Source: Phycisphaerae bacterium
Lineage (GTDB): Bacteria > Planctomycetota > Phycisphaerae > UBA1845
Assembly: GCA_022072505.1 (NCBI GenBank)
Contig: JAJVHU010000031.1
Coordinates: 17,974-81,973 of the forward strand
DNA length: 64,000 bases
Reading direction: 5' to 3'
The notes under the pieces: model-generated
Seen by the model: the letters and a program-made list of their open reading frames with translations, nothing else
Database searches by the model: none
What the model was told of the DNA's origin: nothing
Shown here: positions 1-64,000 of the stretch, piece after piece
How positions within the stretch are numbered: the first letter of the stretch is position 1
How the letters are laid out: each line of letters begins with the position of its first letter
Position numbers and translations under genes: made by a program

Positions 1-200
1 TTCCGCGGTTCTGGGTGAGATGCTTCGCGCGGGCTGAAGCCGCGCGGCTCGGGTCGGTGATTCCGCGGTTCTGGGTGAGACGCTTCGCGCGGGCTGAAGC
101 CGCGCGGCTCGGGTCGGTGATTCCGCGGTTCTGGGTGAGACGCTTCGCGCGGGCTGAAGCCGCGCGGCTCGGGTCGGTGATTCCGCGGTTCTGCGTGAGC
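1..200. repeat. 60-bp tandem repeat, 3.3 copies
   Basis: Three full 60-bp units start at 1, 61 and 121, followed by a 20-bp partial unit. Units differ by a single T/C change near unit position 20. The core (gcttcgcgcgggctgaagcc followed by gcgcggctcgg) recurs with one mismatch, in both orientations, at 44587-44791. The array ends just before the RND transporter gene and may continue to the left of the window. The repeat is open in one frame, but that reading is only the repeat translated and is not called a gene. Confidence 0.95.
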
Positions 201-225
201 GGGTGTGAGGCGCCGGACGAATCTC

Positions 226-3200
226 ATGCGCACGCTCATCACTTTCGGTGTCCGCAATCCGGTGTCGGCCAACGTGCTGATGCTGTGTCTGATCGCCGGC
301 GGATTCTACGCCGCGCGACACATCGTTCGAGAACGGTACCCGGAGTTTTCAATCGACCGGATCGCCGTGGAGGTGGTCTATCCCGGCGCGGGTCCGGCGG
401 ACGTTGAGACCGGGGTCTGCACGCCGATCGAGAACGCGATCGAGGGCATCGACGGGATCCGCGAGCTTTCGTCGATCGCATCCGAAGGTCACGGCATCGT
501 GGTCGCCTTTCTGAACGAGGATGCGGACACGATGCGCGCCCTGGACGACATCCGTCTGGCGGTGGACCAGGCGGACCACCTTCCCGCGGAAGCGGAGGAG
601 CCCGTCGTGCGCGAGATGGTGCTGCGGACGGGAGTGGTGAATCTTGCGTTGTCGGGAGAGGTTCCGGAGACGGTACTGCGGGACGTGGCGCGCGAGGTGG
701 AGCGGGAACTGCGGTCGCTGCCGGGGATTTCGCAGACCGCGATCTGGGGCGTGCGGGACCGCGAGATTCTCATCGAGGTCCGGGAGGACACGCTGCGGGC
801 GTATGCGCTGTCGTTCGAGGAGGTCATGCGGGCGGTGGCGTCCAACAGCCTGGATCTTCCGGCGGGCGTGCTGCGGACGGCGCGTGAGGAGCTGGTGCTG
901 CGGGTGACGGGGCGGCGGATGACGGCGTCGGAGTACGACGACCTTGTCGTGCTGTCCCGTCCGGACGGGACGGCGGTGCGCCTCGGGCAACTGGCGACGG
1001 TGCGTGAGACGTTCGAGGACGCGGCGATCGAGTCCCGCTTCGACGGGGCGCGCTGCGCGGTGATCGCCGTGTACAAGACGCCGGAGCAGGACACGATCCT
1101 GATATCGAAGGCGGTGCGTGAATACGCGGCGGCGAAGCAGAGGGAACTTCCGCCGGCGCTGAAGCTTTCGGCGTGGGCGGACGGTTCGATCGAGATCGAC
1201 GGCCGGGTGCGGATGCTGCTGTGGAACGGGCTTCAGGGCGTGGCGCTGATGGTGGGGGCGCTGGGGTTCTTCATGCGTCCGCGGGTGGCGTTGTGGGTGA
1301 TGACCGGTTTGCCGGTGGCGTACGCGGGAGCGCTGCTGGTGATGTATTTCACCGGGCACACGATCAATATTCTGAGTCTTTTCGCGCTCATCATGGTGAG
1401 CGGGATGATCGACGACGACGCGATCGTCATCAGCGAGAGCATCTACGCGAGGAGTCGCCGCGGCGAGGACGCGGACACGGCGACGATCGAAGGCGTGATG
1501 GACGTGGCGATGCCGGTGGTGGCATCGTCGTTCACGACGATCATCGCGTTCATCCCGCTGTTCTTCATCGTGGGCATCATGGGCAAGTTCGTGCGTGAGG
1601 CGCCGCTGGTGATCATCGCGGCGCTCGTGGCGTCGCTGGTGGAGGTGCTGCTGATTCTGCCGCCGCATCTTCGCCACCACGGCGGACTGGAGGCGGCGGG
1701 GGGGGAGGCGCCGGCGCGGTCGCGCTTTCGCCGAGCGCTGGATGGCGCGATGGAGCGGGTGATCGAGCGCGTGTACGCGCCGACGTACCGCTTCGCGCTG
1801 GCGCATCGTTATGCGTTCCTGTCGGGGGCGACGGCGCTGGTGCTGATCGGCGCGGGGCTGGTGGCGGGAGGAAGGCTTCCGCTGGTGCTGCTGTCCAGCG
1901 ACGACAACACGATTCTGCGGGCTCGAGTCGAGCTTCCCGAGGGGACGCCGGCGGACGTCAGCCGGCGGATCACGTCGGAGCTGGAGGCGGGGGCGTGGGC
2001 GCTGAACGCCGATCCGGAGCTGAAACCGCGGCGCGACGGGGCGCTGGTGCGCCACGTTTATGCGACGCTCGGGGCGTGGAACGACTTCCTCCCCCGCCGC
2101 GGCAACAACCTCTGCGAAGTGAAGATCGAGCTGATGCCGCCCGGGCAGCGGTGGATCCGCGACCGCGACCTCGTGGATCGGTGGCGGCGCGCCGTCGGCG
2201 ACATCCCGGAGGCGACCTCGTTCGTGATCGAAGCGGACGGCATCGCGCCGACGGACCGACCGATCGAGATCCGCCTGCTGGGGCCGGACCTCGACAATCT
2301 GCGCGAGGCGTCGGACCGCCTTCAGGAGCGGCTGGCGGAGTTCAGCGGCGTGCGCTCCGTGTATGACGACATGATCGCGGGGAAGCGCGAGCTTCAGGTG
2401 AGTTTGCGTCCGGAGGCGCGGATGCTCGGGCTGACGGTAGCGGACGTGGCGACGCAGCTTCGGCAGGGATATTTCGGCGGCGAGGCGCTGCGCCTTCAGC
2501 GGGATCGCGAGGAGGTTCAGGTGCGCGTGCGCTACCCGCTCGACGAGCGGCAGTCGCTGTCGGCGCTGGAGAACATCCGGTTCCGGACGGCGGCGGGGAC
2601 GGAAGTGCCGTTTCATGAGGCGGTGGACGTGACGTGGGTCCGCGGACCGGCGGCGATCCGGCATGAGAACGGGATGCGGAAGGTCGAGGTCTACGCGGAT
2701 CTGGACGAGCGTCTCGCCAACGCGGAGCAGATTCTCTCGCACCTGACGCCGGCGTTTCTTCCGGAACTGGTCGCGGCGCACCCGGGGATGCGGTTCCGGG
2801 TCGCGGGTCAGCGGCAACTGGTGGACGAGTCTTTGCGGAGTCTTGCGGCCGGGGCGGCGATCGCGATGGCGGGGATGTACGTGATGCTGGCGGTGACGCT
2901 GGGGTCGTACTACCAGCCGCTGATCATCATGTCGGCGATCCCGATCGGGCTGGTGGGCTCGCTGCTGGGGCACGTGGCGATGGGGTTCGACCTTTCGTTG
3001 ATGAGTCTTTTCGGGATGCTCGGTCTGGCGGGCATCGTGGTGAACAACGTGCTGGTGCTGATCGACTTCATCAACGCGCGCCTGCGTCAGGGGGCGACGG
3101 TGATCGACGCGGTGGTGGAATCCGGGAAGGCGCGGTTCACGGCGGTGGCGTTGACGTCGATCACGACGGTCGTCGGGCTGATTCCGGTGTCGCTGGACAC

Positions 3201-3435
3201 GAGCGGCGAGGTCTACAGCGTGATTCCGATGGCGATCTCGCTGGGATTCGGGCTGACGTTCTCGACGGGGGTGACGCTGGTGCTGGTGCCGGCGATCTAC
3301 CTTGCGTTCAACGACGTGCGTCGGGCGGCGCGGTGGGTCTTCCGCGGCGGGGCATACCCGTCTCGGGAGGAGGTTGAGCATTTCGCGGCGCGGCGCGGCG
3401 ACGCGGGCGCCGTTGCGGCGGGAGGCGTGACGTGA
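226..3435 (+). CDS. RND-family efflux transporter, inner-membrane pump (AcrB/MdtF-like)
   Basis: A proton-driven inner-membrane exporter of the resistance-nodulation-division superfamily, normally working with a periplasmic adaptor and an outer-membrane channel. The product is about 1069 residues, the usual family length. The N-terminus (LITFGVRNPVSANVLMLCL) is the first membrane helix. A large periplasmic loop follows, then a helix cluster from about residue 330, a second periplasmic loop after about residue 550 and a last helix cluster near the C-terminus. The aspartate pair of transmembrane helix 4, used for proton relay in AcrB, is present in GMIDDDAIVISES near residue 393. The start chosen is ATG 226; GTG 205 would add seven residues and lies against the repeat. 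The stop overlaps the TolC-like gene by 4 bp. No adaptor gene follows, so it probably lies to the left of the window. Substrate unknown. Confidence 0.93.
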   Translation: MRTLITFGVRNPVSANVLMLCLIAGGFYAARHIVRERYPEFSIDRIAVEVVYPGAGPADVETGVCTPIENAIEGIDGIRELSSIASEGHGIVVAFLNEDADTMRALDDIRLAVDQADHLPAEAEEPVVREMVLRTGVVNLALSGEVPETVLRDVAREVERELRSLPGISQTAIWGVRDREILIEVREDTLRAYALSFEEVMRAVASNSLDLPAGVLRTAREELVLRVTGRRMTASEYDDLVVLSRPDGTAVRLGQLATVRETFEDAAIESRFDGARCAVIAVYKTPEQDTILISKAVREYAAAKQRELPPALKLSAWADGSIEIDGRVRMLLWNGLQGVALMVGALGFFMRPRVALWVMTGLPVAYAGALLVMYFTGHTINILSLFALIMVSGMIDDDAIVISESIYARSRRGEDADTATIEGVMDVAMPVVASSFTTIIAFIPLFFIVGIMGKFVREAPLVIIAALVASLVEVLLILPPHLRHHGGLEAAGGEAPARSRFRRALDGAMERVIERVYAPTYRFALAHRYAFLSGATALVLIGAGLVAGGRLPLVLLSSDDNTILRARVELPEGTPADVSRRITSELEAGAWALNADPELKPRRDGALVRHVYATLGAWNDFLPRRGNNLCEVKIELMPPGQRWIRDRDLVDRWRRAVGDIPEATSFVIEADGIAPTDRPIEIRLLGPDLDNLREASDRLQERLAEFSGVRSVYDDMIAGKRELQVSLRPEARMLGLTVADVATQLRQGYFGGEALRLQRDREEVQVRVRYPLDERQSLSALENIRFRTAAGTEVPFHEAVDVTWVRGPAAIRHENGMRKVEVYADLDERLANAEQILSHLTPAFLPELVAAHPGMRFRVAGQRQLVDESLRSLAAGAAIAMAGMYVMLAVTLGSYYQPLIIMSAIPIGLVGSLLGHVAMGFDLSLMSLFGMLGLAGIVVNNVLVLIDFINARLRQGATVIDAVVESGKARFTAVALTSITTVVGLIPVSLDTSGEVYSVIPMAISLGFGLTFSTGVTLVLVPAIYLAFNDVRRAARWVFRGGAYPSREEVEHFAARRGDAGAVAAGGVT

Positions 3436-5012
3436 GTCGCAGGGTGCGTCGCGTTTCAGCAGCGTGGGCGGCGGCGCTGGCGCTGATCGGCGGATGCCGC
3501 GGTTTCGAGGAAACCGTCGCTCGGTACAAGTCCGTGCCGCGGGAGTTCGACGTTCGCCCCGCGCGACGGTCTGCCGTCGAAGCCTCGTTGCACGCGGACG
3601 GCGCGCGTCCCGAGACCGCCGCCCCGGAAACACCGGTCAATCTGCTCGACGAAAACGGCGTGCTCACGCTGGAGCGCGCCATCGAGCAGGCGTTGCGCGG
3701 GAATCCCGACCTTCAGGCGGCGCTGGCCCGCCTCGAGGCGGCACAGGCCCGCGTCGGTCAGGCGCAGGCGGCGTACTGGCCGCTCGCGGCGTTCACGCAC
3801 GCATCAAGCCGGACGTTTCACACGCCCGCCAGCCGCAACCGGTTGGCGCTGGGTCTTCAGCAGCCGACGATCCTCACGACCCCGTCGGACTCCTCCAGCC
3901 TGCTGGATCTCACGACGATCCTCGGGCTGCTGCGTCTGCCGTTATTCAGCAATCTCGATCTGAAGGGCGACCGCAACTCGTTCAGCGAGCACACGACGGC
4001 GTTCAGCCTGTCGTGGCTGGTGTACGACGGGTTCGCCCGCGAGGCGCGGGAGCGAGCGTCGCGTCATCTGGAGTCGGCGTCGAAAGCGGCGCGGGAGGAC
4101 GCTGCGCGGTTGATCCGGCGATCGGTGACCACGGCGTATCATCAGGCGCAGCTCGGCGAGGGGCAGCTTCGGATCGCCGCCGCGGACGAGGCGTTCGGGC
4201 GGGAGCAGCTCGAGGCGACCCGCCGGTTGCTGGCGGCGCAGAAGGCGGCGCCGACGGACGTGGCGAACTTCGAGCTTCGCGTGACGGCGGCGCAGGCGAA
4301 TCTCGCGGCGGCGCAGGGCATCCGGGACACGAGTCTGGTCGTGCTGGCGGAATTGCTGGGGTTGGCGGGAGGCCGGCTTCCGGAGGGGGCTCGCCTTGCC
4401 GAGCTTTCGGTGGAGACGGCGGAGGAACTGTCCGCTCCCGACGCGACGCACTGGCTTGCGGAGGCGGCGAGGCAAAGGCCCGACCTGCGGCAACTGGAGG
4501 CGTTCCTGCGGAGTCAGGATGAGAACGTCCTGGCGGCGCAGGCGCTTTACAGCCCGATGATATCGCTCACGGCGTCGTGGGGGTTCACGCGTCCGTCGAA
4601 CATCGAGTACAGCGTCGAGGATCAGGCGACGGCGGCGGGCGTCGAAATGCGCTGGGACATCTTCACCGGCGGGATGCGCCGTCAGAAGGTGCTCGAGGCC
4701 GGGGCGCTGCGGCGTGAGGCCGAGGCGCTGCTGCGCCGGCAGCATCTGGCCGTCGAGTCCCAGGTCCGGCAGGCGGTGATCGAGGTCGTGCGGGCGCAGC
4801 GTGAGATCGAGCTGAACGCGCGGGCGGTCGAGATGAGCCGGCAGATCCGTGACGCGGTCCGTGCCGGGTATGACGCCGGCAAGGAGACGCTGACGCGGCT
4901 GAATGAGACGCAGCGCGACTACATCACCGCGGACGCCGAGCTGATCCTGTCGCGCATCCGTCTGCGCGAGGCGTGGAACGAGCTGCGCTCCGCGGCCGGG
5001 TCGCCGCCCTGA
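3432..5012 (+). CDS. TolC-family outer-membrane efflux channel lipoprotein
   Basis: Outer-membrane factor expected to complete the tripartite pump with the preceding RND transporter. It has 526 residues. The N-terminus has a hydrophobic stretch ending in LIGGC, a lipobox, so the mature protein is probably acylated on Cys, as in OprM/NodT-type factors. Two long alpha-helical repeats follow (from about 75 and about 330), rich in Ala, Gln, Glu and Arg, each opening with the family-typical pattern (LEQALRGNPDL-like; ARQRPDLRQLEAFL). A Gly/Leu/Phe-rich segment in the middle matches the beta-barrel part. The GTG start overlaps the upstream stop, which implies translational coupling. Confidence 0.92.
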   Translation: MSRRVRRVSAAWAAALALIGGCRGFEETVARYKSVPREFDVRPARRSAVEASLHADGARPETAAPETPVNLLDENGVLTLERAIEQALRGNPDLQAALARLEAAQARVGQAQAAYWPLAAFTHASSRTFHTPASRNRLALGLQQPTILTTPSDSSSLLDLTTILGLLRLPLFSNLDLKGDRNSFSEHTTAFSLSWLVYDGFAREARERASRHLESASKAAREDAARLIRRSVTTAYHQAQLGEGQLRIAAADEAFGREQLEATRRLLAAQKAAPTDVANFELRVTAAQANLAAAQGIRDTSLVVLAELLGLAGGRLPEGARLAELSVETAEELSAPDATHWLAEAARQRPDLRQLEAFLRSQDENVLAAQALYSPMISLTASWGFTRPSNIEYSVEDQATAAGVEMRWDIFTGGMRRQKVLEAGALRREAEALLRRQHLAVESQVRQAVIEVVRAQREIELNARAVEMSRQIRDAVRAGYDAGKETLTRLNETQRDYITADAELILSRIRLREAWNELRSAAGSPP

Positions 5013-5039
5013 CCGGGCACGAGGGTTTCGCGCGGTTCG

Positions 5040-5438
5040 CTACAGCGGCTGCTGCGCGAGCCAGCGGACGACGTCGGCGTGCAGCGAATCCACCGGAAGG
5101 GTGAGAAGCTCGTCCTTGCGGACCCAGCGGTGTTCGACGCGCGGCGGTTGCGGCGGGCGCTCGCCGAGCACACCGCAGAAGAAGTACCGCAGCGTTACGG
5201 GTCTGCCGTCCAGCACGGCGGCGATCGGGGGCTGACCCACGTCGACCTCCAGCCTCATGCCCAGCAGAGACTCTCCGCAGCGGCGCATTGCGGCTTCGCA
5301 GGACTCTCCGGGCATCGTCTCTCCCGTCGGAAAGGTCCACGGCGCGGCCGGATCGTCCGCCGCGCGGCAGACGAGGTAAGCGTTGTCAAAGCGCTGGATC
5401 AACCCGATGACGCGCGTGTTCGCCCAGAGGTCAGGCAT
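5040..5438 (-). CDS. NUDIX-fold protein with degenerate NUDIX box
   Basis: A 132-residue protein with the fold signature of MutT/NUDIX hydrolases: an N-terminal strand (NTRVIGLIQRFDNAYLVCR), a TFPTGE turn and a helix where the NUDIX box should be. The box reads GETMPGESCEAAMRRCGES. Against G-x5-E-x7-R-E-U-x-E-E-x-G-U it keeps G, the first E, the R and the last G, but the metal-binding glutamates are Cys, Ser and Leu. Pyrophosphohydrolase activity is therefore doubtful; a nucleotide-sensing or binding role is possible. Last gene of the minus-strand run that begins with secA, and it abuts the membrane protein upstream. ATG start. Confidence 0.75.
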   Translation of the reverse strand: MPDLWANTRVIGLIQRFDNAYLVCRAADDPAAPWTFPTGETMPGESCEAAMRRCGESLLGMRLEVDVGQPPIAAVLDGRPVTLRYFFCGVLGERPPQPPRVEHRWVRKDELLTLPVDSLHADVVRWLAQQPL

Positions 5439-5439
5439 G

Positions 5440-6159
5440 TCAGGTCGAAGGTTCCGATGAGGGGCGGTGCGGAGACGGCAGGGGAGAGGCGAGCGGCCAG
5501 GTCATCGACGCGATCCCGAACGAGAACAGCACGATCGACAGCACGACGCGGATCGCCCAGACCCACCGCCGCTGAGGCCTCGCCAGCTCGCGGTTGACGC
5601 CCTCGAACGTCCCCTTCGGAAAGCGTCCGCTGTCGGTGATCCAGCGGATGTAGCCGATCGCGCCGCCGGGCGGATACCGGTCGGAAAGATGCCGACGCAC
5701 CTGGTCTTCGATCGAGTTCATGTACTGATCCTTGTTCATGCCCTCCGGCAGGCGCGTCCGCGCCTCGACCGCGAGGTTGGCGATGTCGCGCGGGAGCCCG
5801 ACGATCTCGCCGCGGATCGACAGTCCCCAGCCGACGAGCACGATCAACGTCGTTCCGACGAGCACGTGCGCTTTCCGGACCGGACGACACCGCGCCGCGA
5901 CGCGGTAAACCGAAGCGCCGATCACCAGCCCGAAAAGGGCGTAGAAAAAAAGCCCGAGGTACGCCATCAAAAAGGAAACGTACGACAGCAGCACGCCGAA
6001 GGGCGCCGCCAACGCGCATCCGACCGCCACGGCCGCCGCCCAGCGCCCCCTCGGCCTCGCCGCGGAGACCGGCGGCGCGCTCCGCACGACGGACGCGGCT
6101 GAACCCGTCTCGCGGGACGCCGAGGGTTGTTCGATCGCCGGCGGCACCAACTTGCTCAT
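5440..6159 (-). CDS. hypothetical multi-pass membrane protein
   Basis: 239 residues, family not recognised. A charged, Pro/Ser-rich N-terminus of about 40 residues precedes two close hydrophobic segments (about 40-62 and 64-88), a third (about 98-114), a soluble region of about 90 residues containing YPPGGAIGYIRWITDSGRFP, and a final membrane segment (about 203-225). The N-terminus and the two closely spaced helices resemble small planctomycete inner-membrane proteins of unknown role, but this is only an impression. It is 6 bp from the DUF190 gene and directly abuts the NUDIX-like gene, so the three are probably co-transcribed. Confidence 0.7.
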   Translation of the reverse strand: MSKLVPPAIEQPSASRETGSAASVVRSAPPVSAARPRGRWAAAVAVGCALAAPFGVLLSYVSFLMAYLGLFFYALFGLVIGASVYRVAARCRPVRKAHVLVGTTLIVLVGWGLSIRGEIVGLPRDIANLAVEARTRLPEGMNKDQYMNSIEDQVRRHLSDRYPPGGAIGYIRWITDSGRFPKGTFEGVNRELARPQRRWVWAIRVVLSIVLFSFGIASMTWPLASPLPSPHRPSSEPST

Positions 6160-6165
6160 TGCTGA

Positions 6166-6507
6166 TTACCGCCCCTTCGACGCACGGTACCAGACCACCT
6201 CGACCTCCTCGATCGTCGCCAGACCCTCGCGGATCAGTCCGTCCAGATGCGCCAGGAAGGCGTCGATCTTCGCTCGCTCATCCACGATCTCGATGATCAG
6301 CGGGAGATCCTCGCTGAGCCGCAGCACCCCGGCGGCATGCACACGCGAGTTCGCCCCGAACCCCATCACGCCCTTGACCACCGTTGCGCCCGCCAGATGC
6401 TGCTCGCGCGCCTTCAGGACGATCGCCTCGTGCAGCGGACGACCCTCCGCGCGGTCGGATTCTCCGATGAAGATCCGCAACCGCGTCGCTCTGGCAGGAA
6501 GGCTCAT
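6166..6507 (-). CDS. DUF190 family protein
   Basis: A small soluble protein of 113 residues with the features of DUF190: RLRIFIGESDRAEGRPLHEA at the N-terminus, a central GATVVKGVMGFGA glycine-rich turn, then DLPLIIEIVDERAKI, a ferredoxin-like fold related to PII proteins. DUF190 genes frequently sit beside crcB, as here, so a link to fluoride handling or to regulating the channel is suspected in the family but not proven. The start at 6507 (MSLPARATRLR) is preferred over an in-frame codon six residues upstream. The biochemical role is unknown. Confidence 0.85.
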   Translation of the reverse strand: MSLPARATRLRIFIGESDRAEGRPLHEAIVLKAREQHLAGATVVKGVMGFGANSRVHAAGVLRLSEDLPLIIEIVDERAKIDAFLAHLDGLIREGLATIEEVEVVWYRASKGR

Positions 6508-6625
6508 GAACGTCAGTCCTCGCACCGGCGGCGATCCGAATCCCGCCGGGAGAATGTATCACGGAGCGCCGCTCGGCGCAACCGCAGGGCTTCACCGCGC
6601 GTCGACGCTCCCCCGCCCGCACGCC

Positions 6626-7012
6626 TCATGACCCCGCCTCCCGGCGCGCCAGCCAGCATCCGGCGTATACCGCGATCATGCACAGGCCGACGCTCCCGAG
6701 CACGTTCCCCGCCGCCCGGACGAACTGCCCGGACTGAATCAGTTTCAGCGTCTCCCACGAGAAACTGCTGAACGTCGTGTATCCGCCGAGCACGCCGATG
6801 AGCACCGCCGCGCGAAGTCGCGGGTCCGCCGCCGCCGCGTCAAACCTCGTCGCCAGGAACCCGATCAGCAGGCAGCCGGAGACGTTGACGGCCAGCGTCC
6901 CCCAGGGAAACCCGATCGCCCGCCCCTGAACCCAGCCGGACAACAGGTAGCGCAGGGCGCTGCCCGCCGCCCCGCCGACCGCCACCGCCAGGACTCGACT
7001 GAAGGTTTCCAC
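6626..7012 (-). CDS. crcB: CrcB/Fluc fluoride ion channel
   Basis: A 128-residue four-helix membrane protein of the Fluc family, a dual-topology dimer that exports fluoride passively. The diagnostic motifs are all present: GGAAGSALRYLLS in helix 1, GTLAVNVSGC (the Asn lining the pore) in helix 2, and GVLGGYTTFSSFSWE in helix 3, which contains the helix break and the phenylalanine box. A single gene is enough for a homodimeric channel. It lies 50 bp after secA and upstream of the DUF190 gene on the same strand. No fluoride riboswitch was evident in that 50-bp gap. Very confident. Confidence 0.96.
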   Translation of the reverse strand: METFSRVLAVAVGGAAGSALRYLLSGWVQGRAIGFPWGTLAVNVSGCLLIGFLATRFDAAAADPRLRAAVLIGVLGGYTTFSSFSWETLKLIQSGQFVRAAGNVLGSVGLCMIAVYAGCWLARREAGS

Positions 7013-7062
7013 GTCCGGATCGTCACCCTTTCACGAACTGGCGCGCCTCGCGGTCCCGCCCC

Positions 7063-11271
<4,209 letters not shown>

Positions 11272-11402
11272 TGCAGGAATCCGGGAAGGTCTCCGTCCGT
11301 CGGCAGGTCTGCCCCGGCGGAACGCTCGACGTTGGACGTCGAGCAAAGGTCAAATGTTGAAACCGTGACGAATGTGGGGAACCGGACGCAGAAGCCGGAT
11401 CG

Positions 11403-11768
11403 TCACGGGCCGTAAAGACCGCCGACTCTCGCGGTCCGCAGCGCGGACGCGCGACGATGTCCGACCAGCACCGTCACCAGCGCCACCACCACCAGACCGG
11501 GCAGCGCGAAGATGATGAAACTCGACGCCGACGCCTCGGATGAGACGCTTTCCAGCGACGGCGACAGCAGCACGTCCGCGGGACCGATCATCGCCGCCCA
11601 CTGCGCGCCCGCCGGGGCGCGACCGCCGAGCTTCGCGGACTCGTTGACCAGAACCGCAACGCCCACCAGCAGCGCCACGCCGACCGCGACCCCGCGCGAC
11701 ACTGAGCCCGGAGGCGCCGCGCCCGCCGCCTTCCGCCCGGAGTCGGATTGTTCACAGACCTGGTTCAA
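11403..11768 (-). CDS. small two-helix membrane protein, hypothetical
   Basis: An open frame of 121 codons directly downstream of efp. It has two clear hydrophobic segments, VSRGVAVGVALLVGVAVLVN and FIIFALPGLVVVALVTVLVG, flanking a stretch of about 45 residues, with a short basic C-terminus. The arrangement suggests a small inner-membrane protein. The start is uncertain: TTG at 11768 overlaps the efp stop, and the same frame runs open further upstream inside efp in the wrong register. No family was recognised. Its position between efp and secA on the same strand supports its being a gene. Confidence 0.5.
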   Translation of the reverse strand: MNQVCEQSDSGRKAAGAAPPGSVSRGVAVGVALLVGVAVLVNESAKLGGRAPAGAQWAAMIGPADVLLSPSLESVSSEASASSFIIFALPGLVVVALVTVLVGHRRASALRTARVGGLYGP

Positions 11769-12325
11769 CGCACGCGCTCGACATACTCGCCCGTCCGCGT
11801 GTCCACGCGGATCTTCTCGCCCGGCTCGACAAAAGGCGGGACTTTCACCTTCGCGCCGGTCTCCAGGATCGCGTCCTTCGACTGATTCGTCGCCGTCGCG
11901 CCGCGGACCACCGGCGGCGTGTCCTTCACCAGCAGCTCCACCGTGTTCGGAAGTTCGACGCCGACCACCTTGTCCTGGTAAATCTGACAATTGAGCTTCT
12001 CGTTCGGCCTCAGGAACTTCAACCCGTCGCCGATGATATCCTTGCCCAGCGGAATCTGGTCATACGACTCGAGGTCCATCACGACGAGGTGATCGCCCTC
12101 CGGGTACAGGTATTCGTAGGCTCGCGTCTCGACGAAGGGGACGTCCAGCTTGTCGTCCACGCCGAAGCGGGCGTCGATGATCGATCCGGTTTTGAAGTTC
12201 TTCAGCTTCGTCTGGACGTAGCTGCGCCAGTTCCCCTTCGAGACGCGATGCGCCTCGTGAACGATGAAAAGTTCGCCTTCGTAGATGACGGTGTTCCCCG
12301 CGCGCAAGTCGATGGCGCTGATCAT
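11765..12325 (-). CDS. efp: Translation elongation factor P, atypical tip loop
   Basis: EF-P relieves ribosomes stalled at polyproline. At 186 residues it has the normal three-barrel length: the N-terminal KOW-like domain (IDLRAGNTVIYEGELFIV), the central OB domain and the C-terminal OB domain ending GEKIRVDTRTGEYVERVR, the EF-P signature. In the loop that reaches the peptidyl-transferase centre the sequence is RVSKGNWRSYVQ. By hand alignment to the E. coli loop (KPGKGQAF) the position of modified Lys34 is Asn and the loop lacks the PGKG pattern. Several bacterial EF-P subgroups vary at this tip. No EpmA/B/C or EarP gene is in the window. Confidence 0.94.
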   Translation of the reverse strand: MISAIDLRAGNTVIYEGELFIVHEAHRVSKGNWRSYVQTKLKNFKTGSIIDARFGVDDKLDVPFVETRAYEYLYPEGDHLVVMDLESYDQIPLGKDIIGDGLKFLRPNEKLNCQIYQDKVVGVELPNTVELLVKDTPPVVRGATATNQSKDAILETGAKVKVPPFVEPGEKIRVDTRTGEYVERVR

Positions 12326-12436
12326 GATGTGTGCGTCGAGACGCTCCCTGCTCCGGTCTCCGCTCCGGGGCCCCTTTGACCGCCGCGCGCGGACGCTGCC
12401 GTGAACCGGGCATCCTCTCGCAGGACGCCGCGCCCG

Positions 12437-12700
12437 TCAACCCGCGGGAAAGAACCGGGCTTTCCGAGGGGGGCGTCCCGCCAGGGATTGTCCTGATGCG
12501 GCTCGTCGGAGTGGACCGGTGGACCAGAAGGTCTCCCGGTCGCCGTTGAGGCGGTAGCGGATCGGTGTGGTCGTCGCCAGAACTCCGGGCTCGCTCCGCG
12601 GGCGGCCGCTGCCTTTGAGCCGCCGGCCCGCCGCCTGCTTGCAGGTCGCCTCCATCAAGCCCGAACCGATGGCGCAACCGCCGGCTTCCGAAAAAGGGGG
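12437..12700 (-). pseudogene. Transposase C-terminal remnant (ISKra4-like)
   Basis: A short open stretch reads (A)IGSGLMEATCKQAAGRRLKG, then SGRPRSEPGVLA and a tail with NGDRETFW. This resembles the conserved end of ISKra4-type transposases (GSG-x-VE-x-ACK-x-LV-x-QR-x-K-x-SGM-x-W-x-x-x-G, then a tryptophan near the end), with the W of the SGMxW block lost. No N-terminal or catalytic part is visible next to it, and the reading continues into unrelated sequence, so this is a degraded scar. Family assignment is from memory of the motif and should be treated as tentative. Confidence 0.5.
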
Positions 12701-12864
12701 CGCGGCGCCGCGACATGATCCACGCCGGCCTGCAACGCGTCGGCACCCGCAGGCCGCGAGAGCGCGTGACTCGTCCCCTTCATCGGTTCCGGCGTGCCGT
12801 CCACCCCTTCGACGTGTTGCTTGATCCGCTTCGCGTTCACCTTGACCGCAATTTCAACATCCAT
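12655..12864 (-). CDS. small hypothetical ORF with a good ribosome binding site, probably truncated
   Basis: A 69-residue reading beginning MDVEIAVKVNAKRIKQHVEG. A GGGAGG ribosome binding site lies six bases before ATG 12864, which is why this start is preferred over ATG 12870. The first about 45 residues look like ordinary protein (EPMKGTSHALSRPAGADALQ); the last about 15 overlap the transposase scar in another frame and are probably not original sequence. The simplest view is a gene whose 3' part was lost when the element arrived or decayed. Function unknown. Confidence 0.35.
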   Translation of the reverse strand: MDVEIAVKVNAKRIKQHVEGVDGTPEPMKGTSHALSRPAGADALQAGVDHVAAPRPLFRKPAVAPSVRA

Positions 12865-12947
12865 GTCCATCCTCCCAGGGCCAGCCCAACGCCGAGGCAC
12901 GGAACACCTTCTAATGTTAAGATCGTGTTAGCGCCACCCTGCTTGAG

Positions 12948-14498
12948 ATGCGCCCGCGCAGGATCGGCGGGCGCGATATGTGTTGGGCGCACGTCCGGCC
13001 GGAAGCATGCCTCGGTCCCGGCGTGGACGACGCCGATCTCATCCGCATCATGCGCCACCACGATCGTCCATCCGACGTTCTCGAAACCGGCGCCGTGCCC
13101 GCGGCGCCGGCGCCGGTGGTTCCGTTGCTGTCGTACCAGCGGGAGGACGTTGAGGCGGAGGATCGCTTCCGCTGGAACTGCTGGGCGCGGCAGACGGGGA
13201 AGAGCTTCACGAAGGCGCTGCGGCGGTTGCTGCGTGGATTGGCGCGGCGGCGCAATCAGATCTTCCTGTCCGCCGGGCTTCGGCAATGCACGGAACTGAT
13301 GAGCAAAGTGCGGCAGCATTGTCAGGCGCTTCAGGTGGCGTGCGACTACCACGGGTTTGATGCCTTGGCGGAGCTTCGGGAGCGGCGGCTGGAGGTCACG
13401 CTGCCCGGCGGAGTGCGGATCATCGGTCTGCCCGCGAACCCGGCGACGGCGCGCGGATTCAGCGGCGACGTGCTGCTGGACGAATTCGCGATGCACGGCG
13501 ACGACCGGGCGATCTGGGCGGCGTTGTTCCCGACGCTGCTGCGCGGCGAGGGCGAACTGGACGTGGCGTCGACGCCGAAGGGGCGCGGCAACGTGTTCCA
13601 CGAGCTTTCGTTCAACGAGGCGTTCGGCCGGTCGATCGTGACGCTGCCTCAGGCCGTCGCGCAGGGGCTGGAGGCGGACGTGGAGGCGGTGCGGCGGGCG
13701 ATGGGCGACGAGGAACTGTTCCGTCAGGAGTTCCTGTGCGAGTTCCTTGACGAATCCACGGCCTTCCTGACGTACGACCAGATCCGCGGGTGTCAGTCCG
13801 AGTCCTGCCGGCCCGCGGCAAGCGTGGAAGCGCTCGCGGAGATCGCGGCGTCAGACGGCGTTGCCGCGCGACATGCCGGCGTGGAAGCGGGCCGAGACTG
13901 GTTCGCCGGCGTGGATGTCGGTCGAAAGCACGATCTGACGGTGATCTGGGTGCTTCAGCGGAGCGGCGGACCGGGATGCGGGCCGGTGTCGGACTCCGCG
14001 ACAGCCGCGGCGTCCGACGCGCGGAGATACGTGACGGTGGGCCTGATTGAGTTGAGCCGCGCGCCGTTTACACGGCAGTGGGACGCGCTTGCGGGATTGC
14101 TTCGGCTCGGGCGGTTGCGTCGCTGCGTGATCGACGCGGGCGGGATCGGGATGGCGCTGGCGGAGGAGGCGGAGCGCGTTTTCGGATCGGGTCGCGTCGA
14201 AGCGGTCACGTTCACCGCGCCGTTCAAGTCGGCGGTCGCGATCGCGTTGCGACGTGAAGTGGAGGCGCGGCGCCTGGTGATCCCCGCGAATGACCGGGTG
14301 CTGCATGACTGGCGCAGCGTCGAGCGGGACGTCACGCCGATCGGGCACCTGAAGCTGACCGCGCCGCGCGGCGCTTCGGGGCACGCGGACCGTTTCTGGG
14401 CCGCCGCACTCGCGCTGCACGCCGCCGGTCAGGCGCCGGTTGAAAAAAGCGCGCTGACGCTTCCGGCGGGAATGTTCTCAGCCCGCGGCGCGTGGTGA
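12948..14498 (+). CDS. Phage-type large terminase (ATPase-nuclease), isolated
   Basis: A 516-residue protein with both halves of a large terminase, the motor and nuclease that packages phage DNA. A Walker A variant CWARQTGKS lies near residue 79, Walker B with catalytic acid VLLDEFAMH near 174, a coupling-motif-like STPKGRGN near 206, and an RNase-H-fold nuclease start GVDVGRKHD near 322, with further acidic residues at VIDAGGIG (about 400) and near HADRFWAAALALH. Similar proteins related to gp28 of Mu-like prophages are known. No portal, capsid, tail or integrase gene is nearby, so this is either a relic or a gene used for another purpose. The reading frame is intact. The start is uncertain; ATG 12948 is the first in frame. 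Confidence 0.85.
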   Translation: MRPRRIGGRDMCWAHVRPEACLGPGVDDADLIRIMRHHDRPSDVLETGAVPAAPAPVVPLLSYQREDVEAEDRFRWNCWARQTGKSFTKALRRLLRGLARRRNQIFLSAGLRQCTELMSKVRQHCQALQVACDYHGFDALAELRERRLEVTLPGGVRIIGLPANPATARGFSGDVLLDEFAMHGDDRAIWAALFPTLLRGEGELDVASTPKGRGNVFHELSFNEAFGRSIVTLPQAVAQGLEADVEAVRRAMGDEELFRQEFLCEFLDESTAFLTYDQIRGCQSESCRPAASVEALAEIAASDGVAARHAGVEAGRDWFAGVDVGRKHDLTVIWVLQRSGGPGCGPVSDSATAAASDARRYVTVGLIELSRAPFTRQWDALAGLLRLGRLRRCVIDAGGIGMALAEEAERVFGSGRVEAVTFTAPFKSAVAIALRREVEARRLVIPANDRVLHDWRSVERDVTPIGHLKLTAPRGASGHADRFWAAALALHAAGQAPVEKSALTLPAGMFSARGAW

Positions 14499-14521
14499 CG
14501 GGAGACCCCGGGTCGGAAACC

Positions 14522-14571
14522 GGAAAAACAACCAGACCCCCGGCGTCCGCGGATGCGTCGCCGAGGGTCTG
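14522..14571 (-). terminator. Rho-independent terminator after the small lipoprotein gene
   Basis: The inverted repeat cagacccccggcg (14533-14545) and cgccgagggtctg (14559-14571) has one mismatch in thirteen. Read on the minus strand, the hairpin is followed by a T-rich run (gttgtttttcc, 14522-14532). It lies 24 bp after the stop of the small lipoprotein gene, between that gene and the convergent terminase gene. Confidence 0.75.
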
Positions 14572-14594
14572 CATTTCCGTCACGACAGCCGGTG

Positions 14595-14801
14595 TTACTC
14601 GGCGTCGTCGTCGCCGTCGACCACGTCGATCAGGTCGGCCAGGAAAAAGTTGGTGACCAGGTCAGCCGGGATGCCGCCGAGGGCATACCCGAAACCCGCC
14701 CAGACGTTGCGGGCCAGGCCGTTGAAGCTGCAGCCGCTGCCCAGAACCAGACCGCCCGTCAGCGCCATCGCCGCGAGCTTCGAAAACTTCTTGGTACGCA
14801 T
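14595..14801 (-). CDS. small lipoprotein, hypothetical
   Basis: A 68-residue protein: basic N-terminus (MRTKKFSKL), hydrophobic core AAMALTGGLVLGSGC with a lipobox (GSGC, Cys24), a Gly/Ala segment, and an acidic C-terminus (DVVDGDDDAE). A strong ribosome binding site (ggaagga) lies seven bases before ATG 14801, so the start is well supported although the frame is open upstream. A terminator follows. Small lipoproteins of this build are common in planctomycete-like genomes, but no family was recognised. Confidence 0.75.
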   Translation of the reverse strand: MRTKKFSKLAAMALTGGLVLGSGCSFNGLARNVWAGFGYALGGIPADLVTNFFLADLIDVVDGDDDAE

Positions 14802-14973
14802 GTGTTTTCCTTCCAATTCCACAAAAGTAACCCGAATCTCGCGCGGGCGCACCTTTGACGGACCTGATCCGCCGGTGCTTCGCGCCGTTACCCAAACCGC
14901 TTCGCCGGACACTGACCGCGCCCCGATCCCGGCCAAGCTGGGAGGGAAGTATGTGCGACCGCCTGCGGATTCG

Positions 14974-16266
14974 TCAAGGGGGCGCTGCGGAAGTTTCTCC
15001 GCCGGCCGGTGAATCCACCCAGCCCCGCAGGCGGCAGGCCTCTGCAACCCTCGAAACTGCAAGAAGATACGCAGCTTCCCGCAGGGTCACGCTCCGCTCC
15101 CTCGAAAGCTCCAAAACGGCGGCGAAGGATTCCGTCATCCTCCGGTCCAGCGCCTGATGCACCTGATCCAGCGACCAGTAGTAGTTGTAGGCGTTCTGCA
15201 CCTGCTCGAAGTAGGAGACGGTCACGCCGCCGGCGTTGGCGAGGATGTCCGGCACGACCGGGATCCCTCGATCGGCGAGGATGCGGTCGGCGTCGGGCGT
15301 CGTCGGTCCGTTTGCCAATTCACAGAGCATCCGCGCCCGGATTTTGTCCGCATTGTGCCGGGTGATGACATGTTCGATGGCGGCCGGGATCAACACGTCG
15401 CAGGGCAGCGTCAGCAGATCGTCATTGCTGATCCGCTGGGCGTCGGCGTAACCGGCGACGTGCTGGGCGTTGTGTTGGTAGTGGTCGAGCACGCGCGGGA
15501 TGTCCAGTCCGTTTTCGTTCAGGATCGCCCCGTCCTCCGCGCCGACCGCGATGACCTTGCACCCGGCTTTGTGCAGGATCGTCGCCAGTCCGCCGCCGAC
15601 GTTTCCGAAGCCTTGAATGACGTAACGTCCCTGCTGAAGGCGCAGCCCCAGGGCGCGGTCCGCCTCGCGGATGACGTACATGCCTCCCCAGGAGGTGGCG
15701 TCAGCTCGCCCGCGCGACCCGCCGAGAGGGAGCGGTTTCCCGGTGATGACGCCGGGTTCGCTGCGAGCGCGGATCCTCTCGTATTCGTCCATCATCCACG
15801 CCATGTGCTGCGGGGTGGTATGCACGTCGGGAGCGGGGACGTCGCGGTCGGCGGCGAACTCGGGCGCGAACGCCTGAATGTAGGCCCGCGCCATCCGCTG
15901 CGCCTCGCCGGGCGACAACGCGCGCGGGTTGCAGGTGATGCCGCCCTTGCCGCCGCCGAGAGGCAGATCCACGACGGCCGTCTTCCACGTCATCCAGCAC
16001 GCGAGGGCGCGGACGGTGTCGATCGTCTCGTTGACGTGCCAGCGCAGCCCGCCCTTTGTCGGACCTCGGGCGTGGTTGTATTGCACGCGGTAGGCCTGAA
16101 ACACCTGCACCCTGCCGTCGTCCATCATGACCGGAAGGCGCGCCTCGTACTCGCGCATCGGCCAGCGCAGCAGCTCCCGCATCGCGTCCGACATCCCCAG
16201 CGCCTGACAGGCGTGATCCACCAGCGCCTGCGCGTGGTGAAAAGGGTTGTGACCTTCGGTGCTCAC
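14974..16266 (-). CDS. Glutamate/leucine-type amino acid dehydrogenase
   Basis: NAD(P)-dependent oxidative deamination of an amino acid, most likely glutamate to 2-oxoglutarate. The product is 430 residues, normal for the hexameric enzymes. The substrate-binding region has ARGPTKGGLRWH (lysine), LGGGKGGI (lysine) and DVPAPDVHTTPQHMAWMMDE, which carries the catalytic aspartate. The Rossmann nucleotide motif is VIQGFGNVGGGLA. The C-terminal helices (DILANAGGVTVSYFEQVQN) match the family. The start is GTG 16266 (VSTEGHNPFHHA), seven bases after an aggag ribosome binding site; the frame stays open to 16380 but that part has no family match. Substrate specificity cannot be fixed by eye. Confidence 0.92.
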   Translation of the reverse strand: MSTEGHNPFHHAQALVDHACQALGMSDAMRELLRWPMREYEARLPVMMDDGRVQVFQAYRVQYNHARGPTKGGLRWHVNETIDTVRALACWMTWKTAVVDLPLGGGKGGITCNPRALSPGEAQRMARAYIQAFAPEFAADRDVPAPDVHTTPQHMAWMMDEYERIRARSEPGVITGKPLPLGGSRGRADATSWGGMYVIREADRALGLRLQQGRYVIQGFGNVGGGLATILHKAGCKVIAVGAEDGAILNENGLDIPRVLDHYQHNAQHVAGYADAQRISNDDLLTLPCDVLIPAAIEHVITRHNADKIRARMLCELANGPTTPDADRILADRGIPVVPDILANAGGVTVSYFEQVQNAYNYYWSLDQVHQALDRRMTESFAAVLELSRERSVTLREAAYLLAVSRVAEACRLRGWVDSPAGGETSAAPP

Positions 16267-16527
16267 AAACGTCTCCTGTTGTCGTCCGGCCTGCCTGAAC
16301 GCCCCCGTCGCCGCCCGATCCACGGACGGCGTGCGGAATCCGGCCCGGCCCGAATCCGGCTTCGATCTTCGCCGTAGCATAACGGGGATGCCGTCCGGAC
16401 GCTCAGGAGCGAAAGAGGTGACGGGCGACTTTGCCGCGGAACTGGCCGATAATCAGGTGGAGACCGGATGCGCGGCGTGGCGGGGCAGGTTCCCGCGGGC
16501 CGATCCCGTCAGTTCGGAAAGCACGTC

Positions 16528-17838
16528 ATGAAAACGATTCTGCATGTCGTCCTTGCCGCCGTGGTCGCGGCGGCGGTTCAGGCTCAGGAAGCAGCGCCCG
16601 CGCCCTCGGTTCCGTCGGCGCCCGCGGCGGAAGTGCAGAACCTGATCGAGCAGCTCGGAGCGCAGGACTATCAGGCCCGTCTCGACGCCACCCGCCGGCT
16701 CTGCCGGATCGGACCGGCCGCCCTCGAACCGCTCCGCGCCGCGCAGCGTCACGAGTCGTTCGAGATCGCCGCCCGGGCCCAGCGCCTCGTGCGCCTGCTG
16801 GAGCGACAGTATTTCGGCGGCGTGAGCGTGAAGCTCTCGGCCTCGAAGACGCGCTTCGCCTGGAATGAACCGATCGACCTGACGATCGAGTTCACGAACG
16901 CCTCGACGTTCGACGCACGCCTGCCCTTCGACGCCGGACAAGGAAGCGCGGGCGACGCGGACGCGGACCTCGCGCAGGTGCGCGGAATGATCGACGCCGG
17001 GGAGTACCTGGAAGTGACCGACGCCGCGGGCAACGTGCTCGATCTTCGGGTGGACGACGTGGCGGAGTCGCCCGCGATCGCCCGCCTGATCCGCGAGCGC
17101 GCCCAGTCCGGTCCGGTCGAGATGCTCTCGCCCGGACGATCCGCGATCATCCGCCTGACCGCGTTCAACCGCGGGTGGGCGCGGTTTCCGCTGCTGGCGC
17201 CGGGCGCGGCGACGGTGCAGTTCCGGTACCTGCCGGAGTGGCCTCAGGAGGAGCCTTTCCTCGGTTTTGAGAAGGACCGCATCGCAGCGGTGGTGAGCGA
17301 GCCTCTGACCCTGACGATCGATCCCGGCGCGCCGCCGACGGTGAGTTCGACGGGACGGACGGCGGAAGTGGTCGTCGAGCGACAGGGCGAGGAATACATC
17401 GCGTACCTGGTGTGCCTTTACGATCGGCCCGTCGCGGTCAACGCACACTTCGGCACGACGCCGCCTTTCGCGCAGCTTCGCTGGTCGTGCCGCGTCGGCG
17501 ATGAAGACCGCATCCTGACGCCGGGCGACGGCGGCAGGCTCGCCGGGTTCGCGGGCGACCGCTTCCTGAACGTGGAGCCGGGTTCGCGCGTCGAGATGGG
17601 TCGGATCGCGGTCGCCCGCGTGCGGGAAACCGCCGAGGCGATGCCCGCGCCATCCGGAAGCCCCACGCTGGTCGCCGCTTATGTCAACGTGGCGTCACGG
17701 GCGTGGCAGATCGAGCAGGCCGACCGCGACACCGACAACTGGAAATCCCTCCCGGACGCCGCCCGAAGACCGTTCCCGCCGCGCGTCGTCACCGGACATC
17801 TGCGGAGCGAGCCGATTCAGGTCGAACGTGAACCGTGA
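16528..17838 (+). CDS. secreted protein with HEAT-like N-terminal repeat, hypothetical
   Basis: 436 residues. A signal peptide (MKTILHVVLAAVVAAAVQAQ) suggests export. Residues about 35-90 form a HEAT-like helical pair (VQNLIEQLGAQDYQARLDAT, then GPAALEPLRAAQRHESFEIA), a domain often found in planctomycete secreted proteins. The rest is predicted beta-rich, with two stretches that look like immunoglobulin-type sandwiches (about 105-255 and about 300-430). No catalytic motif is visible. ATG 16528 is chosen because it opens the signal peptide. It is divergent from the dehydrogenase gene; no operon partner. Confidence 0.8.
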   Translation: MKTILHVVLAAVVAAAVQAQEAAPAPSVPSAPAAEVQNLIEQLGAQDYQARLDATRRLCRIGPAALEPLRAAQRHESFEIAARAQRLVRLLERQYFGGVSVKLSASKTRFAWNEPIDLTIEFTNASTFDARLPFDAGQGSAGDADADLAQVRGMIDAGEYLEVTDAAGNVLDLRVDDVAESPAIARLIRERAQSGPVEMLSPGRSAIIRLTAFNRGWARFPLLAPGAATVQFRYLPEWPQEEPFLGFEKDRIAAVVSEPLTLTIDPGAPPTVSSTGRTAEVVVERQGEEYIAYLVCLYDRPVAVNAHFGTTPPFAQLRWSCRVGDEDRILTPGDGGRLAGFAGDRFLNVEPGSRVEMGRIAVARVRETAEAMPAPSGSPTLVAAYVNVASRAWQIEQADRDTDNWKSLPDAARRPFPPRVVTGHLRSEPIQVEREP

Positions 17839-17917
17839 CCGGCGGGCTGCGGTTCAGGCTCCGGGCGACCGTTTTGCGCATTTCAAAGTCAGGTTCGTCT
17901 TGATGTTGGCGGAACGA

Positions 17918-18420
17918 TCATCCGCTCAAGCCGTGTTTTGACTTCCGCGCCTTGTTCCAGGCGGACCGTCTTCGGCGAGAGGCGAGCATCGAGGCGAGGA
18001 AAATGACCCTGCCCCGCAGCCGTCGTCCGAAATGGTGGGCGAGAACCAGCATGACACGGGCGTTGAGGTTCAACCGGTTCAACTCGTCGTGCAGGTCGTG
18101 GTCGAGGAACCGGTCTGCTCGGGGGACGCCGGCGTTGTTCTCGAGCAGGCCGATGTCAAGGCCATGCGTGGCCTCAGCGATGACCGGCAGAAAGTCGCTC
18201 GCCGCCATATCCACGGGAACGATCCGGGTCCGGACGGCATCGCGGCGTTCGAGTTCGCCGACCACTCTTTTCAGCCGGTCCTCGCGCCGGGCGATCAGCA
18301 CAAGGTGGACGCCTTCGGAGGCGAACTGTCGGGCGAAGGCTTCGTCGATCCCGGACGAAGCGCCCGTCACCACGACCCAGGGGCCGAAGCGGGCCTTTTC
18401 GAGGGCGGGGAGAAGCGGCC
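17918..18420 (-). pseudogene. Broken short-chain dehydrogenase/reductase gene
   Basis: The N-terminal two thirds of an SDR are readable: RFGPWVVVTGASSGIDEAFA (the second glycine of GxxxGxG is Asp), LIARREDRLKRVV, DIGLLENNAGVPRADRF with the NNAG motif, and RGRVIFLASMLA. The active-site YxxxK and substrate-binding C-terminus are missing; after VIFLAS the reading turns into a short basic tail. A stop codon lies in frame upstream of the conserved start region, and no good start or ribosome binding site precedes GTG 18373. Interpreted as a decayed gene. Confidence 0.75.
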
Positions 18421-18519
18421 CTCCGACGCGCCGTCACGGATCGAGAGACCTTGAAACAAGCGATCTTCGCAGTCATACGCGAGAGCGACGACTGGATTCG
18501 AACTCGCTACTGTAGTGCC

Positions 18520-18845
18520 TCATTGATACTGCATCTTATGCGCCTCATGGGCTCGCGCGATTTTGGGGAGGATGTCGGCCAGGTCGGCGGTCCAGGTGAA
18601 GGGGCTGGGCGTTTTGTTGTATTCGCGGATGTAGTCCTCGATGGCCTTCACCAGCGCGTCGGATGCGTTGGACGGTGATCTCGCGGAACCCGCGTTCGAT
18701 GATGTTCAGCCATGAGCTGGACGTCGGAATGAAGGGCATAGGGAACCGCGGATGCCGCGTCAGCCAGGCCCGGACTTTGGCATGCTTGTGCGTGCTGTCG
18801 TTGTCGGCGATGAGGTGCAGGTCCAGATGGGGCGGGCGGGTGGCA
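18520..18845 (-). pseudogene. IS630-family transposase C-terminal remnant, frameshifted
   Basis: On the minus strand one frame reads DLHLIADNDSTHKHAKVRAW, then LTRHPRFPMPFIPTSSSWLN and IERGFREITVQRIRR, the typical second-aspartate and SSWLN..E block of IS630 DDE transposases. After about 18650 the match continues in the next frame (LVKAIEDYIREYNKTPSPFT, then DLADILPKIARAHEAHKMQ) to a stop at 18520. One frameshift plus the absent N-terminal half make it inactive. Terminal inverted repeats were not found. Confidence 0.85.
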
Positions 18846-19139
18846 CGGCCTGGCGTACTCGCCAGGCCGTGGGTTATGTTCGTTGTGCTTATCATCCGTC
18901 CGTCCGGTGAGGGCCAACACGGAGCATCCTCCGTAGACTCCCCTGGTGTTCGCCTCTTCCGGGCCGGGAGCGGCTCTGACGCAGGCATCCAAGCCCGCTT
19001 TACCAGTGGCGAGCCGCTCCCCTTCGCTGCGCTCCGCCATCCGCGGCTGGGTCAGGCAGATGGCGTTCGTCAGTCAGTGAGGCGATCTGACTGCACGCCT
19101 CGGAGATGCGTGCCTACCCAGTGGCCAGAACGTCGACTT

Positions 19140-19319
19140 CACGTACAACTCCTCGACGTTCTTCGGCGCGACTCCGGGTCGCAGAAGCCGTGGGACAACG
19201 CCTTGAGCGCGGCGCGCACGCTCGGGGCGCGGCTGGATTGGGCCTATCTTAAGGAGCAGGCGCGCCGCCGCGGGGTTGCGCCGGATCTCGAACGGTTGCG
19301 GAGGGACGCCGGCATCTGA
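19140..19319 (+). pseudogene. C-terminal scrap of a nucleotidyltransferase-like protein
   Basis: The last about 50 codons of an open frame read KPWDNALSAARTLGARLDWA, then YLKEQARRRGVAPDLERLRR and DAGI before the stop. This looks like the helical C-terminus of nucleotidyltransferases of the DUF6036/AbiEii kind, many of which are antitoxin or toxin partners. The upstream part of the frame is not protein-like and no start can be given. The assignment rests on a short stretch and is tentative. Confidence 0.35.
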
Positions 19320-19362
19320 GCCCGTCGCTTTCGAGGGCGGATTCCGTTCACCGCCGCTTGCA

Positions 19363-20238
19363 TCAATCCCACCAGAAATACCAGATTCGGCCGTTCAGAA
19401 GCCCGGCCGCCAAGGCCTCGATCGAGCCGACTCCTTGATCCACGATGTCCGGACAGTAATCGTACTGCAGCTCGGCGAGCTTCATCGCGGCGTCGCGCGT
19501 CTGAGGCGGACGCGACACTTGAAACTCCAGGACATCCTCCTTGAACGTGACGATCTCCGCGCCATACTCCCGCGCCCACCGGTCGTGAAGCGCCACATGA
19601 ACTTCCGGCGGAGGGACGGCGTTCCAATCGCCGAAACGCATGACGGCCGCCGCCTCGCTCGCGTGACGGATGGGAAGGAACCCGATCCAGACCCGCTTCA
19701 ACGGCCTTCCCGCCACGACGTTCCGCGGTCCGGTGAACTGGGACACGGATTCGATATCCAGATCATCCGGCCATTCACCGGCATATGGACGGGCGTACTC
19801 GGGATCCAGTTCGCCATTCCGGCGTTGAATGGTTGACTGCCATTCCTCGAGGTTCGTTCGACGAGCACGCTCGAGGATGTCGGCCACGGAGGGAGCGTCC
19901 GGCTCAAACAGGGCATCACTCAATCGCTCGATCGATTCGTTGGCTCCCAGGATCACCGGCCAGCAGCCCGTCGATTCAAAACAGCCTCGAAGGGATCGCC
20001 ACCCTTCCACCGCCGTCTCCCCCGTCGTCGCGAAACGAAACACCTCTCCCGCATCGCATTCAAACCAGCGAACCACGCGGTCGGGATCGCCGCCCGCCTG
20101 ACGAATCGGCGCCGCCAGTCTCGGCGGCGCGGCGACGAAAACGTCCTTCAAGTCCGGCTGATCCGAGGTGTCGGGCTTGGCTGCGCCGATCCTCAGCCAT
20201 TCGCTCATCTTTCGGGAGAGGTTGTCCGCCCAGCCCAT
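19363..20238 (-). CDS. DUF4253 domain protein
   Basis: A soluble protein of 291 residues. The C-terminal about 110 residues match DUF4253: GAEIVTFKEDVLEFQVSRPP, then AMKLAELQYDYCPDIVDQG and the closing LLNGRIWYFWWD. The middle (ESTGCWPVILGANESIERLS) is the other conserved part of that family. The family's function is unknown. The start at 20238 (MGWADNLSRKM) has an AAGGGAG ribosome binding site and lies 20 bp after the alaS stop, so the gene is probably the distal member of an alaS transcript. Confidence 0.8.
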   Translation of the reverse strand: MGWADNLSRKMSEWLRIGAAKPDTSDQPDLKDVFVAAPPRLAAPIRQAGGDPDRVVRWFECDAGEVFRFATTGETAVEGWRSLRGCFESTGCWPVILGANESIERLSDALFEPDAPSVADILERARRTNLEEWQSTIQRRNGELDPEYARPYAGEWPDDLDIESVSQFTGPRNVVAGRPLKRVWIGFLPIRHASEAAAVMRFGDWNAVPPPEVHVALHDRWAREYGAEIVTFKEDVLEFQVSRPPQTRDAAMKLAELQYDYCPDIVDQGVGSIEALAAGLLNGRIWYFWWD

Positions 20239-20258
20239 CGTCGATGCTCCCTTTGCCG

Positions 20259-23200
20259 TCAGCGGAGCCGCGCCTGAATCCACGCCGCCGCCGCCGCCAG
20301 CGCCTTCGGCAATCCCGCCGCGTCCGTTCCGCCGCCCTGGGCGAGGTCGGGTCGGCCGCCGCCTTTTCCGCCGACCAGCGGGCTGATTTCCTTGATGAGG
20401 TCGCCGGCCTTGATTCCGCGATCGACCACCGTCTTGCTCATGCCGGCCAGCAGTGTCACCTTGCCGTCATCGCCCACGCATGCCAGCAGCACCGCGCTCG
20501 CGTCGGTCTTCTGGCGGATCCAGTCGATCGCGCTGCGCAGGGCGTCCGGCGCACACGGCGGGACTTCGGCGACGATCACCGCGACGCCGTTGATCGTGGC
20601 CGTAAATGCTGAATGCTGAATGCTGAATGCTGAATGACCGGAGGCAGAGTCGACGCGCCCGGTCGCGCTGGTCGCATTCAATTCCGCATTCCGCATTCCG
20701 CATTCTGCATTGGCGCCGGCTCCTTCACGGTCACGGTTCGATTGCGCCTGCGCCAGCAGTTCCGCCACGCGGTCCATCACCGCTCCGCCGGAGGCCGCGG
20801 CCTTTTGCTTCTCGAGTTTCCTCGCCTTCTCGGCGAGCTGGTCGAGCTGCTCGCGGATCTTGTGGCGATCGAGAACGGGGATGAGGGCTTCACTGAACTC
20901 CTTCTGTGCCTCGACGAGCCGGGAATGAAACTCCGCCTCCGGCGCGTCCCACAGTGCCGCGACCTTGTCACGCAGCGACGCCGCCCGCGCGCGGGCTTCC
21001 TTCGCCGCCTGCGCCGTGACGCCGACCACCCGCCGCACGCCCTTGGCCACCGCTTCCTCGGAGACAATGACGAAATCGCCGATCTCGCCGGTGCGCTTCA
21101 CGTGCGTCCCGCCGCAGAACTCGACCGAGTACCGCATCCACTCCGGATTCTGCGGCGACTTGAGCAGCCAGTCCGACTTCCCCGCCGCCTTCGCGTCGGC
21201 CTCCGTGACGGGAACGCCGATCGAGACGACGCGGACTTTCTCGGGATACTTCTCGCCGAACACCGCCCGCAGCGTGTTCACCTGCCGCGCCGCGGCCTGA
21301 TCCACGAAATCCTCCTCGCGCGACGCGGCGTAGACCGGATGATCCGCGTGAATCTGCATCATCACGTAGTCTTCGATGCGGTCGATCTCCTCCTCGCTGA
21401 GCGCCTTGTTGTGGGAAAAGTCGAACCGCGTCTTCTCGGCGTCCACGAGGGAGCCTTTCTGCTGCACGTGCGGATTGACCCGCTCCTCCGGCGAACACAA
21501 GGCCTCACGCAGCGCCCAGTTGAGCAGGTGCGTGGCGGTGTGGTTTTTTTCTATCAGTAGCCGCCGCAGAGTATTGATTCTCGCAGTCACGAGCTCTCTC
21601 TTAGCATCGAGCATTACCTGTCCCGAGCGCAGAACGCCCTGGTGATCCACAACTACTCCGCCGCGGGCTGTGTTCAATACTTCAAATGTCCATCCATCAC
21701 CCTCAATTGTCCCGGAATCTCCAACCTGGCCGCCTTGCTCAGCGTAAAAACAAGTGCGGTCCAGAACGAGAGACCCAAGCTCGCCTGCTGGCCAACAATT
21801 CTCTACATGATCTCCAGTCGATGCTGTTTCGTGACTTAATATGAGTACCTTGGCTCTCAACTCTGTTACAGAGTATTTGAATTGATCATCTGTAGGGTCA
21901 AAATCCGCAAAAACACTGATGCTTGCTTCTTTCGACGAATCGCGCGCCCGCGCTCGCGCTTCCGCCATCAACCGCTCATACTCGGCGATGTCCACGGTCA
22001 GCCCGCGTTCCTCGGCCATCTGTTGGGTAAGGTCAATGGGAAACCCGTAAGTATCGTGGAGTCTGAATGCGGTGGCGCCGCTGAATTGCGGTAACAATCC
22101 ACAATACTTATTGAAGAGACCGGGTGAGATTTGCTCACCAAGAAAGACCTCCGTCGGTCTGCTCACATCGCCTTCATGCACTACGAAACGTGTTTCTGGT
22201 GAAACGTAGAATCTGTCGGCGTTTTGCGAAGGGAGCGTGTGGTGGAATGTTCTGGTTTGTATGTTAATCAGATACCGCTTCCCACCCAGCGAGGCTTGGT
22301 GTGCGGAGGCGAGTCGTACAAACATCCTAACGACTTCTTCTTCGAATAGCGCTATCCCTCGATCCAGTGTCTCCAGAAAAGACGCTTCTTCGTCACGGAT
22401 GACTTCCTTTAGATGTGCGACGTTCCTGCCGCCGTGCGCGGTGCGCAGTTCCGGGAAGGCGTCGCTCATGTGTTGCACCAGCGGTTCCACCAGGTCGCAG
22501 ATGAACGGTTCGTGCATGTTGAGGTATTGTCGTCCGAAGCGGACGGCGCGGCGCAGAATACGGCGCAACACGAACCCGCGGCCGTCGTTGCTGGGGATCG
22601 CGCCGTCGGTGATGGCGAAGGTCAGCGCGCGGAGGTGGTCGGCGATGACGCGGTAGGAGACGTCGATCATGATCTGCGTATTTGAAATCTCAGATTGGAG
22701 ATTCGCAGCGCCGGGCAGCGTTCCCGCATACGCCGGCGCGCCGGTGCGCTTGCGGATCGCCTGGAAGATCGGCGTGAACACGTCCGTGTCATAATTCGTG
22801 AATCGACCCAACTTGCCTGCCGCCAGCCCTTGCAGCACGGAGCAGAGGCGTTCGAAACCCATGCCGGTGTCCACGTGCCTGGCGGGCAGCGGCGTCAGCT
22901 TTCCGTCACTTCCGCGGTTGAACTGGATGAACACCAGGTTCCAGATTTCCATCACCCGCGCGTCGCCCTTGTTGACGAGAGGTCCGCCGCTGCAATCGGG
23001 CGTGAGGTCGATGTGAATCTCGCTGCACGGCCCGCACGGACCGGTGTCGCCCATCTCCCAGAAGTTGTCCTTCTTGTTGCCGGGGACAATGTGCGACTCG
23101 TCGATGTCGGTGGCGGTGCGCCAGAGGTCCGCCGCTTCCTGGTCCGGTTCAAGTCCTTCCGAGGGATCGCCTTGAAAGTACGTCGCGTAGAGACGTTCCT

Positions 23201-23594
23201 TCGGAATGCTCCAGACCCTGGTCAGCAGCTCCCACGCCCACGCGATCGCCTCCCGCTTGAAGTAGTCACCGAAGGACCAGTTGCCGAGCATTTCGAAGAA
23301 CGTGTGGTGATAGGTGTCCTTGCCGACGTCGTCGAGGTCGTTGTGCTTGCCGCCGGCGCGGATGCACTTCTGCGAGTTGGCGGCGCGGGTCGGCATCCCC
23401 GGCGTCACGCCGGTCCACCGATCGACATCCGCGGGCTTCTGCCCGAGGAAGATCGGTTTGAACTGGTTCATTCCCGCATTGGTGAAAAGCAGCGTGGGGT
23501 CGTCGAAGGGCACGACCGGCGAGGAGGGAACGACGGTGTGCCCGCGCTCGCGGAAGAACTCGATGAATTGACGTCGGATTTCGGATGAAGTCAT
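20259..23594 (-). CDS. alaS: Alanyl-tRNA synthetase, enlarged and mosaic
   Basis: Charges tRNA-Ala with alanine and edits mischarged Ser/Gly. The frame has 1111 codons, against about 875 in E. coli. Class II catalytic core at the N-terminus (FFRERGHTVVPSSPVVPFDD, PTLLFTNAGMNQFKPIFLG, KHNDLDDVGKDTYHHTFFE, DTGPCGPCSEIH), editing domain with HTATHLL near 688-694 and EFCGGTHVKRTGEIG, and a C-terminal domain ending GGGRPDLAQGGGTDAAGLP. The extra length comes from an unusual stretch of about 90 residues (about 440-530), a repeat-derived insertion near residues 960-998, and a short one near 298-306. Codons 389-685 (21541-22430) have clearly lower GC than the rest. ATG start; divergent from the lipoprotein gene at 23822. 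Confidence 0.95.
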   Translation of the reverse strand: MTSSEIRRQFIEFFRERGHTVVPSSPVVPFDDPTLLFTNAGMNQFKPIFLGQKPADVDRWTGVTPGMPTRAANSQKCIRAGGKHNDLDDVGKDTYHHTFFEMLGNWSFGDYFKREAIAWAWELLTRVWSIPKERLYATYFQGDPSEGLEPDQEAADLWRTATDIDESHIVPGNKKDNFWEMGDTGPCGPCSEIHIDLTPDCSGGPLVNKGDARVMEIWNLVFIQFNRGSDGKLTPLPARHVDTGMGFERLCSVLQGLAAGKLGRFTNYDTDVFTPIFQAIRKRTGAPAYAGTLPGAANLQSEISNTQIMIDVSYRVIADHLRALTFAITDGAIPSNDGRGFVLRRILRRAVRFGRQYLNMHEPFICDLVEPLVQHMSDAFPELRTAHGGRNVAHLKEVIRDEEASFLETLDRGIALFEEEVVRMFVRLASAHQASLGGKRYLINIQTRTFHHTLPSQNADRFYVSPETRFVVHEGDVSRPTEVFLGEQISPGLFNKYCGLLPQFSGATAFRLHDTYGFPIDLTQQMAEERGLTVDIAEYERLMAEARARARDSSKEASISVFADFDPTDDQFKYSVTELRAKVLILSHETASTGDHVENCWPAGELGSLVLDRTCFYAEQGGQVGDSGTIEGDGWTFEVLNTARGGVVVDHQGVLRSGQVMLDAKRELVTARINTLRRLLIEKNHTATHLLNWALREALCSPEERVNPHVQQKGSLVDAEKTRFDFSHNKALSEEEIDRIEDYVMMQIHADHPVYAASREEDFVDQAAARQVNTLRAVFGEKYPEKVRVVSIGVPVTEADAKAAGKSDWLLKSPQNPEWMRYSVEFCGGTHVKRTGEIGDFVIVSEEAVAKGVRRVVGVTAQAAKEARARAASLRDKVAALWDAPEAEFHSRLVEAQKEFSEALIPVLDRHKIREQLDQLAEKARKLEKQKAAASGGAVMDRVAELLAQAQSNRDREGAGANAECGMRNAELNATSATGRVDSASGHSAFSIQHSAFTATINGVAVIVAEVPPCAPDALRSAIDWIRQKTDASAVLLACVGDDGKVTLLAGMSKTVVDRGIKAGDLIKEISPLVGGKGGGRPDLAQGGGTDAAGLPKALAAAAAWIQARLR
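20603..20712. repeat. inverted-repeat insertion inside alaS
   Basis: Left arm: four copies of a 7-bp aatgctg unit (20604-20635). Right arm: attccgc units (20681-20712), close to the reverse complement of the left. About 45 bp separate the arms. Translated in the alaS frame the arms give NAECGMRNAEL and HSAFSIQHSAF, a pair of peptide strings characteristic of a dispersed repeat seen in many planctomycete and related genomes. The insertion keeps the reading frame and adds about 37 residues near the C-terminal domain of AlaRS. Confidence 0.85.
22681..22707. repeat. short repeat inside alaS (isnLQSEISN type)
   Basis: The sequence tttgaaatctcagattggag and its continuation translate in the alaS frame as LQSEISNTQ. 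It sits where AlaRS normally runs straight into the SYRVIADHLRA motif. AT-rich gaaatctcagattggagatt units of this kind are another common dispersed intragenic repeat. Only one short copy is present, so the identification is moderate. Confidence 0.5.
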
Positions 23595-23821
23595 GTGATT
23601 TCGCGCCGGCTGCGAAGGTTGCGTCTCCGCCGGCTCGCCTTTAACCTTTTGTACATGAATATCTTGCGTGAACGACCGGAAAGCCCCGGTACCCGAACCG
23701 GCTTTGACGCCGGCGGATCGTCCGTCGCAACGCTGGGCATCATACCGGCGGGAGCGGATAATGTCCCCTGCATCAAAGGGGCGAGTCAGGTCGGATCAGA
23801 ACGGCGTGAGAGGATCATCGC

Positions 23822-24907
23822 ATGAACATCAATTGCATCAGGGGGATGGCGTTGGGGGTGCTCTTCATCCTCGCTGGCGGCCTGAGCGGGTGTCAACAGC
23901 CTCGCAAGGACGGCGCGGTTCAACCGCGGACCGTGTCCGCGGACCCACGTAAGCCTGATGGCCAGACCCCGGCTGCCGACGCGCCTGCCCAACCCGGCTC
24001 CGTGACGCAGGCCGCCGCTTCGGGTGCACCCGACGACGCGCGTCCCGCGCCAGCGACATCCGAAGCCCCCGCCTCGGACTCCGCACCGTCGGCCCAGACC
24101 GGCGACCCCGCGACCGGAACAAGCCTGCCGCCTGCGCCGGATGCGAAGGCCTCGACGACGGAATCGCCGACCGCAATCGGCTCCGCACCTCCGGAGGAGG
24201 CGACCGTGCCGAACGCACCGACCCCGCCCGCGCCCGCTCCGGTGGCGGACAACCAAGCCGGAACAGCCGATGACGCCACGGCGGCATCCGGCGGGGAGGC
24301 CGGTTCGGCGCCGGGTCGGGTGACGGTTGCCGCGGAACGGGACACGCGCTCCGCGACGTCGTCAACCTCATCGTCCGACGCGTACACGCTGAGCGCGAAT
24401 CCGACGACGCAAGCGGGTCGGGGGGCGCCTTCGCCGTTGGACCCGATGCGCCCCTGCGTCTGGATTTCGATCGACGACCGGGAGGGGCGGTTCTCGCCGG
24501 GCAAGATTCAGTGGGAGATCGGCGAGTTGGTTTCCGCGACGCCGACGGTGTCGTTCCGGGCGTTGCAGCCGGTCGTCGGCGACATCGTGCGCGTTCAGGT
24601 GTACCTGATGCGGCTGGTGGAGGTGGCCGGGGCGCGAGGGGAGAAGGCGGATGAGGCGTTCCTGATCGCGATGGATTCGCGGCGTCAGGGCGTGCCGCGA
24701 TCGGACACGGCGTATCCGCTGTGCGGCGCCGGGGACGTGTTCACGTACACGGACCGGTCGGGGACGAGCGGACCTTCCGGTGGAACCGAGATCGAGGGCC
24801 TCCCGTCGCTGTCGCCGGGGCGTTACGAACTGGTGGCGACGATCGTCGGGACGAAGACACAGGGCGAGCGGACGATCGCTATCACGCGGTTTAGGGTGGG
24901 GGAGTGA
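23822..24907 (+). CDS. lipoprotein with long disordered linker, hypothetical
   Basis: 361 residues. A type II signal (MNINCIRGMALGVLFILAGG then LSGC, Cys24) indicates a lipoprotein. Residues about 25-205 are low complexity, dominated by Ala, Pro, Ser, Thr, Asp and Gly, which implies a flexible tether across the periplasm or from the cell surface. The C-terminal about 150 residues are globular: CVWISIDDREGRFSPGKIQW, two beta-rich halves and a closing GRYELVATIVGTKTQGERTI. No family was recognised. It is divergent from alaS, with about 227 bp between them. Confidence 0.8.
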   Translation: MNINCIRGMALGVLFILAGGLSGCQQPRKDGAVQPRTVSADPRKPDGQTPAADAPAQPGSVTQAAASGAPDDARPAPATSEAPASDSAPSAQTGDPATGTSLPPAPDAKASTTESPTAIGSAPPEEATVPNAPTPPAPAPVADNQAGTADDATAASGGEAGSAPGRVTVAAERDTRSATSSTSSSDAYTLSANPTTQAGRGAPSPLDPMRPCVWISIDDREGRFSPGKIQWEIGELVSATPTVSFRALQPVVGDIVRVQVYLMRLVEVAGARGEKADEAFLIAMDSRRQGVPRSDTAYPLCGAGDVFTYTDRSGTSGPSGGTEIEGLPSLSPGRYELVATIVGTKTQGERTIAITRFRVGE

Positions 24908-25002
24908 GCGGCTTCACGCGGATATGCGTGACGCCTTGTACGCTCACGACGTTGTCGCGGTCCGAGGACGCGGATTTGGCACTTCCGGAGCAGGACGGGA
25001 TA

Positions 25003-25048
25003 AGAGCGCTTCCTTACGGGCGCGGTTCGGTTTTGAAACGGCGTCTTG
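25003..25048 (+). repeat. dispersed 'GGCGCGGYTCGGTTTTGAAAC' repeat, diverged copy
   Basis: agcgcttccttacgggcgcg then gttcggttttgaaacggcgt. Lies in the 217-bp gap between the lipoprotein gene and the zinc-ribbon membrane protein gene. Confidence 0.75.
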
Positions 25049-25124
25049 AGTGCTTGCCGCTGGTCGTTGTCGCGTGTAAAGAGCGGAGTCGGGGGTCGGC
25101 ACGGGACGGCCGGCGGCGACCGCG

Positions 25125-25598
25125 ATGGCACAGGAATCACCGAACCGACTGAGCGACTGGTACCTGGCGATCCGGGCGTGGCTGCCTGCGGCGCGCGTGC
25201 GTCTGCATGAGTGGTACGTGCAGGTGCGGGAAGAGCCTCGGCTGATCTGGGAGACGACGGCGATCCGCTGCGGGGTTTACCTCGTCGGTGCGGCGCTGGG
25301 GATCTGGCTGCTGACGACGATCATCGGGCTGGTGACGCCGCCGCCGCCCGCGGACGCGCTGCCGCCGGCGCAGGAGGCGTACTTTCACGTCCTCTGCGCG
25401 TCGCCGTCGTGCGGGCATCACTTCACGATCTACCGCAAGAAGAGTTTTGACGACTTTCCGGTGACGTGCCCGGGTTGCCGCAAGGAGACGGGTCAGCTTG
25501 CGCGGCAGTGTTTTTCCAGCGCCTGTCGAGGTCGCTGGGTCGTCCCGGCGGATCGGGAGGGGCAGGCGACGTGCCCGCATTGCGGCGCCGGGTGGTGA
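25125..25598 (+). CDS. single-pass membrane protein with cytoplasmic-type zinc ribbons, hypothetical
   Basis: 157 residues. An N-terminal amphipathic region, one membrane helix (GVYLVGAALGIWLLTTIIGL, about 50-70), then a C-terminal domain with four pairs of cysteines (CASPSCGHH, CPGC, CFSSACRG, CPHCGAGW) that would form two zinc ribbons. It is probably an anchored nucleic-acid or protein binding module; the function is unknown. The stop overlaps a possible GTG of the following isomerase gene, implying co-transcription. Confidence 0.8.
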   Translation: MAQESPNRLSDWYLAIRAWLPAARVRLHEWYVQVREEPRLIWETTAIRCGVYLVGAALGIWLLTTIIGLVTPPPPADALPPAQEAYFHVLCASPSCGHHFTIYRKKSFDDFPVTCPGCRKETGQLARQCFSSACRGRWVVPADREGQATCPHCGAGW

Positions 25599-25612
25599 CG
25601 CGGGAGGCGAGG

Positions 25613-26419
25613 GTGGACGCGACGCTGCTCGGCGTGGATCTGGATGACCTGCGGCTTCCGATCAAGGAGGCGGTTCCGGTGGCGGCCCGGCTCGGATTCC
25701 GCGCGATCGAGTTCGGTCTGGTCGGCGCGGAGCTGGCGGAAGCGACGACGTCGCAGAGCGGCCGGCGGCACTTCCTGCGGTTTGCGAAGGATCACGGGTT
25801 GTCGGCGGCGGCGGCGTCCGCGGATTTTCCGGGTTTGCGTCTGACGGACGCCGTGCGGGTGGAGGAGCGGATCGACCGGACGCGGGCGGTCCTTCAGGCG
25901 GCGGGAGCGATGCACGTTCCGGTCGTCACGGCGGCGGTGGGCGCGCTGACGGACGCCGCCACGGGATCGCCCTCCGCGACGGCGATCGACGCGCTGCGCC
26001 AGATCGCCCGGGACGCGGAGCGGTCCGGCGTGATCTACGCGATCCGTCCGTCAGCGGACGCGCCGGAGCACCTGGCGGCGTTTCTTTCGGCGCTGGACGC
26101 GCCGCACGTGCGGATCTGCCTGGATCCGGCGGCGATGCTGATGTGCGGAGCGTCGCCGCACCGGTTGCTCGCGTTGCGCGGCGGCGACGTGGTGCTCTCG
26201 CACGCCCGCGACGCGACGGCGGGCGGTCCCGGGCGCACCGGCGCGGAGACGGCGATCGGCGAGGGAGACGTGGATTTCCTCGCCCACCTGATGCTGCTGG
26301 ACGCCTCGGGGTATCGCGGTCCGCACATCGTCCGACGACTCTCGTCGGAGCAGCCGTTGCGCGACCTGGCCGCCGCGCGGGAACACCTGGCGCGGTTGCG
26401 GGCGGAGTTAGCCGAGTGA
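25613..26419 (+). CDS. Sugar phosphate isomerase/epimerase-like TIM barrel protein
   Basis: 268 residues with the xylose-isomerase-like TIM barrel pattern of the AP endonuclease 2/epimerase superfamily: EAVPVAARLGFRAIEFGLVG at the start, FAKDHGLSAAAAS, MHVPVVTAAVGALTD, VIYAIRPS, HVRICLDPAAMLMCG and VVLSHARDAT, then GEGDVDFLAHLMLLDASGYR. Some of the usual metal ligands (Glu in the fourth strand, His pairs) are not obvious, so catalysis is unsure. GTG 25613 follows a gggagg ribosome binding site; GTG 25595 would overlap the upstream stop. Confidence 0.75.
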   Translation: MDATLLGVDLDDLRLPIKEAVPVAARLGFRAIEFGLVGAELAEATTSQSGRRHFLRFAKDHGLSAAAASADFPGLRLTDAVRVEERIDRTRAVLQAAGAMHVPVVTAAVGALTDAATGSPSATAIDALRQIARDAERSGVIYAIRPSADAPEHLAAFLSALDAPHVRICLDPAAMLMCGASPHRLLALRGGDVVLSHARDATAGGPGRTGAETAIGEGDVDFLAHLMLLDASGYRGPHIVRRLSSEQPLRDLAAAREHLARLRAELAE

Positions 26420-26523
26420 CCGCGCCGTCCGGTGCGGGATCCTTGCTGTCGTCATCTTGGCGCTCGATCCTCGGGACTCGGGCGTCGGGATTCTTTCGTA
26501 CCTTGGCGCCTCGTTGCGTTTTC

Positions 26524-26551
26524 TCAAGCGCTTCCTCACGGGCGCGGCTCG
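26524..26551 (+). repeat. dispersed repeat, short copy before the MFS gene
   Basis: aagcgcttcctcacgggcgc followed by ggctcggtta. The 3' part of the repeat is lost. Confidence 0.6.
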
Positions 26552-26640
26552 GTTAGGCGATTCCGGGCAGGAGGCGACGCACGCTTGCCGCTGTTTTCAG
26601 CGGGCCGCATCTCGTACATTGCCGTCGCGCGGAGGGCGGG

Positions 26641-27834
26641 GTGGAAACGGACGCGGAAAAGCCGGCGACGGGGCGACGATGGGACGGGTACGCGGTGGAC
26701 GCGGCGTCGCTGATCAGCAGCGCGTCGTTCGGGCAGCTTTTCATCGCGTGGCCGAACCTGGCGGAGCGTCACCTCGGCGCGTCGCCGTCGCAGATCGGGC
26801 TGATCGGGGCGTTGTATCAGGGTTTCTACGTCGGGTCCGTGCTCCTGAGCCGCCGGGCCGCGGGGAAGCTGGACTGGCGCACGCAGGCGGTGGTCGGCAG
26901 TCTGGCGTTGACGTTCGGGGCGGTGGGGATGGCGTTTGCGACGACGCTGAACGCCTTGTTCGCGCTGGTCTCGGTCTTCGGGATCGCGACGTCGTGGTTG
27001 TGGCCGCCGGTGATGGGGCGAGTCTCGACCGGACTGGAAGGCGCGGCGCTGAACCGGCGGCTGGGGCGGTTCAATGCGTCGTGGTCGAGCGGGATGGTGC
27101 TCGGGCCCTTGATGGGCGGGCTGCTTTTCGACATCCACCCGACGGCGCCGTTCTGGTTCGCCGCGGGGTGTCACGTGATATCGCTCGGCTTGTTCCTGGT
27201 TTGCGCGCCGTTGCGCACGGCGGCGACCGGAGATGAGACGCCCGCCGCAGACGCCGCGACAACGGACCGGATGATCGTCTACCGGAGGATGGCGCGGGTG
27301 GCGGTGGTCTCGGGATACGTCGCGCTGGGTCTGTTGCGCATTCAACTTCCGGGGCTGGCGAACGATCTGGGCGTGGGGGCGACGCTGCAGGGACTGATCG
27401 GAACCTTTCTGAGCTTCACGATGGCGGTGGGTTTCGCCTTTCTGGGACGGCATCCGTGGTGGCATCACAAAGCCGGGTGGATGTGGGTGTTTCAGGGCGG
27501 GCTGGGGGCGAGTCTTCTGCTGGCGTACTCGGCGTCAGGGGCAGGGTCGCTTTTTCTTTGCGGCGGACTGGCCGGCGTGGGCATCAGCTTCCTTTATGCG
27601 TCGCATCTTTATTACGGCGTCGCCGGCGGGCGAGACCGGACGGCGAGGATGGCGGTGCATGAGATTCTCGTTTCGACGGGGTTTCTGATCGGATCGTTCG
27701 GCGGGGGGCTGCTGGCGGAGGCGGGGACGCTGGCGACGCCGTACTGGGTGGGATGCGCGGTGCTTCAAGGGGGGATTCTCGTTCAGGCGGGCATCTTCAC
27801 GGCGCATCGCCGGACGCAACAAGATCCGAAGTAA
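26641..27834 (+). CDS. Major facilitator superfamily transporter
   Basis: 397 residues with about twelve hydrophobic segments in the MFS arrangement: LISSASFGQLFIAWPNLAER, GLIGALYQGFYVGSVLLSRR (helix 2 with the charged loop), LGPLMGGLLFD in helix 5, and a long cytoplasmic loop near residues 195-220. A second half starts at VAVVSGYVALGLLRIQLPGL. The substrate is unknown. GTG start at 26641 (METDAEKP); an ATG further in would cut helix 1. A separate unit from the preceding isomerase gene, with a repeat-bearing gap of 221 bp between. Confidence 0.85.
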   Translation: METDAEKPATGRRWDGYAVDAASLISSASFGQLFIAWPNLAERHLGASPSQIGLIGALYQGFYVGSVLLSRRAAGKLDWRTQAVVGSLALTFGAVGMAFATTLNALFALVSVFGIATSWLWPPVMGRVSTGLEGAALNRRLGRFNASWSSGMVLGPLMGGLLFDIHPTAPFWFAAGCHVISLGLFLVCAPLRTAATGDETPAADAATTDRMIVYRRMARVAVVSGYVALGLLRIQLPGLANDLGVGATLQGLIGTFLSFTMAVGFAFLGRHPWWHHKAGWMWVFQGGLGASLLLAYSASGAGSLFLCGGLAGVGISFLYASHLYYGVAGGRDRTARMAVHEILVSTGFLIGSFGGGLLAEAGTLATPYWVGCAVLQGGILVQAGIFTAHRRTQQDPK

Positions 27835-27987
27835 GAGCAAGTTCTTAACGACCCGCACCGGACCGGTCGTCCCGTGTCGTCAGGGGTGAGCCTGCTGCGT
27901 TCGAGTCGGCGCCCGGAGTGATGCGGGGGTTGTGCGGACCGAAGGTCCGCGATCCGAAACCGCGCCACGAACTTGCGGCTTTGAATC

Positions 27988-28761
27988 CTAACGCAACACG
28001 GGATCGGCGCCGGGTCGCCGCGGGAGGGTTTCGGAGGTCTGAAGCCTCGCTTCGAGCAGCGGCGCCAGCGCGGCGAACTCGCGGGCGGCATCGGTGTCAG
28101 GGTACGCCTGCATCAGACGACGCCCGACGTGCAGCGCCTCAACCAGGTCGCGAGAGAGCAAGGCTTCCCGGAGACGATCGCGCAGCGAGCGTTCCGTGAG
28201 AGGCTCCTCGTCGCCGCAGTCGGGCGGATCGGGATGCGACGGTGCCTCTGAAGGACAGGATTCCGCGAGCGGGTCCGAGCCTGCGTTGTCGAGGAATCCT
28301 TCGGCGGGGTCCGAGGTCGCGGATCCGGCGAGGTACGAACCGGCGGCCGGTTCGAGGTCTTCCACGACGGTTTCGATCTTGAAAGGCGCCGCGGACGCCG
28401 GCGCGTCGTCGTCCGCGAGCGTCGCCTGCGTCGAGGCCGGCGGCGTCGCGACGGCGTCTTCGAGGCGCGTCAGGCGGTGCTGAAGACGCATGACGCGCTC
28501 GCGGAGGTTGGCGACGGCGTGAGCGACGGAGATGAACCGGTAGAGGATCCCGCCGCACAGAAGGATGCACAGAATCCGCATCGCCTGGCGGACGGCGGCG
28601 AGGACTTCGCCCGCGAAGGCGACCTGCGTCAGCGCGTGAAGTTCGAGGACGACGAGTACGCACGCGGAGATCAACACCAGCCCGCGCAACCGGCGCCACG
28701 ACCGGGCGTGATGCGCGAGAATCAGCCCTCCCGCGCGATGTCCTCTGACGAGATTCCGCAC
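27988..28761 (-). CDS. membrane-anchored hypothetical protein with C-terminal helical repeat
   Basis: 257 residues. Two membrane segments near the N-terminus (GLVLISACVLVVLELHALTQ and AMRILCILLCGGILYRFISV), a coiled-coil-like stretch (ANLRERVMRLQHRLTRLEDA), an acidic, low-complexity linker of about 90 residues, and a C-terminal TPR-like helix pair (LREALLSRDLVEALHVGRRL, AYPDTDAAREFAALAPLLEA). GTG 28761 is preceded by a run of agg repeats acting as ribosome binding site. It starts 22 bp after manA on the same strand. No family recognised. Confidence 0.7.
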   Translation of the reverse strand: MRNLVRGHRAGGLILAHHARSWRRLRGLVLISACVLVVLELHALTQVAFAGEVLAAVRQAMRILCILLCGGILYRFISVAHAVANLRERVMRLQHRLTRLEDAVATPPASTQATLADDDAPASAAPFKIETVVEDLEPAAGSYLAGSATSDPAEGFLDNAGSDPLAESCPSEAPSHPDPPDCGDEEPLTERSLRDRLREALLSRDLVEALHVGRRLMQAYPDTDAAREFAALAPLLEARLQTSETLPRRPGADPVLR

Positions 28762-28783
28762 CCTCCTCCTCCTGTGCCGCCGA

Positions 28784-29887
28784 CTACTTCTCCCGCTTTT
28801 CAGGGCGCACCGCAAGAGGCACGAACGCCGGAGGCGGTTCCGCGGCGGCCCGCAGCGCCGCCCGATCCGGCCGGTCGAAATTCGCCAGCGGACTGGGAAC
28901 CGGAACCGTGATTTCGAGCCACGTGCAGACGGACTCCGTGCGCACCCGCGCCTCGCGCAGTCCCGCGGGCAGCAGGAGGGTATCCGACGGGGCGAACCCG
29001 ACGGTCATCCGGTCATCGCCGAACCTGCACGAAATCTCGCCCCTTCCGGCAAGGATCATCCAGATCACCGGTTCGGCATAAGGCACGTCCTGCTCGACGC
29101 CCTCGATCATCCGCACGCGCTCGATGACGAAGCGGCTGCACGAGATCAGCCGCGTGACCGAGGTCCAGACGCTGGCGACGTGCGACCTGGTCTCGGCCTG
29201 TGAGAGGTTCTGCGCGGGTCTGAGGCATCGCAGCGCCTGATCGACGTGAAGGTCGCGGGGGCGCCCGGTGTGCGGGTCGGTGCGGTTCCAGTCAAAAAGG
29301 CGGTAGGTGACGTCGCTGGGCGTCTGAACTTCGGCGACGAGAACGCCGCCGCCGAGCGCGTGAACCACCCCCGCGGGCAAATACAGCGCCTGTCCGGCGC
29401 GGACCGGAATCCGCTCCAGGAGATCGGGGACATGACCGTCGCGGATCGCCGCCTCAAGATGATCCGTCGTCACGCCGGAACGCAATCCGCGGTAGACGCA
29501 GCCTCCGGGGTCGGCGTGCAGCACGACCCACGCTTCGTGCTTGACCGGACCGGCGACATCGGCCTCCGCGTCCGGCGGCGGATGCACCTGCACGCTGAGC
29601 GGTTGATCCGCGTCGAGATATTTGATCAGGAGCGGGAACCGCCCGTCGCACAGGGGCGTCCGTCCGGTCAGCGATGTTCCCCAGTCCCGAACAAGATCGT
29701 GCAAGGTGCGGCCTTGATCCGGACCGTGTCGCCCCCGGCTTTCCGCTCCGGGCAGATCGGAAAGCTCCCAGCTTTCGCCGATCGGCTCGGCGGGCGGCAA
29801 GGAGCGTCCGAGCAAAGTCTCCAGCCTGCGCCCGCCCCAGAGGCGGGTCTGATAGATCGGGTCGAAAATCAGAGGGTAGACGTCCAC
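28784..29887 (-). CDS. manA: Mannose-6-phosphate isomerase, class I
   Basis: Interconverts mannose-6-phosphate and fructose-6-phosphate, feeding GDP-mannose and surface polysaccharide. 367 residues. The zinc ligands are recognisable: Gln and His in LSVQVHPPPDAEA, Glu in KHEAWVVL, and His in AGVVHALGGGVLVAEVQ. The N-terminus PLIFDPIYQTRLWGGRRLE and ESWELSDL are typical of the bacterial short class. ATG start; divergent from the response-regulator gene. In a region with other envelope-polysaccharide genes (waaA, O-antigen-ligase-like). Confidence 0.93.
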   Translation of the reverse strand: MDVYPLIFDPIYQTRLWGGRRLETLLGRSLPPAEPIGESWELSDLPGAESRGRHGPDQGRTLHDLVRDWGTSLTGRTPLCDGRFPLLIKYLDADQPLSVQVHPPPDAEADVAGPVKHEAWVVLHADPGGCVYRGLRSGVTTDHLEAAIRDGHVPDLLERIPVRAGQALYLPAGVVHALGGGVLVAEVQTPSDVTYRLFDWNRTDPHTGRPRDLHVDQALRCLRPAQNLSQAETRSHVASVWTSVTRLISCSRFVIERVRMIEGVEQDVPYAEPVIWMILAGRGEISCRFGDDRMTVGFAPSDTLLLPAGLREARVRTESVCTWLEITVPVPSPLANFDRPDRAALRAAAEPPPAFVPLAVRPEKREK

Positions 29888-30078
29888 GATCGCCTGCTTC
29901 GGTTCGATCCGCCGACACGAGCCGGGACCGCTGGCCCCGGCGTTTCTCGGACATGCCTTTCCTATCGGGCATCGCCCCGCCCGGCAAATCAGGGATGCGG
30001 CGCGGATCGCCGATGACCCGTGCGGACCGGTTCACGCCGGGCAGTCGTGTCCCGACGACCGGTCCGGAGCTTGCGCCG

Positions 30079-31689
30079 ATGAACGAGGCCGGAATCGGCA
30101 CCATCCTGATCGTGGACGACGAGGAGGAACTGAAGTTCGTCCTCTGCGCCCACCTTCGGCACGCAGGTTACCACGTGTACACGGCGGGCAACGGCGCCGA
30201 AGCGATCGAGACCGCCCGGCGCGAGCAGCCCGACGTGATCGTGATGGACGTGAACATGCCGGTGATGGACGGGCTGACCGCGACCCGCCGCCTGAAGGAA
30301 GATCCCGCCACGGCGCACATCCCGGTCATCATGCTCACCGCCCGCACGCGCACCGAGGATCTGGTGCGGGGGTTGGAAGCCGGGGCGCAGGAATATCTGG
30401 CGAAACCCTTCGACATGCTCGAGATCCTCGCCCGCGTGCGCACCGTGCATCGCCTGGCGACGAGCCGACGTCAGATCGAGGAGTTGAACCGCAGACTGGA
30501 AAGCGAAGTCCGGGAGAAGACGCACCGGCTTCAAGTGCTTTACGATTACATGCGGGCGTTGAATCAGGCGACGACGCGCGACGAGATTCTCGACCTGATC
30601 GTGCGCTGCGCCCGCGACGCGACCGGCAGCGAGCGCATCTCGCTGATGATGGCGGACAACCGCGGCGAGTCCCTGATCTGCGAGCGGGCGCTGGGGATCG
30701 AGCGAAGCCTGGTGCGGCGGATCCGCGTCGGCGCGGGCGAGGGGGTGGCCGGGCGCGTGTTCCAGAGCGGGAAGACGGTCGTCGCCAAGACGGTCTGCGA
30801 CGAGGATACACCGAGCGGGCGGCATGCGTACACGAGCGACACGTTCCTGTCGACGCCGCTGGTAACCGCGTCGCTGGCGTCGCACGGCGAGGTGCTCGGC
30901 GTGTTGAACGTGACCGAGAAGGCGTCGCCCGGAGCGTTCAGCGAACACGAAATCGAGTGCATCCGGTCGATCGCGGACGCCGGTGCGATCGCGCTGAACC
31001 ACCTCGAGCGTCGGCGGCGGTTGCAGGAGTCGGTGCTCGTCCTGCTGCGGACGATCGGACGGCTTTCCGAATACCGGGACGATGAAACGAGCCTGCACCT
31101 GGAGCGCGTCGCGCGTTACGCGCGGTTGCTGGCGCAGCGTCTTCTCGACGACGGCGCCTTCCGCGGGCAGATCAACGAGGAGTTCGTCGAGATGATCGAG
31201 CTGGCCGCGCCGATGCACGACATCGGCAAGATCGGCATCCCCGACGACGTGTTGACGAAGCCCGGCGCGTTGACCGACGAGGAATTCGATCTGATGAAGA
31301 CGCACACGGAAATCGGCTTCCGCGTGCTTTCGATGGCGATGGAGGGCACGGCCGGCGGCGCGCCGCTGTTGCGGATGTGCTCGGACATCGCCTACGCCCA
31401 TCACGAGCGTTACGACGGTCGGGGATATCCGCGGGGGCTTTCCGCCGACGAGATTCCGCTGGCGGCGCGGATCGTCGCCCTGGCGGACGCTTACGACGCG
31501 ATCACCAGCGTTCGACGGTACAAGGAGGCGGCGTCGCACGAGCAGGCCGTCGAGCGCATCCGCAGGGACTCGGGAAAGCACTTCGACCCGGTCATCGTCC
31601 GCGCGTTCCTCGACGGGGATCGCCAGTTTGATGAAATCCGCCGCCGCCACGCCGACCGGGAGTCGCGCCTCGAGGCCGTCAGCGTCTGA
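30079..31689 (+). CDS. Response regulator with GAF and HD-GYP domains (c-di-GMP phosphodiesterase)
   Basis: 536 residues in three parts. Receiver (1-125): ILIVDDEEE, the phospho-acceptor aspartate in IVMDVNMPVMDG, and the conserved lysine in YLAKPFD. After a coiled coil, a GAF domain (about 165-315): TRDEILDLIVRCARDATGSE, VGAGEGVAGRVFQSGKTVVA. HD-GYP (about 330-520): the HD pair in APMHDIGKIGIPDDVLTKPG, then HHERYDGRGYPRGL with the GYP motif. All metal and catalytic residues of a c-di-GMP hydrolase appear kept. Start at ATG 30079 (MNEAGIGTILIVDD) aligns with receivers; an open frame upstream has no similarity. The sensor kinase is not in the window. Confidence 0.93.
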   Translation: MNEAGIGTILIVDDEEELKFVLCAHLRHAGYHVYTAGNGAEAIETARREQPDVIVMDVNMPVMDGLTATRRLKEDPATAHIPVIMLTARTRTEDLVRGLEAGAQEYLAKPFDMLEILARVRTVHRLATSRRQIEELNRRLESEVREKTHRLQVLYDYMRALNQATTRDEILDLIVRCARDATGSERISLMMADNRGESLICERALGIERSLVRRIRVGAGEGVAGRVFQSGKTVVAKTVCDEDTPSGRHAYTSDTFLSTPLVTASLASHGEVLGVLNVTEKASPGAFSEHEIECIRSIADAGAIALNHLERRRRLQESVLVLLRTIGRLSEYRDDETSLHLERVARYARLLAQRLLDDGAFRGQINEEFVEMIELAAPMHDIGKIGIPDDVLTKPGALTDEEFDLMKTHTEIGFRVLSMAMEGTAGGAPLLRMCSDIAYAHHERYDGRGYPRGLSADEIPLAARIVALADAYDAITSVRRYKEAASHEQAVERIRRDSGKHFDPVIVRAFLDGDRQFDEIRRRHADRESRLEAVSV

Positions 31690-31841
31690 ACCCGCAAGGC
31701 TCTACTTCCCTCCGCGCCGGCGCCTCGAGCGGTTTTCCGGCGCCTGCCGCTGGAACGTGAGTTCGCTCCGGGCGTGATTTTCCTTCCGGCGCTGCGCCGC
31801 CGCGAACCCCGCCTTTTGACCCGACGTATTGAAACCGGATA

Positions 31842-34800
31842 ATGCACCGCCCCGTCCGGATCGACGGCGCGGCCGACGGGCGCGGAGGTTCCTGCGCCAT
31901 TTTTGACAGGGCACAAGCCTTGCTGACGCGAACCTGGGATCCTGACGCCGTCCGCCCGCTTCACGTGGTCATGATCGTGCTGATCGTGGCGATGTTGTGC
32001 GGCGGTTTTCTCCTGCTGAGCGTGCCGGAAAGCGTCGAGTTGGTGGACGGGGCTCGGGCGTGGGGGGCGAATTCACTGCTGCGGTCGGTGGTTCAGCTCC
32101 TGTGTCTGAACTACGAAGCCCCGGCGCGCCACGCGGACGCGATCAAGAGCTTCTGCCTGATGTTCTTCACCGCCGCGGCGCTGATCTGCGTCGGCGTCGT
32201 TCTGGCGTCCCGGCGATCGCCGGAGGCGGAGGACGACGCGGCGCCCGCCGCAGCCGCGCCGGCGCTGCCGCCGGACGACGCGGAGTCGCCGGAGTCGGCG
32301 GCGCTCGACGTGGAGAAGGGCAAGCCCGACGCTCGGCGCAACATCGCCCCGCTGATCGCGGCGCATATCACGGGCGGCTTGTACGTCGCGTGGCTGCTGA
32401 TCCGGGCGCTGACGACGTCGGCGGCTTTGCCGGGCGGAGGCGCCGCCTCCGCAATCAGCCTCGCCCTCGCAGCGGCGGTGGTCGGCGTGGTCGGGCTGTT
32501 GTGGTCGTTTGCGCTGAGCGCGTCGCTGACCCGGTCCGCGGCGCGTCTTGCCGCCGGGGGTCTGATGATCGTCAGCGTCATCGCCGCCTCGCTTGCGATC
32601 TGGTACTTTTACGAGCGCAATCCGCACCTTCGGGCGAAGTTCCCCTTCGGCAATCCCACGTTTCTGGCCGCATGTCTGCTGCCGGGATTGATCGTTTCCG
32701 GCGCGTTTGCCTCCTCCGCGCTGAGCCGCCTCAGAAGCGGAGGAGGGATATCCGGCGTCGTGCGGGCCGCGGGATTGTCGTGTTTCGCGCTTCTTCTGGC
32801 GTGGGCGATCCTGCTGAGCAATGCCCCGGACTCGGTCGGACGAGGCGCCGGCGCGCATGTTGCCGACGTGCTGCGCAGCGCCGCACGCCCGTCCGGCGCG
32901 ATCGTCGGGCTGGTGTGCGGCGTGCTGACGATGCTGTACCTGCGGACCGGCGCCGGACGAAAGCGCTACGTCGTCGGCGCGGGCGCGGTGCTGGCCGTCG
33001 CCGGGGCGTGGTACGGATTGCGCGCCGCGGAAGGATCGTCCGAATACGGGCGCGACGCGACGGCGCGCGTCCGGTTTCACGGTTGGTCTTACGCCGTCAG
33101 CCTGTTTCAGGAGCATCCGATCGCGGGCTGCGGACCGGGCGGGTTCACGCTCGGGGTGGATCAGCTCATCAGCCGGGAGTGGCGCGACGATCCGCTTCGG
33201 CGGACCGACGTCGAGGAGGATCCGCGGGCGTTGTCGGCGCGTCTCGGGCATGCGCACAATGAGTGGCTGGAGGTTCTCGCGGACTCGGGATCGATCGGGT
33301 TCGTGCTGCTGCTGGCGATGTTCGCCCTGACCTTCATGGCCGGGATGAACGCGCTGGAGTCGGACCTGTCCGAACCGCAGCGTCGCGCGCTGATCGCGCT
33401 GCTGGCGGCGCTGGCCGCCTTGATCGTCGAAGAGTGCTTCGGGGTGGGTCTGCGCTTCGGCGAGGTTCCCTGCGCGTTTTACACCGTGCTGGGGTTGACG
33501 TGGGCGATGTGCGGCTCGCGGACGACAAACCTCGTGGGCGAACTCTCGCGGCGGCGCGACGTGGGGCTGGCGGCGGCGGGCGGAGCGTTCCTGCTCGGGC
33601 TGGGCGTGCTCGTCCTGGCGTTTCACGATTTCCGCGCAGCGCGGGCGGGGCATGACGCCGCGGCGCTGGCGCGCGAGGGTCGGGTCGAGGACGCCCTGAC
33701 GAAGTACGCCGCGGCGGGCCGCCCGCTCCGCACGGACCGCGCGATGCAGGACATGCTCCTGCATTGCGAGGCGGCGCTGATCCACGCCCGCACGCTGCAA
33801 CGCAAGGGCCTTGAACTGAGCTGGCGGGCGCAGCAGGAGACGCCCGCGAACACGACCCTTCTCGCCGAAGGACAGCGCGCCGTCGAGTCGGCGCTGACGT
33901 TCGCCGATCGCGCCCGAACGATCCTGCATGACGTGCTCACCTGCGCTCCGGGCTACCTCGGCGCCAGCCGACTGAACGCGGAGCTCCTCCTGATGGGGTG
34001 GGAGTTCGCCCGCGCCCGCAACCGCAACGAGGAGGCGGCCGCGTATCTCGCCAACGCCGCGCAGTCCCTCGAGATCGAACTCGCCCGTCAGCCCTTCAAC
34101 GCGGACCTTGCCGTCAAGTGCGTGCAGATCGCCGGACCGATGCTCGACTTCGAACGCGCGATCATCTATCTCGCACGGCCTTTGCGCCACGAACCGGTCG
34201 TCTCGGAATACGTCGGCGGGCTGACCGACTACGTCGACGCCACGCCGGGGTTTGATGACGCCTTCGGCTCGATCTACACCCGCGCGATGACGTTTCTCGA
34301 CTCGCCCGTGTATCAGCCCGCGGACGCGGTCGAGCGCTGGGCGCCCGAGATCGTCCGCGTCGGCGGCATCCTTCATGTCGCCGCGTCGCGCTACGTCGAC
34401 GCCGTCGAGGCGTTCGACAAAGCTGCGGGGGGGTACGAACGCTACGGGTTCTTCGACACCGCGCCGCTGGCGTCCGCGTACGCGCTGGCGGAACTCGCCG
34501 ACGCCCGGTTCCTCGCCACGCCGGCGTCTCCCGACGCGGCGCTGACGACGCTCGACCGCGCCATCTCCGTCGCCCCGGGCGGCGAGCAGGGCGACGCCTT
34601 CAAACATCGTACGATGCTGATTCGCCGGACGGCTTACCTGGCCGCCGGAGGTCGGGAGGAGGAGGTCCGGGCGATCCTGAAAGATCCGGGAGGCGTCTCG
34701 GATTCGGCGCAGCAGGATCCGCGGCTTGCCGCCATCTACGCCGACGTGGCGTTCCGGGTGTTGCAGCGCCGACCCTGGGAACTGCCCCCGGAGCTGGCGA

Positions 34801-35219
34801 AGTGGATCGCGCGTGCGATCGAACTCGACTCTCGAAACATCCGCGCCCGCTTCGTCGCGGCGAACCTCGCGATGCTCGACGGAAAGTGCGCCGACGCAGA
34901 GGCGCACCTGCGGCAGGCGGCGGCGGCGGGCGCCCCGGTCGATGACGTCCTCGGAGCGATCATCATCGTGCATCGCGCGCTGCCGGATTGTGAGGCGATG
35001 CCGACATTGTGGGCGGAACTCGCGCCGGACCGCCCGATGCCGCCGCTTCCGGAGTTCGGACCGTTTCCCGAGCCTCCTCCCGCCGACGCGGCCCCCGACT
35101 CCGCCGCGCCAGGCGAGGAACCGACGAAAGCCGCGGACGCGCCTGAATCCGAACCCGCGCCGTCCGGTTCTGAACCCGTGTCGCCTCCCGACACGAACGA
35201 TCCTGGCGCCCCGCGGTAA
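31842..35219 (+). CDS. O-antigen ligase/polymerase-like membrane protein fused to a TPR region
   Basis: 1125 residues. The N-terminal half is a multi-pass membrane protein with the Wzy/WaaL-type core: RFHGWSYAVSLFQEHPIAGC, then GPGGF, and LGHAHNEWLEVLADSGSIGF, the loop motifs that handle undecaprenyl-linked glycans. A final helix near 570-590 (GLAAAGGAFLLGLGVLVLAF) leads into about 500 residues of helical repeats of TPR type (ARARDAAALAREGRVEDALT-like units) and a Pro/Glu-rich tail. Similar fusions are common in planctomycetes. Probably a glycan polymerase or ligase with a periplasmic interaction arm; the exact reaction is an inference. Confidence 0.85.
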   Translation: MHRPVRIDGAADGRGGSCAIFDRAQALLTRTWDPDAVRPLHVVMIVLIVAMLCGGFLLLSVPESVELVDGARAWGANSLLRSVVQLLCLNYEAPARHADAIKSFCLMFFTAAALICVGVVLASRRSPEAEDDAAPAAAAPALPPDDAESPESAALDVEKGKPDARRNIAPLIAAHITGGLYVAWLLIRALTTSAALPGGGAASAISLALAAAVVGVVGLLWSFALSASLTRSAARLAAGGLMIVSVIAASLAIWYFYERNPHLRAKFPFGNPTFLAACLLPGLIVSGAFASSALSRLRSGGGISGVVRAAGLSCFALLLAWAILLSNAPDSVGRGAGAHVADVLRSAARPSGAIVGLVCGVLTMLYLRTGAGRKRYVVGAGAVLAVAGAWYGLRAAEGSSEYGRDATARVRFHGWSYAVSLFQEHPIAGCGPGGFTLGVDQLISREWRDDPLRRTDVEEDPRALSARLGHAHNEWLEVLADSGSIGFVLLLAMFALTFMAGMNALESDLSEPQRRALIALLAALAALIVEECFGVGLRFGEVPCAFYTVLGLTWAMCGSRTTNLVGELSRRRDVGLAAAGGAFLLGLGVLVLAFHDFRAARAGHDAAALAREGRVEDALTKYAAAGRPLRTDRAMQDMLLHCEAALIHARTLQRKGLELSWRAQQETPANTTLLAEGQRAVESALTFADRARTILHDVLTCAPGYLGASRLNAELLLMGWEFARARNRNEEAAAYLANAAQSLEIELARQPFNADLAVKCVQIAGPMLDFERAIIYLARPLRHEPVVSEYVGGLTDYVDATPGFDDAFGSIYTRAMTFLDSPVYQPADAVERWAPEIVRVGGILHVAASRYVDAVEAFDKAAGGYERYGFFDTAPLASAYALAELADARFLATPASPDAALTTLDRAISVAPGGEQGDAFKHRTMLIRRTAYLAAGGREEEVRAILKDPGGVSDSAQQDPRLAAIYADVAFRVLQRRPWELPPELAKWIARAIELDSRNIRARFVAANLAMLDGKCADAEAHLRQAAAAGAPVDDVLGAIIIVHRALPDCEAMPTLWAELAPDRPMPPLPEFGPFPEPPPADAAPDSAAPGEEPTKAADAPESEPAPSGSEPVSPPDTNDPGAPR

Positions 35220-35279
35220 TGTACGCCCAGCCGGGTCGCCGGTTCGACGCCGCCGCCGCGTCAGCGCGCCGACAACGGA

Positions 35280-36599
35280 TTACGACGGCAAGCGCCCGCG
35301 CAGGATCGCCGCGAGACGATCCACGGTGCGCCCCGTCGCGCCTTGGTGCGCTACGACGACGCGACGCGCCTTCTCACCGCGTTCCGCGAGCGCCGCCGGA
35401 TCGGACAACCAGTCCCCCACCGCCGTCGCCAGCTCTGCCGCGCTTCCGATCCGCCGCAGCGCGCCTGCCGTCGCCAGCGCGGCGACCGGCGCCTCGAAAT
35501 TGTTCATATGCGGTCCGCAAAGCACCGCCCGACCGAGCGCGGCCGCCTCGATCGGGTCCGATCCTCCCAGCGGAACCAGCGAACGCCCCACGAACACGAC
35601 CCGCGCCAAAGCGTAGAACTTCCGCAGCTCGCCCAGCGTGTCTCCGAGGATCACCGTCCGAGCGTCCCCGCCGGGCGCGGGGGCGCCGTCGGGACACAGA
35701 CCGCGCCGGACGACGCTGAACCCGCATCGCTCAATCAGGCGCGCCACGTCGTTGAACCGCTCGGGTTTCCGCGGGACGATCGCCAGCCGCGGCGACGCCG
35801 GGATCAGTGCTGCACTTGCCGCGCCTTCCAGTAAAGCGCAAAACGCCTCCAGCAGCAGCGGCTCCTCGTCATCGCCCGTGCTGCCGCAAACCCACAACGC
35901 ATCCCCCTCCCCCACGCCCAGCGCGATCCGAAGCTCGTCCGTCCCCGGAACGCGGTCCGCGACCGTCGCCGTGTCCCACTTCATCGAGGACGTGATCTCG
36001 ACCCGCTCCGGCGGCGTTCCGAGACGCACGAACCGCGCCGCGATCGTCGCGTCCTGCGCCCCCGCCCACGCCAGCCGCCGGAACATGCTCCGGGCGATCC
36101 GTCCGAGGCGAGCGAGCCGACGCGCGCTGCGCTCGGTCAGCCGTCCGTTGACGACCGCGATCGGAATCCCCCGCCGGTCCGCCTCGTGAACCAGATTGAA
36201 CCAGACCTCCAGTTCGACAAGCACGATCAGCTCGGGACGCACGCGGTCCAGCGCCCGGCGGACGGCGAAGCTGAAGTCCAGCGGAAAGCGGAACACGCGA
36301 TCCGCGCCGTAAAGCGCCGTCGCGCGGGCGAACCCGGTGTCCGTCGTCGTTGAAATCACGATGTCCAGATCAGGACGGGCGCGGCGCAACCCCTCGACCA
36401 GCGCGGGCGTCGCGTTCACCTCGCCGAGCGACACGGCGTGAATCCAGATGCGCCGTCGGTCCGCCTCAAACCGCGGAACCGCCCCGAAGCGCTGACCCCA
36501 CCCGCGGCGGTTCTTTCCGCGGACGAAGGCGTTGTAAAGCGCGACGGGCAGGTAGACCAGCCCCGCAAGAACGTAGCAGAAATCCGCGACCCAGCGCAT
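35280..36599 (-). CDS. waaA: 3-deoxy-D-manno-octulosonic acid (Kdo) transferase
   Basis: Adds Kdo to lipid A precursor in the inner membrane; diagnostic of a lipopolysaccharide-type outer membrane. 439 residues. N-terminal membrane anchor (FCYVLAGLVYLPVALYNAF), then RGWGQRFG, IWIHAVSLGEVNATPALVEG, STTTDTGFARA, and RPELIVLVELEVWFNLVHEA; C-terminal half has GDTLGELRKFYALARVVFVG and GRSLVPLGGSDPIEAAALGR, GPHMNNFEAP, the CMP-Kdo binding region. The start at 36599 (MRWVADFCY) matches family alignments; eleven extra in-frame residues exist upstream. Convergent with the O-antigen-ligase-like gene. Confidence 0.94.
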   Translation of the reverse strand: MRWVADFCYVLAGLVYLPVALYNAFVRGKNRRGWGQRFGAVPRFEADRRRIWIHAVSLGEVNATPALVEGLRRARPDLDIVISTTTDTGFARATALYGADRVFRFPLDFSFAVRRALDRVRPELIVLVELEVWFNLVHEADRRGIPIAVVNGRLTERSARRLARLGRIARSMFRRLAWAGAQDATIAARFVRLGTPPERVEITSSMKWDTATVADRVPGTDELRIALGVGEGDALWVCGSTGDDEEPLLLEAFCALLEGAASAALIPASPRLAIVPRKPERFNDVARLIERCGFSVVRRGLCPDGAPAPGGDARTVILGDTLGELRKFYALARVVFVGRSLVPLGGSDPIEAAALGRAVLCGPHMNNFEAPVAALATAGALRRIGSAAELATAVGDWLSDPAALAERGEKARRVVVAHQGATGRTVDRLAAILRGRLPS

Positions 36600-36651
36600 G
36601 CGCCGATCGTACCCGCGCCTTCCTTGGCTCAACAGTCGGCGCCGGCGCAGA

Positions 36652-36688
36652 CAAAAGCGCCGGGGTCGGGCGGACCCCGGCGCTTTTG
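36652..36688. terminator. Bidirectional Rho-independent terminator
   Basis: A perfect 16-bp inverted repeat, caaaagcgccggggtc (36652-36667) and gaccccggcgcttttg (36673-36688), with a five-base loop. The stem carries AAAA/TTTT at its ends, so it can act on either strand; on the minus strand it would stop transcription after the thioredoxin/TPR gene, before waaA. Confidence 0.85.
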
Positions 36689-36739
36689 CGGGTCTGCGAA
36701 TCTCCGGACGCGGGCCGGACCCGCGTCCGGCGCGACGAC

Positions 36740-37564
36740 TCAGCCGCCGGCGATGATCTGCTTCGCCATCTCAACGTATTCCGGCGTCGCCCAGGGCTTC
36801 TGCACGAATTCCTCCGCTGCTTTTTTCGCCGCCGCGCGGTCGCCCTTCTGAAGGTGGCAGTACGCGATTGAAACCAGCGCGTACGAGCGAATCTGCGGAT
36901 CCTTGATGTTCGTGTCGGCCTTGGTGAAGTACTCGATCGCTTTCTCGAACTGCCCGGCGGTCTGATAAAGGTCGCCGATGCCGTTGTACGCATCGCCGAG
37001 CACGTTGCCCACGTACTTCGCCGCCTCGGCCTTCGCCAGCGCTTTCTCCGCGTCGTCGCGTTTGCCCCGGTTGGACAGCGCCCACGCGACCACGGCGTTC
37101 GCTTCGCCGTCGTCCGGTTTGTCCTTCAACGTCTTCAACGCCGTCTGATAGCGCTCGTGACCGTCCTTGATCTTCGTCATCTGCTCGGCAAAGGGCCCCG
37201 CCGGCAGGTATCCGCCGATCTTCCCGACGATCTCGCCTTGTGCATCGAGGAAAAGGATCGTCGGGAAGCCCTGAACGTGCTCCTTGTACTTCTGCGCGAC
37301 CTCGACCCCGTCCTTCTCCGCGTTCAGCTTGATCGGGACGAACTGCGACGCGAGCTGCACGACTTTCGTGTCCGTGTACGTGTCTTTGTCCAGCCGCTTG
37401 CACCAGCCGCACCAGTCCGTGTAAAAGTCGATCATCACGATCTTGCCGGTGGACTTCGCGGTCTGCTGGGCCGTGATCCAGTCCTTCACCCACGGCATCT
37501 CGCCCGCCTGCGCCACTCCCGCCGCACCCGTCATCAACGTCAACAAACTCGTCATCGCGCGCAT
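36740..37564 (-). CDS. Exported thioredoxin-like protein with TPR domain
   Basis: 274 residues. A signal peptide (MTSLLTLMTGAAGVAQAG) precedes a thioredoxin-fold domain with the redox motif in DFYTDWCGWCKRLDKDTYTD (CGWC) and the cis-proline region VQGFPTILFLDAQG. The C-terminal about 130 residues are helical repeats of TPR type (AVVAWALSNRGKRDDAEKAL, ALVSIAYCHLQKGDRAAAKK). It probably acts on periplasmic disulfides or as a redox-linked scaffold. RBS aaaagg lies a few bases before the start. Terminated by the hairpin at 36652. Confidence 0.9.
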   Translation of the reverse strand: MRAMTSLLTLMTGAAGVAQAGEMPWVKDWITAQQTAKSTGKIVMIDFYTDWCGWCKRLDKDTYTDTKVVQLASQFVPIKLNAEKDGVEVAQKYKEHVQGFPTILFLDAQGEIVGKIGGYLPAGPFAEQMTKIKDGHERYQTALKTLKDKPDDGEANAVVAWALSNRGKRDDAEKALAKAEAAKYVGNVLGDAYNGIGDLYQTAGQFEKAIEYFTKADTNIKDPQIRSYALVSIAYCHLQKGDRAAAKKAAEEFVQKPWATPEYVEMAKQIIAGG

Positions 37565-37720
37565 CTGTTTTCCTTTTGTTCAATTGCCGCGGCACGCGCC
37601 GCCCCGTCGCCCCGCCGCCACGGATTGTATCGACCGAACCCGCGAAAACGGCGCACCCCTCCGTCAGAACCTGTCAAACCCGGACGGCGAAACGCCGCCG
37701 CCCTGAAATAACCGGGGAAT

Positions 37721-37895
37721 CTGAATCTCCACCTGACTCCGGTTGTGACATGCCCCCGAGCGTCCTCCGAGAGCCGTAGCCCCGGAAGGGGCGCCAGACA
37801 ACAGCCCAGCACGCCAGTGCTGGGAAGCCGTCGCCGATGACCCGCAAGTCCCGGAGGGACGACAGAAGTTCGCAAAGACGGAGAACCGCCGCGCC
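37721..37895 (+). repeat. composite dispersed repeat, copy 1
   Basis: Starts with the module ctgaatctccacctgactcc (37721-37740), then an agccgtagccccggaagggg block near 37780, cagcccagcacgccagtgct (about 37803), and agtcccggagggacgacaga (about 37848). The same modules in the same order, reverse complemented, occupy 49460-49712. The 37565-38083 gap holds nothing else that looks like a gene; a further gagactcag end module is near 37950. Confidence 0.8.
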
Positions 37896-38083
37896 GCCCA
37901 TCCCCCGTCCCTCCCGGACCTGAAGGCATGCCGGGCGCCGGAGCCTGTTGGAGACTCAGAAGATACGAAAAATCCCCGATCCCTGAGCCCCCGTTTCTGA
38001 ATGCTCGATGCGTGCCGCACGATCCCCGGATCTTGCGGCACGGCATTTGCCGGTCATTCTTCCCCACAACAGGGAGACCCGGC

Positions 38084-39523
38084 ATGAAGACCATCATCGA
38101 ACCGTTCCGCATCAAGGTTGTCGAACCGATCCGCATGACCACCGCGCCGCAGCGGGAGCGCCTCCTGCGCGAGGCCGGGTTCAACGTCTTCCTGCTCAAG
38201 GCCGAGGACGTGCTCATCGACCTCCTCACCGACAGCGGGACCGGGGCGATGTCGTCCGAGCAGTGGGCGGGCATCATGCGCGGCGACGAGTCCTACGCGG
38301 GCGCGAAGAGTTTCTACCGCTTCCAGGACCGCATCCGTGATCTCACCGGCTTCGAGCACGTCCTGCCCACGCACCAGGGGCGGGCGAGCGAGCGCATCCT
38401 TTTTGAGCTGGTCGGCGGTCCCGGAAAGGTCGTCCCCAACAACGCCCACTTCGACACCACCCGCGCCAACGTGGAACACTCGGGCGCCGAAGCCGTCGAT
38501 CTGTCGATCCCCGAGGCCCGCGACCCGCGCGACCGCCACCCGTTCAAAGGCAACATGAACGTCCCGGAGCTGGAGCGCCTCATTCAGCGCGTCGGCCCGG
38601 AACGCATCCCGCTCGTGATGGTCACGATCACCAACAACAGCGGCGGCGGGCAGCCCGTCAGCCTGGAGAACCTCCGCGCCGTCCGCGCCGTGTGCGACCG
38701 TCATCGCCTTCCCCTCTTTCTGGACGCCTGCCGCTTCGCCGAGAACGCCTTCTTCATCAAGCGCCGCGAGCCCGGCTGCGATCACAAACCCGTCGCCGAC
38801 ATTGTGCATGAGATGTTCGAGCTGGCCGACGGCGCGACGATCTCCGCGAAGAAGGACGGCCTGGTCAACATCGGGGGCTTGCTGCTCTTGCGCGACGAGT
38901 CGCTCTTTCAACGCGCCAGCAGCCTGCTCATCCTGACCGAGGGTTTCGTCACTTACGGAGGCCTCGCCGGGCGGGATCTGGAGGCGATGGCCCAGGGGTT
39001 CGAGGAGGTCATCCACGAGGATTACCTCCACTATCGCATCCGCAGCGTCGAGTATCTCGGCGAGCGGTTGCTGTCCGCCGGCGTGCCCATCCTTGAACCG
39101 CCCGGCGGGCACGCGGTGTACCTCGACGCCGCCGCCTTCTGCCCGCACATCCCGCCCGCGCAGTTCCCCGGACAGACCGTCGTCTGCGCTTTGTATCGCC
39201 ACGCCGGCATCCGCGCCGTCGAGATCGGATCCGTGATGTTCGGCGGTAGCGCCAAGACGGTGGCATCCGGCGGTGCTGCCTCGTCGGAAGCTTCCGGTTC
39301 AGCGGATGACCGCACCCTCGCCGCGCAGACAGGCGCGTCCCCGCCGCGGCTGGAACTGGTCCGCCTGGCGATGCCGCGGCGCGTGTACACACAGAGCCAC
39401 GTGGACTACGTCATCGAGGCCGTCGCCGAAGTGCATCAGCGCCGCCAGACCCTCCGCGGCCTGCGCATCACGTATGAACCCCCGGTCCTGCGACACTTCA
39501 CGGCGCGGTTCGAGGAGGCGTGA
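38084..39523 (+). CDS. Tryptophanase/tyrosine phenol-lyase family beta-eliminating lyase
   Basis: A PLP enzyme that cleaves tryptophan or tyrosine to indole/phenol, pyruvate and ammonia. 479 residues. PLP-domain signatures: YAGAKSFYRFQDRIRDLTGF, VLPTHQGRASERILF, TITNNSGGGQPVSLENLRAV, LFLDACRFAENAFFI and the internal aldimine lysine in GATISAKKDGLVNIGG. The C-terminal domain keeps VEIGSVMFG and MPRRVYTQSHVDYVIEA; between them is an Ala/Ser-rich insertion of about 30 residues where E. coli TnaA is shorter. RBS agggaga before ATG 38084. No tnaB-type permease or leader peptide is nearby. The Trp/Tyr choice cannot be made here. Confidence 0.9.
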   Translation: MKTIIEPFRIKVVEPIRMTTAPQRERLLREAGFNVFLLKAEDVLIDLLTDSGTGAMSSEQWAGIMRGDESYAGAKSFYRFQDRIRDLTGFEHVLPTHQGRASERILFELVGGPGKVVPNNAHFDTTRANVEHSGAEAVDLSIPEARDPRDRHPFKGNMNVPELERLIQRVGPERIPLVMVTITNNSGGGQPVSLENLRAVRAVCDRHRLPLFLDACRFAENAFFIKRREPGCDHKPVADIVHEMFELADGATISAKKDGLVNIGGLLLLRDESLFQRASSLLILTEGFVTYGGLAGRDLEAMAQGFEEVIHEDYLHYRIRSVEYLGERLLSAGVPILEPPGGHAVYLDAAAFCPHIPPAQFPGQTVVCALYRHAGIRAVEIGSVMFGGSAKTVASGGAASSEASGSADDRTLAAQTGASPPRLELVRLAMPRRVYTQSHVDYVIEAVAEVHQRRQTLRGLRITYEPPVLRHFTARFEEA

Positions 39524-39581
39524 CCGGAACCGGGTGTCCGAAGAGCGCGGCTGCACACGACAGGGATGAAGAAAACACCTG

Positions 39582-39603
39582 AGTCTCCACTTGACTCCGG
39601 TGC
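39582..39603 (+). repeat. end module of the composite repeat
   Basis: The stretch cctgagtctccacttgactc matches the leading module of the composite repeats at 37721 and 49712. The 39524-39691 gap holds only this sequence and the 3' side of the truncated restriction gene. Confidence 0.6.
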
Positions 39604-39691
39604 GCCGCGGCGCGCGACGATCCTCGACCCACATCGAAGCCGGCACGGCGCGCCGCGTTTCTCGACTCCAACAGCGTCGCGTCCCCCAGCC

Positions 39692-40441
39692 CTACGATCC
39701 GTAGAGTTCGTCGCCCACCTCCTTCTGGCGGTTGAGGGTTTTCTCGAGCAGTCCGGCGGCGCGAGGCTTCAGATGGGCGCGGGTCGGCAGCAGCCCGCCG
39801 CGCTCAAAGAGGAAGAAAAACTCCACGAACCGGTCCCGATCCCTCAGTTCCTGAAGGGTGAATTCCTCGTACGTCAGCGACCCTCGGCTGCGGTGGTAGA
39901 GTCGGATCGTCGAGAAATTCGAGACGATCGCCCACGGCGCCTCCGGGATCGCGAGAAGATAGTCCCAGCCCTGGGCGACGGCGGTGCGGCCGTTGGAGCG
40001 GTCGCGGTCCAGGTCGGTCGTCGCGTCCTTCAGTTCGATCAGGACGGCGGGGTGCTGGTCCGCGGGGAAATTTCCGAGCGCCGCGTCCGCCTGTCCGACG
40101 CCGGCGACGGGGTACTTGTGCTCCAGTTGCCAGGCCTGGGGGTTCTGCGTCTTGACGGTGTATCCCAGGGCCTCGCCGAAGACCTGATCGAGGAATTGTC
40201 CGTCGATCGAGGTTTCGCGGTGCTGCGGGAGCCTGCCCGACGACTCCAGATCGGCCCAGCGGAGGAGGATCTGATGCGCCCGGTCCACCTCGTCGCGGCG
40301 CGCCGCCAGGACGACGGCGCTCTCGGTCAGCAGGCGCGGGATGAACAGGGCGCGCTGACGGCTGACGCGCCGGCGGACGACGCGCTCCTGCGCCTCGTAG
40401 AGGCTGGGGCCTTCATCCAGGGTTGGTTTGCGCCTGCCCAT
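39692..40441 (-). pseudogene. Truncated restriction-modification enzyme, N-terminal nuclease part only
   Basis: 249 residues. Similar to the N-terminal region of large single-chain (type IIG-like) restriction enzymes: AHQILLRWADLESSGRLPQH, FGEALGYTVKTQNPQAWQLE, a PD-(D/E)xK nuclease with GQADAALG and VLIELKDATTDLDRDRSNGR, WDYLLAIPEAPWAIVSNFST and TYEEFTLQELRDRDRFVEFF. In full-length relatives a methyltransferase and target-recognition domain follow the NRQKEVGDELY block; here the frame ends two codons later. The start at 40441 (MGRRKPTLDEG) is preferred over 40522, which lies inside a palindromic element. A working stand-alone nuclease cannot be excluded, but truncation is more likely. Confidence 0.7.
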
Positions 40442-40465
40442 CGCTGCGCCGTATGATCCTCCATC

Positions 40466-40564
40466 AGCCCGTTGAAAAAGGGTAGCGCCTCCCTCCGGGA
40501 GGCGAATTTCGCCGGGAAACAACCGGCATCACGAAAGCCGATCGCGAGTTCTTCAACAGGCTGT
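40466..40564. mobile_element. MITE-like palindromic element, about 98 bp
   Basis: Terminal inverted repeats agcccgttgaaaaaggg (from 40466) and ttcttcaacaggctg (to 40564) match in about 12 of 14 positions. The inside holds a second short palindrome (cctccctccgggagg). It overlaps the extended 5' end of the truncated restriction gene. The gap 40565-40850 beyond it holds no protein-like frame or obvious RNA. Confidence 0.55.
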
Positions 40565-40850
40565 CATGCCCTTCCCAAGGCCGGAACGCGATCCTAACTC
40601 GCCCTCGCGCGGCGGCAAGAGCGCGAACGTGTCGCCGCCGAACGCACTTGCACGGCAAAAGCGGGCGGGTTTGCACGGCGTCGGCAAGCCGTCCGCACGA
40701 CCACCGTCCCCCTGACGTGCTCCCCCCGCCTGCGTATCCTAGGACGATGACAGCGACCGTCGCCGCAAGTATGCTGGCCTCCGATGACCCGGGCGGGAGG
40801 CGAAAATCAACTTGAGCGACTCCGGGCGGGCGAGTTCGTGCTACCTGACG

Positions 40851-41639
40851 TCAACTGAGGCTCGCCGATGCGTTGGCTGCAATCTCGTATGTGCCTTTCC
40901 CGGTGAAACGAAGGAATCCCAGATCCCGCAGAACCTGCAACTGCTGCCTGATCTTGGGTCGAACGTTTGAATTGCGTGGGTACAGCGAGCAGAGTTCACC
41001 TTCGAACGCATAGATGTCATTCAGGTTGATTGATGTACGATTTATGCGCTGGATCATCCGGAGCACATCAAGGGTCCATCCTCGGAGGGACGGTTTGATC
41101 CTGGAAAGGGGTCTTGCTCGCTCGTAATCGCTTCGGACGGATCGGGCGGGGCGCGCAACGCCATCTGAAACGACAGGCAGTTTTCCTTCTCGCGCAATCG
41201 CAGACAAGACGATGTTGCATCCTATCCACCCAGCGCGACGCGCATAGGGACCAAGCGGCCTTCGCCGCCGGATAGCCGACGACGTGAAAAAGAAAGAGGG
41301 AATAAGTAGCAGATTCCGAACACGCCAATCCGCCGAGTACTGCATGACGAGCAGGTTAGGAACCCGGTTGCCTCGGATGGCCTCAATCATCGCATCATAT
41401 CCGGCATCAGGTATGCTCCTTTCGCTCCAGCCCGCCCCGCTTTTCAATTGGAACCTGGCGCCGCACCTTGGGCATTCGTAGTCGGCAGCCCTGGCGTTAT
41501 TCTTGAGCGCTCGAAGTTTGTCTGAATCACAGGCGGCGCAGTACATTTCATGAAGCGCCCAATCCTCGGTGACGATCCGGGCGATCTGTGATCGGCTTTT
41601 GTATGCGCCTGCCAGCGTGCTATTCATCGTCAATCGCAT
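40851..41639 (-). CDS. DpnI-like methyl-directed restriction endonuclease
   Basis: 262 residues, close to DpnI (about 254), which cuts only G-m6A-TC. The alignment is gap-free over the first 68 residues from ATG 41639: YKSRSQIARIVTEDW matches YKSNSQKARILTEDW at residues 13-27. Zinc ligands Cys34, Cys37, Cys56 and Cys59 are kept; of the PD-(D/E)xK site Asp53 and Lys66 are kept but Glu64 is Gln. PLGPYARRAGWIGCNI and the C-terminal winged helix that senses methylated DNA (RGWTLDVLRMIQRINR, KIRQQLQVLRDLGFLRFTGK) follow. Composition is less GC-rich than neighbours, which suggests acquisition. No Dam methylase is present in the window. Confidence 0.93.
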   Translation of the reverse strand: MRLTMNSTLAGAYKSRSQIARIVTEDWALHEMYCAACDSDKLRALKNNARAADYECPRCGARFQLKSGAGWSERSIPDAGYDAMIEAIRGNRVPNLLVMQYSADWRVRNLLLIPSFFFTSSAIRRRRPLGPYARRAGWIGCNIVLSAIAREGKLPVVSDGVARPARSVRSDYERARPLSRIKPSLRGWTLDVLRMIQRINRTSINLNDIYAFEGELCSLYPRNSNVRPKIRQQLQVLRDLGFLRFTGKGTYEIAANASASLS

Positions 41640-41852
41640 ACTGTTCACTTTTCAGGGCAATCAACTGACGCGGACCCGGAAAACACCCAGATGCTGATCA
41701 AATCCGGGATGTGATCGTCTATCTCAGGTGTCGCATAACGACGCAAAGCGTCGGGGAGCTTTCTTCTCCTTTGTTGAACGGTCGATCTTGGAAACCTCAG
41801 AAAACGTCTGCTTCATCGAGTCCAAACCCGTTGGAACATCGCGCGCAGTACC

Positions 41853-43517
41853 TCACCACGCCTTTCCCCCCGCCCGCGTGCCGCAGAGGTGGACGCGGAT
41901 TCCGAGGGCGTCGGCCATCGCCGCTTTTGCGCAGAGCGCCCGGTCGGCGGCGGCGGCGTCGGTGGCGTAGACCACCTGGACGTGGTTGGCCTTGTGCTTG
42001 GCCATCATCTGGTCCCGAGTGACGTCGTAGAGGACGGCGTGCATGATCGGCCATTGCGGCGTGGTCGCCTGCCGGCGGCGTTGCGTCTCGGACTCGGGAA
42101 GCTCGACAACCTTCGCTCGCCCGAGGTCCATGTTGAGTCGGTCGCGCTCAATGTAGATCCGCGACCAGACGATCTCGCCGGGCCGGCTTACGCCTTTGAG
42201 CGTCGAACCCCCGAGGCGGAAGTACATCGGCGGTTGGCGCTCGCCGGTCGCTCCGCGCCAGCCGTCGATGAAATGCGCCGGGGGAGCGGCTCCGCTGATC
42301 TCGAACACCCAGACGTATTCCTCCGTCGTTCCGCTGCGGTCCGCGTCGCCCCAGCGAAGATCGTGCAGCGTGTTCTCCACCGGTTCGCCCATCGCCCGAT
42401 GCACCCAGTACGTCATCAGCCCGTCCAGCCCCGCACACTCGTCCACTTCGTTGAAGTGCGGCAGCGGACGCGTGTCGTAGAGCACCTTGCCGTCGCCCGC
42501 GGACCGCACCGGCGGACGATCCGCGTTGTTGAGCATCCCTTCCACCAGGTCCGAGGCCGGCAGGCAGTCCTTCAGGCCTTGCTGATACTGAATCCCGATC
42601 GCGTTGCACCCGAACTCGTGCGCCAGGCGCACCGCCGCCACGTACATCCGGCATTGCAGCAGCACCTGCGCCTCGGTCAGCTCCGTCGCCTCGTCACGCC
42701 CCAGCACGAAGCGCATGCCCGCCCGGCGCAACCACTCATACACTTCCCGCCCCTCGGACTCGGGAACCTGCATCGTCGCGGCGTAAAGCGCCGACTGACT
42801 CAGCCGCTCCTTGTACACGCCCGTCGGGTGCAGCAGGTGGTCCGGGATGATCGCGTTGAACATGCCCATGCAGCCCTCGTCGAAGACGCCGAGGATCGCC
42901 TTCTCCCGCTGAAGCTGCGCCGCCAGGGCCTCGCCGAGCTTCCGTTCCTTCGAGGGGATCTTCACGTCCTTGAGGCGCGTGACGTGCTTGAGCGCGTGTC
43001 GCACCTCGCCGTCCTTCAGCCACCACCGCAGCTTCTCGACGAACGTCGGATCCGCGAAGTCCTCCGCCCACAACGTCGAATACGCCACGCCGGCCTTGGT
43101 CAGCGAGCCGTTGAGGTTGAGCATGCCCACCAGCCCCGGCCACTGCCCGGACCAGTTGGCGACGGTGAGGATCGGACCGCGATGCGACGTCAAACCGGCG
43201 AGCACATGATGCGAGTACTGCCAGACGGCTTCGGCGACGATGAGGCGCGCGTCGGGATCCAGTTCCGCGAAGACGCGCATGCCCTCTTTCTGCGACGCGA
43301 TGAATCCGTGCCCGGGGTCCGGCTTGAACGGATGCGCCCGCACGATCTCAAATCCGCAGGACGCCGCCGCTTTGCCGAGCGCCTCCTCCATCTGGGCCTG
43401 CGCCGGCCAGCAGATCCGGTTGGCGGATTCGCGCAAGTCCCCGCTGGCGACGAGGTAGACCTGCCTGGATTTCAGCTTCGCACACCGGACCGCGTGAGGC
43501 ATCTCATATTGCGCCAT
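41853..43517 (-). CDS. L-fucose isomerase-like protein
   Basis: 554 residues. Resembles the fucose/arabinose isomerase superfamily (ketol isomerases, Mn-dependent): [72 protein letters not shown]-type acidic loop, and [20 protein letters not shown]. The C-terminal part ([20 protein letters not shown]) is also family-like. The start at 43517 ([11 protein letters not shown]) has a gggagga ribosome binding site; the 80-codon upstream extension is not family-like. No fucose kinase or aldolase is adjacent, so the substrate is open. It lies just downstream of the PHA locus. Confidence 0.8.
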
Positions 43518-43753
43518 GACATTCCTCCCTTGCATCCAGAAGAGGTGAAAACTACCGCGCCGCCGTCTCGCCGGGGAGGGCGGGGGTCCGCTGCCCAGCC
43601 GGATCATGCGCAGACCCGGTTTGCACCAGGCTCCGAAGGCGCGGATTCTCAAGGTACGCAAGCGCCCCCGCGGACCGGGAGATCCTCCGGCGGATTCCGA
43701 ATGCCCCGGGACAGACCGCCTGTCGGCAGGCGCCGAAACCGGACCGTCGTCGG

Positions 43754-44575
43754 TCAACCTCTCGGGTGCCAGCCCGCGTCGGCCCAGAGGGCGCCGCTGA
43801 CCGAGGAGTTTCTGAGCATGAACACGATGGCCTCGGCGATCTCCTCGGGGCGGATGAGGCGCTTCAACTGCGTGTTCGGAAGAATCTGCTCGCGGATGAG
43901 GTCGTCGCCCAGCGATCGGACCATCGGGGTGTCGGTGAACCCGGGGTGAATGATGGCGCAGCGCACGCCGTAGAAGATCGCTTCGATTGCCAGCGTCGCC
44001 TGCGCCCCTTCGAGCCCGGCTTTCGCCGTCGCGTAGGAAATCTGCCCGCGGTTTCCAGCCTTGGAGACCGAGCCGATCAAGACGATGCCGCCTTGCACGC
44101 GCTCATCCGGAACCCACGGTCCGCGCCGCGCCCGCTTCCGCGAGAGGGCGACCGAACCGACGGTGCGCAGCGCCCAGTAGATCGGCGCGATCAGGTTGAT
44201 GTCCATCACCCGCCGGAACTCGTCCTCGCTGTAGAGGTCGAGGCGCAGCGGTTCGCTGCCGTTGGTGAGCTTGACGGCGAGACGGTCGCGCGTGATGCCC
44301 GCCGCCGGAACGCAGATATGCACCGCGTCGAACTTCGTCTCCATGTCCGCGAAGACGCGCTCGCGGAACGCCCCGTCCACGACGTCGCCCGAATACGACA
44401 GCAGAATCTCCCGCCCGAACCGGTCGTTGAGCGACCGGGCGAACTCCCGGACCCCCTCGCTGCGGTCCACCGCCCCGATCGCCGCCACGCCCTCTTCCGC
44501 CAGCTTCAGGCACGTCGCCTGACCGATGCCGCTGGCGGCGCCCGTCACCACGGCGACTTTTCCTTCGAGTTTCAT
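43754..44575 (-). CDS. SDR oxidoreductase, probable acetoacetyl-CoA reductase of the PHA locus
   Basis: 273 residues of the classical short-chain dehydrogenase fold: cofactor motif [35 protein letters not shown] in place of the usual NNAG (here PAAG), the catalytic serine in [11 protein letters not shown] and YATAK with the YxxxK pair. A 15-residue basic loop ([17 protein letters not shown]) is an extra. In PHA loci such a reductase makes 3-hydroxybutyryl-CoA from acetoacetyl-CoA; that role is inferred from position after phaC. A repeat cluster of about 200 bp separates them. Confidence 0.8.
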
Positions 44576-44586
44576 GTGAATCGCTC

Positions 44587-44791
44587 CTACTTAACCGAGC
44601 CGCGTGGCTTCAGCCCGCGCGAAGCTTCTTAACCGAGCCGCGTGGCTTCAGCCCGCGCGAAGCCTCGCGCGAAACCCATCGCGAAGCTTCGCGCGAAGCC
44701 TCGCGCGAAACCCATCGCGATGTCTCGCGCGAAGCCTCGCGCGGGGTAAACCCCGCGGCTCAGCGCGGGTCAGTTATTCTGCGGTTCTACT
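44587..44791. repeat. palindromic repeat cluster, same family as 1-200
   Basis: Two direct copies of aaccgagccgcgtggcttca with its continuation gcccgcgcgaag (about 44593 and 44630), several cctcgcgcgaaacccatcgc units, then a reverse-orientation copy ending cggttctac at 44791. The reverse complement of the first copy matches the 1-200 repeat core with one mismatch in 31. It fills the gap between phaC and the reductase gene. Confidence 0.9.
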
Positions 44792-44801
44792 TGGCAGCCC
44801 G

Positions 44802-45896
44802 TTACCCGCTCCTCTTCCCCAGCCACTCCACCGCTTTCGGCCACAGATCCCGATGCGCCTTCGACCCCACCGCCAGCCCGATGTGCCCCGCCGGGAACGT
44901 GATCGCCTCCTTGTCCGTCGACCCCACGGCCGCGTTGAAGGGCAGACTCTGCCCGCACGGCACGAGATGATCGGCGCTCGCCGTCAGGTTCAGCACCGGA
45001 CACGTGATGTTCCGCAGATCCACGCGTCGCCCGCCGATGTCGAGCTTTCCCTGGATCAGCTCATTGCGCTGCATGCAATGCTTGACGAACTGGCGGAACA
45101 TCTCGCCCGCCACGGGAATGTTGTCGTTCAGCCACGTCTCCATCGCGAAGAAGTCCTCAAGGAACTTCTCGTCGTCCATGTTCTTGTAGAAGTTGACGTA
45201 CTTGCCGACGAGATTGTCCACCGGACGCAGCAGCAGGAACGACCACTGCAACCACTCCGCCGGCGCGTTCCCGAAGACTTCGATCATCTTGTCGACGTCG
45301 AAATATTCCTCCTTCGTCCACAACGCCAGGTGGTGCTCGCTCGACGACCAGTCCACCGGCGCCGCCATCAGGATCAGGTTGCGCACGCGCTCCGGGTGCA
45401 GCGCGGCGTACATCGCGCTCATCGACCCGCCCATGCAGTAGCCGACGAGGTTGATCTTCTCGACGCCGTTCCGCTCGCAGATCCGCTCGACGCAGTGATG
45501 CAGGTAGCGCTCGATGTAATCCTCCAGGTCGAGGAACCGGTCGCCGTCCGAAGGCACGCCCCAGTCCACGTTGTAGGTGTCGAACCCGCCGCGGACGAAA
45601 TGCTGAACGACGCTCTTGCCTTCCTTCAGGTCGAGAATGTAAGGCCGGTTGACCAGGGCGAAGACGAAGAGCAAAGGCGTCTCATAGCGCGGCGCGGAGG
45701 CGTTGTTGTAATGAATGAGGCGGAGCTTGTCTTCCTTGTAGACGGGCTCGCCCGGCGTGATGCCCACGCGGACGCGCTGCGCGGCGTCGATCACCTTCGG
45801 CCAGCTCGCCGCTTTCGTCAGCGCCTCCTGCCACTGCTTCTGCGTGTCCGACAGCGCCGCGCTCCACATCTGCGTCAGGGTGTCCATCGCGCTCAT
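44802..45896 (-). CDS. phaC: Class III polyhydroxyalkanoate synthase catalytic subunit
   Basis: Polymerises 3-hydroxyacyl-CoA into storage polyester. 364 residues, class III length. The lipase-like box is GYCMGGSM, with the catalytic cysteine; the Asp of the triad is in TASADHLVPCGQS and the His in FPAGHIGLAVG. The N-terminal PLLFVFALVNRPYILDLKEG and DTYNVDWGVPSDGDRFLDLE are family-typical. Its ATG overlaps the phaE stop (ATGA), implying coupled expression of the two subunits. Confidence 0.95.
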   Translation of the reverse strand: MSAMDTLTQMWSAALSDTQKQWQEALTKAASWPKVIDAAQRVRVGITPGEPVYKEDKLRLIHYNNASAPRYETPLLFVFALVNRPYILDLKEGKSVVQHFVRGGFDTYNVDWGVPSDGDRFLDLEDYIERYLHHCVERICERNGVEKINLVGYCMGGSMSAMYAALHPERVRNLILMAAPVDWSSSEHHLALWTKEEYFDVDKMIEVFGNAPAEWLQWSFLLLRPVDNLVGKYVNFYKNMDDEKFLEDFFAMETWLNDNIPVAGEMFRQFVKHCMQRNELIQGKLDIGGRRVDLRNITCPVLNLTASADHLVPCGQSLPFNAAVGSTDKEAITFPAGHIGLAVGSKAHRDLWPKAVEWLGKRSG

Positions 45897-46363
45897 CGTC
45901 CGCCTCCCTGTTTCGGTTTCCCGCCGGTCCTGCCGCCGCCGGCCGCGCCGCCTTCAAGGTCGTCCACGCGCTTCGACAGCGCGGCGAGCTGATCCAGCAC
46001 GCGGTCCTCGAAATTGTGCAGAAACTGCATGAGGTCCGACGTGTCCGCGCGGCTGGGCGCCTGACCGCCGTGCAGCGTCTTCCTCAGGAACTCGTCGAGC
46101 TGCTGGCGCATCGCCAGGGCGTTCTCCATCGACTTCTTCATCATCTGGAGAAACGCCTCGGAGCGCATGTATTGATCCATCCCCTTCGTCCACGACTCCA
46201 GAAACGTCTGCTGCATCTTCGACAGCATCTCGGCGGGCGAGAACGTCGGCGCGGGAGGCACGGCGCTCGCCGAGACGCCGGGCACGCCCGGCATCTTGCT
46301 CATCGCGTCCGTCCAGAACTTCATCCAGGCGTCGGCGCCGGGGAAAGGGTTGCTTTCGTTCAT
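45893..46363 (-). CDS. phaE: Short PhaE-like subunit of PHA synthase
   Basis: 156 residues, helical, with a Pro-rich middle and a coiled-coil C-terminus (DTSDLMQFLHNFEDRVLDQL, AALSKRVDDLEG). It is upstream of phaC and overlaps it, and contains TFLESWTKGMDQYMRSEAFL and a QMMKKSMENALAMRQQLDEF helix, like PhaE of class III enzymes. It is much shorter than the purple-bacterial PhaE (about 360 residues) and closer to the small archaeal type. A phasin-like protein cannot be excluded. Confidence 0.75.
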   Translation of the reverse strand: MNESNPFPGADAWMKFWTDAMSKMPGVPGVSASAVPPAPTFSPAEMLSKMQQTFLESWTKGMDQYMRSEAFLQMMKKSMENALAMRQQLDEFLRKTLHGGQAPSRADTSDLMQFLHNFEDRVLDQLAALSKRVDDLEGGAAGGGRTGGKPKQGGGR

Positions 46364-46391
46364 GTTCCTCGCTCCATCGTCCGCAGCTTGC

Positions 46392-47573
46392 TCACCCGCA
46401 CAGCTCCACCGCCACGGCGTCCGCTTCGCCGCCGCCGATGCACAGACAGGCGATGCCGATCCGCCCCTTCGTCCATCGCAGACCGCGCGTCAGCGTGTTC
46501 AGAATTCTCGCGCCGGACGCCCCGATCGGATGACCGATCGACACCGCGCCGCCGTAGGCGTTCACCTTCGCGCGGTCCAGCCCCAGCTCGCGCATCGCCA
46601 CCATCGGAACCACCGAGAACGCTTCGTTGATCTCGAACAGGTCCACTTCGGTTGTCTTCAGCGAAAGCTTTTCGCACAGGCGCTTGATCGCGTGAACCGG
46701 AGCGACGGTGAACCAGTCCGGCTCGGTCGCGTAGTTGGCGTAGCCGAGGATGCGGGCGACGGGCTTAAGCCCCATCGACTTCATCGCCTCCTCGCCGTAC
46801 ACCACCATCGCCGCCGCCCCGTCATTGATGTTCGACGCGTTGCCCGCCGTGATCGTCCCGTCCGGGGCGAACGCCGGTTTGAGCGCGCTCATCTTGGCGG
46901 CGTCGAACTTGGCGACGTCCTCGTCCATCGACACCGTCTCGACGCCTTTGCGGGACTTGATCTCGACGGGAATGACGGCCTCTTTGTAAAACCCGCTCTG
47001 CCACGCCTGGGCGGCGCGGGTGTAGCTGGCGACGGCGTAGGCGTCCTGCTCCTGGCGGGAGAAGTGGTACTTCGCAGCGCACAGGTCGCCGCACGAGCCC
47101 ATGTGCTTGTTCTTGTAAACGTCCCAGATCCCGTCGTGGATCATGCTGTCGATGAGCTCGCCGTGGCCCATCCGGTAGCCCGAGCGGGCCCTGGTGAGGA
47201 GGTACGGCGCGTTGGTCATGCTCTCGCAGCCGCCGGCGACGATCACGTTCGCGTCGCCGCACTGAATCGTCTGCGACGCCATGATGACCGCGCGCAGGCT
47301 CGATCCGCAGACCTTGTTGATCGTCACGGCGCCGATGCTGGTGCTCAGGCCCGCGCCGATCGCCGCCTGTCGGGCGACGTTCTGCCCCAGACCGGCCTGA
47401 ATGACGTTGCCGAAGTACACGTGGTCGACGCTTTTTCCGTCAACCCCGCTTCGCTCCAGCGCCTGCCGGATGACCAGACTTCCCAGCTCCGGCGCCCGCA
47501 TCGACGCCAGCGCCCCGTTAAACGCCCCGAACGGCGTTCGCACGCCGCCCGCCACGTACACGTTCTTCAACAT
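46392..47573 (-). CDS. phaA: Acetyl-CoA acetyltransferase (thiolase)
   Basis: Condenses two acetyl-CoA to acetoacetyl-CoA, the first step of PHA synthesis. 393 residues. Nucleophilic cysteine in VTINKVCGSSLRAV (near 89), the histidine in GGAVSIGHPIGASGAR and the second cysteine in ACLCIGGGEADAV; also GGCESMTNAPYLL and LFEINEAFSVV. Start ATG 47573 (MLKNVYVAGGVRTPF). 28 bp upstream of phaE and on the same strand. Confidence 0.93.
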   Translation of the reverse strand: MLKNVYVAGGVRTPFGAFNGALASMRAPELGSLVIRQALERSGVDGKSVDHVYFGNVIQAGLGQNVARQAAIGAGLSTSIGAVTINKVCGSSLRAVIMASQTIQCGDANVIVAGGCESMTNAPYLLTRARSGYRMGHGELIDSMIHDGIWDVYKNKHMGSCGDLCAAKYHFSRQEQDAYAVASYTRAAQAWQSGFYKEAVIPVEIKSRKGVETVSMDEDVAKFDAAKMSALKPAFAPDGTITAGNASNINDGAAAMVVYGEEAMKSMGLKPVARILGYANYATEPDWFTVAPVHAIKRLCEKLSLKTTEVDLFEINEAFSVVPMVAMRELGLDRAKVNAYGGAVSIGHPIGASGARILNTLTRGLRWTKGRIGIACLCIGGGEADAVAVELCG

Positions 47574-47749
47574 GCCGATTGCCCCTTCTTCACTCTCGCG
47601 CTCTTCCAGGCCGTCGTCGCTTCCACCCGCCGCGGCACCTCGCGCCTATCCGAAAGGGGGACAGGTCGCGGCCGACCGGATGAGGCGCGGGATCCTATCC
47701 CGAGCCTGCTTCCGGTCGAACCGCGACCTGGTGTTGGGAATCTCAGATA

Positions 47750-48223
47750 TTACTTGATGGGCTTCGGCGGCGCCTTCGCGTCACACTTCTCGCCGCAGCA
47801 CTCGCCGAACAGCGACGCCCAGCTCTTCATCATCTTCGTGCCGGTCTCGGCGACCACGTCGAACCCGCTGCGCATCGTCCCGAAGGCGTCGCGCATCGTC
47901 TCCTGCGCCGTCACCGGCCAGTTCATGTCCTTGCCGCCCTGAGCCTTGTCGATCGTCCGCTTGAAGAAGTCCATGTTCGAGCGGACCTGCGCGTTCATCG
48001 CCCCGGCGAAAAGGTCGAAACTCTCGCGCATCACCGGCGCGAAGTTCCGGGTCATCCGCTCGTTGCTCGTCTTGAAGTCCTCAAAACGCGGATTGAACAC
48101 CGGCGTCATGCCCGCAAAGCGGGTCGTCGCGTCCCACATCCGCGTCGAAGCCTGAACCCCGGCTTCGACCGTCTGTCGCGCCTGGTCCATCATGTCCGTC
48201 ATAAAATCAGGTGCCTGAGTCAT
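47750..48223 (-). CDS. phaP: Phasin-like PHA granule protein
   Basis: 157 residues, mostly amphipathic helix with Met, Gln and Phe, the phasin pattern: MDQARQTVEAGVQASTRMWD, SNERMTRNFAPVMRESFDLF, MNAQVRSNMDFFKRTIDKAQ and a Cys/Lys tail. Phasins coat PHA granules. Start at 48223 (MTQAPDF), 10 bases after a gggag motif; ATG 48232 is directly on that motif. First gene of the PHA run, with its own promoter (48300-48328), divergent from phaR. Confidence 0.8.
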   Translation of the reverse strand: MTQAPDFMTDMMDQARQTVEAGVQASTRMWDATTRFAGMTPVFNPRFEDFKTSNERMTRNFAPVMRESFDLFAGAMNAQVRSNMDFFKRTIDKAQGGKDMNWPVTAQETMRDAFGTMRSGFDVVAETGTKMMKSWASLFGECCGEKCDAKAPPKPIK

Positions 48224-48299
48224 GTCTTGCATCTCCCTTGCCTGGGGTTTCCGTCCGCCCCCGCGACCTGCCCGGAGGCTCTTGTTCACTGCCGATAAA

Positions 48300-48328
48300 A
48301 GTCTACCACGTTTTTGCGTTCGCGTCAA
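48300..48328 (-). promoter_or_regulatory. candidate sigma-70 promoter of the phasin gene
   Basis: On the minus strand: -35 TTGACG (48323-48328), 17-bp spacer, -10 TAGACT (48300-48305). The start would fall about 70 bp upstream of the phasin ATG. Match to consensus is good (5/6 and 4/6), in an AT-rich patch of an otherwise GC-rich region. Confidence 0.5.
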
Positions 48329-48338
48329 GTCTTTTTTA

Positions 48339-48348
48339 TGCAATTGCA
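48339..48348. promoter_or_regulatory. candidate PhaR operator (TGCAATTGCA palindrome)
   Basis: A perfect 10-bp palindrome, TGCAATTGCA, in the divergent phaP-phaR intergenic region, overlapping the candidate -35 (TTGCAA, 48344-48349) of a plus-strand promoter whose -10 is TTATAT (48367-48372; 17-bp spacer). PhaR repressors in other bacteria bind TGC-GCA type sites, which is why this is proposed. Confidence 0.4.
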
Positions 48349-48481
48349 AAAAAAGAGGGTGTTTCTTTATATCTATATTATTTACAGTACGTTATAAAAC
48401 ATAACGCGCCGCCCCTTTGACACTTCACCCCCCTTGTCCTATCCTTTCTTTGGTGCGAAGCCACCAAAAAAGGGGGGTGTC

Positions 48482-49090
48482 ATGAGCGAGCCGAAGGCCC
48501 GCCAGATCATGCAGGTCAAGAAATACCCCAACCGGCGGTTCTACGACACGACGCAAAGCCGGCACGTCACGCTTCAGGAGCTTCATGAGGGGCTGCTGGA
48601 GGGCAAGACGCTCGAGGTGACCGACACCCGCACCGGGGAGGACATCACGAATGTCATCCTGATCCAGATTCTGCTGGAGAAGGATCCCCCGAAGCTGCAC
48701 CTCTTCCCGACGTGGATCCTTCACGCCCTGGTGCGCTCGAAACCGTCGGCGTTCCGCACCGCGATGGAAGGCTTCCTCGCTCCGCTGACGCATCCGATGG
48801 TGCAATCCCGTCGGCAACTCGATGACGTCATGAACCGGGCGATGTCCGGCGAGATGATCAACCCCCTTGAGTGGGCCCAGGCGATGATGCGCTCCTTCGC
48901 GCCGAGAACCCCTGACACCGTTCAGAACGGCCGGAGCGACGCGGACGCAACCGCGCCCGAACCCGCGCCGGACTCCACCGTCGAGGTGGAGGATCTGCGA
49001 CGCCAACTCGCCGAACTCGCCCGCCGCCTCGAGGCGATCCGCCCCGAATCCCCTTCAACACCACGCCCGCAACAGGGACGTGGCGAATGA
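48482..49090 (+). CDS. phaR: PHA synthesis repressor PhaR
   Basis: A regulator that binds both PHA granules and the phasin promoter. 202 residues: the DNA-binding domain IMQVKKYPNRRFYDTTQSRH then VTLQELHEGLLEGKTLEVTD (residues about 8-60), the PHB-accumulation region (NVILIQILLEKDPPKLHLFP), and a C-terminal coiled coil (VEVEDLRRQLAELARRLEAI). Start at ATG 48482 with a gggggg ribosome binding site. Divergent from phaP, so a single regulator site between them can control both. Confidence 0.93.
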   Translation: MSEPKARQIMQVKKYPNRRFYDTTQSRHVTLQELHEGLLEGKTLEVTDTRTGEDITNVILIQILLEKDPPKLHLFPTWILHALVRSKPSAFRTAMEGFLAPLTHPMVQSRRQLDDVMNRAMSGEMINPLEWAQAMMRSFAPRTPDTVQNGRSDADATAPEPAPDSTVEVEDLRRQLAELARRLEAIRPESPSTPRPQQGRGE

Positions 49091-49459
49091 AGACCGAAGA
49101 ACCGGCAGCGATCGCGGGCGTGCCGGACCCCTGAAAGGGGCGCGGAGGGTTGGCTGGAGGGGGAGGCGGCGCAGACGACGGAACCCCAGATGCGAGGAAG
49201 AAGAATCCCCAGCGTCGGGGGGGGCAGACTCAAGCGCCGTTTTAGAATCTTCGAAGAACCACGGGAAAAGAACGCTCTTGAGTCTCTATGCTGACTCTGG
49301 TGCGCGGCATCCTGATGATGAAGGCATTGAAGATGCGACGCATCGCGCCCTGACGCCCCGGAGAGGCATCGGTGTGTGCCCCGGAGAGGGGCATCCAAGA
49401 GGGGCGGGGCATCGGATCACGGAAGTTCCGGAGGGACGGTCAAGCGGCGGCGCGACGGG

Positions 49460-49712
49460 CCTGCGTCTTTACGAAGTCTCTTCCGTCCCTCCGGGACTTC
49501 GTTTCCGCCGCGCGGGCTTCCCAGCACTGGCGTGCTGGGCTGTTTTCCAGCGCCCCTGCCGGGGCTAAGACCGCCGGAGGATCTTCCGGGGCACAACACC
49601 TCCCGCCGCCCCCTCCCCGCAGGGTCGCGTCGCAGGGTCGCGTCGCAGGGTCGCGCCGGATTGTCAGTTCATGCGAATCCCACGTCCCGCAACCGGAGCC
49701 AGATGGAGACTC
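49460..49712 (-). repeat. composite dispersed repeat, copy 2
   Basis: Same modules as 37721-37895 in reverse complement: cttccgtccctccgggactt (about 49482), agcactggcgtgctgggctg (about 49523), gcgcccctgccggggctaag (about 49550) and, after an extra block, caaccggagccagatggaga (about 49688). The end module matches copy 1 in 22 of 25 positions. Confidence 0.8.
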
Positions 49713-49717
49713 AGGAG

Positions 49718-49760
49718 AACGCTTCCTGACGGGCGCGGCTCGGTTTTGAAACAGAGACCG
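49718..49760 (+). repeat. dispersed 'GGCGCGGCTCGGTTTTGAAAC' repeat, partial copy
   Basis: cgcttcctgacgggcgcggc followed by tcggttttgaaaca; nearly identical to the reverse complement of the left part of the complete element at 56107-56187. Diverged partial copies occur at 25003-25048 and 26524-26551. Confidence 0.85.
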
Positions 49761-49877
49761 GATGAGGACCGACATGTCGCCGGGTCGCCTGGCGGGTAGG
49801 ATGCATCGCAGGGATGGGCGCAATCCGGGGCTGTCCGGCGCGGGGGGATTGCAGCGGACCGGATGCGGGGACGCGGG

Positions 49878-50318
49878 ATGTTCGGGCGAGGCAAGGAAAA
49901 GTGGTATGCGGACGGGTTGCAGTTCTCCTGCACCCAGTGCGGCAATTGCTGCAGCGGACCTCCGGGGTATGTCTGGGTCACGAAGGAGGACATCCGCGCC
50001 ATCGCCGCGCACCTTGGACGGGAAACCGGAACCCTCGATCGCTCCGAGGTTCGCGGCGTGGGCGGTCGCTACAGCCTGACGGAGAAACCGGGAGGAGATT
50101 GCGTCTTCCTCGATCGGCGCGACGGCAAAGCGTATTGCTCAATTTATCCGGTCCGTCCGGTCCAGTGCCGGACGTGGCCTTTCTGGGACGAACTGCTCAA
50201 GTCGAGGCGGGCGTGGGACGACGCGGCGAAATCCTGCCCCGGCATGAATCGAGGTCCGCATTACGGGTTTGTCGCGATCGAGGAGATCCGCATTCGCAAC
50301 CGCCCCGGAAGTTCCTGA
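49878..50318 (+). CDS. YkgJ-family cysteine cluster protein
   Basis: 146 residues with the metal-binding signature of the family: CTQCGNCCSGPPGYVW (CxxCxxCC) near the N-terminus, then GDCVFLDRRDGKAYCSIYPV and RPVQCRTWPFW, giving about eight conserved cysteines. Members are thought to bind zinc or an iron-sulfur cluster; function unknown. Start ATG 49878 (MFGRGKEKW); ATG 49863 is also in frame. It follows the repeat region directly. Confidence 0.88.
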   Translation: MFGRGKEKWYADGLQFSCTQCGNCCSGPPGYVWVTKEDIRAIAAHLGRETGTLDRSEVRGVGGRYSLTEKPGGDCVFLDRRDGKAYCSIYPVRPVQCRTWPFWDELLKSRRAWDDAAKSCPGMNRGPHYGFVAIEEIRIRNRPGSS

Positions 50319-50514
50319 CCCGGGACAATGACCCAGCGCCCGCGCCGTGTATGCCTGATCCTGCGCTCTCTCCGATAAACAGACCCGCCACGCCGACCCG
50401 CCCGCCCCCGGCGACAGACTGAATTGAATAGTTGAGGCGAGGATACGACTGACCCCCCGAGCCGTCCGGCGGACGCACGCCGACTCCGGCGCGGGATCGT
50501 CCAAGGAGCCGGAG

Positions 50515-51882
50515 ATGACCGCGCTGCAACTGCCCGAACCGCCTGTCGCCGTCGCGCCGAAAACGCCGCCCGTCGCGGCGGAGTCTGAAACCGCATCGCC
50601 GCCGCGAGAGTCGTCAGAAGGACGATCGACGTTCACGCCGAAGGAGCCGCAATCGTTCAAGGAATGCGGACTGCCGGATTCGCTGGTCGAGTCGATCGTG
50701 TACAAACACCTGCTCGCCGTGGGAAACAACACCGGTCGCGGGATCGCGCGGGAGCTGGCGCTGCCCGGCAAGGATCTGGTCACGCTGCTGGCCGACCTGA
50801 AGAACCGTCAGCTCGTCGTGTACAAAGGCAGCGCCTCGATGGGCGACTTCGAGTACACGCTGACCGAGGCGGGGCGCGAGCGAGCGAAAAAATACCTCGA
50901 GGAATGCACGTACGTCGGCACGGCGCCGGTTCCGCTCAAGGACTACATCGACGCCGTCAAGGCGCAGACGATCGTGTCGGAGCACCCCACCGAGGAGAAC
51001 CTCCGCGAGGCCTTCTCCGACCTGCTGCTGTCCCCCGACATCCTCGACCGCCTCGGACCGGCGATCAACTCCGGACGCGGCATGTTCCTTTACGGCTACC
51101 CCGGCAACGGCAAGACCAGCATCGCCGAGCGGATCACGAAGTGCTTCGGCACGTCGATCTGGATCCCGCGGGCCCTGTTCGTCGAGGGCGAAATCGTGCA
51201 GCTCTTTGACCCCCAGGTGCATGAACCGGCCGGCGACGTCAAACCCTCGATCGTGAAGGGCGCCGCGGTCGACGCGCGCTGGATCCGCGTGCGCCGCCCG
51301 ACGATCGTGGTGGGCGGTGAGCTGACGATGGACAGCCTGGACATGCAGATGAACCCGGTGACCAAGATCAGCGAGCCGCCGATCCAGCTCAAGAGCAACT
51401 GCGGCACGCTGGTCATCGATGATTTCGGGCGGCAGCGCATGAACCCGACGGAACTCCTGAACCGCTGGATCGTCCCGCTGGAGAAGCGCTACGACTTCCT
51501 CGCGCTCGCCAACGGCAAGAAGATCCAGGTTCCCTTCGACCAGCTCATCATCTTCTCGACCAACCTTGAACCCAAGCAGCTCGTCGACGACGCCTTCCTG
51601 CGCCGCATCCCCTACAAGATCAACGTTCCGGACCCCACCGAGGCCGAGTACACCGCGCTCATGCGCATCATGACCGACAAGTTCGGCATCGCCTTCAACG
51701 AGGCGGCCCTGTCGCATCTCATCGAGACGCACTACCGCAAGTGCAACCGCTCGCTGCGCTGCTGCCACCCGCGCGACCTGCTCCAGCAGATCATCAACCG
51801 GGCGAAGTACCGCAAAGAACCGCCGGTCATGACCGTCGAGGCCTTCGACGCGGCGTGCTCGAACTACTTCACGCTGCTGTAG
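50515..51882 (+). CDS. AAA-type ATPase with N-terminal winged helix
   Basis: 455 residues. Low-complexity start, a winged-helix-like region (LPDSLVESIVYKHLLAVGNN, then LADLKNRQLVVYKGSASMGD), then a P-loop ATPase: Walker A GYPGNGKTS near 197, Walker B LVIDDFGR near 302, sensor IIFSTN near 345 and an arginine-finger-like FLRRIPYKI. Homologues are annotated as ATPases with chaperone activity associated with Flp pilus assembly; that link is a family label only, since no pilus gene is nearby. ATG start. Confidence 0.85.
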   Translation: MTALQLPEPPVAVAPKTPPVAAESETASPPRESSEGRSTFTPKEPQSFKECGLPDSLVESIVYKHLLAVGNNTGRGIARELALPGKDLVTLLADLKNRQLVVYKGSASMGDFEYTLTEAGRERAKKYLEECTYVGTAPVPLKDYIDAVKAQTIVSEHPTEENLREAFSDLLLSPDILDRLGPAINSGRGMFLYGYPGNGKTSIAERITKCFGTSIWIPRALFVEGEIVQLFDPQVHEPAGDVKPSIVKGAAVDARWIRVRRPTIVVGGELTMDSLDMQMNPVTKISEPPIQLKSNCGTLVIDDFGRQRMNPTELLNRWIVPLEKRYDFLALANGKKIQVPFDQLIIFSTNLEPKQLVDDAFLRRIPYKINVPDPTEAEYTALMRIMTDKFGIAFNEAALSHLIETHYRKCNRSLRCCHPRDLLQQIINRAKYRKEPPVMTVEAFDAACSNYFTLL

Positions 51883-51931
51883 CGCTCCGGCGTGCCGCCC
51901 GCCCGGCGCGGGCCGGTGGTCTGCCGCGAAC

Positions 51932-52618
51932 CTAGAAGATGCCTGAGGCGAAGCCGTCGTCGGCGTGCGCGGCGACGCTTTCCTGGCGTCGAGGCTCGGG
52001 TTTGTCCGGTCGGGCGTCCCGCTCGCGCGGGGGAGCGGCGTCTCGTTCGCGCGGGGGGGCGGCGTCCCGCTCCGGACCGCGGTCCGCGCGCGGCTCGCGG
52101 GGCTGCTCCCGAGGCTTCGGCGGGTTGTAAGGCGCGTCCAGTCCGGCGGTGAACGACGGTTCGGACATGCGGTCGTCCGCGATCTCGGCTTCCGGTTCGG
52201 CGGCGTCAACCGTCTCGCGCCCGCCGTCCGCCTCTTGCTCCGCGAGGTATTCCGCGAGTTCCTCCCGGTAGGCCTCGAGAATGACCTCCTGAATCATCTC
52301 GCGGCACTCCGTGTTGATCGGGTGGGCGATGTCGGTGTGCGACGCGGACCGCTCATGATGATTGTTGCGCGGCGCCGCGGGGTTCTGCTTGACGCCGCAG
52401 TCGGCGCAGAAATGCGAGCGGATCTCGTTTTTGTGACCGCACTGGTGACATCGTGAAGTCTTCTTGCGCGAGGGCATTGCCACGAACAACCCGGTCTGCC
52501 CTTCCACGACTTTGATGTCCCGCACGACGAAGCAGTCGTCGATCGTCATCGTGCAGACGGCCTTGAGCCGGTCCTCTGATCGTTCGACGATGCGCACCCC
52601 GACCTCGGTGATTTCCAT
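51932..52618 (-). CDS. spoVG: SpoVG-family protein with inserted zinc ribbon
   Basis: 228 residues. SpoVG fold in two pieces: MEITEVGVRIVERSEDRLKA, CTMTIDDCFVVRDIKVVEGQ and GLFVAMPSRK, then DIAHPINTECREMIQEVILE. Between AMPS and DIAHPIN, where SpoVG has a short loop, lies CHQCGHKNEIRSHFCADCG, a zinc ribbon of about 19 residues in an insertion of about 35. The C-terminus is Arg/Asp/Pro-rich and repetitive (APPRERDAAPPRERD). SpoVG in other bacteria binds nucleic acid and affects septation. 17 bp after ispE on the same strand, a common neighbour. Confidence 0.9.
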   Translation of the reverse strand: MEITEVGVRIVERSEDRLKAVCTMTIDDCFVVRDIKVVEGQTGLFVAMPSRKKTSRCHQCGHKNEIRSHFCADCGVKQNPAAPRNNHHERSASHTDIAHPINTECREMIQEVILEAYREELAEYLAEQEADGGRETVDAAEPEAEIADDRMSEPSFTAGLDAPYNPPKPREQPREPRADRGPERDAAPPRERDAAPPRERDARPDKPEPRRQESVAAHADDGFASGIF

Positions 52619-52635
52619 GCCGCTGCTCCTGGAAG

Positions 52636-53553
52636 CTATCCTCGCTCTTCAACCACCGGAGCGGAGGTCAAACCGCCGACCACCTCCGCCCGCAGCCCCA
52701 GCTTAGCGGCGTGAATGCGCTCTGCCAACCGTTTCGCGTCGGCTTCGTCGTCCAGCGGCGCAAACCACGTGGACCCCGCCCCGGTGAGGTGAAGCGTCCG
52801 TCCGAGCAGGCGCGCCGCCTGTTCCTTGAGCGCCTTCAGTCTCGGGTGGAGCAGGTACACCGACTCCTCCAGGTCGTTGTGGAGGCAGACGGAAAGCTCC
52901 GCAGCCGAGGTCGCTTGCAAGGCTTCCTCCGTCCGATCCTGCGGAGGTCGACGGCAGACGCGGCGGCGGAAGACGCCGTAAACGTCGGCGGTCGGAACGT
53001 GATCGTCCGCGTGAATCAGCAGGAAAAAGCCCCTCCACGCCAGGCGCACCGCCCGAACCTGCTCGCCGCGCCCGGTGATGACGGCGCTGGGAAGCTTCAG
53101 GAAAAGCGGCACATCGGACCCGATCCGCGCGCCTGCTGCGGTCAGAAGATCATCCGAGAGAGGAAGCCCCCACGCCGTCCGGGCGAGCCTCAGAGCGGCT
53201 GCCGCGTCGCTGCTCCCGCCGCCGAGCCCCGCTCCGATCGGTATTCGCTTGAATAAACCGACCGACAGGCCGAGGCGACACCCGGAGATTTCCCGCAGCG
53301 CCTCGACGGCGCGAACGACGAGGTTGTCCGGTCCGGAAAGGGCCGGAACATCGCAGGCGACCGACATCGCGCCCCCGGCGTCCGCCCGCGCGATCACCTC
53401 GTCGCACAAGTCGACGCCGCACACCAGCGATCGAAGATCGTGAAAGCCGTCCGGCCGGCGGCCGACGACGTGAAGCGTCAGGTTCAGCTTCGCCGGCGCC
53501 CGCAGTGAAAATTCGCGCGTCGTCGGACCGGCCTGGCGTTGCTCGTTCGTCAT
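52636..53553 (-). CDS. ispE: 4-diphosphocytidyl-2-C-methyl-D-erythritol kinase
   Basis: ATP-dependent kinase of the non-mevalonate isoprenoid pathway. 305 residues. GHMP motifs: APAKLNLTLHVVGRRPDGFH at the start, the ATP loop PIGAGLGGGSSDAAAALRLA, and GSDVPLFLKLPSAVITGRGE. The C-terminal LTGAGSTWFAPLDDEADA also fits, with a Ser-Thr in the usual GSGS turn. ATG start. Upstream of spoVG, downstream of hslU in the same direction. Confidence 0.94.
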   Translation of the reverse strand: MTNEQRQAGPTTREFSLRAPAKLNLTLHVVGRRPDGFHDLRSLVCGVDLCDEVIARADAGGAMSVACDVPALSGPDNLVVRAVEALREISGCRLGLSVGLFKRIPIGAGLGGGSSDAAAALRLARTAWGLPLSDDLLTAAGARIGSDVPLFLKLPSAVITGRGEQVRAVRLAWRGFFLLIHADDHVPTADVYGVFRRRVCRRPPQDRTEEALQATSAAELSVCLHNDLEESVYLLHPRLKALKEQAARLLGRTLHLTGAGSTWFAPLDDEADAKRLAERIHAAKLGLRAEVVGGLTSAPVVEERG

Positions 53554-53585
53554 GCGCCCCCGCGCCTCGCGGTCCGCTGCGCGGA

Positions 53586-54932
53586 TCAGAGGATGAACCG
53601 CTTCAGCCCCTCGTCTTTCGCCAACTCCGACAGCCGCTCGCGCACGTAATCGAGATCGATCCGAACCGTCGCCCCCCCGCGCTGAGGCGCGTCGAAGCTC
53701 AGATCCTCCATCAATCGCTCCATCACGGTCGTCAGCCGGCGTGCGCCGATGTTCTCGAGCGACTGATTGACCCGGAAAGCGATCGACGCGATCTCCTTCA
53801 GCGCCTCGGGCGCGAATTCGACGCGCACCGCCTCGGTGCTCAGCAGGGCGACCTGCTGCTTCGTCAGCGCGTTCTCCGGTTCCGTGAGGATGCGCAGGAA
53901 GTCGGCCTCGGTCAGGTCGGACAGCTCGACGCGGATCGGCAGGCGCCCCTGCAACTCGGGCATCAGGTCGCTCGGTTTCGACTGGCTGAACGCGCCGGCG
54001 GCGATGAACAACACGTGGTGCGTGTTCACCGGTCCGTGCCGCGTCGCCACCGTCCCGCCCTCGATGATCGGCAGCAGATCCCGCTGCACGCCCTGGCGGG
54101 AGACGTCCGGTCCGTGCGCGGCGCCCACCGACGCCAGTTTGTCAATCTCGTCGATGAAGACGATGCCGGACTCCTCCGTCCGACGGATCGCCATCTCGGT
54201 CACCTTCTCCCGGTCGATCAGCTTGTCGCAGTGCTCATCAAAGAGGATGCGCCGCGCCTCGCGGATCGGCAGGCGCTTCCGCTTCGGCTGGGCGGGCATC
54301 AGGCGTTCGAGGAAGTTCTGCACCTCCGGATCCACCTGGTCCATCCCGCCGAAGGTGGCGAACATCCCGACGGGCTGCACGCGGGATTCGGTCGCCAGCT
54401 CGACCGGGCGCTCCTCCAGTTCGCCGGATTTAAGCTGGGTCCGAAGCTTCTCCCGGTTGCGATGTCGGCGCTGCGCGGCGTCGCTCGAGGCGTCGTCCGG
54501 GGCGCGATCGGCTTCGGCGGGCGGCATCAGAAGGTCGAGCAGGCTCTCCTCCGTCAGGCGATCGGCCTCGATGCGGACCACCTCGGTCTGCTCGGTGCGC
54601 ACCATCCGGATCGCCAGTTCGAGCAGGTCGCGGATCATCGCGTCCACGTCGCGTCCGTGATAGCCGACTTCGGTGTACTTGGTCGCCTCGACCTTGATGA
54701 ACGGCGCGTTCACCAGATGCGCAAGGCGGCGGGCGATCTCGGTCTTGCCCACGCCGGTCGGTCCGATCATCAGGATGTTGCTCGGGCAGATCTCCTCGCG
54801 CATCGCCTCCGGGAGCTGCATGCGCCGCCAGCGGTTGCGGACGGCGATGGCGACGGCGCGCTTCGCGGCGGGTTGTCCGACGATGTGACGGTCCAGAGCG
54901 GCGACGATTTCGGTCGGTGTCAGTGTCTGCAT
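53586..54932 (-). CDS. hslU: ATP-dependent protease ATPase subunit HslU
   Basis: Unfoldase ring of the HslVU protease. 448 residues. IVGQPAAKRAVAIAVRNRWR, Walker A in MIGPTGVGKTEIARRLA, KVEATKYTEVGYHGRDVDAM (pore loop GYHG, GYVG in most), Walker B in SGIVFIDEIDKLA and sensor region PELQGRLPIRVELSDL; the I-domain lies at about 110-250. The C-terminus ends EGLKRFIL, like other HslU tails that dock in HslV. 28 bp downstream of hslV. Confidence 0.96.
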   Translation of the reverse strand: MQTLTPTEIVAALDRHIVGQPAAKRAVAIAVRNRWRRMQLPEAMREEICPSNILMIGPTGVGKTEIARRLAHLVNAPFIKVEATKYTEVGYHGRDVDAMIRDLLELAIRMVRTEQTEVVRIEADRLTEESLLDLLMPPAEADRAPDDASSDAAQRRHRNREKLRTQLKSGELEERPVELATESRVQPVGMFATFGGMDQVDPEVQNFLERLMPAQPKRKRLPIREARRILFDEHCDKLIDREKVTEMAIRRTEESGIVFIDEIDKLASVGAAHGPDVSRQGVQRDLLPIIEGGTVATRHGPVNTHHVLFIAAGAFSQSKPSDLMPELQGRLPIRVELSDLTEADFLRILTEPENALTKQQVALLSTEAVRVEFAPEALKEIASIAFRVNQSLENIGARRLTTVMERLMEDLSFDAPQRGGATVRIDLDYVRERLSELAKDEGLKRFIL

Positions 54933-54960
54933 GAGAGAGGTCCGGCGCGGCGATCCGCCG

Positions 54961-55527
54961 TTATGCGAGGGCCTCGACGGTGATTTTGTGATTCGTGTAC
55001 ACGCAAAGGTCCGCGGCGATATTCAGCGCGCTCTCGACGATCCCCACGGGCGGCATCTCGGTGTGCCGCAACAGCGCCCGCGCCGCCCCCGTCGCGATCG
55101 CCCCGCCCGACCCGATCCCCAGCACGCCGTCGTCCGGTTCGATCACGTCCCCGGACCCGCTGATCATCAAGGTCGCTTCAAGGCTGCAAGCGACGATCAT
55201 CGACTCCAGCCGCCGCAGGACGCGGTCGGTCCGCCAGTCCCGGGCCAACTCGACCGCCGCCCGGCGCAGGTTCCCCTTGAAATGCTCCAGTTTCGTATCC
55301 AGCCGCTCCAGCAGGGCGAAAGCGTCGGCGGCGCCCCCGGCGAACCCCGCGATGACGTTTCCGTCGGCGAGGCGGTGAATCTTGTTGGCGTTGTGCTTTA
55401 CGGCGTTCGGACCGAGCGAGACCTGCCCGTCGCCGCCGATCGCCACCGCCGTCCCTCGGCGGACCGAGAGGATCGTCGTCGACCGGAGGATCGCCGCACC
55501 GTCATGATGTGCCCGCATTCTTTGCAT
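54961..55527 (-). CDS. hslV: ATP-dependent protease peptidase subunit HslV
   Basis: Threonine peptidase of the proteasome superfamily. 188 residues. A propeptide of about 16 residues precedes the mature TTILSVRRGTAVAIGGDGQV, so the catalytic N-terminal Thr is present; NANKIHRLADGNVIAGFAGG and DDGVLGIGSGGAIATGAARA follow. E. coli HslV starts with MTTI, so the propeptide is longer than usual. The start at 55527 (MQRMRAHHDG) is the most upstream family-compatible ATG; the longer open frame is rejected. Confidence 0.95.
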   Translation of the reverse strand: MQRMRAHHDGAAILRSTTILSVRRGTAVAIGGDGQVSLGPNAVKHNANKIHRLADGNVIAGFAGGAADAFALLERLDTKLEHFKGNLRRAAVELARDWRTDRVLRRLESMIVACSLEATLMISGSGDVIEPDDGVLGIGSGGAIATGAARALLRHTEMPPVGIVESALNIAADLCVYTNHKITVEALA

Positions 55528-55597
55528 CCCGGACCCCGGCGGATCGTACAATGAGGGGATCGGTCGTCGTTCGACCGGGTTCCCGCATTGTGCGCGC

Positions 55598-56107
55598 ATG
55601 AACGTGATTGTCCAACCGGGAAGCCGAGAGGGATCAAAGCGCCGCGCCTCATCGGTTCGAGGCGCCCTCAGCGGCGTTTTCTTCACGGCCCTTGCCCTGT
55701 GCGGGTGCTCCTCCCCGGCGACGGCGCCGCCGACCCGAACTGCTCCAGCCGCGTCGGGCGACGTCTCGACGCCGCCTCCGCCCCCGCCCTCTCCGCCGGT
55801 CCAGGAGACGCTCAGAATCCCGGTTCCGGACCCCGCTGAAGCCGAGCGGTGGCTGCACGTGGTGCGCGTCCGTGACGGCGCCGCCGGGGGCTGGGCGACG
55901 GCCGAGTTCGACCCCGTGCGCAACAAACTGACGATCCAGACCCAGGGGGTGCGGATTTTCCGGATCGACAAGGATCGGATCGGCATCGACTGGAGCCGTC
56001 CCGTCGTGCTGCGGATCGACGGCTACAACAGCCAGCTCCTTCCCCGCGACTCGGCGACGCTCACGTTTACTGTCACGCCGACGGGAGACTGGACGTTGAA
56101 CGACTAA
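55598..56107 (+). CDS. small lipoprotein, hypothetical
   Basis: 169 residues. A basic leader, a hydrophobic segment GALSGVFFTALALCGC with a probable lipobox (LCGC), a Pro/Thr-rich linker (PPPPPPSPP) and a C-terminal about 100-residue domain (EAERWLHVVRVRDGAAGGWA, DKDRIGIDWSRPVVLRIDGY) that looks beta-rich. No family recognised. Divergent from hslV. The stop codon directly abuts the palindromic element at 56107. Confidence 0.7.
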   Translation: MNVIVQPGSREGSKRRASSVRGALSGVFFTALALCGCSSPATAPPTRTAPAASGDVSTPPPPPPSPPVQETLRIPVPDPAEAERWLHVVRVRDGAAGGWATAEFDPVRNKLTIQTQGVRIFRIDKDRIGIDWSRPVVLRIDGYNSQLLPRDSATLTFTVTPTGDWTLND

Positions 56108-56187
56108 GACGCTGTTTCAAAACCGAGCCGCGCCCGTCAGGAAGCGTTCTTTTTCCCGTCTGCACCGGCGGTTTTGCAACAGCGTCT
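56107..56187. mobile_element. complete 81-bp palindromic MITE-like element
   Basis: Inverted termini agacgctgtttcaaaaccg (56107-56125) and cggttttgcaacagcgtct (56169-56187) match in 18 of 19 positions. Between them are gagccgcgcccgtcaggaag and a ttctttttcccgtctgcacc segment. In reverse complement it contains the GGGCGCGGCTCGGTTTTGAAAC string of the copies at 25003, 26524 and 49718. It lies between the lipoprotein stop and xseA. Confidence 0.9.
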
Positions 56188-56234
56188 AACCCTCTCGCGT
56201 GACGCCGCGGGCGGCGGGGAGTAGGCTGCGCCGC

Positions 56235-57788
56235 ATGCGCCGTCGCCGCCGAGGCCATCCTGAGGAACGTTTGACCGGCGGCGCGTCCGAGGCGCAGGTG
56301 CTGACCGTCAGCGAGGTCACGCGGCGCGTCCGAGGGGCGCTGGAGTCGGCGTTTCCGGGACGTCTCCTCGTCGCCGGAGAACTCAGCAACTTCAAAATTC
56401 ACGCCAGCGGTCATTCCTACTTCACGCTGAAGGACTCCGGGAGCGAGATCGCCTGCGTCATGTGGCGCAGCGCGGTCGCGTCGTTGAAGTTCCGGCCCGC
56501 GGACGGGCAGGAGGTGATCGTCGCCGGTTCGATCGAGGTGTTCGAGAAATCCGGGCGTTATCAGCTTTATGCGCAGCGGATCGATCCGCGCGGCGTGGGC
56601 GCTCTTGAACTGGCGCTTCGTCAACTTCGCGAGAAACTCGAGAAAGAAGGCCTCTTCAGCCCGGCTCGCAAAAGACCGCTGCCGCGCTTCCCGAAACGGA
56701 TCGGGATCATCACCAGTCCGACCGGCGCGGCGATCCGCGACATGCTCCTGACGCTCGAGCGCCGGTATCCCTGCGTGGAGGTGCTTGTCCTTCCCGCGCG
56801 CGTCCAGGGGGACGGCGCGGCGACTGAAATCGCCGACGCCGTGCGGAAGATCAATGCCGCGTCCTCCGGGCTCGGCGGCGTCGATCTGCTCATTGTCGGG
56901 CGCGGCGGCGGTTCGACGGAGGATCTCTGGGCCTTCAACGAGGAAGTCGTCGTGCGCGCGATCGCCGCCAGCGCCGTTCCCGTCATCAGCGCCGTCGGGC
57001 ACGAGACGGATTTCACCCTCGCGGACCTCGCCGCGGACGTCCGCGCCGCGACGCCGACCGCCGCCGCCGAACTTGCGGTTCCCGTGCGCCTTGAGACGCT
57101 GGACGTTCTGGGCACGACGCTGCGGAGAGTCACCGTCGGCGCGCGGCGCCGGCTCGATCAGGACCGGCGGACGCTCTCCCACCTCGCCCGGCGCGCCCCC
57201 TTCCGCGAGCCGGAGCATCTGATCCGGCGGCGGGAGCAGCAGCTTGATGCGCTGCTCGCGGACGTTCTGCGCGCGCTCAACACCCGGTTTCATGATCGTC
57301 GCCGCAGACTTCAGCGCGCCGAGCAGCTTCTTTCCCGGATCGCACCGGATGCCTGCGTCGCCGCGGGGACGCGCCGCCTTCACGAGCGCCTGACGCGGCT
57401 TCAGGTCGCGATGACGGGCCGCCTGCTCCGCCTCGCAAGGAACCTGGACCAGCGCGCCGCCCGCTTGCAGCGCGGCGCCCCCGCCGGACGAATGCCGCGA
57501 CTGAACGAGTTGCTCATTGATGCGCGCCGCCGCGTCGCGCTGGCGTTGCGCCAGGGGCTGGACGCACGCCGCCGCCGCCTTGACGCGGCGGAGCAACTGC
57601 TCAACGCGCTCAGCTACCGCAGCGTGCTTCAGCGCGGTTACTCGATCACCCGTCTCAAAAAAGGAGGGTCGCTCGTCCGCGACGCGGCGCGCCTTTCCGA
57701 CGGCGACCGCCTCGTGACCGAGCTGGCCGAAGGCGAAGTCGAGTCGCGCGTCGTCAACGCCCGACAGCGGGAACTCTTCGAGACCTGA
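56235..57788 (+). CDS. xseA: Exodeoxyribonuclease VII large subunit
   Basis: Single-strand exonuclease subunit in DNA repair. 517 residues. The N-terminal OB domain (LTVSEVTRRVRGALESAFPG, VAGELSNFKIHASGHSYFTL, KDSGSEIACVMWRS), then the catalytic core RIGIITSPTGAAIRDMLLTL, LLIVGRGGGSTEDLWAFNEE and VISAVGHETDFTLADLAADV, RAATPTAAAELAVP, and long coiled-coil arms. Start ATG 56235 (MRRRRRGHPEE); an upstream GTG is possible. The small subunit gene xseB, usually next, is not present before the convergent gene at 57935. Confidence 0.95.
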   Translation: MRRRRRGHPEERLTGGASEAQVLTVSEVTRRVRGALESAFPGRLLVAGELSNFKIHASGHSYFTLKDSGSEIACVMWRSAVASLKFRPADGQEVIVAGSIEVFEKSGRYQLYAQRIDPRGVGALELALRQLREKLEKEGLFSPARKRPLPRFPKRIGIITSPTGAAIRDMLLTLERRYPCVEVLVLPARVQGDGAATEIADAVRKINAASSGLGGVDLLIVGRGGGSTEDLWAFNEEVVVRAIAASAVPVISAVGHETDFTLADLAADVRAATPTAAAELAVPVRLETLDVLGTTLRRVTVGARRRLDQDRRTLSHLARRAPFREPEHLIRRREQQLDALLADVLRALNTRFHDRRRRLQRAEQLLSRIAPDACVAAGTRRLHERLTRLQVAMTGRLLRLARNLDQRAARLQRGAPAGRMPRLNELLIDARRRVALALRQGLDARRRRLDAAEQLLNALSYRSVLQRGYSITRLKKGGSLVRDAARLSDGDRLVTELAEGEVESRVVNARQRELFET

Positions 57789-57888
57789 GCCGCCGACGTC
57801 GAACGCCGGTCCCGCCGCATGTGACACCGTCGCCCGTTCCGACGCCCGCGGCGCGTGCCGGAGATCGCGAACATGACTCAGGTCGCGC

Positions 57889-57902
57889 AAAAAAAAAAAA
57901 AA
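57889..57902. other. 14-A homopolymer run
   Basis: Fourteen consecutive A on the plus strand between the convergent xseA and TPR genes, unusual in this GC-rich sequence. On the minus strand it is a T-run downstream of the TPR gene, but no stable hairpin precedes it. Confidence 0.9.
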
Positions 57903-57934
57903 CCGCTTGAACGTGTGAGCCTGCCGCCGCGCCG

Positions 57935-60766
57935 TCACGGGCTGCTCGAGGCCGGTTCAGGGTTCAATCGTTGCAGACAAGCGCGGCGAAGCTGCTCGAA
58001 CGCGGCTGAAAACTTCGGCCCGCCGAGATCCGGCGACGAGACCCGGTGGTTCTCGATCACCTTGAGCACGCCGCGCGGATCATGCTGAAGCGCCAGGCGG
58101 CATTGAAGATCCCTCACCAGCGCCCGCCAGTGCGCCTCCTCGCCGCCCTTGTCATACTCGAGCCGCGCCAGTTCATTAAAAAGCGGCAGCGCTTCCGCAT
58201 AATTCCCCGACGCGAAGCGACACTCCGCAAGCCCGAGGCGCGGACGCGCGTCTCCGCCTTTGCGCGGATCGAGCGCCGTTGCGCCGCCCGCCTCCTCGAA
58301 GGTCGTCGCCGCGCCGGTCAGATCGCCCGCCGCAAGTTGCGCCTCGCCGCGCAGAATCAGGCAGGACGCTCGATCCTTCGACGCCGCCGCCTCCGGACGC
58401 GTCGAAACCTCCAGCAGGCGGTCGGCAACAAACGCGGCCGCCTTCGCCCGACGCTGCATTGCGCCCTCGGCCACCGGAGCGTCCACCGGCGACCACCCCG
58501 ACATCAGGCGCGCGTAGATCGCCTGAAGGACAGGCGCGACCTCGCCTTCATCGGATTCGACGAGCGAGGCCAAGCCGGCCTGAAGCGCCTCAAGCTGATC
58601 CGCCTCCGCTAACGCAATCAAGCGCGCCCGGAGCACGCGGAACCGCAGCCGCGGCGTCGATGCAGACAGCGTCTCGACGGCTGCAAAGGCGTCGGGCGAC
58701 GGCGCAGCGCCGCCGCCCGACAACGCCAGCTCAAGCGGCAGCAACGTCGCCTCGGCGACATGCTCGCGGAGGCGCGCACCCTGCTCCGCGTCACCGCCTG
58801 TCTCGTTCACTCGCTCCGCTCGCTTCCGGAACGCCGCAAGCCCCTCAACAATCTCCTGTATGCGCCGCTGATGAGAATCATCCGACGACGCCGATGTTCC
58901 GGTCCCGATCAAGTCCTCCGCAACGCACCGCCACCGCAGAAACTCCGCATCCAGTGCGTGCGGATGACCCGCATCCACCAGCAGGTACTGATCCGCAGCC
59001 TCACGACGACGCCCGGCCTCCTCCAGCGCCTGAGCGTAGAAGAACCGCCAGTAACGCGCCGCCGGATCTGACGCATGTGTTGACGTCAGGACTTTCAGCG
59101 CCTCAAGGTGCAGATCGCGGGCCGCCGCACGCTCGTCCCCCGCGGCCTCGCGATAAAGGTCGGAGGACACCTGAACCGCCAGCACCGCCGCCCGCGAAGC
59201 CTCGGAGAACGACGGAAAATCCCGGGCCACCCGAAGCAGCCCCAGCGCCGCCTTGCCCGCCTTCCCCGATCGGTAGGCCGCCACCGCGCCGTTGAACGCA
59301 ATCTCGGCCGTCAGATCCGCATCAGTCGGCGCCGCGGCAGCGTCCGTCCCTTCAGCGAACTCCGCCGCCTGCATCGCCCGGTCAAACAAGGCGCCGGCGC
59401 GCCGCAACAAGTCCGCCCGCGCCGCCTCACCCTGCGAGGACTCCGCCGCCTGTCGGGTCCGCTCCGCCTCGCCGAGCATGACCGCCACCATCGCCGCCCT
59501 CTCCAACGCGTCCAGACCTGAGGCGGACTCAGGTTCCCCCAACTGAGCGTACAACGCCGCATAAAGCGGCTCACGCAGGGTCGCGTCTTCCCGGATCCGC
59601 CGCAATACGCACGCGCTTGCGGACGCCCGGTGACGGTCCGCCTGCTCCTGACGGCCTGCGCCGCGCTCCGCGTCCGCTCGCGCCAGATGCACCGACCGCT
59701 CGCACAGCGCAATCGACACCGCCGCCGATCCTGACGGGGTTCCCGCGACGGTCTTCGTCAAGCGCATCTGATCGAGCGCGATCAACGCGTCGTCATACCG
59801 CCCGCCGTCGCGCAACGCCCGCACCCGCTCCAGCGACGCAAGAAACTCCGCCCACGCCAGCCCGGAACGCACCTGAGGCGGACGCTTCTCCGCCACCGGT
59901 TGCACTTGCGACAACTTCGCCTCCGCCGCCCCAGCCTCCCCGGCAAGACGCAGCGCCATCCCGGAAATCAACAACGACTGCGCCTCCAGCGCCGCATTCT
60001 TCTCCGTCCACTCCGGATGATCCTCCAGCATCGACTGCACCGCCGAAAGTCGGGTTTTGCGCTCCGGATCATCCGCCGTCCGCGACAACGCGTTGTAATA
60101 CAGCGCCCACAATCGCGCGTACTCCGCTTTCGGACGCACCCGGCTTTCAAGTCGCTCAACGTGGCCAGACCGCTCGACCTGCTCGTATTCCGCTTCCGAC
60201 AGTCCCTGAAGCCGGGAAAACTCCGCTTCAAGGCTTGTGCGCAGATCGTCAAGCAGTTGGATCGCGTCGTCGGTGATCTCCCGCAGCGCCGCGCGCTCCG
60301 CCGGACCGCCCTCGCGGTAGACGATCGCCGTCGTCACGGACTCGCCCTCGTCGAACAACCGAGAAAACGCCAGATCCGCGTGCCACTCCAGCGCCTGCGG
60401 ATCCTTCGACTTGTCCCGAATCAGGTTCTCCAGCAAGGCGTTCGCCTGACGCAGCGCCGCAAGGCGCTCCTCAGGGGGCAGACTGCGGTCCGCGAACCGC
60501 GCCCGCAGAATCTCCTGATCCAGAGCGGCGCGGGCGTCAGCGCTGCGAGGAGGATGCTCCTTCAGGTAAAGCTCGAGCAGGTCGACCAGCCCGCGCCGAC
60601 GCAGTCCTTCAATGAATTCGCCCGAGTCGAAGCGCAGCTCCTCCGGGGGGGGCGCCGCGGACCGCCCCGGCGCTCCGCCTGCGTCCTGACCTCGCGTGGC
60701 TCCCGCCGCAAACCCCGCAACCGCCGCGGCAAGCACCGCCGCCTGAAAGGATCGGATCGCCTTCAT
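57935..60766 (-). CDS. large exported TPR-like repeat protein
   Basis: 943 residues. A signal peptide (MKAIRSFQAAVLAAAVAGFA) and then a protein of almost only helices, with TPR-like units throughout (ALRQANALLENLIRDKSKDP, ALLISGMALRLAGEAGAAEA-type, ARYWRFFYAQALEEAGRRRE, GLAECRFASGNYAEALPLFN). Probably periplasmic and a scaffold. Its ATG overlaps the stop of the second exbD (ATGA), so it belongs to the ExbB/ExbD operon. Start at 60766 is chosen for that overlap and the signal peptide. Confidence 0.88.
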   Translation of the reverse strand: MKAIRSFQAAVLAAAVAGFAAGATRGQDAGGAPGRSAAPPPEELRFDSGEFIEGLRRRGLVDLLELYLKEHPPRSADARAALDQEILRARFADRSLPPEERLAALRQANALLENLIRDKSKDPQALEWHADLAFSRLFDEGESVTTAIVYREGGPAERAALREITDDAIQLLDDLRTSLEAEFSRLQGLSEAEYEQVERSGHVERLESRVRPKAEYARLWALYYNALSRTADDPERKTRLSAVQSMLEDHPEWTEKNAALEAQSLLISGMALRLAGEAGAAEAKLSQVQPVAEKRPPQVRSGLAWAEFLASLERVRALRDGGRYDDALIALDQMRLTKTVAGTPSGSAAVSIALCERSVHLARADAERGAGRQEQADRHRASASACVLRRIREDATLREPLYAALYAQLGEPESASGLDALERAAMVAVMLGEAERTRQAAESSQGEAARADLLRRAGALFDRAMQAAEFAEGTDAAAAPTDADLTAEIAFNGAVAAYRSGKAGKAALGLLRVARDFPSFSEASRAAVLAVQVSSDLYREAAGDERAAARDLHLEALKVLTSTHASDPAARYWRFFYAQALEEAGRRREAADQYLLVDAGHPHALDAEFLRWRCVAEDLIGTGTSASSDDSHQRRIQEIVEGLAAFRKRAERVNETGGDAEQGARLREHVAEATLLPLELALSGGGAAPSPDAFAAVETLSASTPRLRFRVLRARLIALAEADQLEALQAGLASLVESDEGEVAPVLQAIYARLMSGWSPVDAPVAEGAMQRRAKAAAFVADRLLEVSTRPEAAASKDRASCLILRGEAQLAAGDLTGAATTFEEAGGATALDPRKGGDARPRLGLAECRFASGNYAEALPLFNELARLEYDKGGEEAHWRALVRDLQCRLALQHDPRGVLKVIENHRVSSPDLGGPKFSAAFEQLRRACLQRLNPEPASSSP

Positions 60767-61275
60767 GATTCCGCGAACGCGATGTTCTGATACCCCGCGC
60801 GGATCGCCGCGTTCCACGCGTTGACAAGGTGGTCCCAGATCACGTCCCCCTCGGCCCGCACGATCACCGGCGTCTGATCGTCAAACCCCGGTCGCCCGCG
60901 CAGTTCGACCAGCACCTCGTAAAGTCGCCGGAAATCCCCCGGCTTTTGATCCGTCGGCTCCACCGCAATCACCGCCAGTTCCGCCTCCGCGCCCGCAGGC
61001 GACAGACGGATCACCACCGGTTTGACCGGCAGCGGCGGCGCGGCGGCGGTTTCCGCCGGCATGCGCGTCGACAACACTCCCTCCCGCTTCTCAAACGTCG
61101 TCGTCACGACGAAGAAGATCAGCAGCAGAAACGTCATGTCGATCATCGGCGCCACGTTCACACCGGAAAGTCCGCGCGAACGCCGCGACAAGCGTCGACG
61201 AAGGCGGTCGAAGTGAACGACTTCACGGCCTCCCTCTTCCGGGAGCGCCACGCCGTCCCCGGGACGTGACGTCAT
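60763..61275 (-). CDS. ExbD/TolR-family protein, second copy
   Basis: 170 residues. One N-terminal membrane helix with the family core VNVAPMIDMTFLLLIFFVVT (the aspartate in the helix carries the proton), then a periplasmic domain ending in VIVRAEGDVIWDHLVNAWNA, the conserved ExbD strand-helix. The linker is Pro-rich. Its start overlaps the stop of the first exbD by 4 bp. Confidence 0.93.
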   Translation of the reverse strand: MTSRPGDGVALPEEGGREVVHFDRLRRRLSRRSRGLSGVNVAPMIDMTFLLLIFFVVTTTFEKREGVLSTRMPAETAAAPPLPVKPVVIRLSPAGAEAELAVIAVEPTDQKPGDFRRLYEVLVELRGRPGFDDQTPVIVRAEGDVIWDHLVNAWNAAIRAGYQNIAFAES

Positions 61276-61739
61276 GACCCCTCCTCCCGGGATTGCGCCG
61301 CGACGTTCAACATCGGAATATCCAGCGCCGCCAGCGCCTGCATCGCCGGTCGAACGTCGGAAAACCTCAGCCGGCGGTCCGCCCGAACCAGCACCCGAAG
61401 CTGCCGACCGGATTGCGCCGCCTCGGATTTGAGCGCCTGAAGGTGGCCGACAAGGCTCCCGAGCGGCTCCGGCGCGTTCGGACCGACGCTGAACTCCACC
61501 CCCAGCGCCGGACCCTCCGCGTTCACCGGCCGGCAGTTCAGCACGACGCGCTCCTCCTCCAGCGCCTCTTGCGCCTGGCTTTCCTCCGGCGACGGCAGCT
61601 TCATCGGAAGATGCTCCTCCGACGAAAACCGCCCCACCAGGGAAAAGAACACCGTCAACATGAAGATCACGTCGATCATCGGCGTCGCGTTGAAGTCGAT
61701 CCCCGCGCTGCGCCGCGACAACCTGGTCCGGTACCGCAT
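61272..61739 (-). CDS. ExbD/TolR-family protein, first copy
   Basis: 155 residues with the helix core IDFNATPMIDVIFMLTVFFS and the periplasmic end VLVRADRRLRFSDVRPAMQA. The loop is acidic (EESQAQEALEEERVVLNCRP). Start at 61739 (MRYRTRLSRRSAG), which avoids an Arg-rich extension and lies 25 bp after the exbB-like stop. Confidence 0.93.
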   Translation of the reverse strand: MRYRTRLSRRSAGIDFNATPMIDVIFMLTVFFSLVGRFSSEEHLPMKLPSPEESQAQEALEEERVVLNCRPVNAEGPALGVEFSVGPNAPEPLGSLVGHLQALKSEAAQSGRQLRVLVRADRRLRFSDVRPAMQALAALDIPMLNVAAQSREEGS

Positions 61740-61764
61740 CCGTCCGCCCCCCGTCCCCGCGCGC

Positions 61765-62550
61765 CTACGCCGTCGAGGCCGCCGCCGCCGTCGCCGCGCC
61801 CGCCGGGTCACGCCGCAAAAGCCCCGGCGACCCGTGCGCCGCTCCGGGCTTGAAAATGCTCAGCAGCCGGTCGGCGGTCTGCGCACACTCCGCCGTTAAA
61901 ATGTCGATCCGGTTGCGCATGAATCCGTATACCCCCAGCGCGGGGATCGCCACCAGCAGACCCCAGAACGTCGTCACCAGCGCGATCGAAATGTTCTCCG
62001 CCACCAGGTTCGCTTCCGGAATCCGGCCGCGCTCCCCGATCGACCCGAACAACCGGATCAACCCGAACACCGTCCCGAAAAGACCGATCATCGGACTGAC
62101 GTTCCCGATGATGTTCAGGTACTCGATCTTCCGGAACAACCGCGCCGAACGACCCTCCAACTCCTCCTCCATCGCACGCTCCATCGCCGCGTAACCGTTG
62201 GAGGCCTCCAGCAACCCCGCGTTCACCACCCCGCTGAGCATTGTGTCGTCCTCGGAGGTGAAGTGGATCGCGTCCACGTATTTCTTCCGCTCCAGCAGAT
62301 CCCGCAGGTGTCCCGCCGATTCCGGCGCGACCAGCTTCTGACGCCGGATCGAGATGAAATGCTCGACGATCAACGTCACCGCCACCAGCGACAGTCCGAC
62401 GATGATGTAGCCGATCCAGCCTCCGCTGACGACAAAATGATCGAACCAGTTGGACGCGACCGCGCTCGACGATCCCGGCGCCGGTTCGGTCTGGGCAAGA
62501 GCCCGCCCCGCAAGAACCAGCGTCCCCGCCGCGCACATCGCCCGACGCAT
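61765..62550 (-). CDS. MotA/TolQ/ExbB-family proton channel protein
   Basis: 261 residues. A probable signal (MRRAMCAAGTLVLAGRALAQ), one membrane helix (GGWIGYIIVGLSLVAVTLIV), a cytoplasmic part (SEDDTMLSGVVNAGLLEASN), and the pair of conserved helices LNIIGNVSPMIGLFGTVFGL and ALVTTFWGLLVAIPALGVYG. With two ExbD-like proteins it should form an ion-driven inner-membrane motor. ATG 62550 is preferred; GTG 62565 and ATG 62538 are possible. Confidence 0.92.
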   Translation of the reverse strand: MRRAMCAAGTLVLAGRALAQTEPAPGSSSAVASNWFDHFVVSGGWIGYIIVGLSLVAVTLIVEHFISIRRQKLVAPESAGHLRDLLERKKYVDAIHFTSEDDTMLSGVVNAGLLEASNGYAAMERAMEEELEGRSARLFRKIEYLNIIGNVSPMIGLFGTVFGLIRLFGSIGERGRIPEANLVAENISIALVTTFWGLLVAIPALGVYGFMRNRIDILTAECAQTADRLLSIFKPGAAHGSPGLLRRDPAGAATAAAASTA

Positions 62551-62711
62551 GCCCTTCCTGATCACCCTCGAAGTCTCCCTCGTCAATGTCTTGCGTCCCG
62601 CAGCCGCGACGGCGCGTTCCGCCCGCCGGACCGCGCGCAACCGGCGAATTCTAGCGGCGACGTCTCCGCAAAGCCCGACCACGCCGCCCCCGATTCCGCC
62701 GCACAATTCCC

Positions 62712-63851
62712 TCAATCCGGCGCCGCGCCCCCGGCCGGCGCCGCGAGGCTCTCCGCCTTCGCCCGCAACGCCTCCGGCAATTCCCCGCGCCGCAGACACT
62801 CCTGCGCCAACGACCGCGCCTGCTCCGTCCGCCCCAGCCGCCGATGAATCTCCGCCGCCTCGACCAGCGCCTCGGCCGCTCGCGCATCCTTCGCGTAATG
62901 AATCACGACCCGCATGAAGGCCCACCCCGCGCGGATCAGGTTTTCCCGCGACGCGCCGTCCCCGGCCAGAACCCGGCCTTTCATCAGCAGCAGATCCGGC
63001 GCAGCCGCCTCGGAAACCGTCGGCATCGCCCGGTCGATCCCCGCCAGCGCCCCGGCTGCATCGCCGCGCGCCGCGAGCGTCGCGATCGCGGACAGAAATA
63101 TCTGTCCGACTCGGGGCGTAAACACCTCCCCAGGGATGACCCGCTCGGCGATGACCGGCGCGATCACGTCCGCCCGCGCGTCGCCCGCCCGCCGCAACAC
63201 GTCGTACTTCAGAAGAAGCGTCAGGACTTTCCGCGCATCCTGGCTGCCCCGCCCCGTCGCCCGCTCAAGCTGCTCGACCGCCTGCCTCGCCCCCGCCGTC
63301 ATTTCACCCGGCACGCGCTCCGGCATGATCCGCGCCGCCACGACCGCTCCCGTCAGCTCCGCGTCCAGCACCCGGCAGAAATAATGCACCGCCTTGTCGA
63401 TCTGACCGGCCAGATCACAAGCCCGAACCAGCCGAACCTTGATCAGGTCCGTCCAGAATCCCTCCGCCGTCCGCAACTGGCGCTCGTACCGCACGATGCT
63501 CTTTTCAGGTTCGCCGCCCGCGACGAACTCCTCCGCCGCGTTGAAGTCCGCGAACGCCTCACTCGGATCGACATGCACGCGCTGCAGTTCGGCGAAGTCG
63601 ATCGCAAGAATCTCAGACGACTCCAGCCGGAACCGAAGCGTCCCGCCCTCGATCCCCAGAAGACGACCGCGCGGATACGTCTTGCCCGCGACGTCCACCT
63701 GGTCCGCCGCCGCCCACGCCGACGTCATCACCAGCGCCGCCGCAACCGCCCCGGCCCGACGGACTCGCGTTCTGCCGCATAACGCCGTGCGATCGCCGGT
63801 TCCGGCCGCAATCGTCGCGTTTCCGTCGTTGGGGTGTCGTCGCATTGTCAT
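62712..63851 (-). CDS. exported TPR-like protein, hypothetical
   Basis: 379 residues. A long basic leader with a hydrophobic segment (AGAVAAALVMTSAWAAADQV), then a short beta part (VDVAGKTYPRGRLLGIEGGT LRF-like, a motif often seen in planctomycete secreted proteins) and helical repeats (AEALVEAAEIHRRLGRTEQA, RSLAQECLRRGELPEALRAK). It precedes the ExbB-like gene by about 160 bp on the same strand. Function unknown; it may supply the periplasmic arm of the ExbB/ExbD module. Confidence 0.75.
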   Translation of the reverse strand: MTMRRHPNDGNATIAAGTGDRTALCGRTRVRRAGAVAAALVMTSAWAAADQVDVAGKTYPRGRLLGIEGGTLRFRLESSEILAIDFAELQRVHVDPSEAFADFNAAEEFVAGGEPEKSIVRYERQLRTAEGFWTDLIKVRLVRACDLAGQIDKAVHYFCRVLDAELTGAVVAARIMPERVPGEMTAGARQAVEQLERATGRGSQDARKVLTLLLKYDVLRRAGDARADVIAPVIAERVIPGEVFTPRVGQIFLSAIATLAARGDAAGALAGIDRAMPTVSEAAAPDLLLMKGRVLAGDGASRENLIRAGWAFMRVVIHYAKDARAAEALVEAAEIHRRLGRTEQARSLAQECLRRGELPEALRAKAESLAAPAGGAAPD

Positions 63852-63893
63852 CGACCCGGCGGCGTGTCTAAACAAAACGTCTCCGCGCCGCGC

Positions 63894-64000
63894 TCAAGGC
63901 GCCTCGCGGCCCGAAACATACCGGAACTCCCCCCCGTGCTCCCGCGCGATCTGCTCCAGCAGTTCGCTTCCTTCCGGATCCACGTACGCGATCGTGAAGA
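63894..64000 (-). CDS. C-terminal fragment of a protein, possibly von Willebrand A domain (runs off the window)
   Basis: Only the last 35 codons are seen: FTIAYVDPEGSELLEQIARE, then HGGEFRYVSGREAP and a stop. The pattern (strand, DPxGxxLLxxIAxxxGGxF) resembles the end of vWA-domain proteins. It is 42 bp before the TPR gene on the same strand and may be the first gene of that operon. Confidence 0.5.
   Translation of the reverse strand, partial: FTIAYVDPEGSELLEQIAREHGGEFRYVSGREAP

Follow-up and report, generated by a model that had tools for sequence, protein, structure and literature searches.

According to PMC10883770, PMC9662315 and PMC11841831, the gene transfer agent (GTA) of Rhodobacter capsulatus, RcGTA (Rhodogtaviriformidae), is encoded by phage-derived packaging and structural genes that lie in the host chromosome, descend mostly vertically and occupy several loci. 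BaGTA of Bartonella and BhGTA of Brachyspira are described in PMC9662315 as separate phages that were exapted and whose particle genes were vertically kept, and the same source evaluates three independently exapted GTA groups with an established genetic basis. The true prevalence of GTAs is not known, as they look like the remains of prophages and their genes are dispersed across loci (PMC11841831). Among the titles and abstract openings listed from the openly available literature, none reported a GTA in Phycisphaerae or other Planctomycetota, or a Mu head domesticated by them.

Here, we analyzed a 64-kb stretch of DNA (the window) from a Phycisphaerae genome. It contains a large terminase (TerL) gene that the initial annotation had taken for an orphan. 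With a probability of roughly two-thirds, this TerL is the packaging motor of a domesticated, GTA-like element whose genes function together as a gene transfer agent. That the genes constitute a domesticated phage particle kit, passed down vertically within a Phycisphaerae order, is very probable. Likewise to RcGTA, phage-derived packaging and structural genes are found in a cellular genome, and they descend mostly vertically and are divided among several loci. In contrast to RcGTA, the portal, protease and gpT capsid are of Mu type, the phylum is different, most genomes lack a recognized sheath or tape measure family, and no small terminase was recognized beside TerL. Particle formation and DNA transfer are here inferred from the genes. 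The likeness to BaGTA and BhGTA, whose hosts are alphaproteobacteria and spirochetes, concerns their described origin and inheritance.

The terminase gene and its partners in the window's genome

TerL is encoded on the forward strand by an open reading frame (ORF) at positions 12948 to 14498 of the window (516 amino acids). The ORF matched Terminase_6N (E = 2.1e-13) and Terminase_6C (E = 2.7e-6), both above the curated Pfam cut-offs, as well as PHROG terminase families (best E = 2.2e-32), and a profile of the TerL family matched solved phage terminases, including the DNA packaging protein Gp17. The alternative terminase model PF03354 had no match in the genome and was discarded; the gene belongs to the Terminase_6 type, and a PF03237 search recovered one such terminase from the genome.

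Key residues were invariant in all 34 sequences of an alignment of TerL relatives. These included W22, R24, Q25, G27, K28 and S29 of WARQTGKS (13182 to 13205), the acidic pair D121 E122 (13479 to 13484) and the STP motif S151 T152 P153 (13569 to 13577), which we take to be Walker A, Walker B and, probably, ATPase motif III, respectively. The acidic residues D266 (13914 to 13916), D339 (14133 to 14135) and D424 (14388 to 14390) were equally invariant and, from their positions, are presumably the first, second and third residues of the nuclease triad. All of these motifs are on the forward strand, and the codons for R24, K28, S29, D121, E122, D266, D339 and D424 were confirmed in the window DNA. 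The earlier description of the ATPase and nuclease motifs as intact is thereby upheld. Judged by its sequence, the gene is a genuine large terminase with ATPase and likely nuclease residues, in the arrangement that defines this family (an N-terminal ATPase bearing Walker A and B motifs, followed by an RNase H-like C-terminal nuclease that carries acidic residues).

The beginning of the ORF is probably untranslated. Over 37 aligned codons, positions 12948 to 13082 shared only 54% identity with the nearest relative and had a dN/dS of 1.1, while the remainder was 90% identical with a dN/dS of 0.165, and the TerL profile match starts at 13083. As the first 135 bases show no constraint, the true coding sequence probably extends from the GTG at 13095 to 14498 (forward strand, 467 amino acids), or begins just downstream; the in-frame start codons at 13116 and 13125 are possible.

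Head and tail gene profiles matched nothing in the 64-kb window other than TerL, and neither a phage structural gene nor a defense gene was present among the eight neighboring ORFs scanned. The claim that no other phage gene surrounds TerL is thus correct for the window as tested and incorrect for the genome, in which portal, protease and capsid genes are located on another contig. The reported proximity to transposase debris holds loosely, as a DDE_3 transposase fragment is found 4 kb away at 18545 to 18988. It adjoins a short-chain dehydrogenase ORF of only 151 amino acids (17918 to 18988 for both). The alignment of the window's genome (G000) with that of a congener (G003) starts at 12953, only slightly 5' of the TerL gene, which indicates that a rearrangement struck there. 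Upstream flanks are unlike even between these two genomes, so the location is not fixed. In G000, the regions upstream of the TerL locus and of the portal locus shared no motif longer than 10 bases. A comparison of neighbors revealed no upstream gene common to many loci that could represent a small terminase beside TerL; one may be encoded elsewhere.

TerL is located on contig C13 of G000, and the head genes are on contig C23 (locus L083). The matches there were to a Mu-type portal (C23:3582-4634; E = 3e-86) and a Mu-type major head protein (C23:6752-7630; best piece, E = 1.3e-31). The corresponding open frames in L083 encode the portal (3321-4700), head protease (4703-5785), virion structural protein (5854-6618), capsid or major head protein (6701-7648) and gp36 head-tail adaptor (7939-8382), and are accompanied by three small conserved genes (c8, c7 and c12). 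All eight genes are open and lie on a single strand inside 6.6 kb; genes beyond the cluster had no match to any cluster profile. The recommended search for portal and capsid genes elsewhere was therefore successful for both, and the label "orphan" is wrong at the level of the genome because the partner genes are on another contig. A DNA methyltransferase gene lies upstream of the cluster, and direct repeats, their offsets being multiples of 20 bases, were observed upstream of the portal gene (L083, ~3040-3190). The G003 contig carrying locus L084 (G003:C4:25000-35290) ends in sequence that matches the methyltransferase gene by the G000 cluster at its 3' end; the L084 portal (8820-10291) matches over its first ~70% and continues in unrelated sequence.

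Purifying selection on particle genes is a feature of gene transfer agents, and it was detected here. The dN/dS was 0.165 for TerL (G000/G003) and ranged from 0.034 to 0.21 for the portal, protease, structural protein, capsid and gp36 genes (G000/G001; portal, 0.186; capsid MCP, 0.034). The host references SecA and glutamate dehydrogenase (GDH) had values of 0.09 and 0.065, respectively. Higher values were obtained for a 72-codon part of c8 (0.49) and for the truncated G003 portal compared with that of G000 (0.285).

The capsid module is broken or missing in two of the three congeners. In G003, the portal is interrupted and no gpT was present among the matches listed, although the contig ends there, and G002 retains portal fragments, c7, c12 and one weak gpT match elsewhere. 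TerL is open in both genomes, so a terminase outliving its capsid does occur nearby. The order's kit could thus be domesticated and yet be failing in the window's species, with the displaced TerL on its way out. A TerL dN/dS about twice that of SecA and a long branch leading to G000 and G003 in the TerL tree are compatible with such decay. However, the eight C23 genes are all open in G000, the capsid has a dN/dS of 0.034 between G000 and G001, and the TerL catalytic residues are intact; we consider a failing kit unlikely.

Occurrence, gene order and descent across the order

Among 60 genomes of the window's order, a TerL homolog was found in 47, a portal in 51 and a gpT capsid in at least 51, four of them weakly. 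At least 41 genomes encode all three when the weak gpT matches are excluded; these include G029 and G057, with a phage-type or divergent TerL. Seven genomes had none of the three among the matches listed, and only two of these (G036 and G038) reach a completeness of 90% or more. A class-wide search yielded matches in 89 of 397 genomes at an E value of 1e-30, from which no family rates were drawn. The non-phage-type TerL relatives in the order are 50 to 90% identical. Ten named records carry TerL: four are assigned to Phycisphaerae, three to Phycisphaerales, two to Planctomycetota and one (L040, Alphaproteobacteria bacterium IP29b_bin.190) to Alphaproteobacteria. The last seems identical to a contig of G007, a member of the window's family, and is probably a mislabeled bin.

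Gene order was compared by running the cluster-gene profiles over 32 widely flanked non-phage-type loci, namely, the window, L043-L072 and L074. The portal directly follows TerL in 28 of these loci, and the order TerL-portal-protease-structural protein-capsid-gp36 is present in 22, in which the frames are nearly all open. No portal was found beside TerL in the window, the congener loci L043 and L044, and L063, and six loci end with the portal or protease gene. Two genes are divided between two frames, namely, the portal of L060 (G043) and TerL of L074 (G007). Genomic neighbors of TerL vary among genera. Conservation and synteny in relatives, which had been proposed as a check, are thus evident, and most of the loci compared carry ordered, mostly open head genes downstream of TerL in place of the degraded prophage that would have spoken against the initial annotation.

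Two families depart from or extend this arrangement. Five of the six f4 genomes encode the portal-to-gp36 genes without the usual TerL adjoining; one of the five, G057, has a divergent copy elsewhere. In the f4 loci L096, L097, L098 and L100, small conserved genes follow gp36, one of them with a hydrophobic stretch that, by eye, might be holin-like; its L097 copy had no significant Pfam match. In five of the six f8 genomes (L061, L062, L068, L071 and L072), the head cluster is followed by c10 as a shared flank, the L061 copy of which matches a QueD-like PHROG family.

As in known GTAs, the genes are spread over several loci. In G000, TerL and the capsid lie on separate contigs (C13 and C23) with other genes flanking both on each side, and in G011, which is a single contig, TerL and the portal are at 2.44 Mb and the capsid is at 0.42 Mb, 2 Mb apart. 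The capsid is also apart from TerL in five of the six f5 genomes, in each of which the sequence extends far enough on at least one side for a neighboring capsid to be visible. The sixth genome, G055, has a protease-capsid block 6.6 kb from the portal, and as TerL and the portal are at contig ends, its split may reflect a break in the assembly. The protease is present twice in G011, nearly complete by TerL and the portal (L053) and partial by the capsid (L088), so that the split in this genome may stem from a duplication.

Patristic distances of TerL and the host marker SecA were correlated with an r of 0.860 in 39 genomes, compared with 0.226 for the best of 2,000 label permutations. These 39 remain of the 47 genomes with TerL after omission of G007, G030, G031, G037 and G057 (fragmentary or divergent matches), G029 (phage type) and G025 and G026 (SecA absent from the set). 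The portal (r = 0.822, 36 genomes), capsid MCP (0.614, 35 genomes) and protease (0.703, 35 genomes) were also correlated with SecA, and the best permutations across the four genes ranged from 0.226 to 0.372. Tree topologies matched in part: TerL shared 10 of 36 splits with SecA, the portal 12 of 33, the capsid 13 of 32 and the protease 20 of 32, compared with at most 3 in 500 shuffles of the labels, and each gene had 2 to 3 well-supported conflicts (TerL, 3). As TerL and the portal share only 7 of 28 splits, and the portal and capsid MCP only 8 of 26, single-gene topologies are noisy.

The 41 non-phage-type TerL sequences form a clade (support, 0.994) relative to the eight phage-type copies in the tree, and families f5 and f8 are each monophyletic with a support of 1.0. 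In a control with 26 genomes, GDH had an r of 0.25 with SecA, compared with 0.87 for TerL, while both shared 8 of 23 splits with SecA; owing to its paralogues, GDH is a poor host marker. On these distances, TerL divergence tracks host divergence. The long-term vertical inheritance that characterizes GTAs is therefore indicated by one host marker, SecA, with which the splits are shared in part.

Tail genes, Mu-like relatives and competing readings

Tail genes were sparse among the 60 genomes. The tail sheath (PF04984) was detected in two, and the tape measure (PF10145) in three above the cut-off and in nine at an E value of 0.001, and their absence from most genomes, which bears on delivery, counts against the GTA reading. 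Predicted folds suggest that c7 resembles a tail tube protein and that c15, which is found in lineages without c8, c7 and c12, resembles a baseplate hub. The c7 model, of modest quality (mean pLDDT, 68), aligned with tail tube proteins with a best Z of 9.6 (108 residues; rmsd, 3.2), and Foldseek against viral models returned 41 matches with E values of ≤0.001, many of which bear the annotation tail tube or major tail protein. An RcGTA virion chain aligned with c7 with a Z of 7.2 (rmsd, 6.9), a common level for the tool. The c15 model had a low overall confidence (mean pLDDT, 48); about 310 of its N-terminal residues aligned with baseplate hubs such as Mu gp44 (Z, 9.2; 186 residues; rmsd, 3.5), and the seven Foldseek matches at E ≤ 0.001 were mixed. 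If these predictions are correct, a very short tail is possible. A PDB sequence search with c15, c7 and c6 returned nothing significant. The candidate relationships of c8 and c7 to c6 were rejected, as profile comparisons showed no similarity, as was that of c6 to Mu Gp37 (E = 0.15, not significant). No receptor-binding protein was identified with confidence.

Among the closest known systems are two Mu-like phage loci. A viral contig from IMG/VR (L042) and a prophage (L073) carry TerL, portal, protease and gp36 genes homologous to those of the order's clusters, and L042 also shares the virion structural protein and capsid genes in identical order. Unlike these clusters, L042 and L073 carry genes for a MuA-like transposase and what we take to be a MuB-like ATPase, and their TerL falls outside the order's clade. 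L042 additionally has Mu F between the portal and protease. Relatives of the L073 MuA-like transposase were detected in 14 of the 60 genomes, on a contig with a phage-type terminase, portal or capsid in nine of these 14, and never on contigs of non-phage-type clusters. The transposase was not found in G000, and Mu F was found in none of eight genomes tested; these two were the propagation or accessory genes searched for. The association of a MuA-type transposase with structural genes that typifies Mu-like transposable phages is therefore not a property of the order's non-phage-type clusters. The nearest TerL proteins of named phages (Alteromonadaceae phage B23, Rhodovulum phage vB_RhkS_P1 and Pasteurella phage AFS-2018a) are homologous over 91% of the query but only 33 to 35% identical to it. 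Among the 12 of 82 matches listed, the best-covered one had 34.6% identity, and the highest identity was 36.6% over 72%.

Capsid-forming phage-inducible chromosomal islands are mobile and carry an integrase and regulators. The clusters described here share with them head genes that lack a recognized sheath or tape measure in most genomes, and Mu-like prophages are found in some of the same genomes. A satellite that makes heads and takes its tails from a helper phage might therefore be envisaged. However, in G000 and G011, head genes and terminase do not form one mobile island: split over distant loci, they could not move as a unit. Distances also follow the host across an entire order, and tail-like folds are predicted inside the operons, so that we regard a satellite as improbable.

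A particle kept for another purpose than transfer, such as killing or DNA storage and release, could draw on the hub-like c15 and tube-like c7, which may together make an injection tip, and would be in keeping with the uncertain receptor-binding protein. That the portal, protease and capsid have been retained together with a terminase whose catalytic residues are intact nevertheless suggests DNA packaging, and we give such uses little credence.

Ordinary prophages or their remnants, acquired many times independently, would account for the differing genomic neighbors among genera, the partial match of gene and host topologies and the related Mu-like prophages in the order. Repeated capture is disfavored by the wide presence of the genes, the distance correlation with SecA, the monophyly of families and the position of phage-type copies outside the clade. 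Although topology leaves it room, we consider it very improbable. Finally, recruitment of TerL alone for defense or another DNA-cutting role, as the initial annotation had considered, found no support and can practically be dismissed, for although G002 and G003 have an open TerL with no usable capsid set found there, TerL accompanies the portal and head genes in most compared loci, and its eight neighboring ORFs in the window include no defense gene.

A candidate gene transfer agent in Planctomycetota

The preferred reading, a domesticated kit functioning as a GTA, was among the guesses of the initial annotation and fits the data because of the purifying selection, the host-tracking divergence and the membership of TerL in a conserved set of head genes. 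The element would go back to a Mu-type phage acquired by a forebear of this Phycisphaerae order. The phage would have lost its transposase, while the host line retained the packaging and structural genes and handed them down vertically. Upon expression, the portal, protease and capsid would assemble into a small head, which TerL would fill with pieces of the host chromosome. As no small terminase was recognized beside TerL, packaging would perhaps have little sequence preference. The gp36, c8 and c7 proteins could then seal the head and make up a short tail, and released particles would carry DNA to kin. In the window's genome, a rearrangement presumably parted TerL from the head operon, as may also have happened in G011 and most sampled members of f5.

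We also lean toward regarding the kit as a further independent origin of GTAs, in Planctomycetota, from a stripped Mu-type phage with a minimal tail that is order-wide and has its loci split in several lineages. By this account, the stripped set would consist of TerL, portal, protease, virion structural protein, capsid, adaptor and minimal tail, with neither a small terminase nor a tape measure recognized.

If this is true, the GTA phenomenon would extend to another phylum, with a Mu-type head and an apparently minimal tail. The order would offer a natural setting in which to test how few genes suffice for a particle that still transfers DNA, and isolated terminase genes found elsewhere would merit the same genome-wide check.

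Follow-up and report, generated by a model that had tools for sequence, protein, structure and literature searches.

Composition and layout of alaS

The window, as the 64,000-nucleotide stretch of Phycisphaerae DNA analysed here will be called, carries on its minus strand a gene for alanyl-tRNA synthetase (AlaRS). The product scores 831.5 bits against TIGR00344 (bacterial alanine--tRNA ligase), for which the curated cut-off is 457. The parts of the gene that matter to what follows are listed in the order in which they are translated.

20259..23594, minus strand: alaS, alanyl-tRNA synthetase, 1111 aa in a single open frame, matching TIGR00344
22072..22353, minus strand: site 1, the second variable tract, codons ~415-508, in its long state; non-alignable with genomes G001, G002 and G003; GC3 0.54
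21955..22071, minus strand: conserved block between site 1 and site 2, FRLHDTYGFPIDLT...EAR; alignable with same-genus genomes and nearly invariant over 64 genomes
21548..21954, minus strand: site 2, the hypervariable segment (very probably a replaced one, as argued below), codons ~548-682, N-terminal half of the editing domain; non-alignable with G001 and G002; GC3 0.46
21528..21542, minus strand: editing motif HTATH, codons 685-689; H685, T688 and H689 invariant in a 40-sequence alignment
21102..21116, minus strand: editing motif CGGTH, codons 827-831; C827, G829 and H831 invariant in the same alignment
20589..20718, minus strand: low-GC3 repeat linker near the C-terminal domain, its heptamer repeats translated in frame (tandem repeats at 20605-20636 and 20681-20711); non-alignable with G003

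The family, genus and genome codes (f1, g1, G001 and so on) are internal labels of the analysis; G000 is the genome from which the window comes.

Over the 64 kb, the GC content of 400-bp windows averages 0.669 (sd 0.038). The lowest value (0.49, at 21541-21940) lies inside alaS, and the majority of the 25 lowest fall in the same tract of the gene; the other lowest-GC stretch is at 48141-48680 (0.51-0.52). GC at third codon positions (GC3) is 0.82 over alaS codons 1-414, drops to 0.54 in site 1 (codons 415-508), recovers to 0.69 between the tracts (codons 509-547), drops again to 0.46 in site 2 (codons 548-682), stands at 0.88 over codons 683-949, dips to 0.56 in the repeat linker (codons ~949-998) and ends at 0.88 over codons 998-1111. 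For comparison, GC3 in eight neighbouring ORFs, taken over 592 windows of 133 codons, averages 0.84 and goes no lower than 0.61.

An earlier note on this DNA had described a strikingly GC-poor tract in alaS at 21541-22430, broken by a GC-rich island at 21946-22015 and ending at the HTATHLL editing motif, and had suggested intragenic recombination with a foreign alaS. The description is borne out: hand counting finds the claimed 24 G/C among the 60 nucleotides of 21841-21900, the island is real and forms a portion of the conserved block at 21955-22071, and the tract does stop at the editing motif, which starts at codon 685. Its limits were nearly right: the parts that fail to align with relatives are really 21548-21954 and 22072-22353, and the remaining piece, 22354-22430, is reduced in GC yet alignable.

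Anatomy of the variable segments

The window shares with the same-genus genomes G001 and G003 a syntenic block that begins at alaS and extends to roughly position 38 kb. Blastn leaves very little of this block unaligned, and alaS is the only gene in it with internal non-alignable tracts. Against G003 the alignment gap at site 2 is somewhat narrower (21567-21940 by blastn). Site 2 is the beta-rich N-terminal half of the editing domain, mostly modelled with confidence by AlphaFold, and the modelled enzyme resembles AlaRS and AlaX-M structures. Over the 64 genomes of the main comparison (see below), little persists within site 2 other than an FYxExGGQ motif and a few positions, and its flanks are nearly invariant. 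The HxxxH (685-689) and CxxxH (827-831) editing motifs are both intact in the window's AlaRS. With these motifs in place and a fold that, by prediction, is preserved, the enzyme should still charge and proofread.

Site 1 of the window's alaS contains roughly 70-80 aa of inserted sequence that G001 and G002 lack. AlphaFold models it mostly at low confidence, and a Pfam search with it gave no match. In most relatives this interval is 28-31 aa long; about a third of f1 and f4 have 58-105 aa there. Its changes are not coupled to those of site 2: within genus g5, where site 2 is vertically inherited, G101 has a long site 1 and the other sampled members a short one. Outside the order, a long state (84 aa) is also present in L153 (genome G124, family f10); the other measured f10 genomes have 27 aa at this place.

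The repeat linker is modelled with pLDDT below 50 at residues 961-994. AATGCTG (x4.6) and ATTCCGC (x4.4) repeats are translated in frame in alaS linkers (20601-20711 and about 22671-22712), and codons ~297-307 are a repeat-like insertion, likewise translated in frame within a linker. A RAYT-kind Y1/IS200-like transposase domain (PF01797) lies in frame inside the AlaRS of L033 (G003) and L038 (G048) and inside LeuRS of the window's genome (L268, about G000:C11:46460-47328), flanked in these genes by repeat-derived sequence. For L033 (G003:C77:151582-151992), the match to the C-terminal portion of alaS lies in a different frame and contains one TGA, which is either a frameshift or a sequencing error.

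Site 2 and its flanks among relatives

Genes for AlaRS were taken from about 110 relatives, and the 99 in which both segment anchors were found in one open frame were used. The main set for hypervariability comprises 64 genomes from f1, f2, f4 and f8, which are families of this Phycisphaerae order; f2 is represented by one genome. Same-genus pairs in f1 (g1), f4 (g59) and f8 (g39, g52) are 30-40% identical in site 2 and mostly 80-98% identical in the flanks. Throughout the range of flank identities from 0.60 to 0.80, the median site 2 identity in the four families stays at about 0.34. Of the 36 pairs whose flanks exceed 0.80, 28 have a site 2 identity under 0.5; in control families of the class all 22 such pairs stay at 0.69 or higher. 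Nearly every site 2 segment is dissimilar to all others sampled. The N-terminal half of the AlaRS editing domain is, in short, decoupled from phylogeny in four families of the order, as a variable region of about 130 aa between conserved regions (at least 70 aa defines a segmentally variable gene).

The decoupling is not universal. Site 2 follows the flanks in same-genus pairs of g5 and in G103/G105, with no acceleration, and also in G012/G094; in other pairs, among them G093 against its own genus mates, it is unrelated. The pair G006/G098 is intermediate (site 2 identity 0.49); since such pairs exist, some fast divergence after import is possible. A milder case is seen in a control family, in genus g96 of f11 (L142-L146): G125 and G186 have flanks at 0.96-0.97 and segments at 0.72, with G186/G255 at 0.90.

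Taken literally, intragenic recombination with a foreign alaS would be a single event, with one donor, in the window's lineage, and the sharp change of composition and the non-alignable tracts of G000 favour it. However, G001, G002 and G003 are mutually as divergent in the site 2 interval as G000 is from them, the same codon interval differs in most relatives, with pairs in other genera and several families equally divergent, and there are two tracts, changing independently, with an island retained between them. One event from one donor is therefore contradicted by the relatives and highly improbable; the recombination in the earlier proposal survives, on the strength of the four-fold saturation and tree conflict that are described next.

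Four-fold sites

In the flanks, four-fold sites of G001 and G003 are 0.88 (3' flank) and 0.73 (5' flank) identical; those of G042 and G046, both single-contig genomes, 0.74-0.78. For all tested same-genus pairs, the four-fold identity is 0.54-0.88 in the flanks and 0.20-0.44, which is near random, in the segment. In the closest pairs a freely evolving stretch would be expected to be about 68-88% identical, and the segment is observed to be 41-46% identical. Because four-fold sites are saturated inside the segment and not outside it, the change in the segment exceeds neutral divergence. Relaxed constraint on site 2, considered as a candidate explanation, is rejected on the same ground.

Conflict between segment and flank trees

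At 131 columns the alignment of the segment is short, and parts of its tree are unresolved. The flank tree is arranged largely by family, with five changes needed for f1, three for f8 and two for f4. On the segment tree the corresponding numbers are 15, nine and eight: f1, f4 and f8 are scattered, the starred clades mix families, and f10 and f11 are still single clades. An approximately unbiased (AU) test rejects the window's genus as one segment clade (p-AU 0.0008); the test is weaker elsewhere, at 0.035 for G001 and G003 alone and 0.10 for genus g39. The two trees are thus in conflict, as an exchanged segment would have them, and the comparison of topologies for the segment and flanks of AlaRS that had been proposed in the earlier note comes out in favour of recombination. 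One gene behaves differently: L037 (G010:C1496), the alaS of a genome binned to f1, joins f5 in both trees, which indicates a whole-gene transfer or a misbinned contig.

These data bear also on the suggestion that the segment has diverged rapidly in place, by relaxed constraint, at a mutational hot spot or under positive selection by point mutation. Such a process would be compatible with a GC3 that is lower throughout the swapping families (see below), with segments that are almost all unlike one another, and with a segment that is faster than its flanks even in Balneolaceae. It does not fit four-fold saturation confined to the segment and going beyond neutral divergence, the lack of acceleration in some same-genus pairs (g5, G103/G105), versions that are related across families while sisters differ, or the retention of the FYxExGGQ motif. 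We regard divergence in place as unlikely, if slightly less so than the single event.

Controls

LeuRS and ThrRS also edit, and in same-genus pairs they show no hypervariability apart from linker insertions, so that hypervariability is not general to editing domains. Balneolaceae, of another phylum, at first looked like a parallel case, which was rejected when closer pairs showed the segment tracking the flanks: site 2 evolves faster there than the flanks without parting from them (0.66-0.93 at flank identities above 0.90).

Many of the genomes were assembled from metagenomes, and conserved blocks on either side of a segment could cause mis-joins. Chimeric assembly is nevertheless very improbable as an explanation. 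The single-contig genomes G042 and G046 show the same contrast between segment and flanks, which makes an assembly artefact unlikely; the open frames run across the joins, and each of 12 genomes searched has a single copy; the phenomenon is confined to certain families while the controls are clean; and some of these assemblies were seen to contain normal LeuRS and ThrRS.

Fixed boundaries and high turnover are also what a resident diversification system (silent cassettes, a shufflon or a diversity-generating retroelement) rewriting the segment in each genome would look like. A profile of 22 segment types, run against 12 genomes, found one match per genome, that in alaS itself, and no silent copy of the segment beyond it; inspection of four neighbourhoods brought out no conspicuous shared gene that might serve diversification. 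With no further copy in 12 genomes and no shared neighbour standing out, such a system is hardly credible, the least likely of the explanations discussed here.

GC3 offset and the search for a donor

The GC3 offset (segment minus flank) was determined for the 99 genomes. Its mean is -0.16 in f1, -0.22 in f8 and -0.06 in f4, and the family means of f5, f10, f11, f13, f21, f22, f24 and f26 lie within about 0.04 of zero. Genus g5, with its vertically inherited segment, ranges from -0.02 to +0.11; G000, at -0.42, is the most negative of all 99. Whether close relatives have the same low-GC patch, as had been asked in the earlier note, has a divided answer: the position is the same, and usually AT-richer in them too, but the sequences of the patches are unrelated.

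No close donor of the G000 segment turned up among roughly 900 genomes (114 of the order and about 400 each of the class and phylum, in overlapping sets), the best matches being 35-48% identical. Phage and plasmid collections gave weak matches only (about 30-51%), several of them annotated as bacterial alaS, and no close donor; viral contigs gave no match to the segment. Neither a close donor nor a recent switch was found among the genomes searched and, with no donor above 48% identity, no exchange has been caught in the act. We read the GC3 offset as the mark of an import whose composition ameliorates if the version stays in place for long. The import into G000 would then be comparatively recent, and its source richer in AT and outside the sampled genomes. 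Mutual exchange does not explain why whole families are offset towards AT; that calls for a source outside them or for a mutation bias acting locally.

Probable recurrent replacement and what may drive it

What we count in favour of exchange is the decoupled identity, the four-fold saturation confined to the segment, the occurrence of segment types across families, a GC3 offset restricted to the swapping families, the confinement of internal non-alignable tracts to alaS in the syntenic block, and the absence of the pattern from LeuRS, ThrRS, the control families and Balneolaceae. Recurrent replacement of the alaS segment by recombination through its conserved flanks is, in our judgement, very probable. 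The N-terminal half of the editing domain would have been exchanged many times, in f1, f4 and f8 and possibly in f2, for strongly diverged homologous versions, with site 1, the neighbouring loop on the 5' side, changing separately from site 2. As the anatomy of the segment suggests, incoming alaS DNA, contributed by fellow members of the group or by some unsampled source richer in AT, would most likely undergo homologous recombination via the conserved blocks on either side of site 2 (DTYGFPIDLT...EAR and NHTATHLLNWAL...).

As for the driver, selection for rarity is the leading hypothesis, if on the doubtful side: an undiscovered factor encoded by a phage, a mobile element or a competitor might bind or attack AlaRS at this surface and be escaped by swapping the subdomain. 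Antagonist pressure is suggested by analogy with segmentally variable genes (PMC387263) and with the specificity domains of restriction systems. Alternatively, exchange may be neutrally tolerated, without selection, in a domain that is permissive and lies between strongly homologous flanks.

Relation to known systems

Segmentally variable (mosaic) genes, in which variable stretches of at least 70 aa lie between well-conserved regions, were described by Zheng, Roberts and Kasif in 2004 (PMC387263). Their paper mentions aminoacyl-tRNA synthetases, with ProRS as an example; AlaRS is absent from it ('alanyl' has 0 occurrences). The layout of alaS is the same, a variable stretch between conserved regions of one gene. 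In alaS, however, members of one genus differ by more than neutral divergence, and the variation contradicts the phylogeny, which points to exchange. Target-recognition-domain swapping in the specificity and methyltransferase genes of restriction-modification systems (see also PMC387263) shares with alaS the conserved flanks, the interchangeable domain and the versions that recur in different species; AlaRS, in contrast, is an essential housekeeping enzyme without a DNA-recognition role, and no membership is claimed for it. With the AlaRS/AlaX-M editing domain (PDB 3wqy, 2ztg, 2e1b) the match is one of modelled fold, HxxxH and CxxxH being kept, and the difference is that in the swapping families its N-terminal half is hypervariable even between closely related genomes. 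The mosaic penA alleles that arise in Neisseria by interspecies recombination (PMC10926701) are alike in the intragenic import into a conserved gene. The case of alaS differs in having no known drug-target selection or donor, and in that several families are affected at the same fixed interval. That conserved genes can carry variable segments is an established concept (PMC387263); no prior report of a hypervariable segment in AlaRS was found in the open-access literature searched.

Significance

Aminoacyl-tRNA synthetases are usually treated as conserved, and as transferred whole or not at all. Here, in several families, one subdomain of AlaRS outpaces the neutral sites of its own flanks, and the remaining enzyme, LeuRS and ThrRS are conserved. 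One practical consequence is that phylogenies, and screens that look for transferred genes by their composition, can be led astray by site 2 of alaS; another is that dozens of natural domain swaps are available for studying editing. If the phenomenon is confirmed, AlaRS would be a possible target of an undiscovered antagonist or partner, and if selection for rarity is its true cause, an essential enzyme of translation would be behaving, in these bacteria, as a polymorphic recognition locus.
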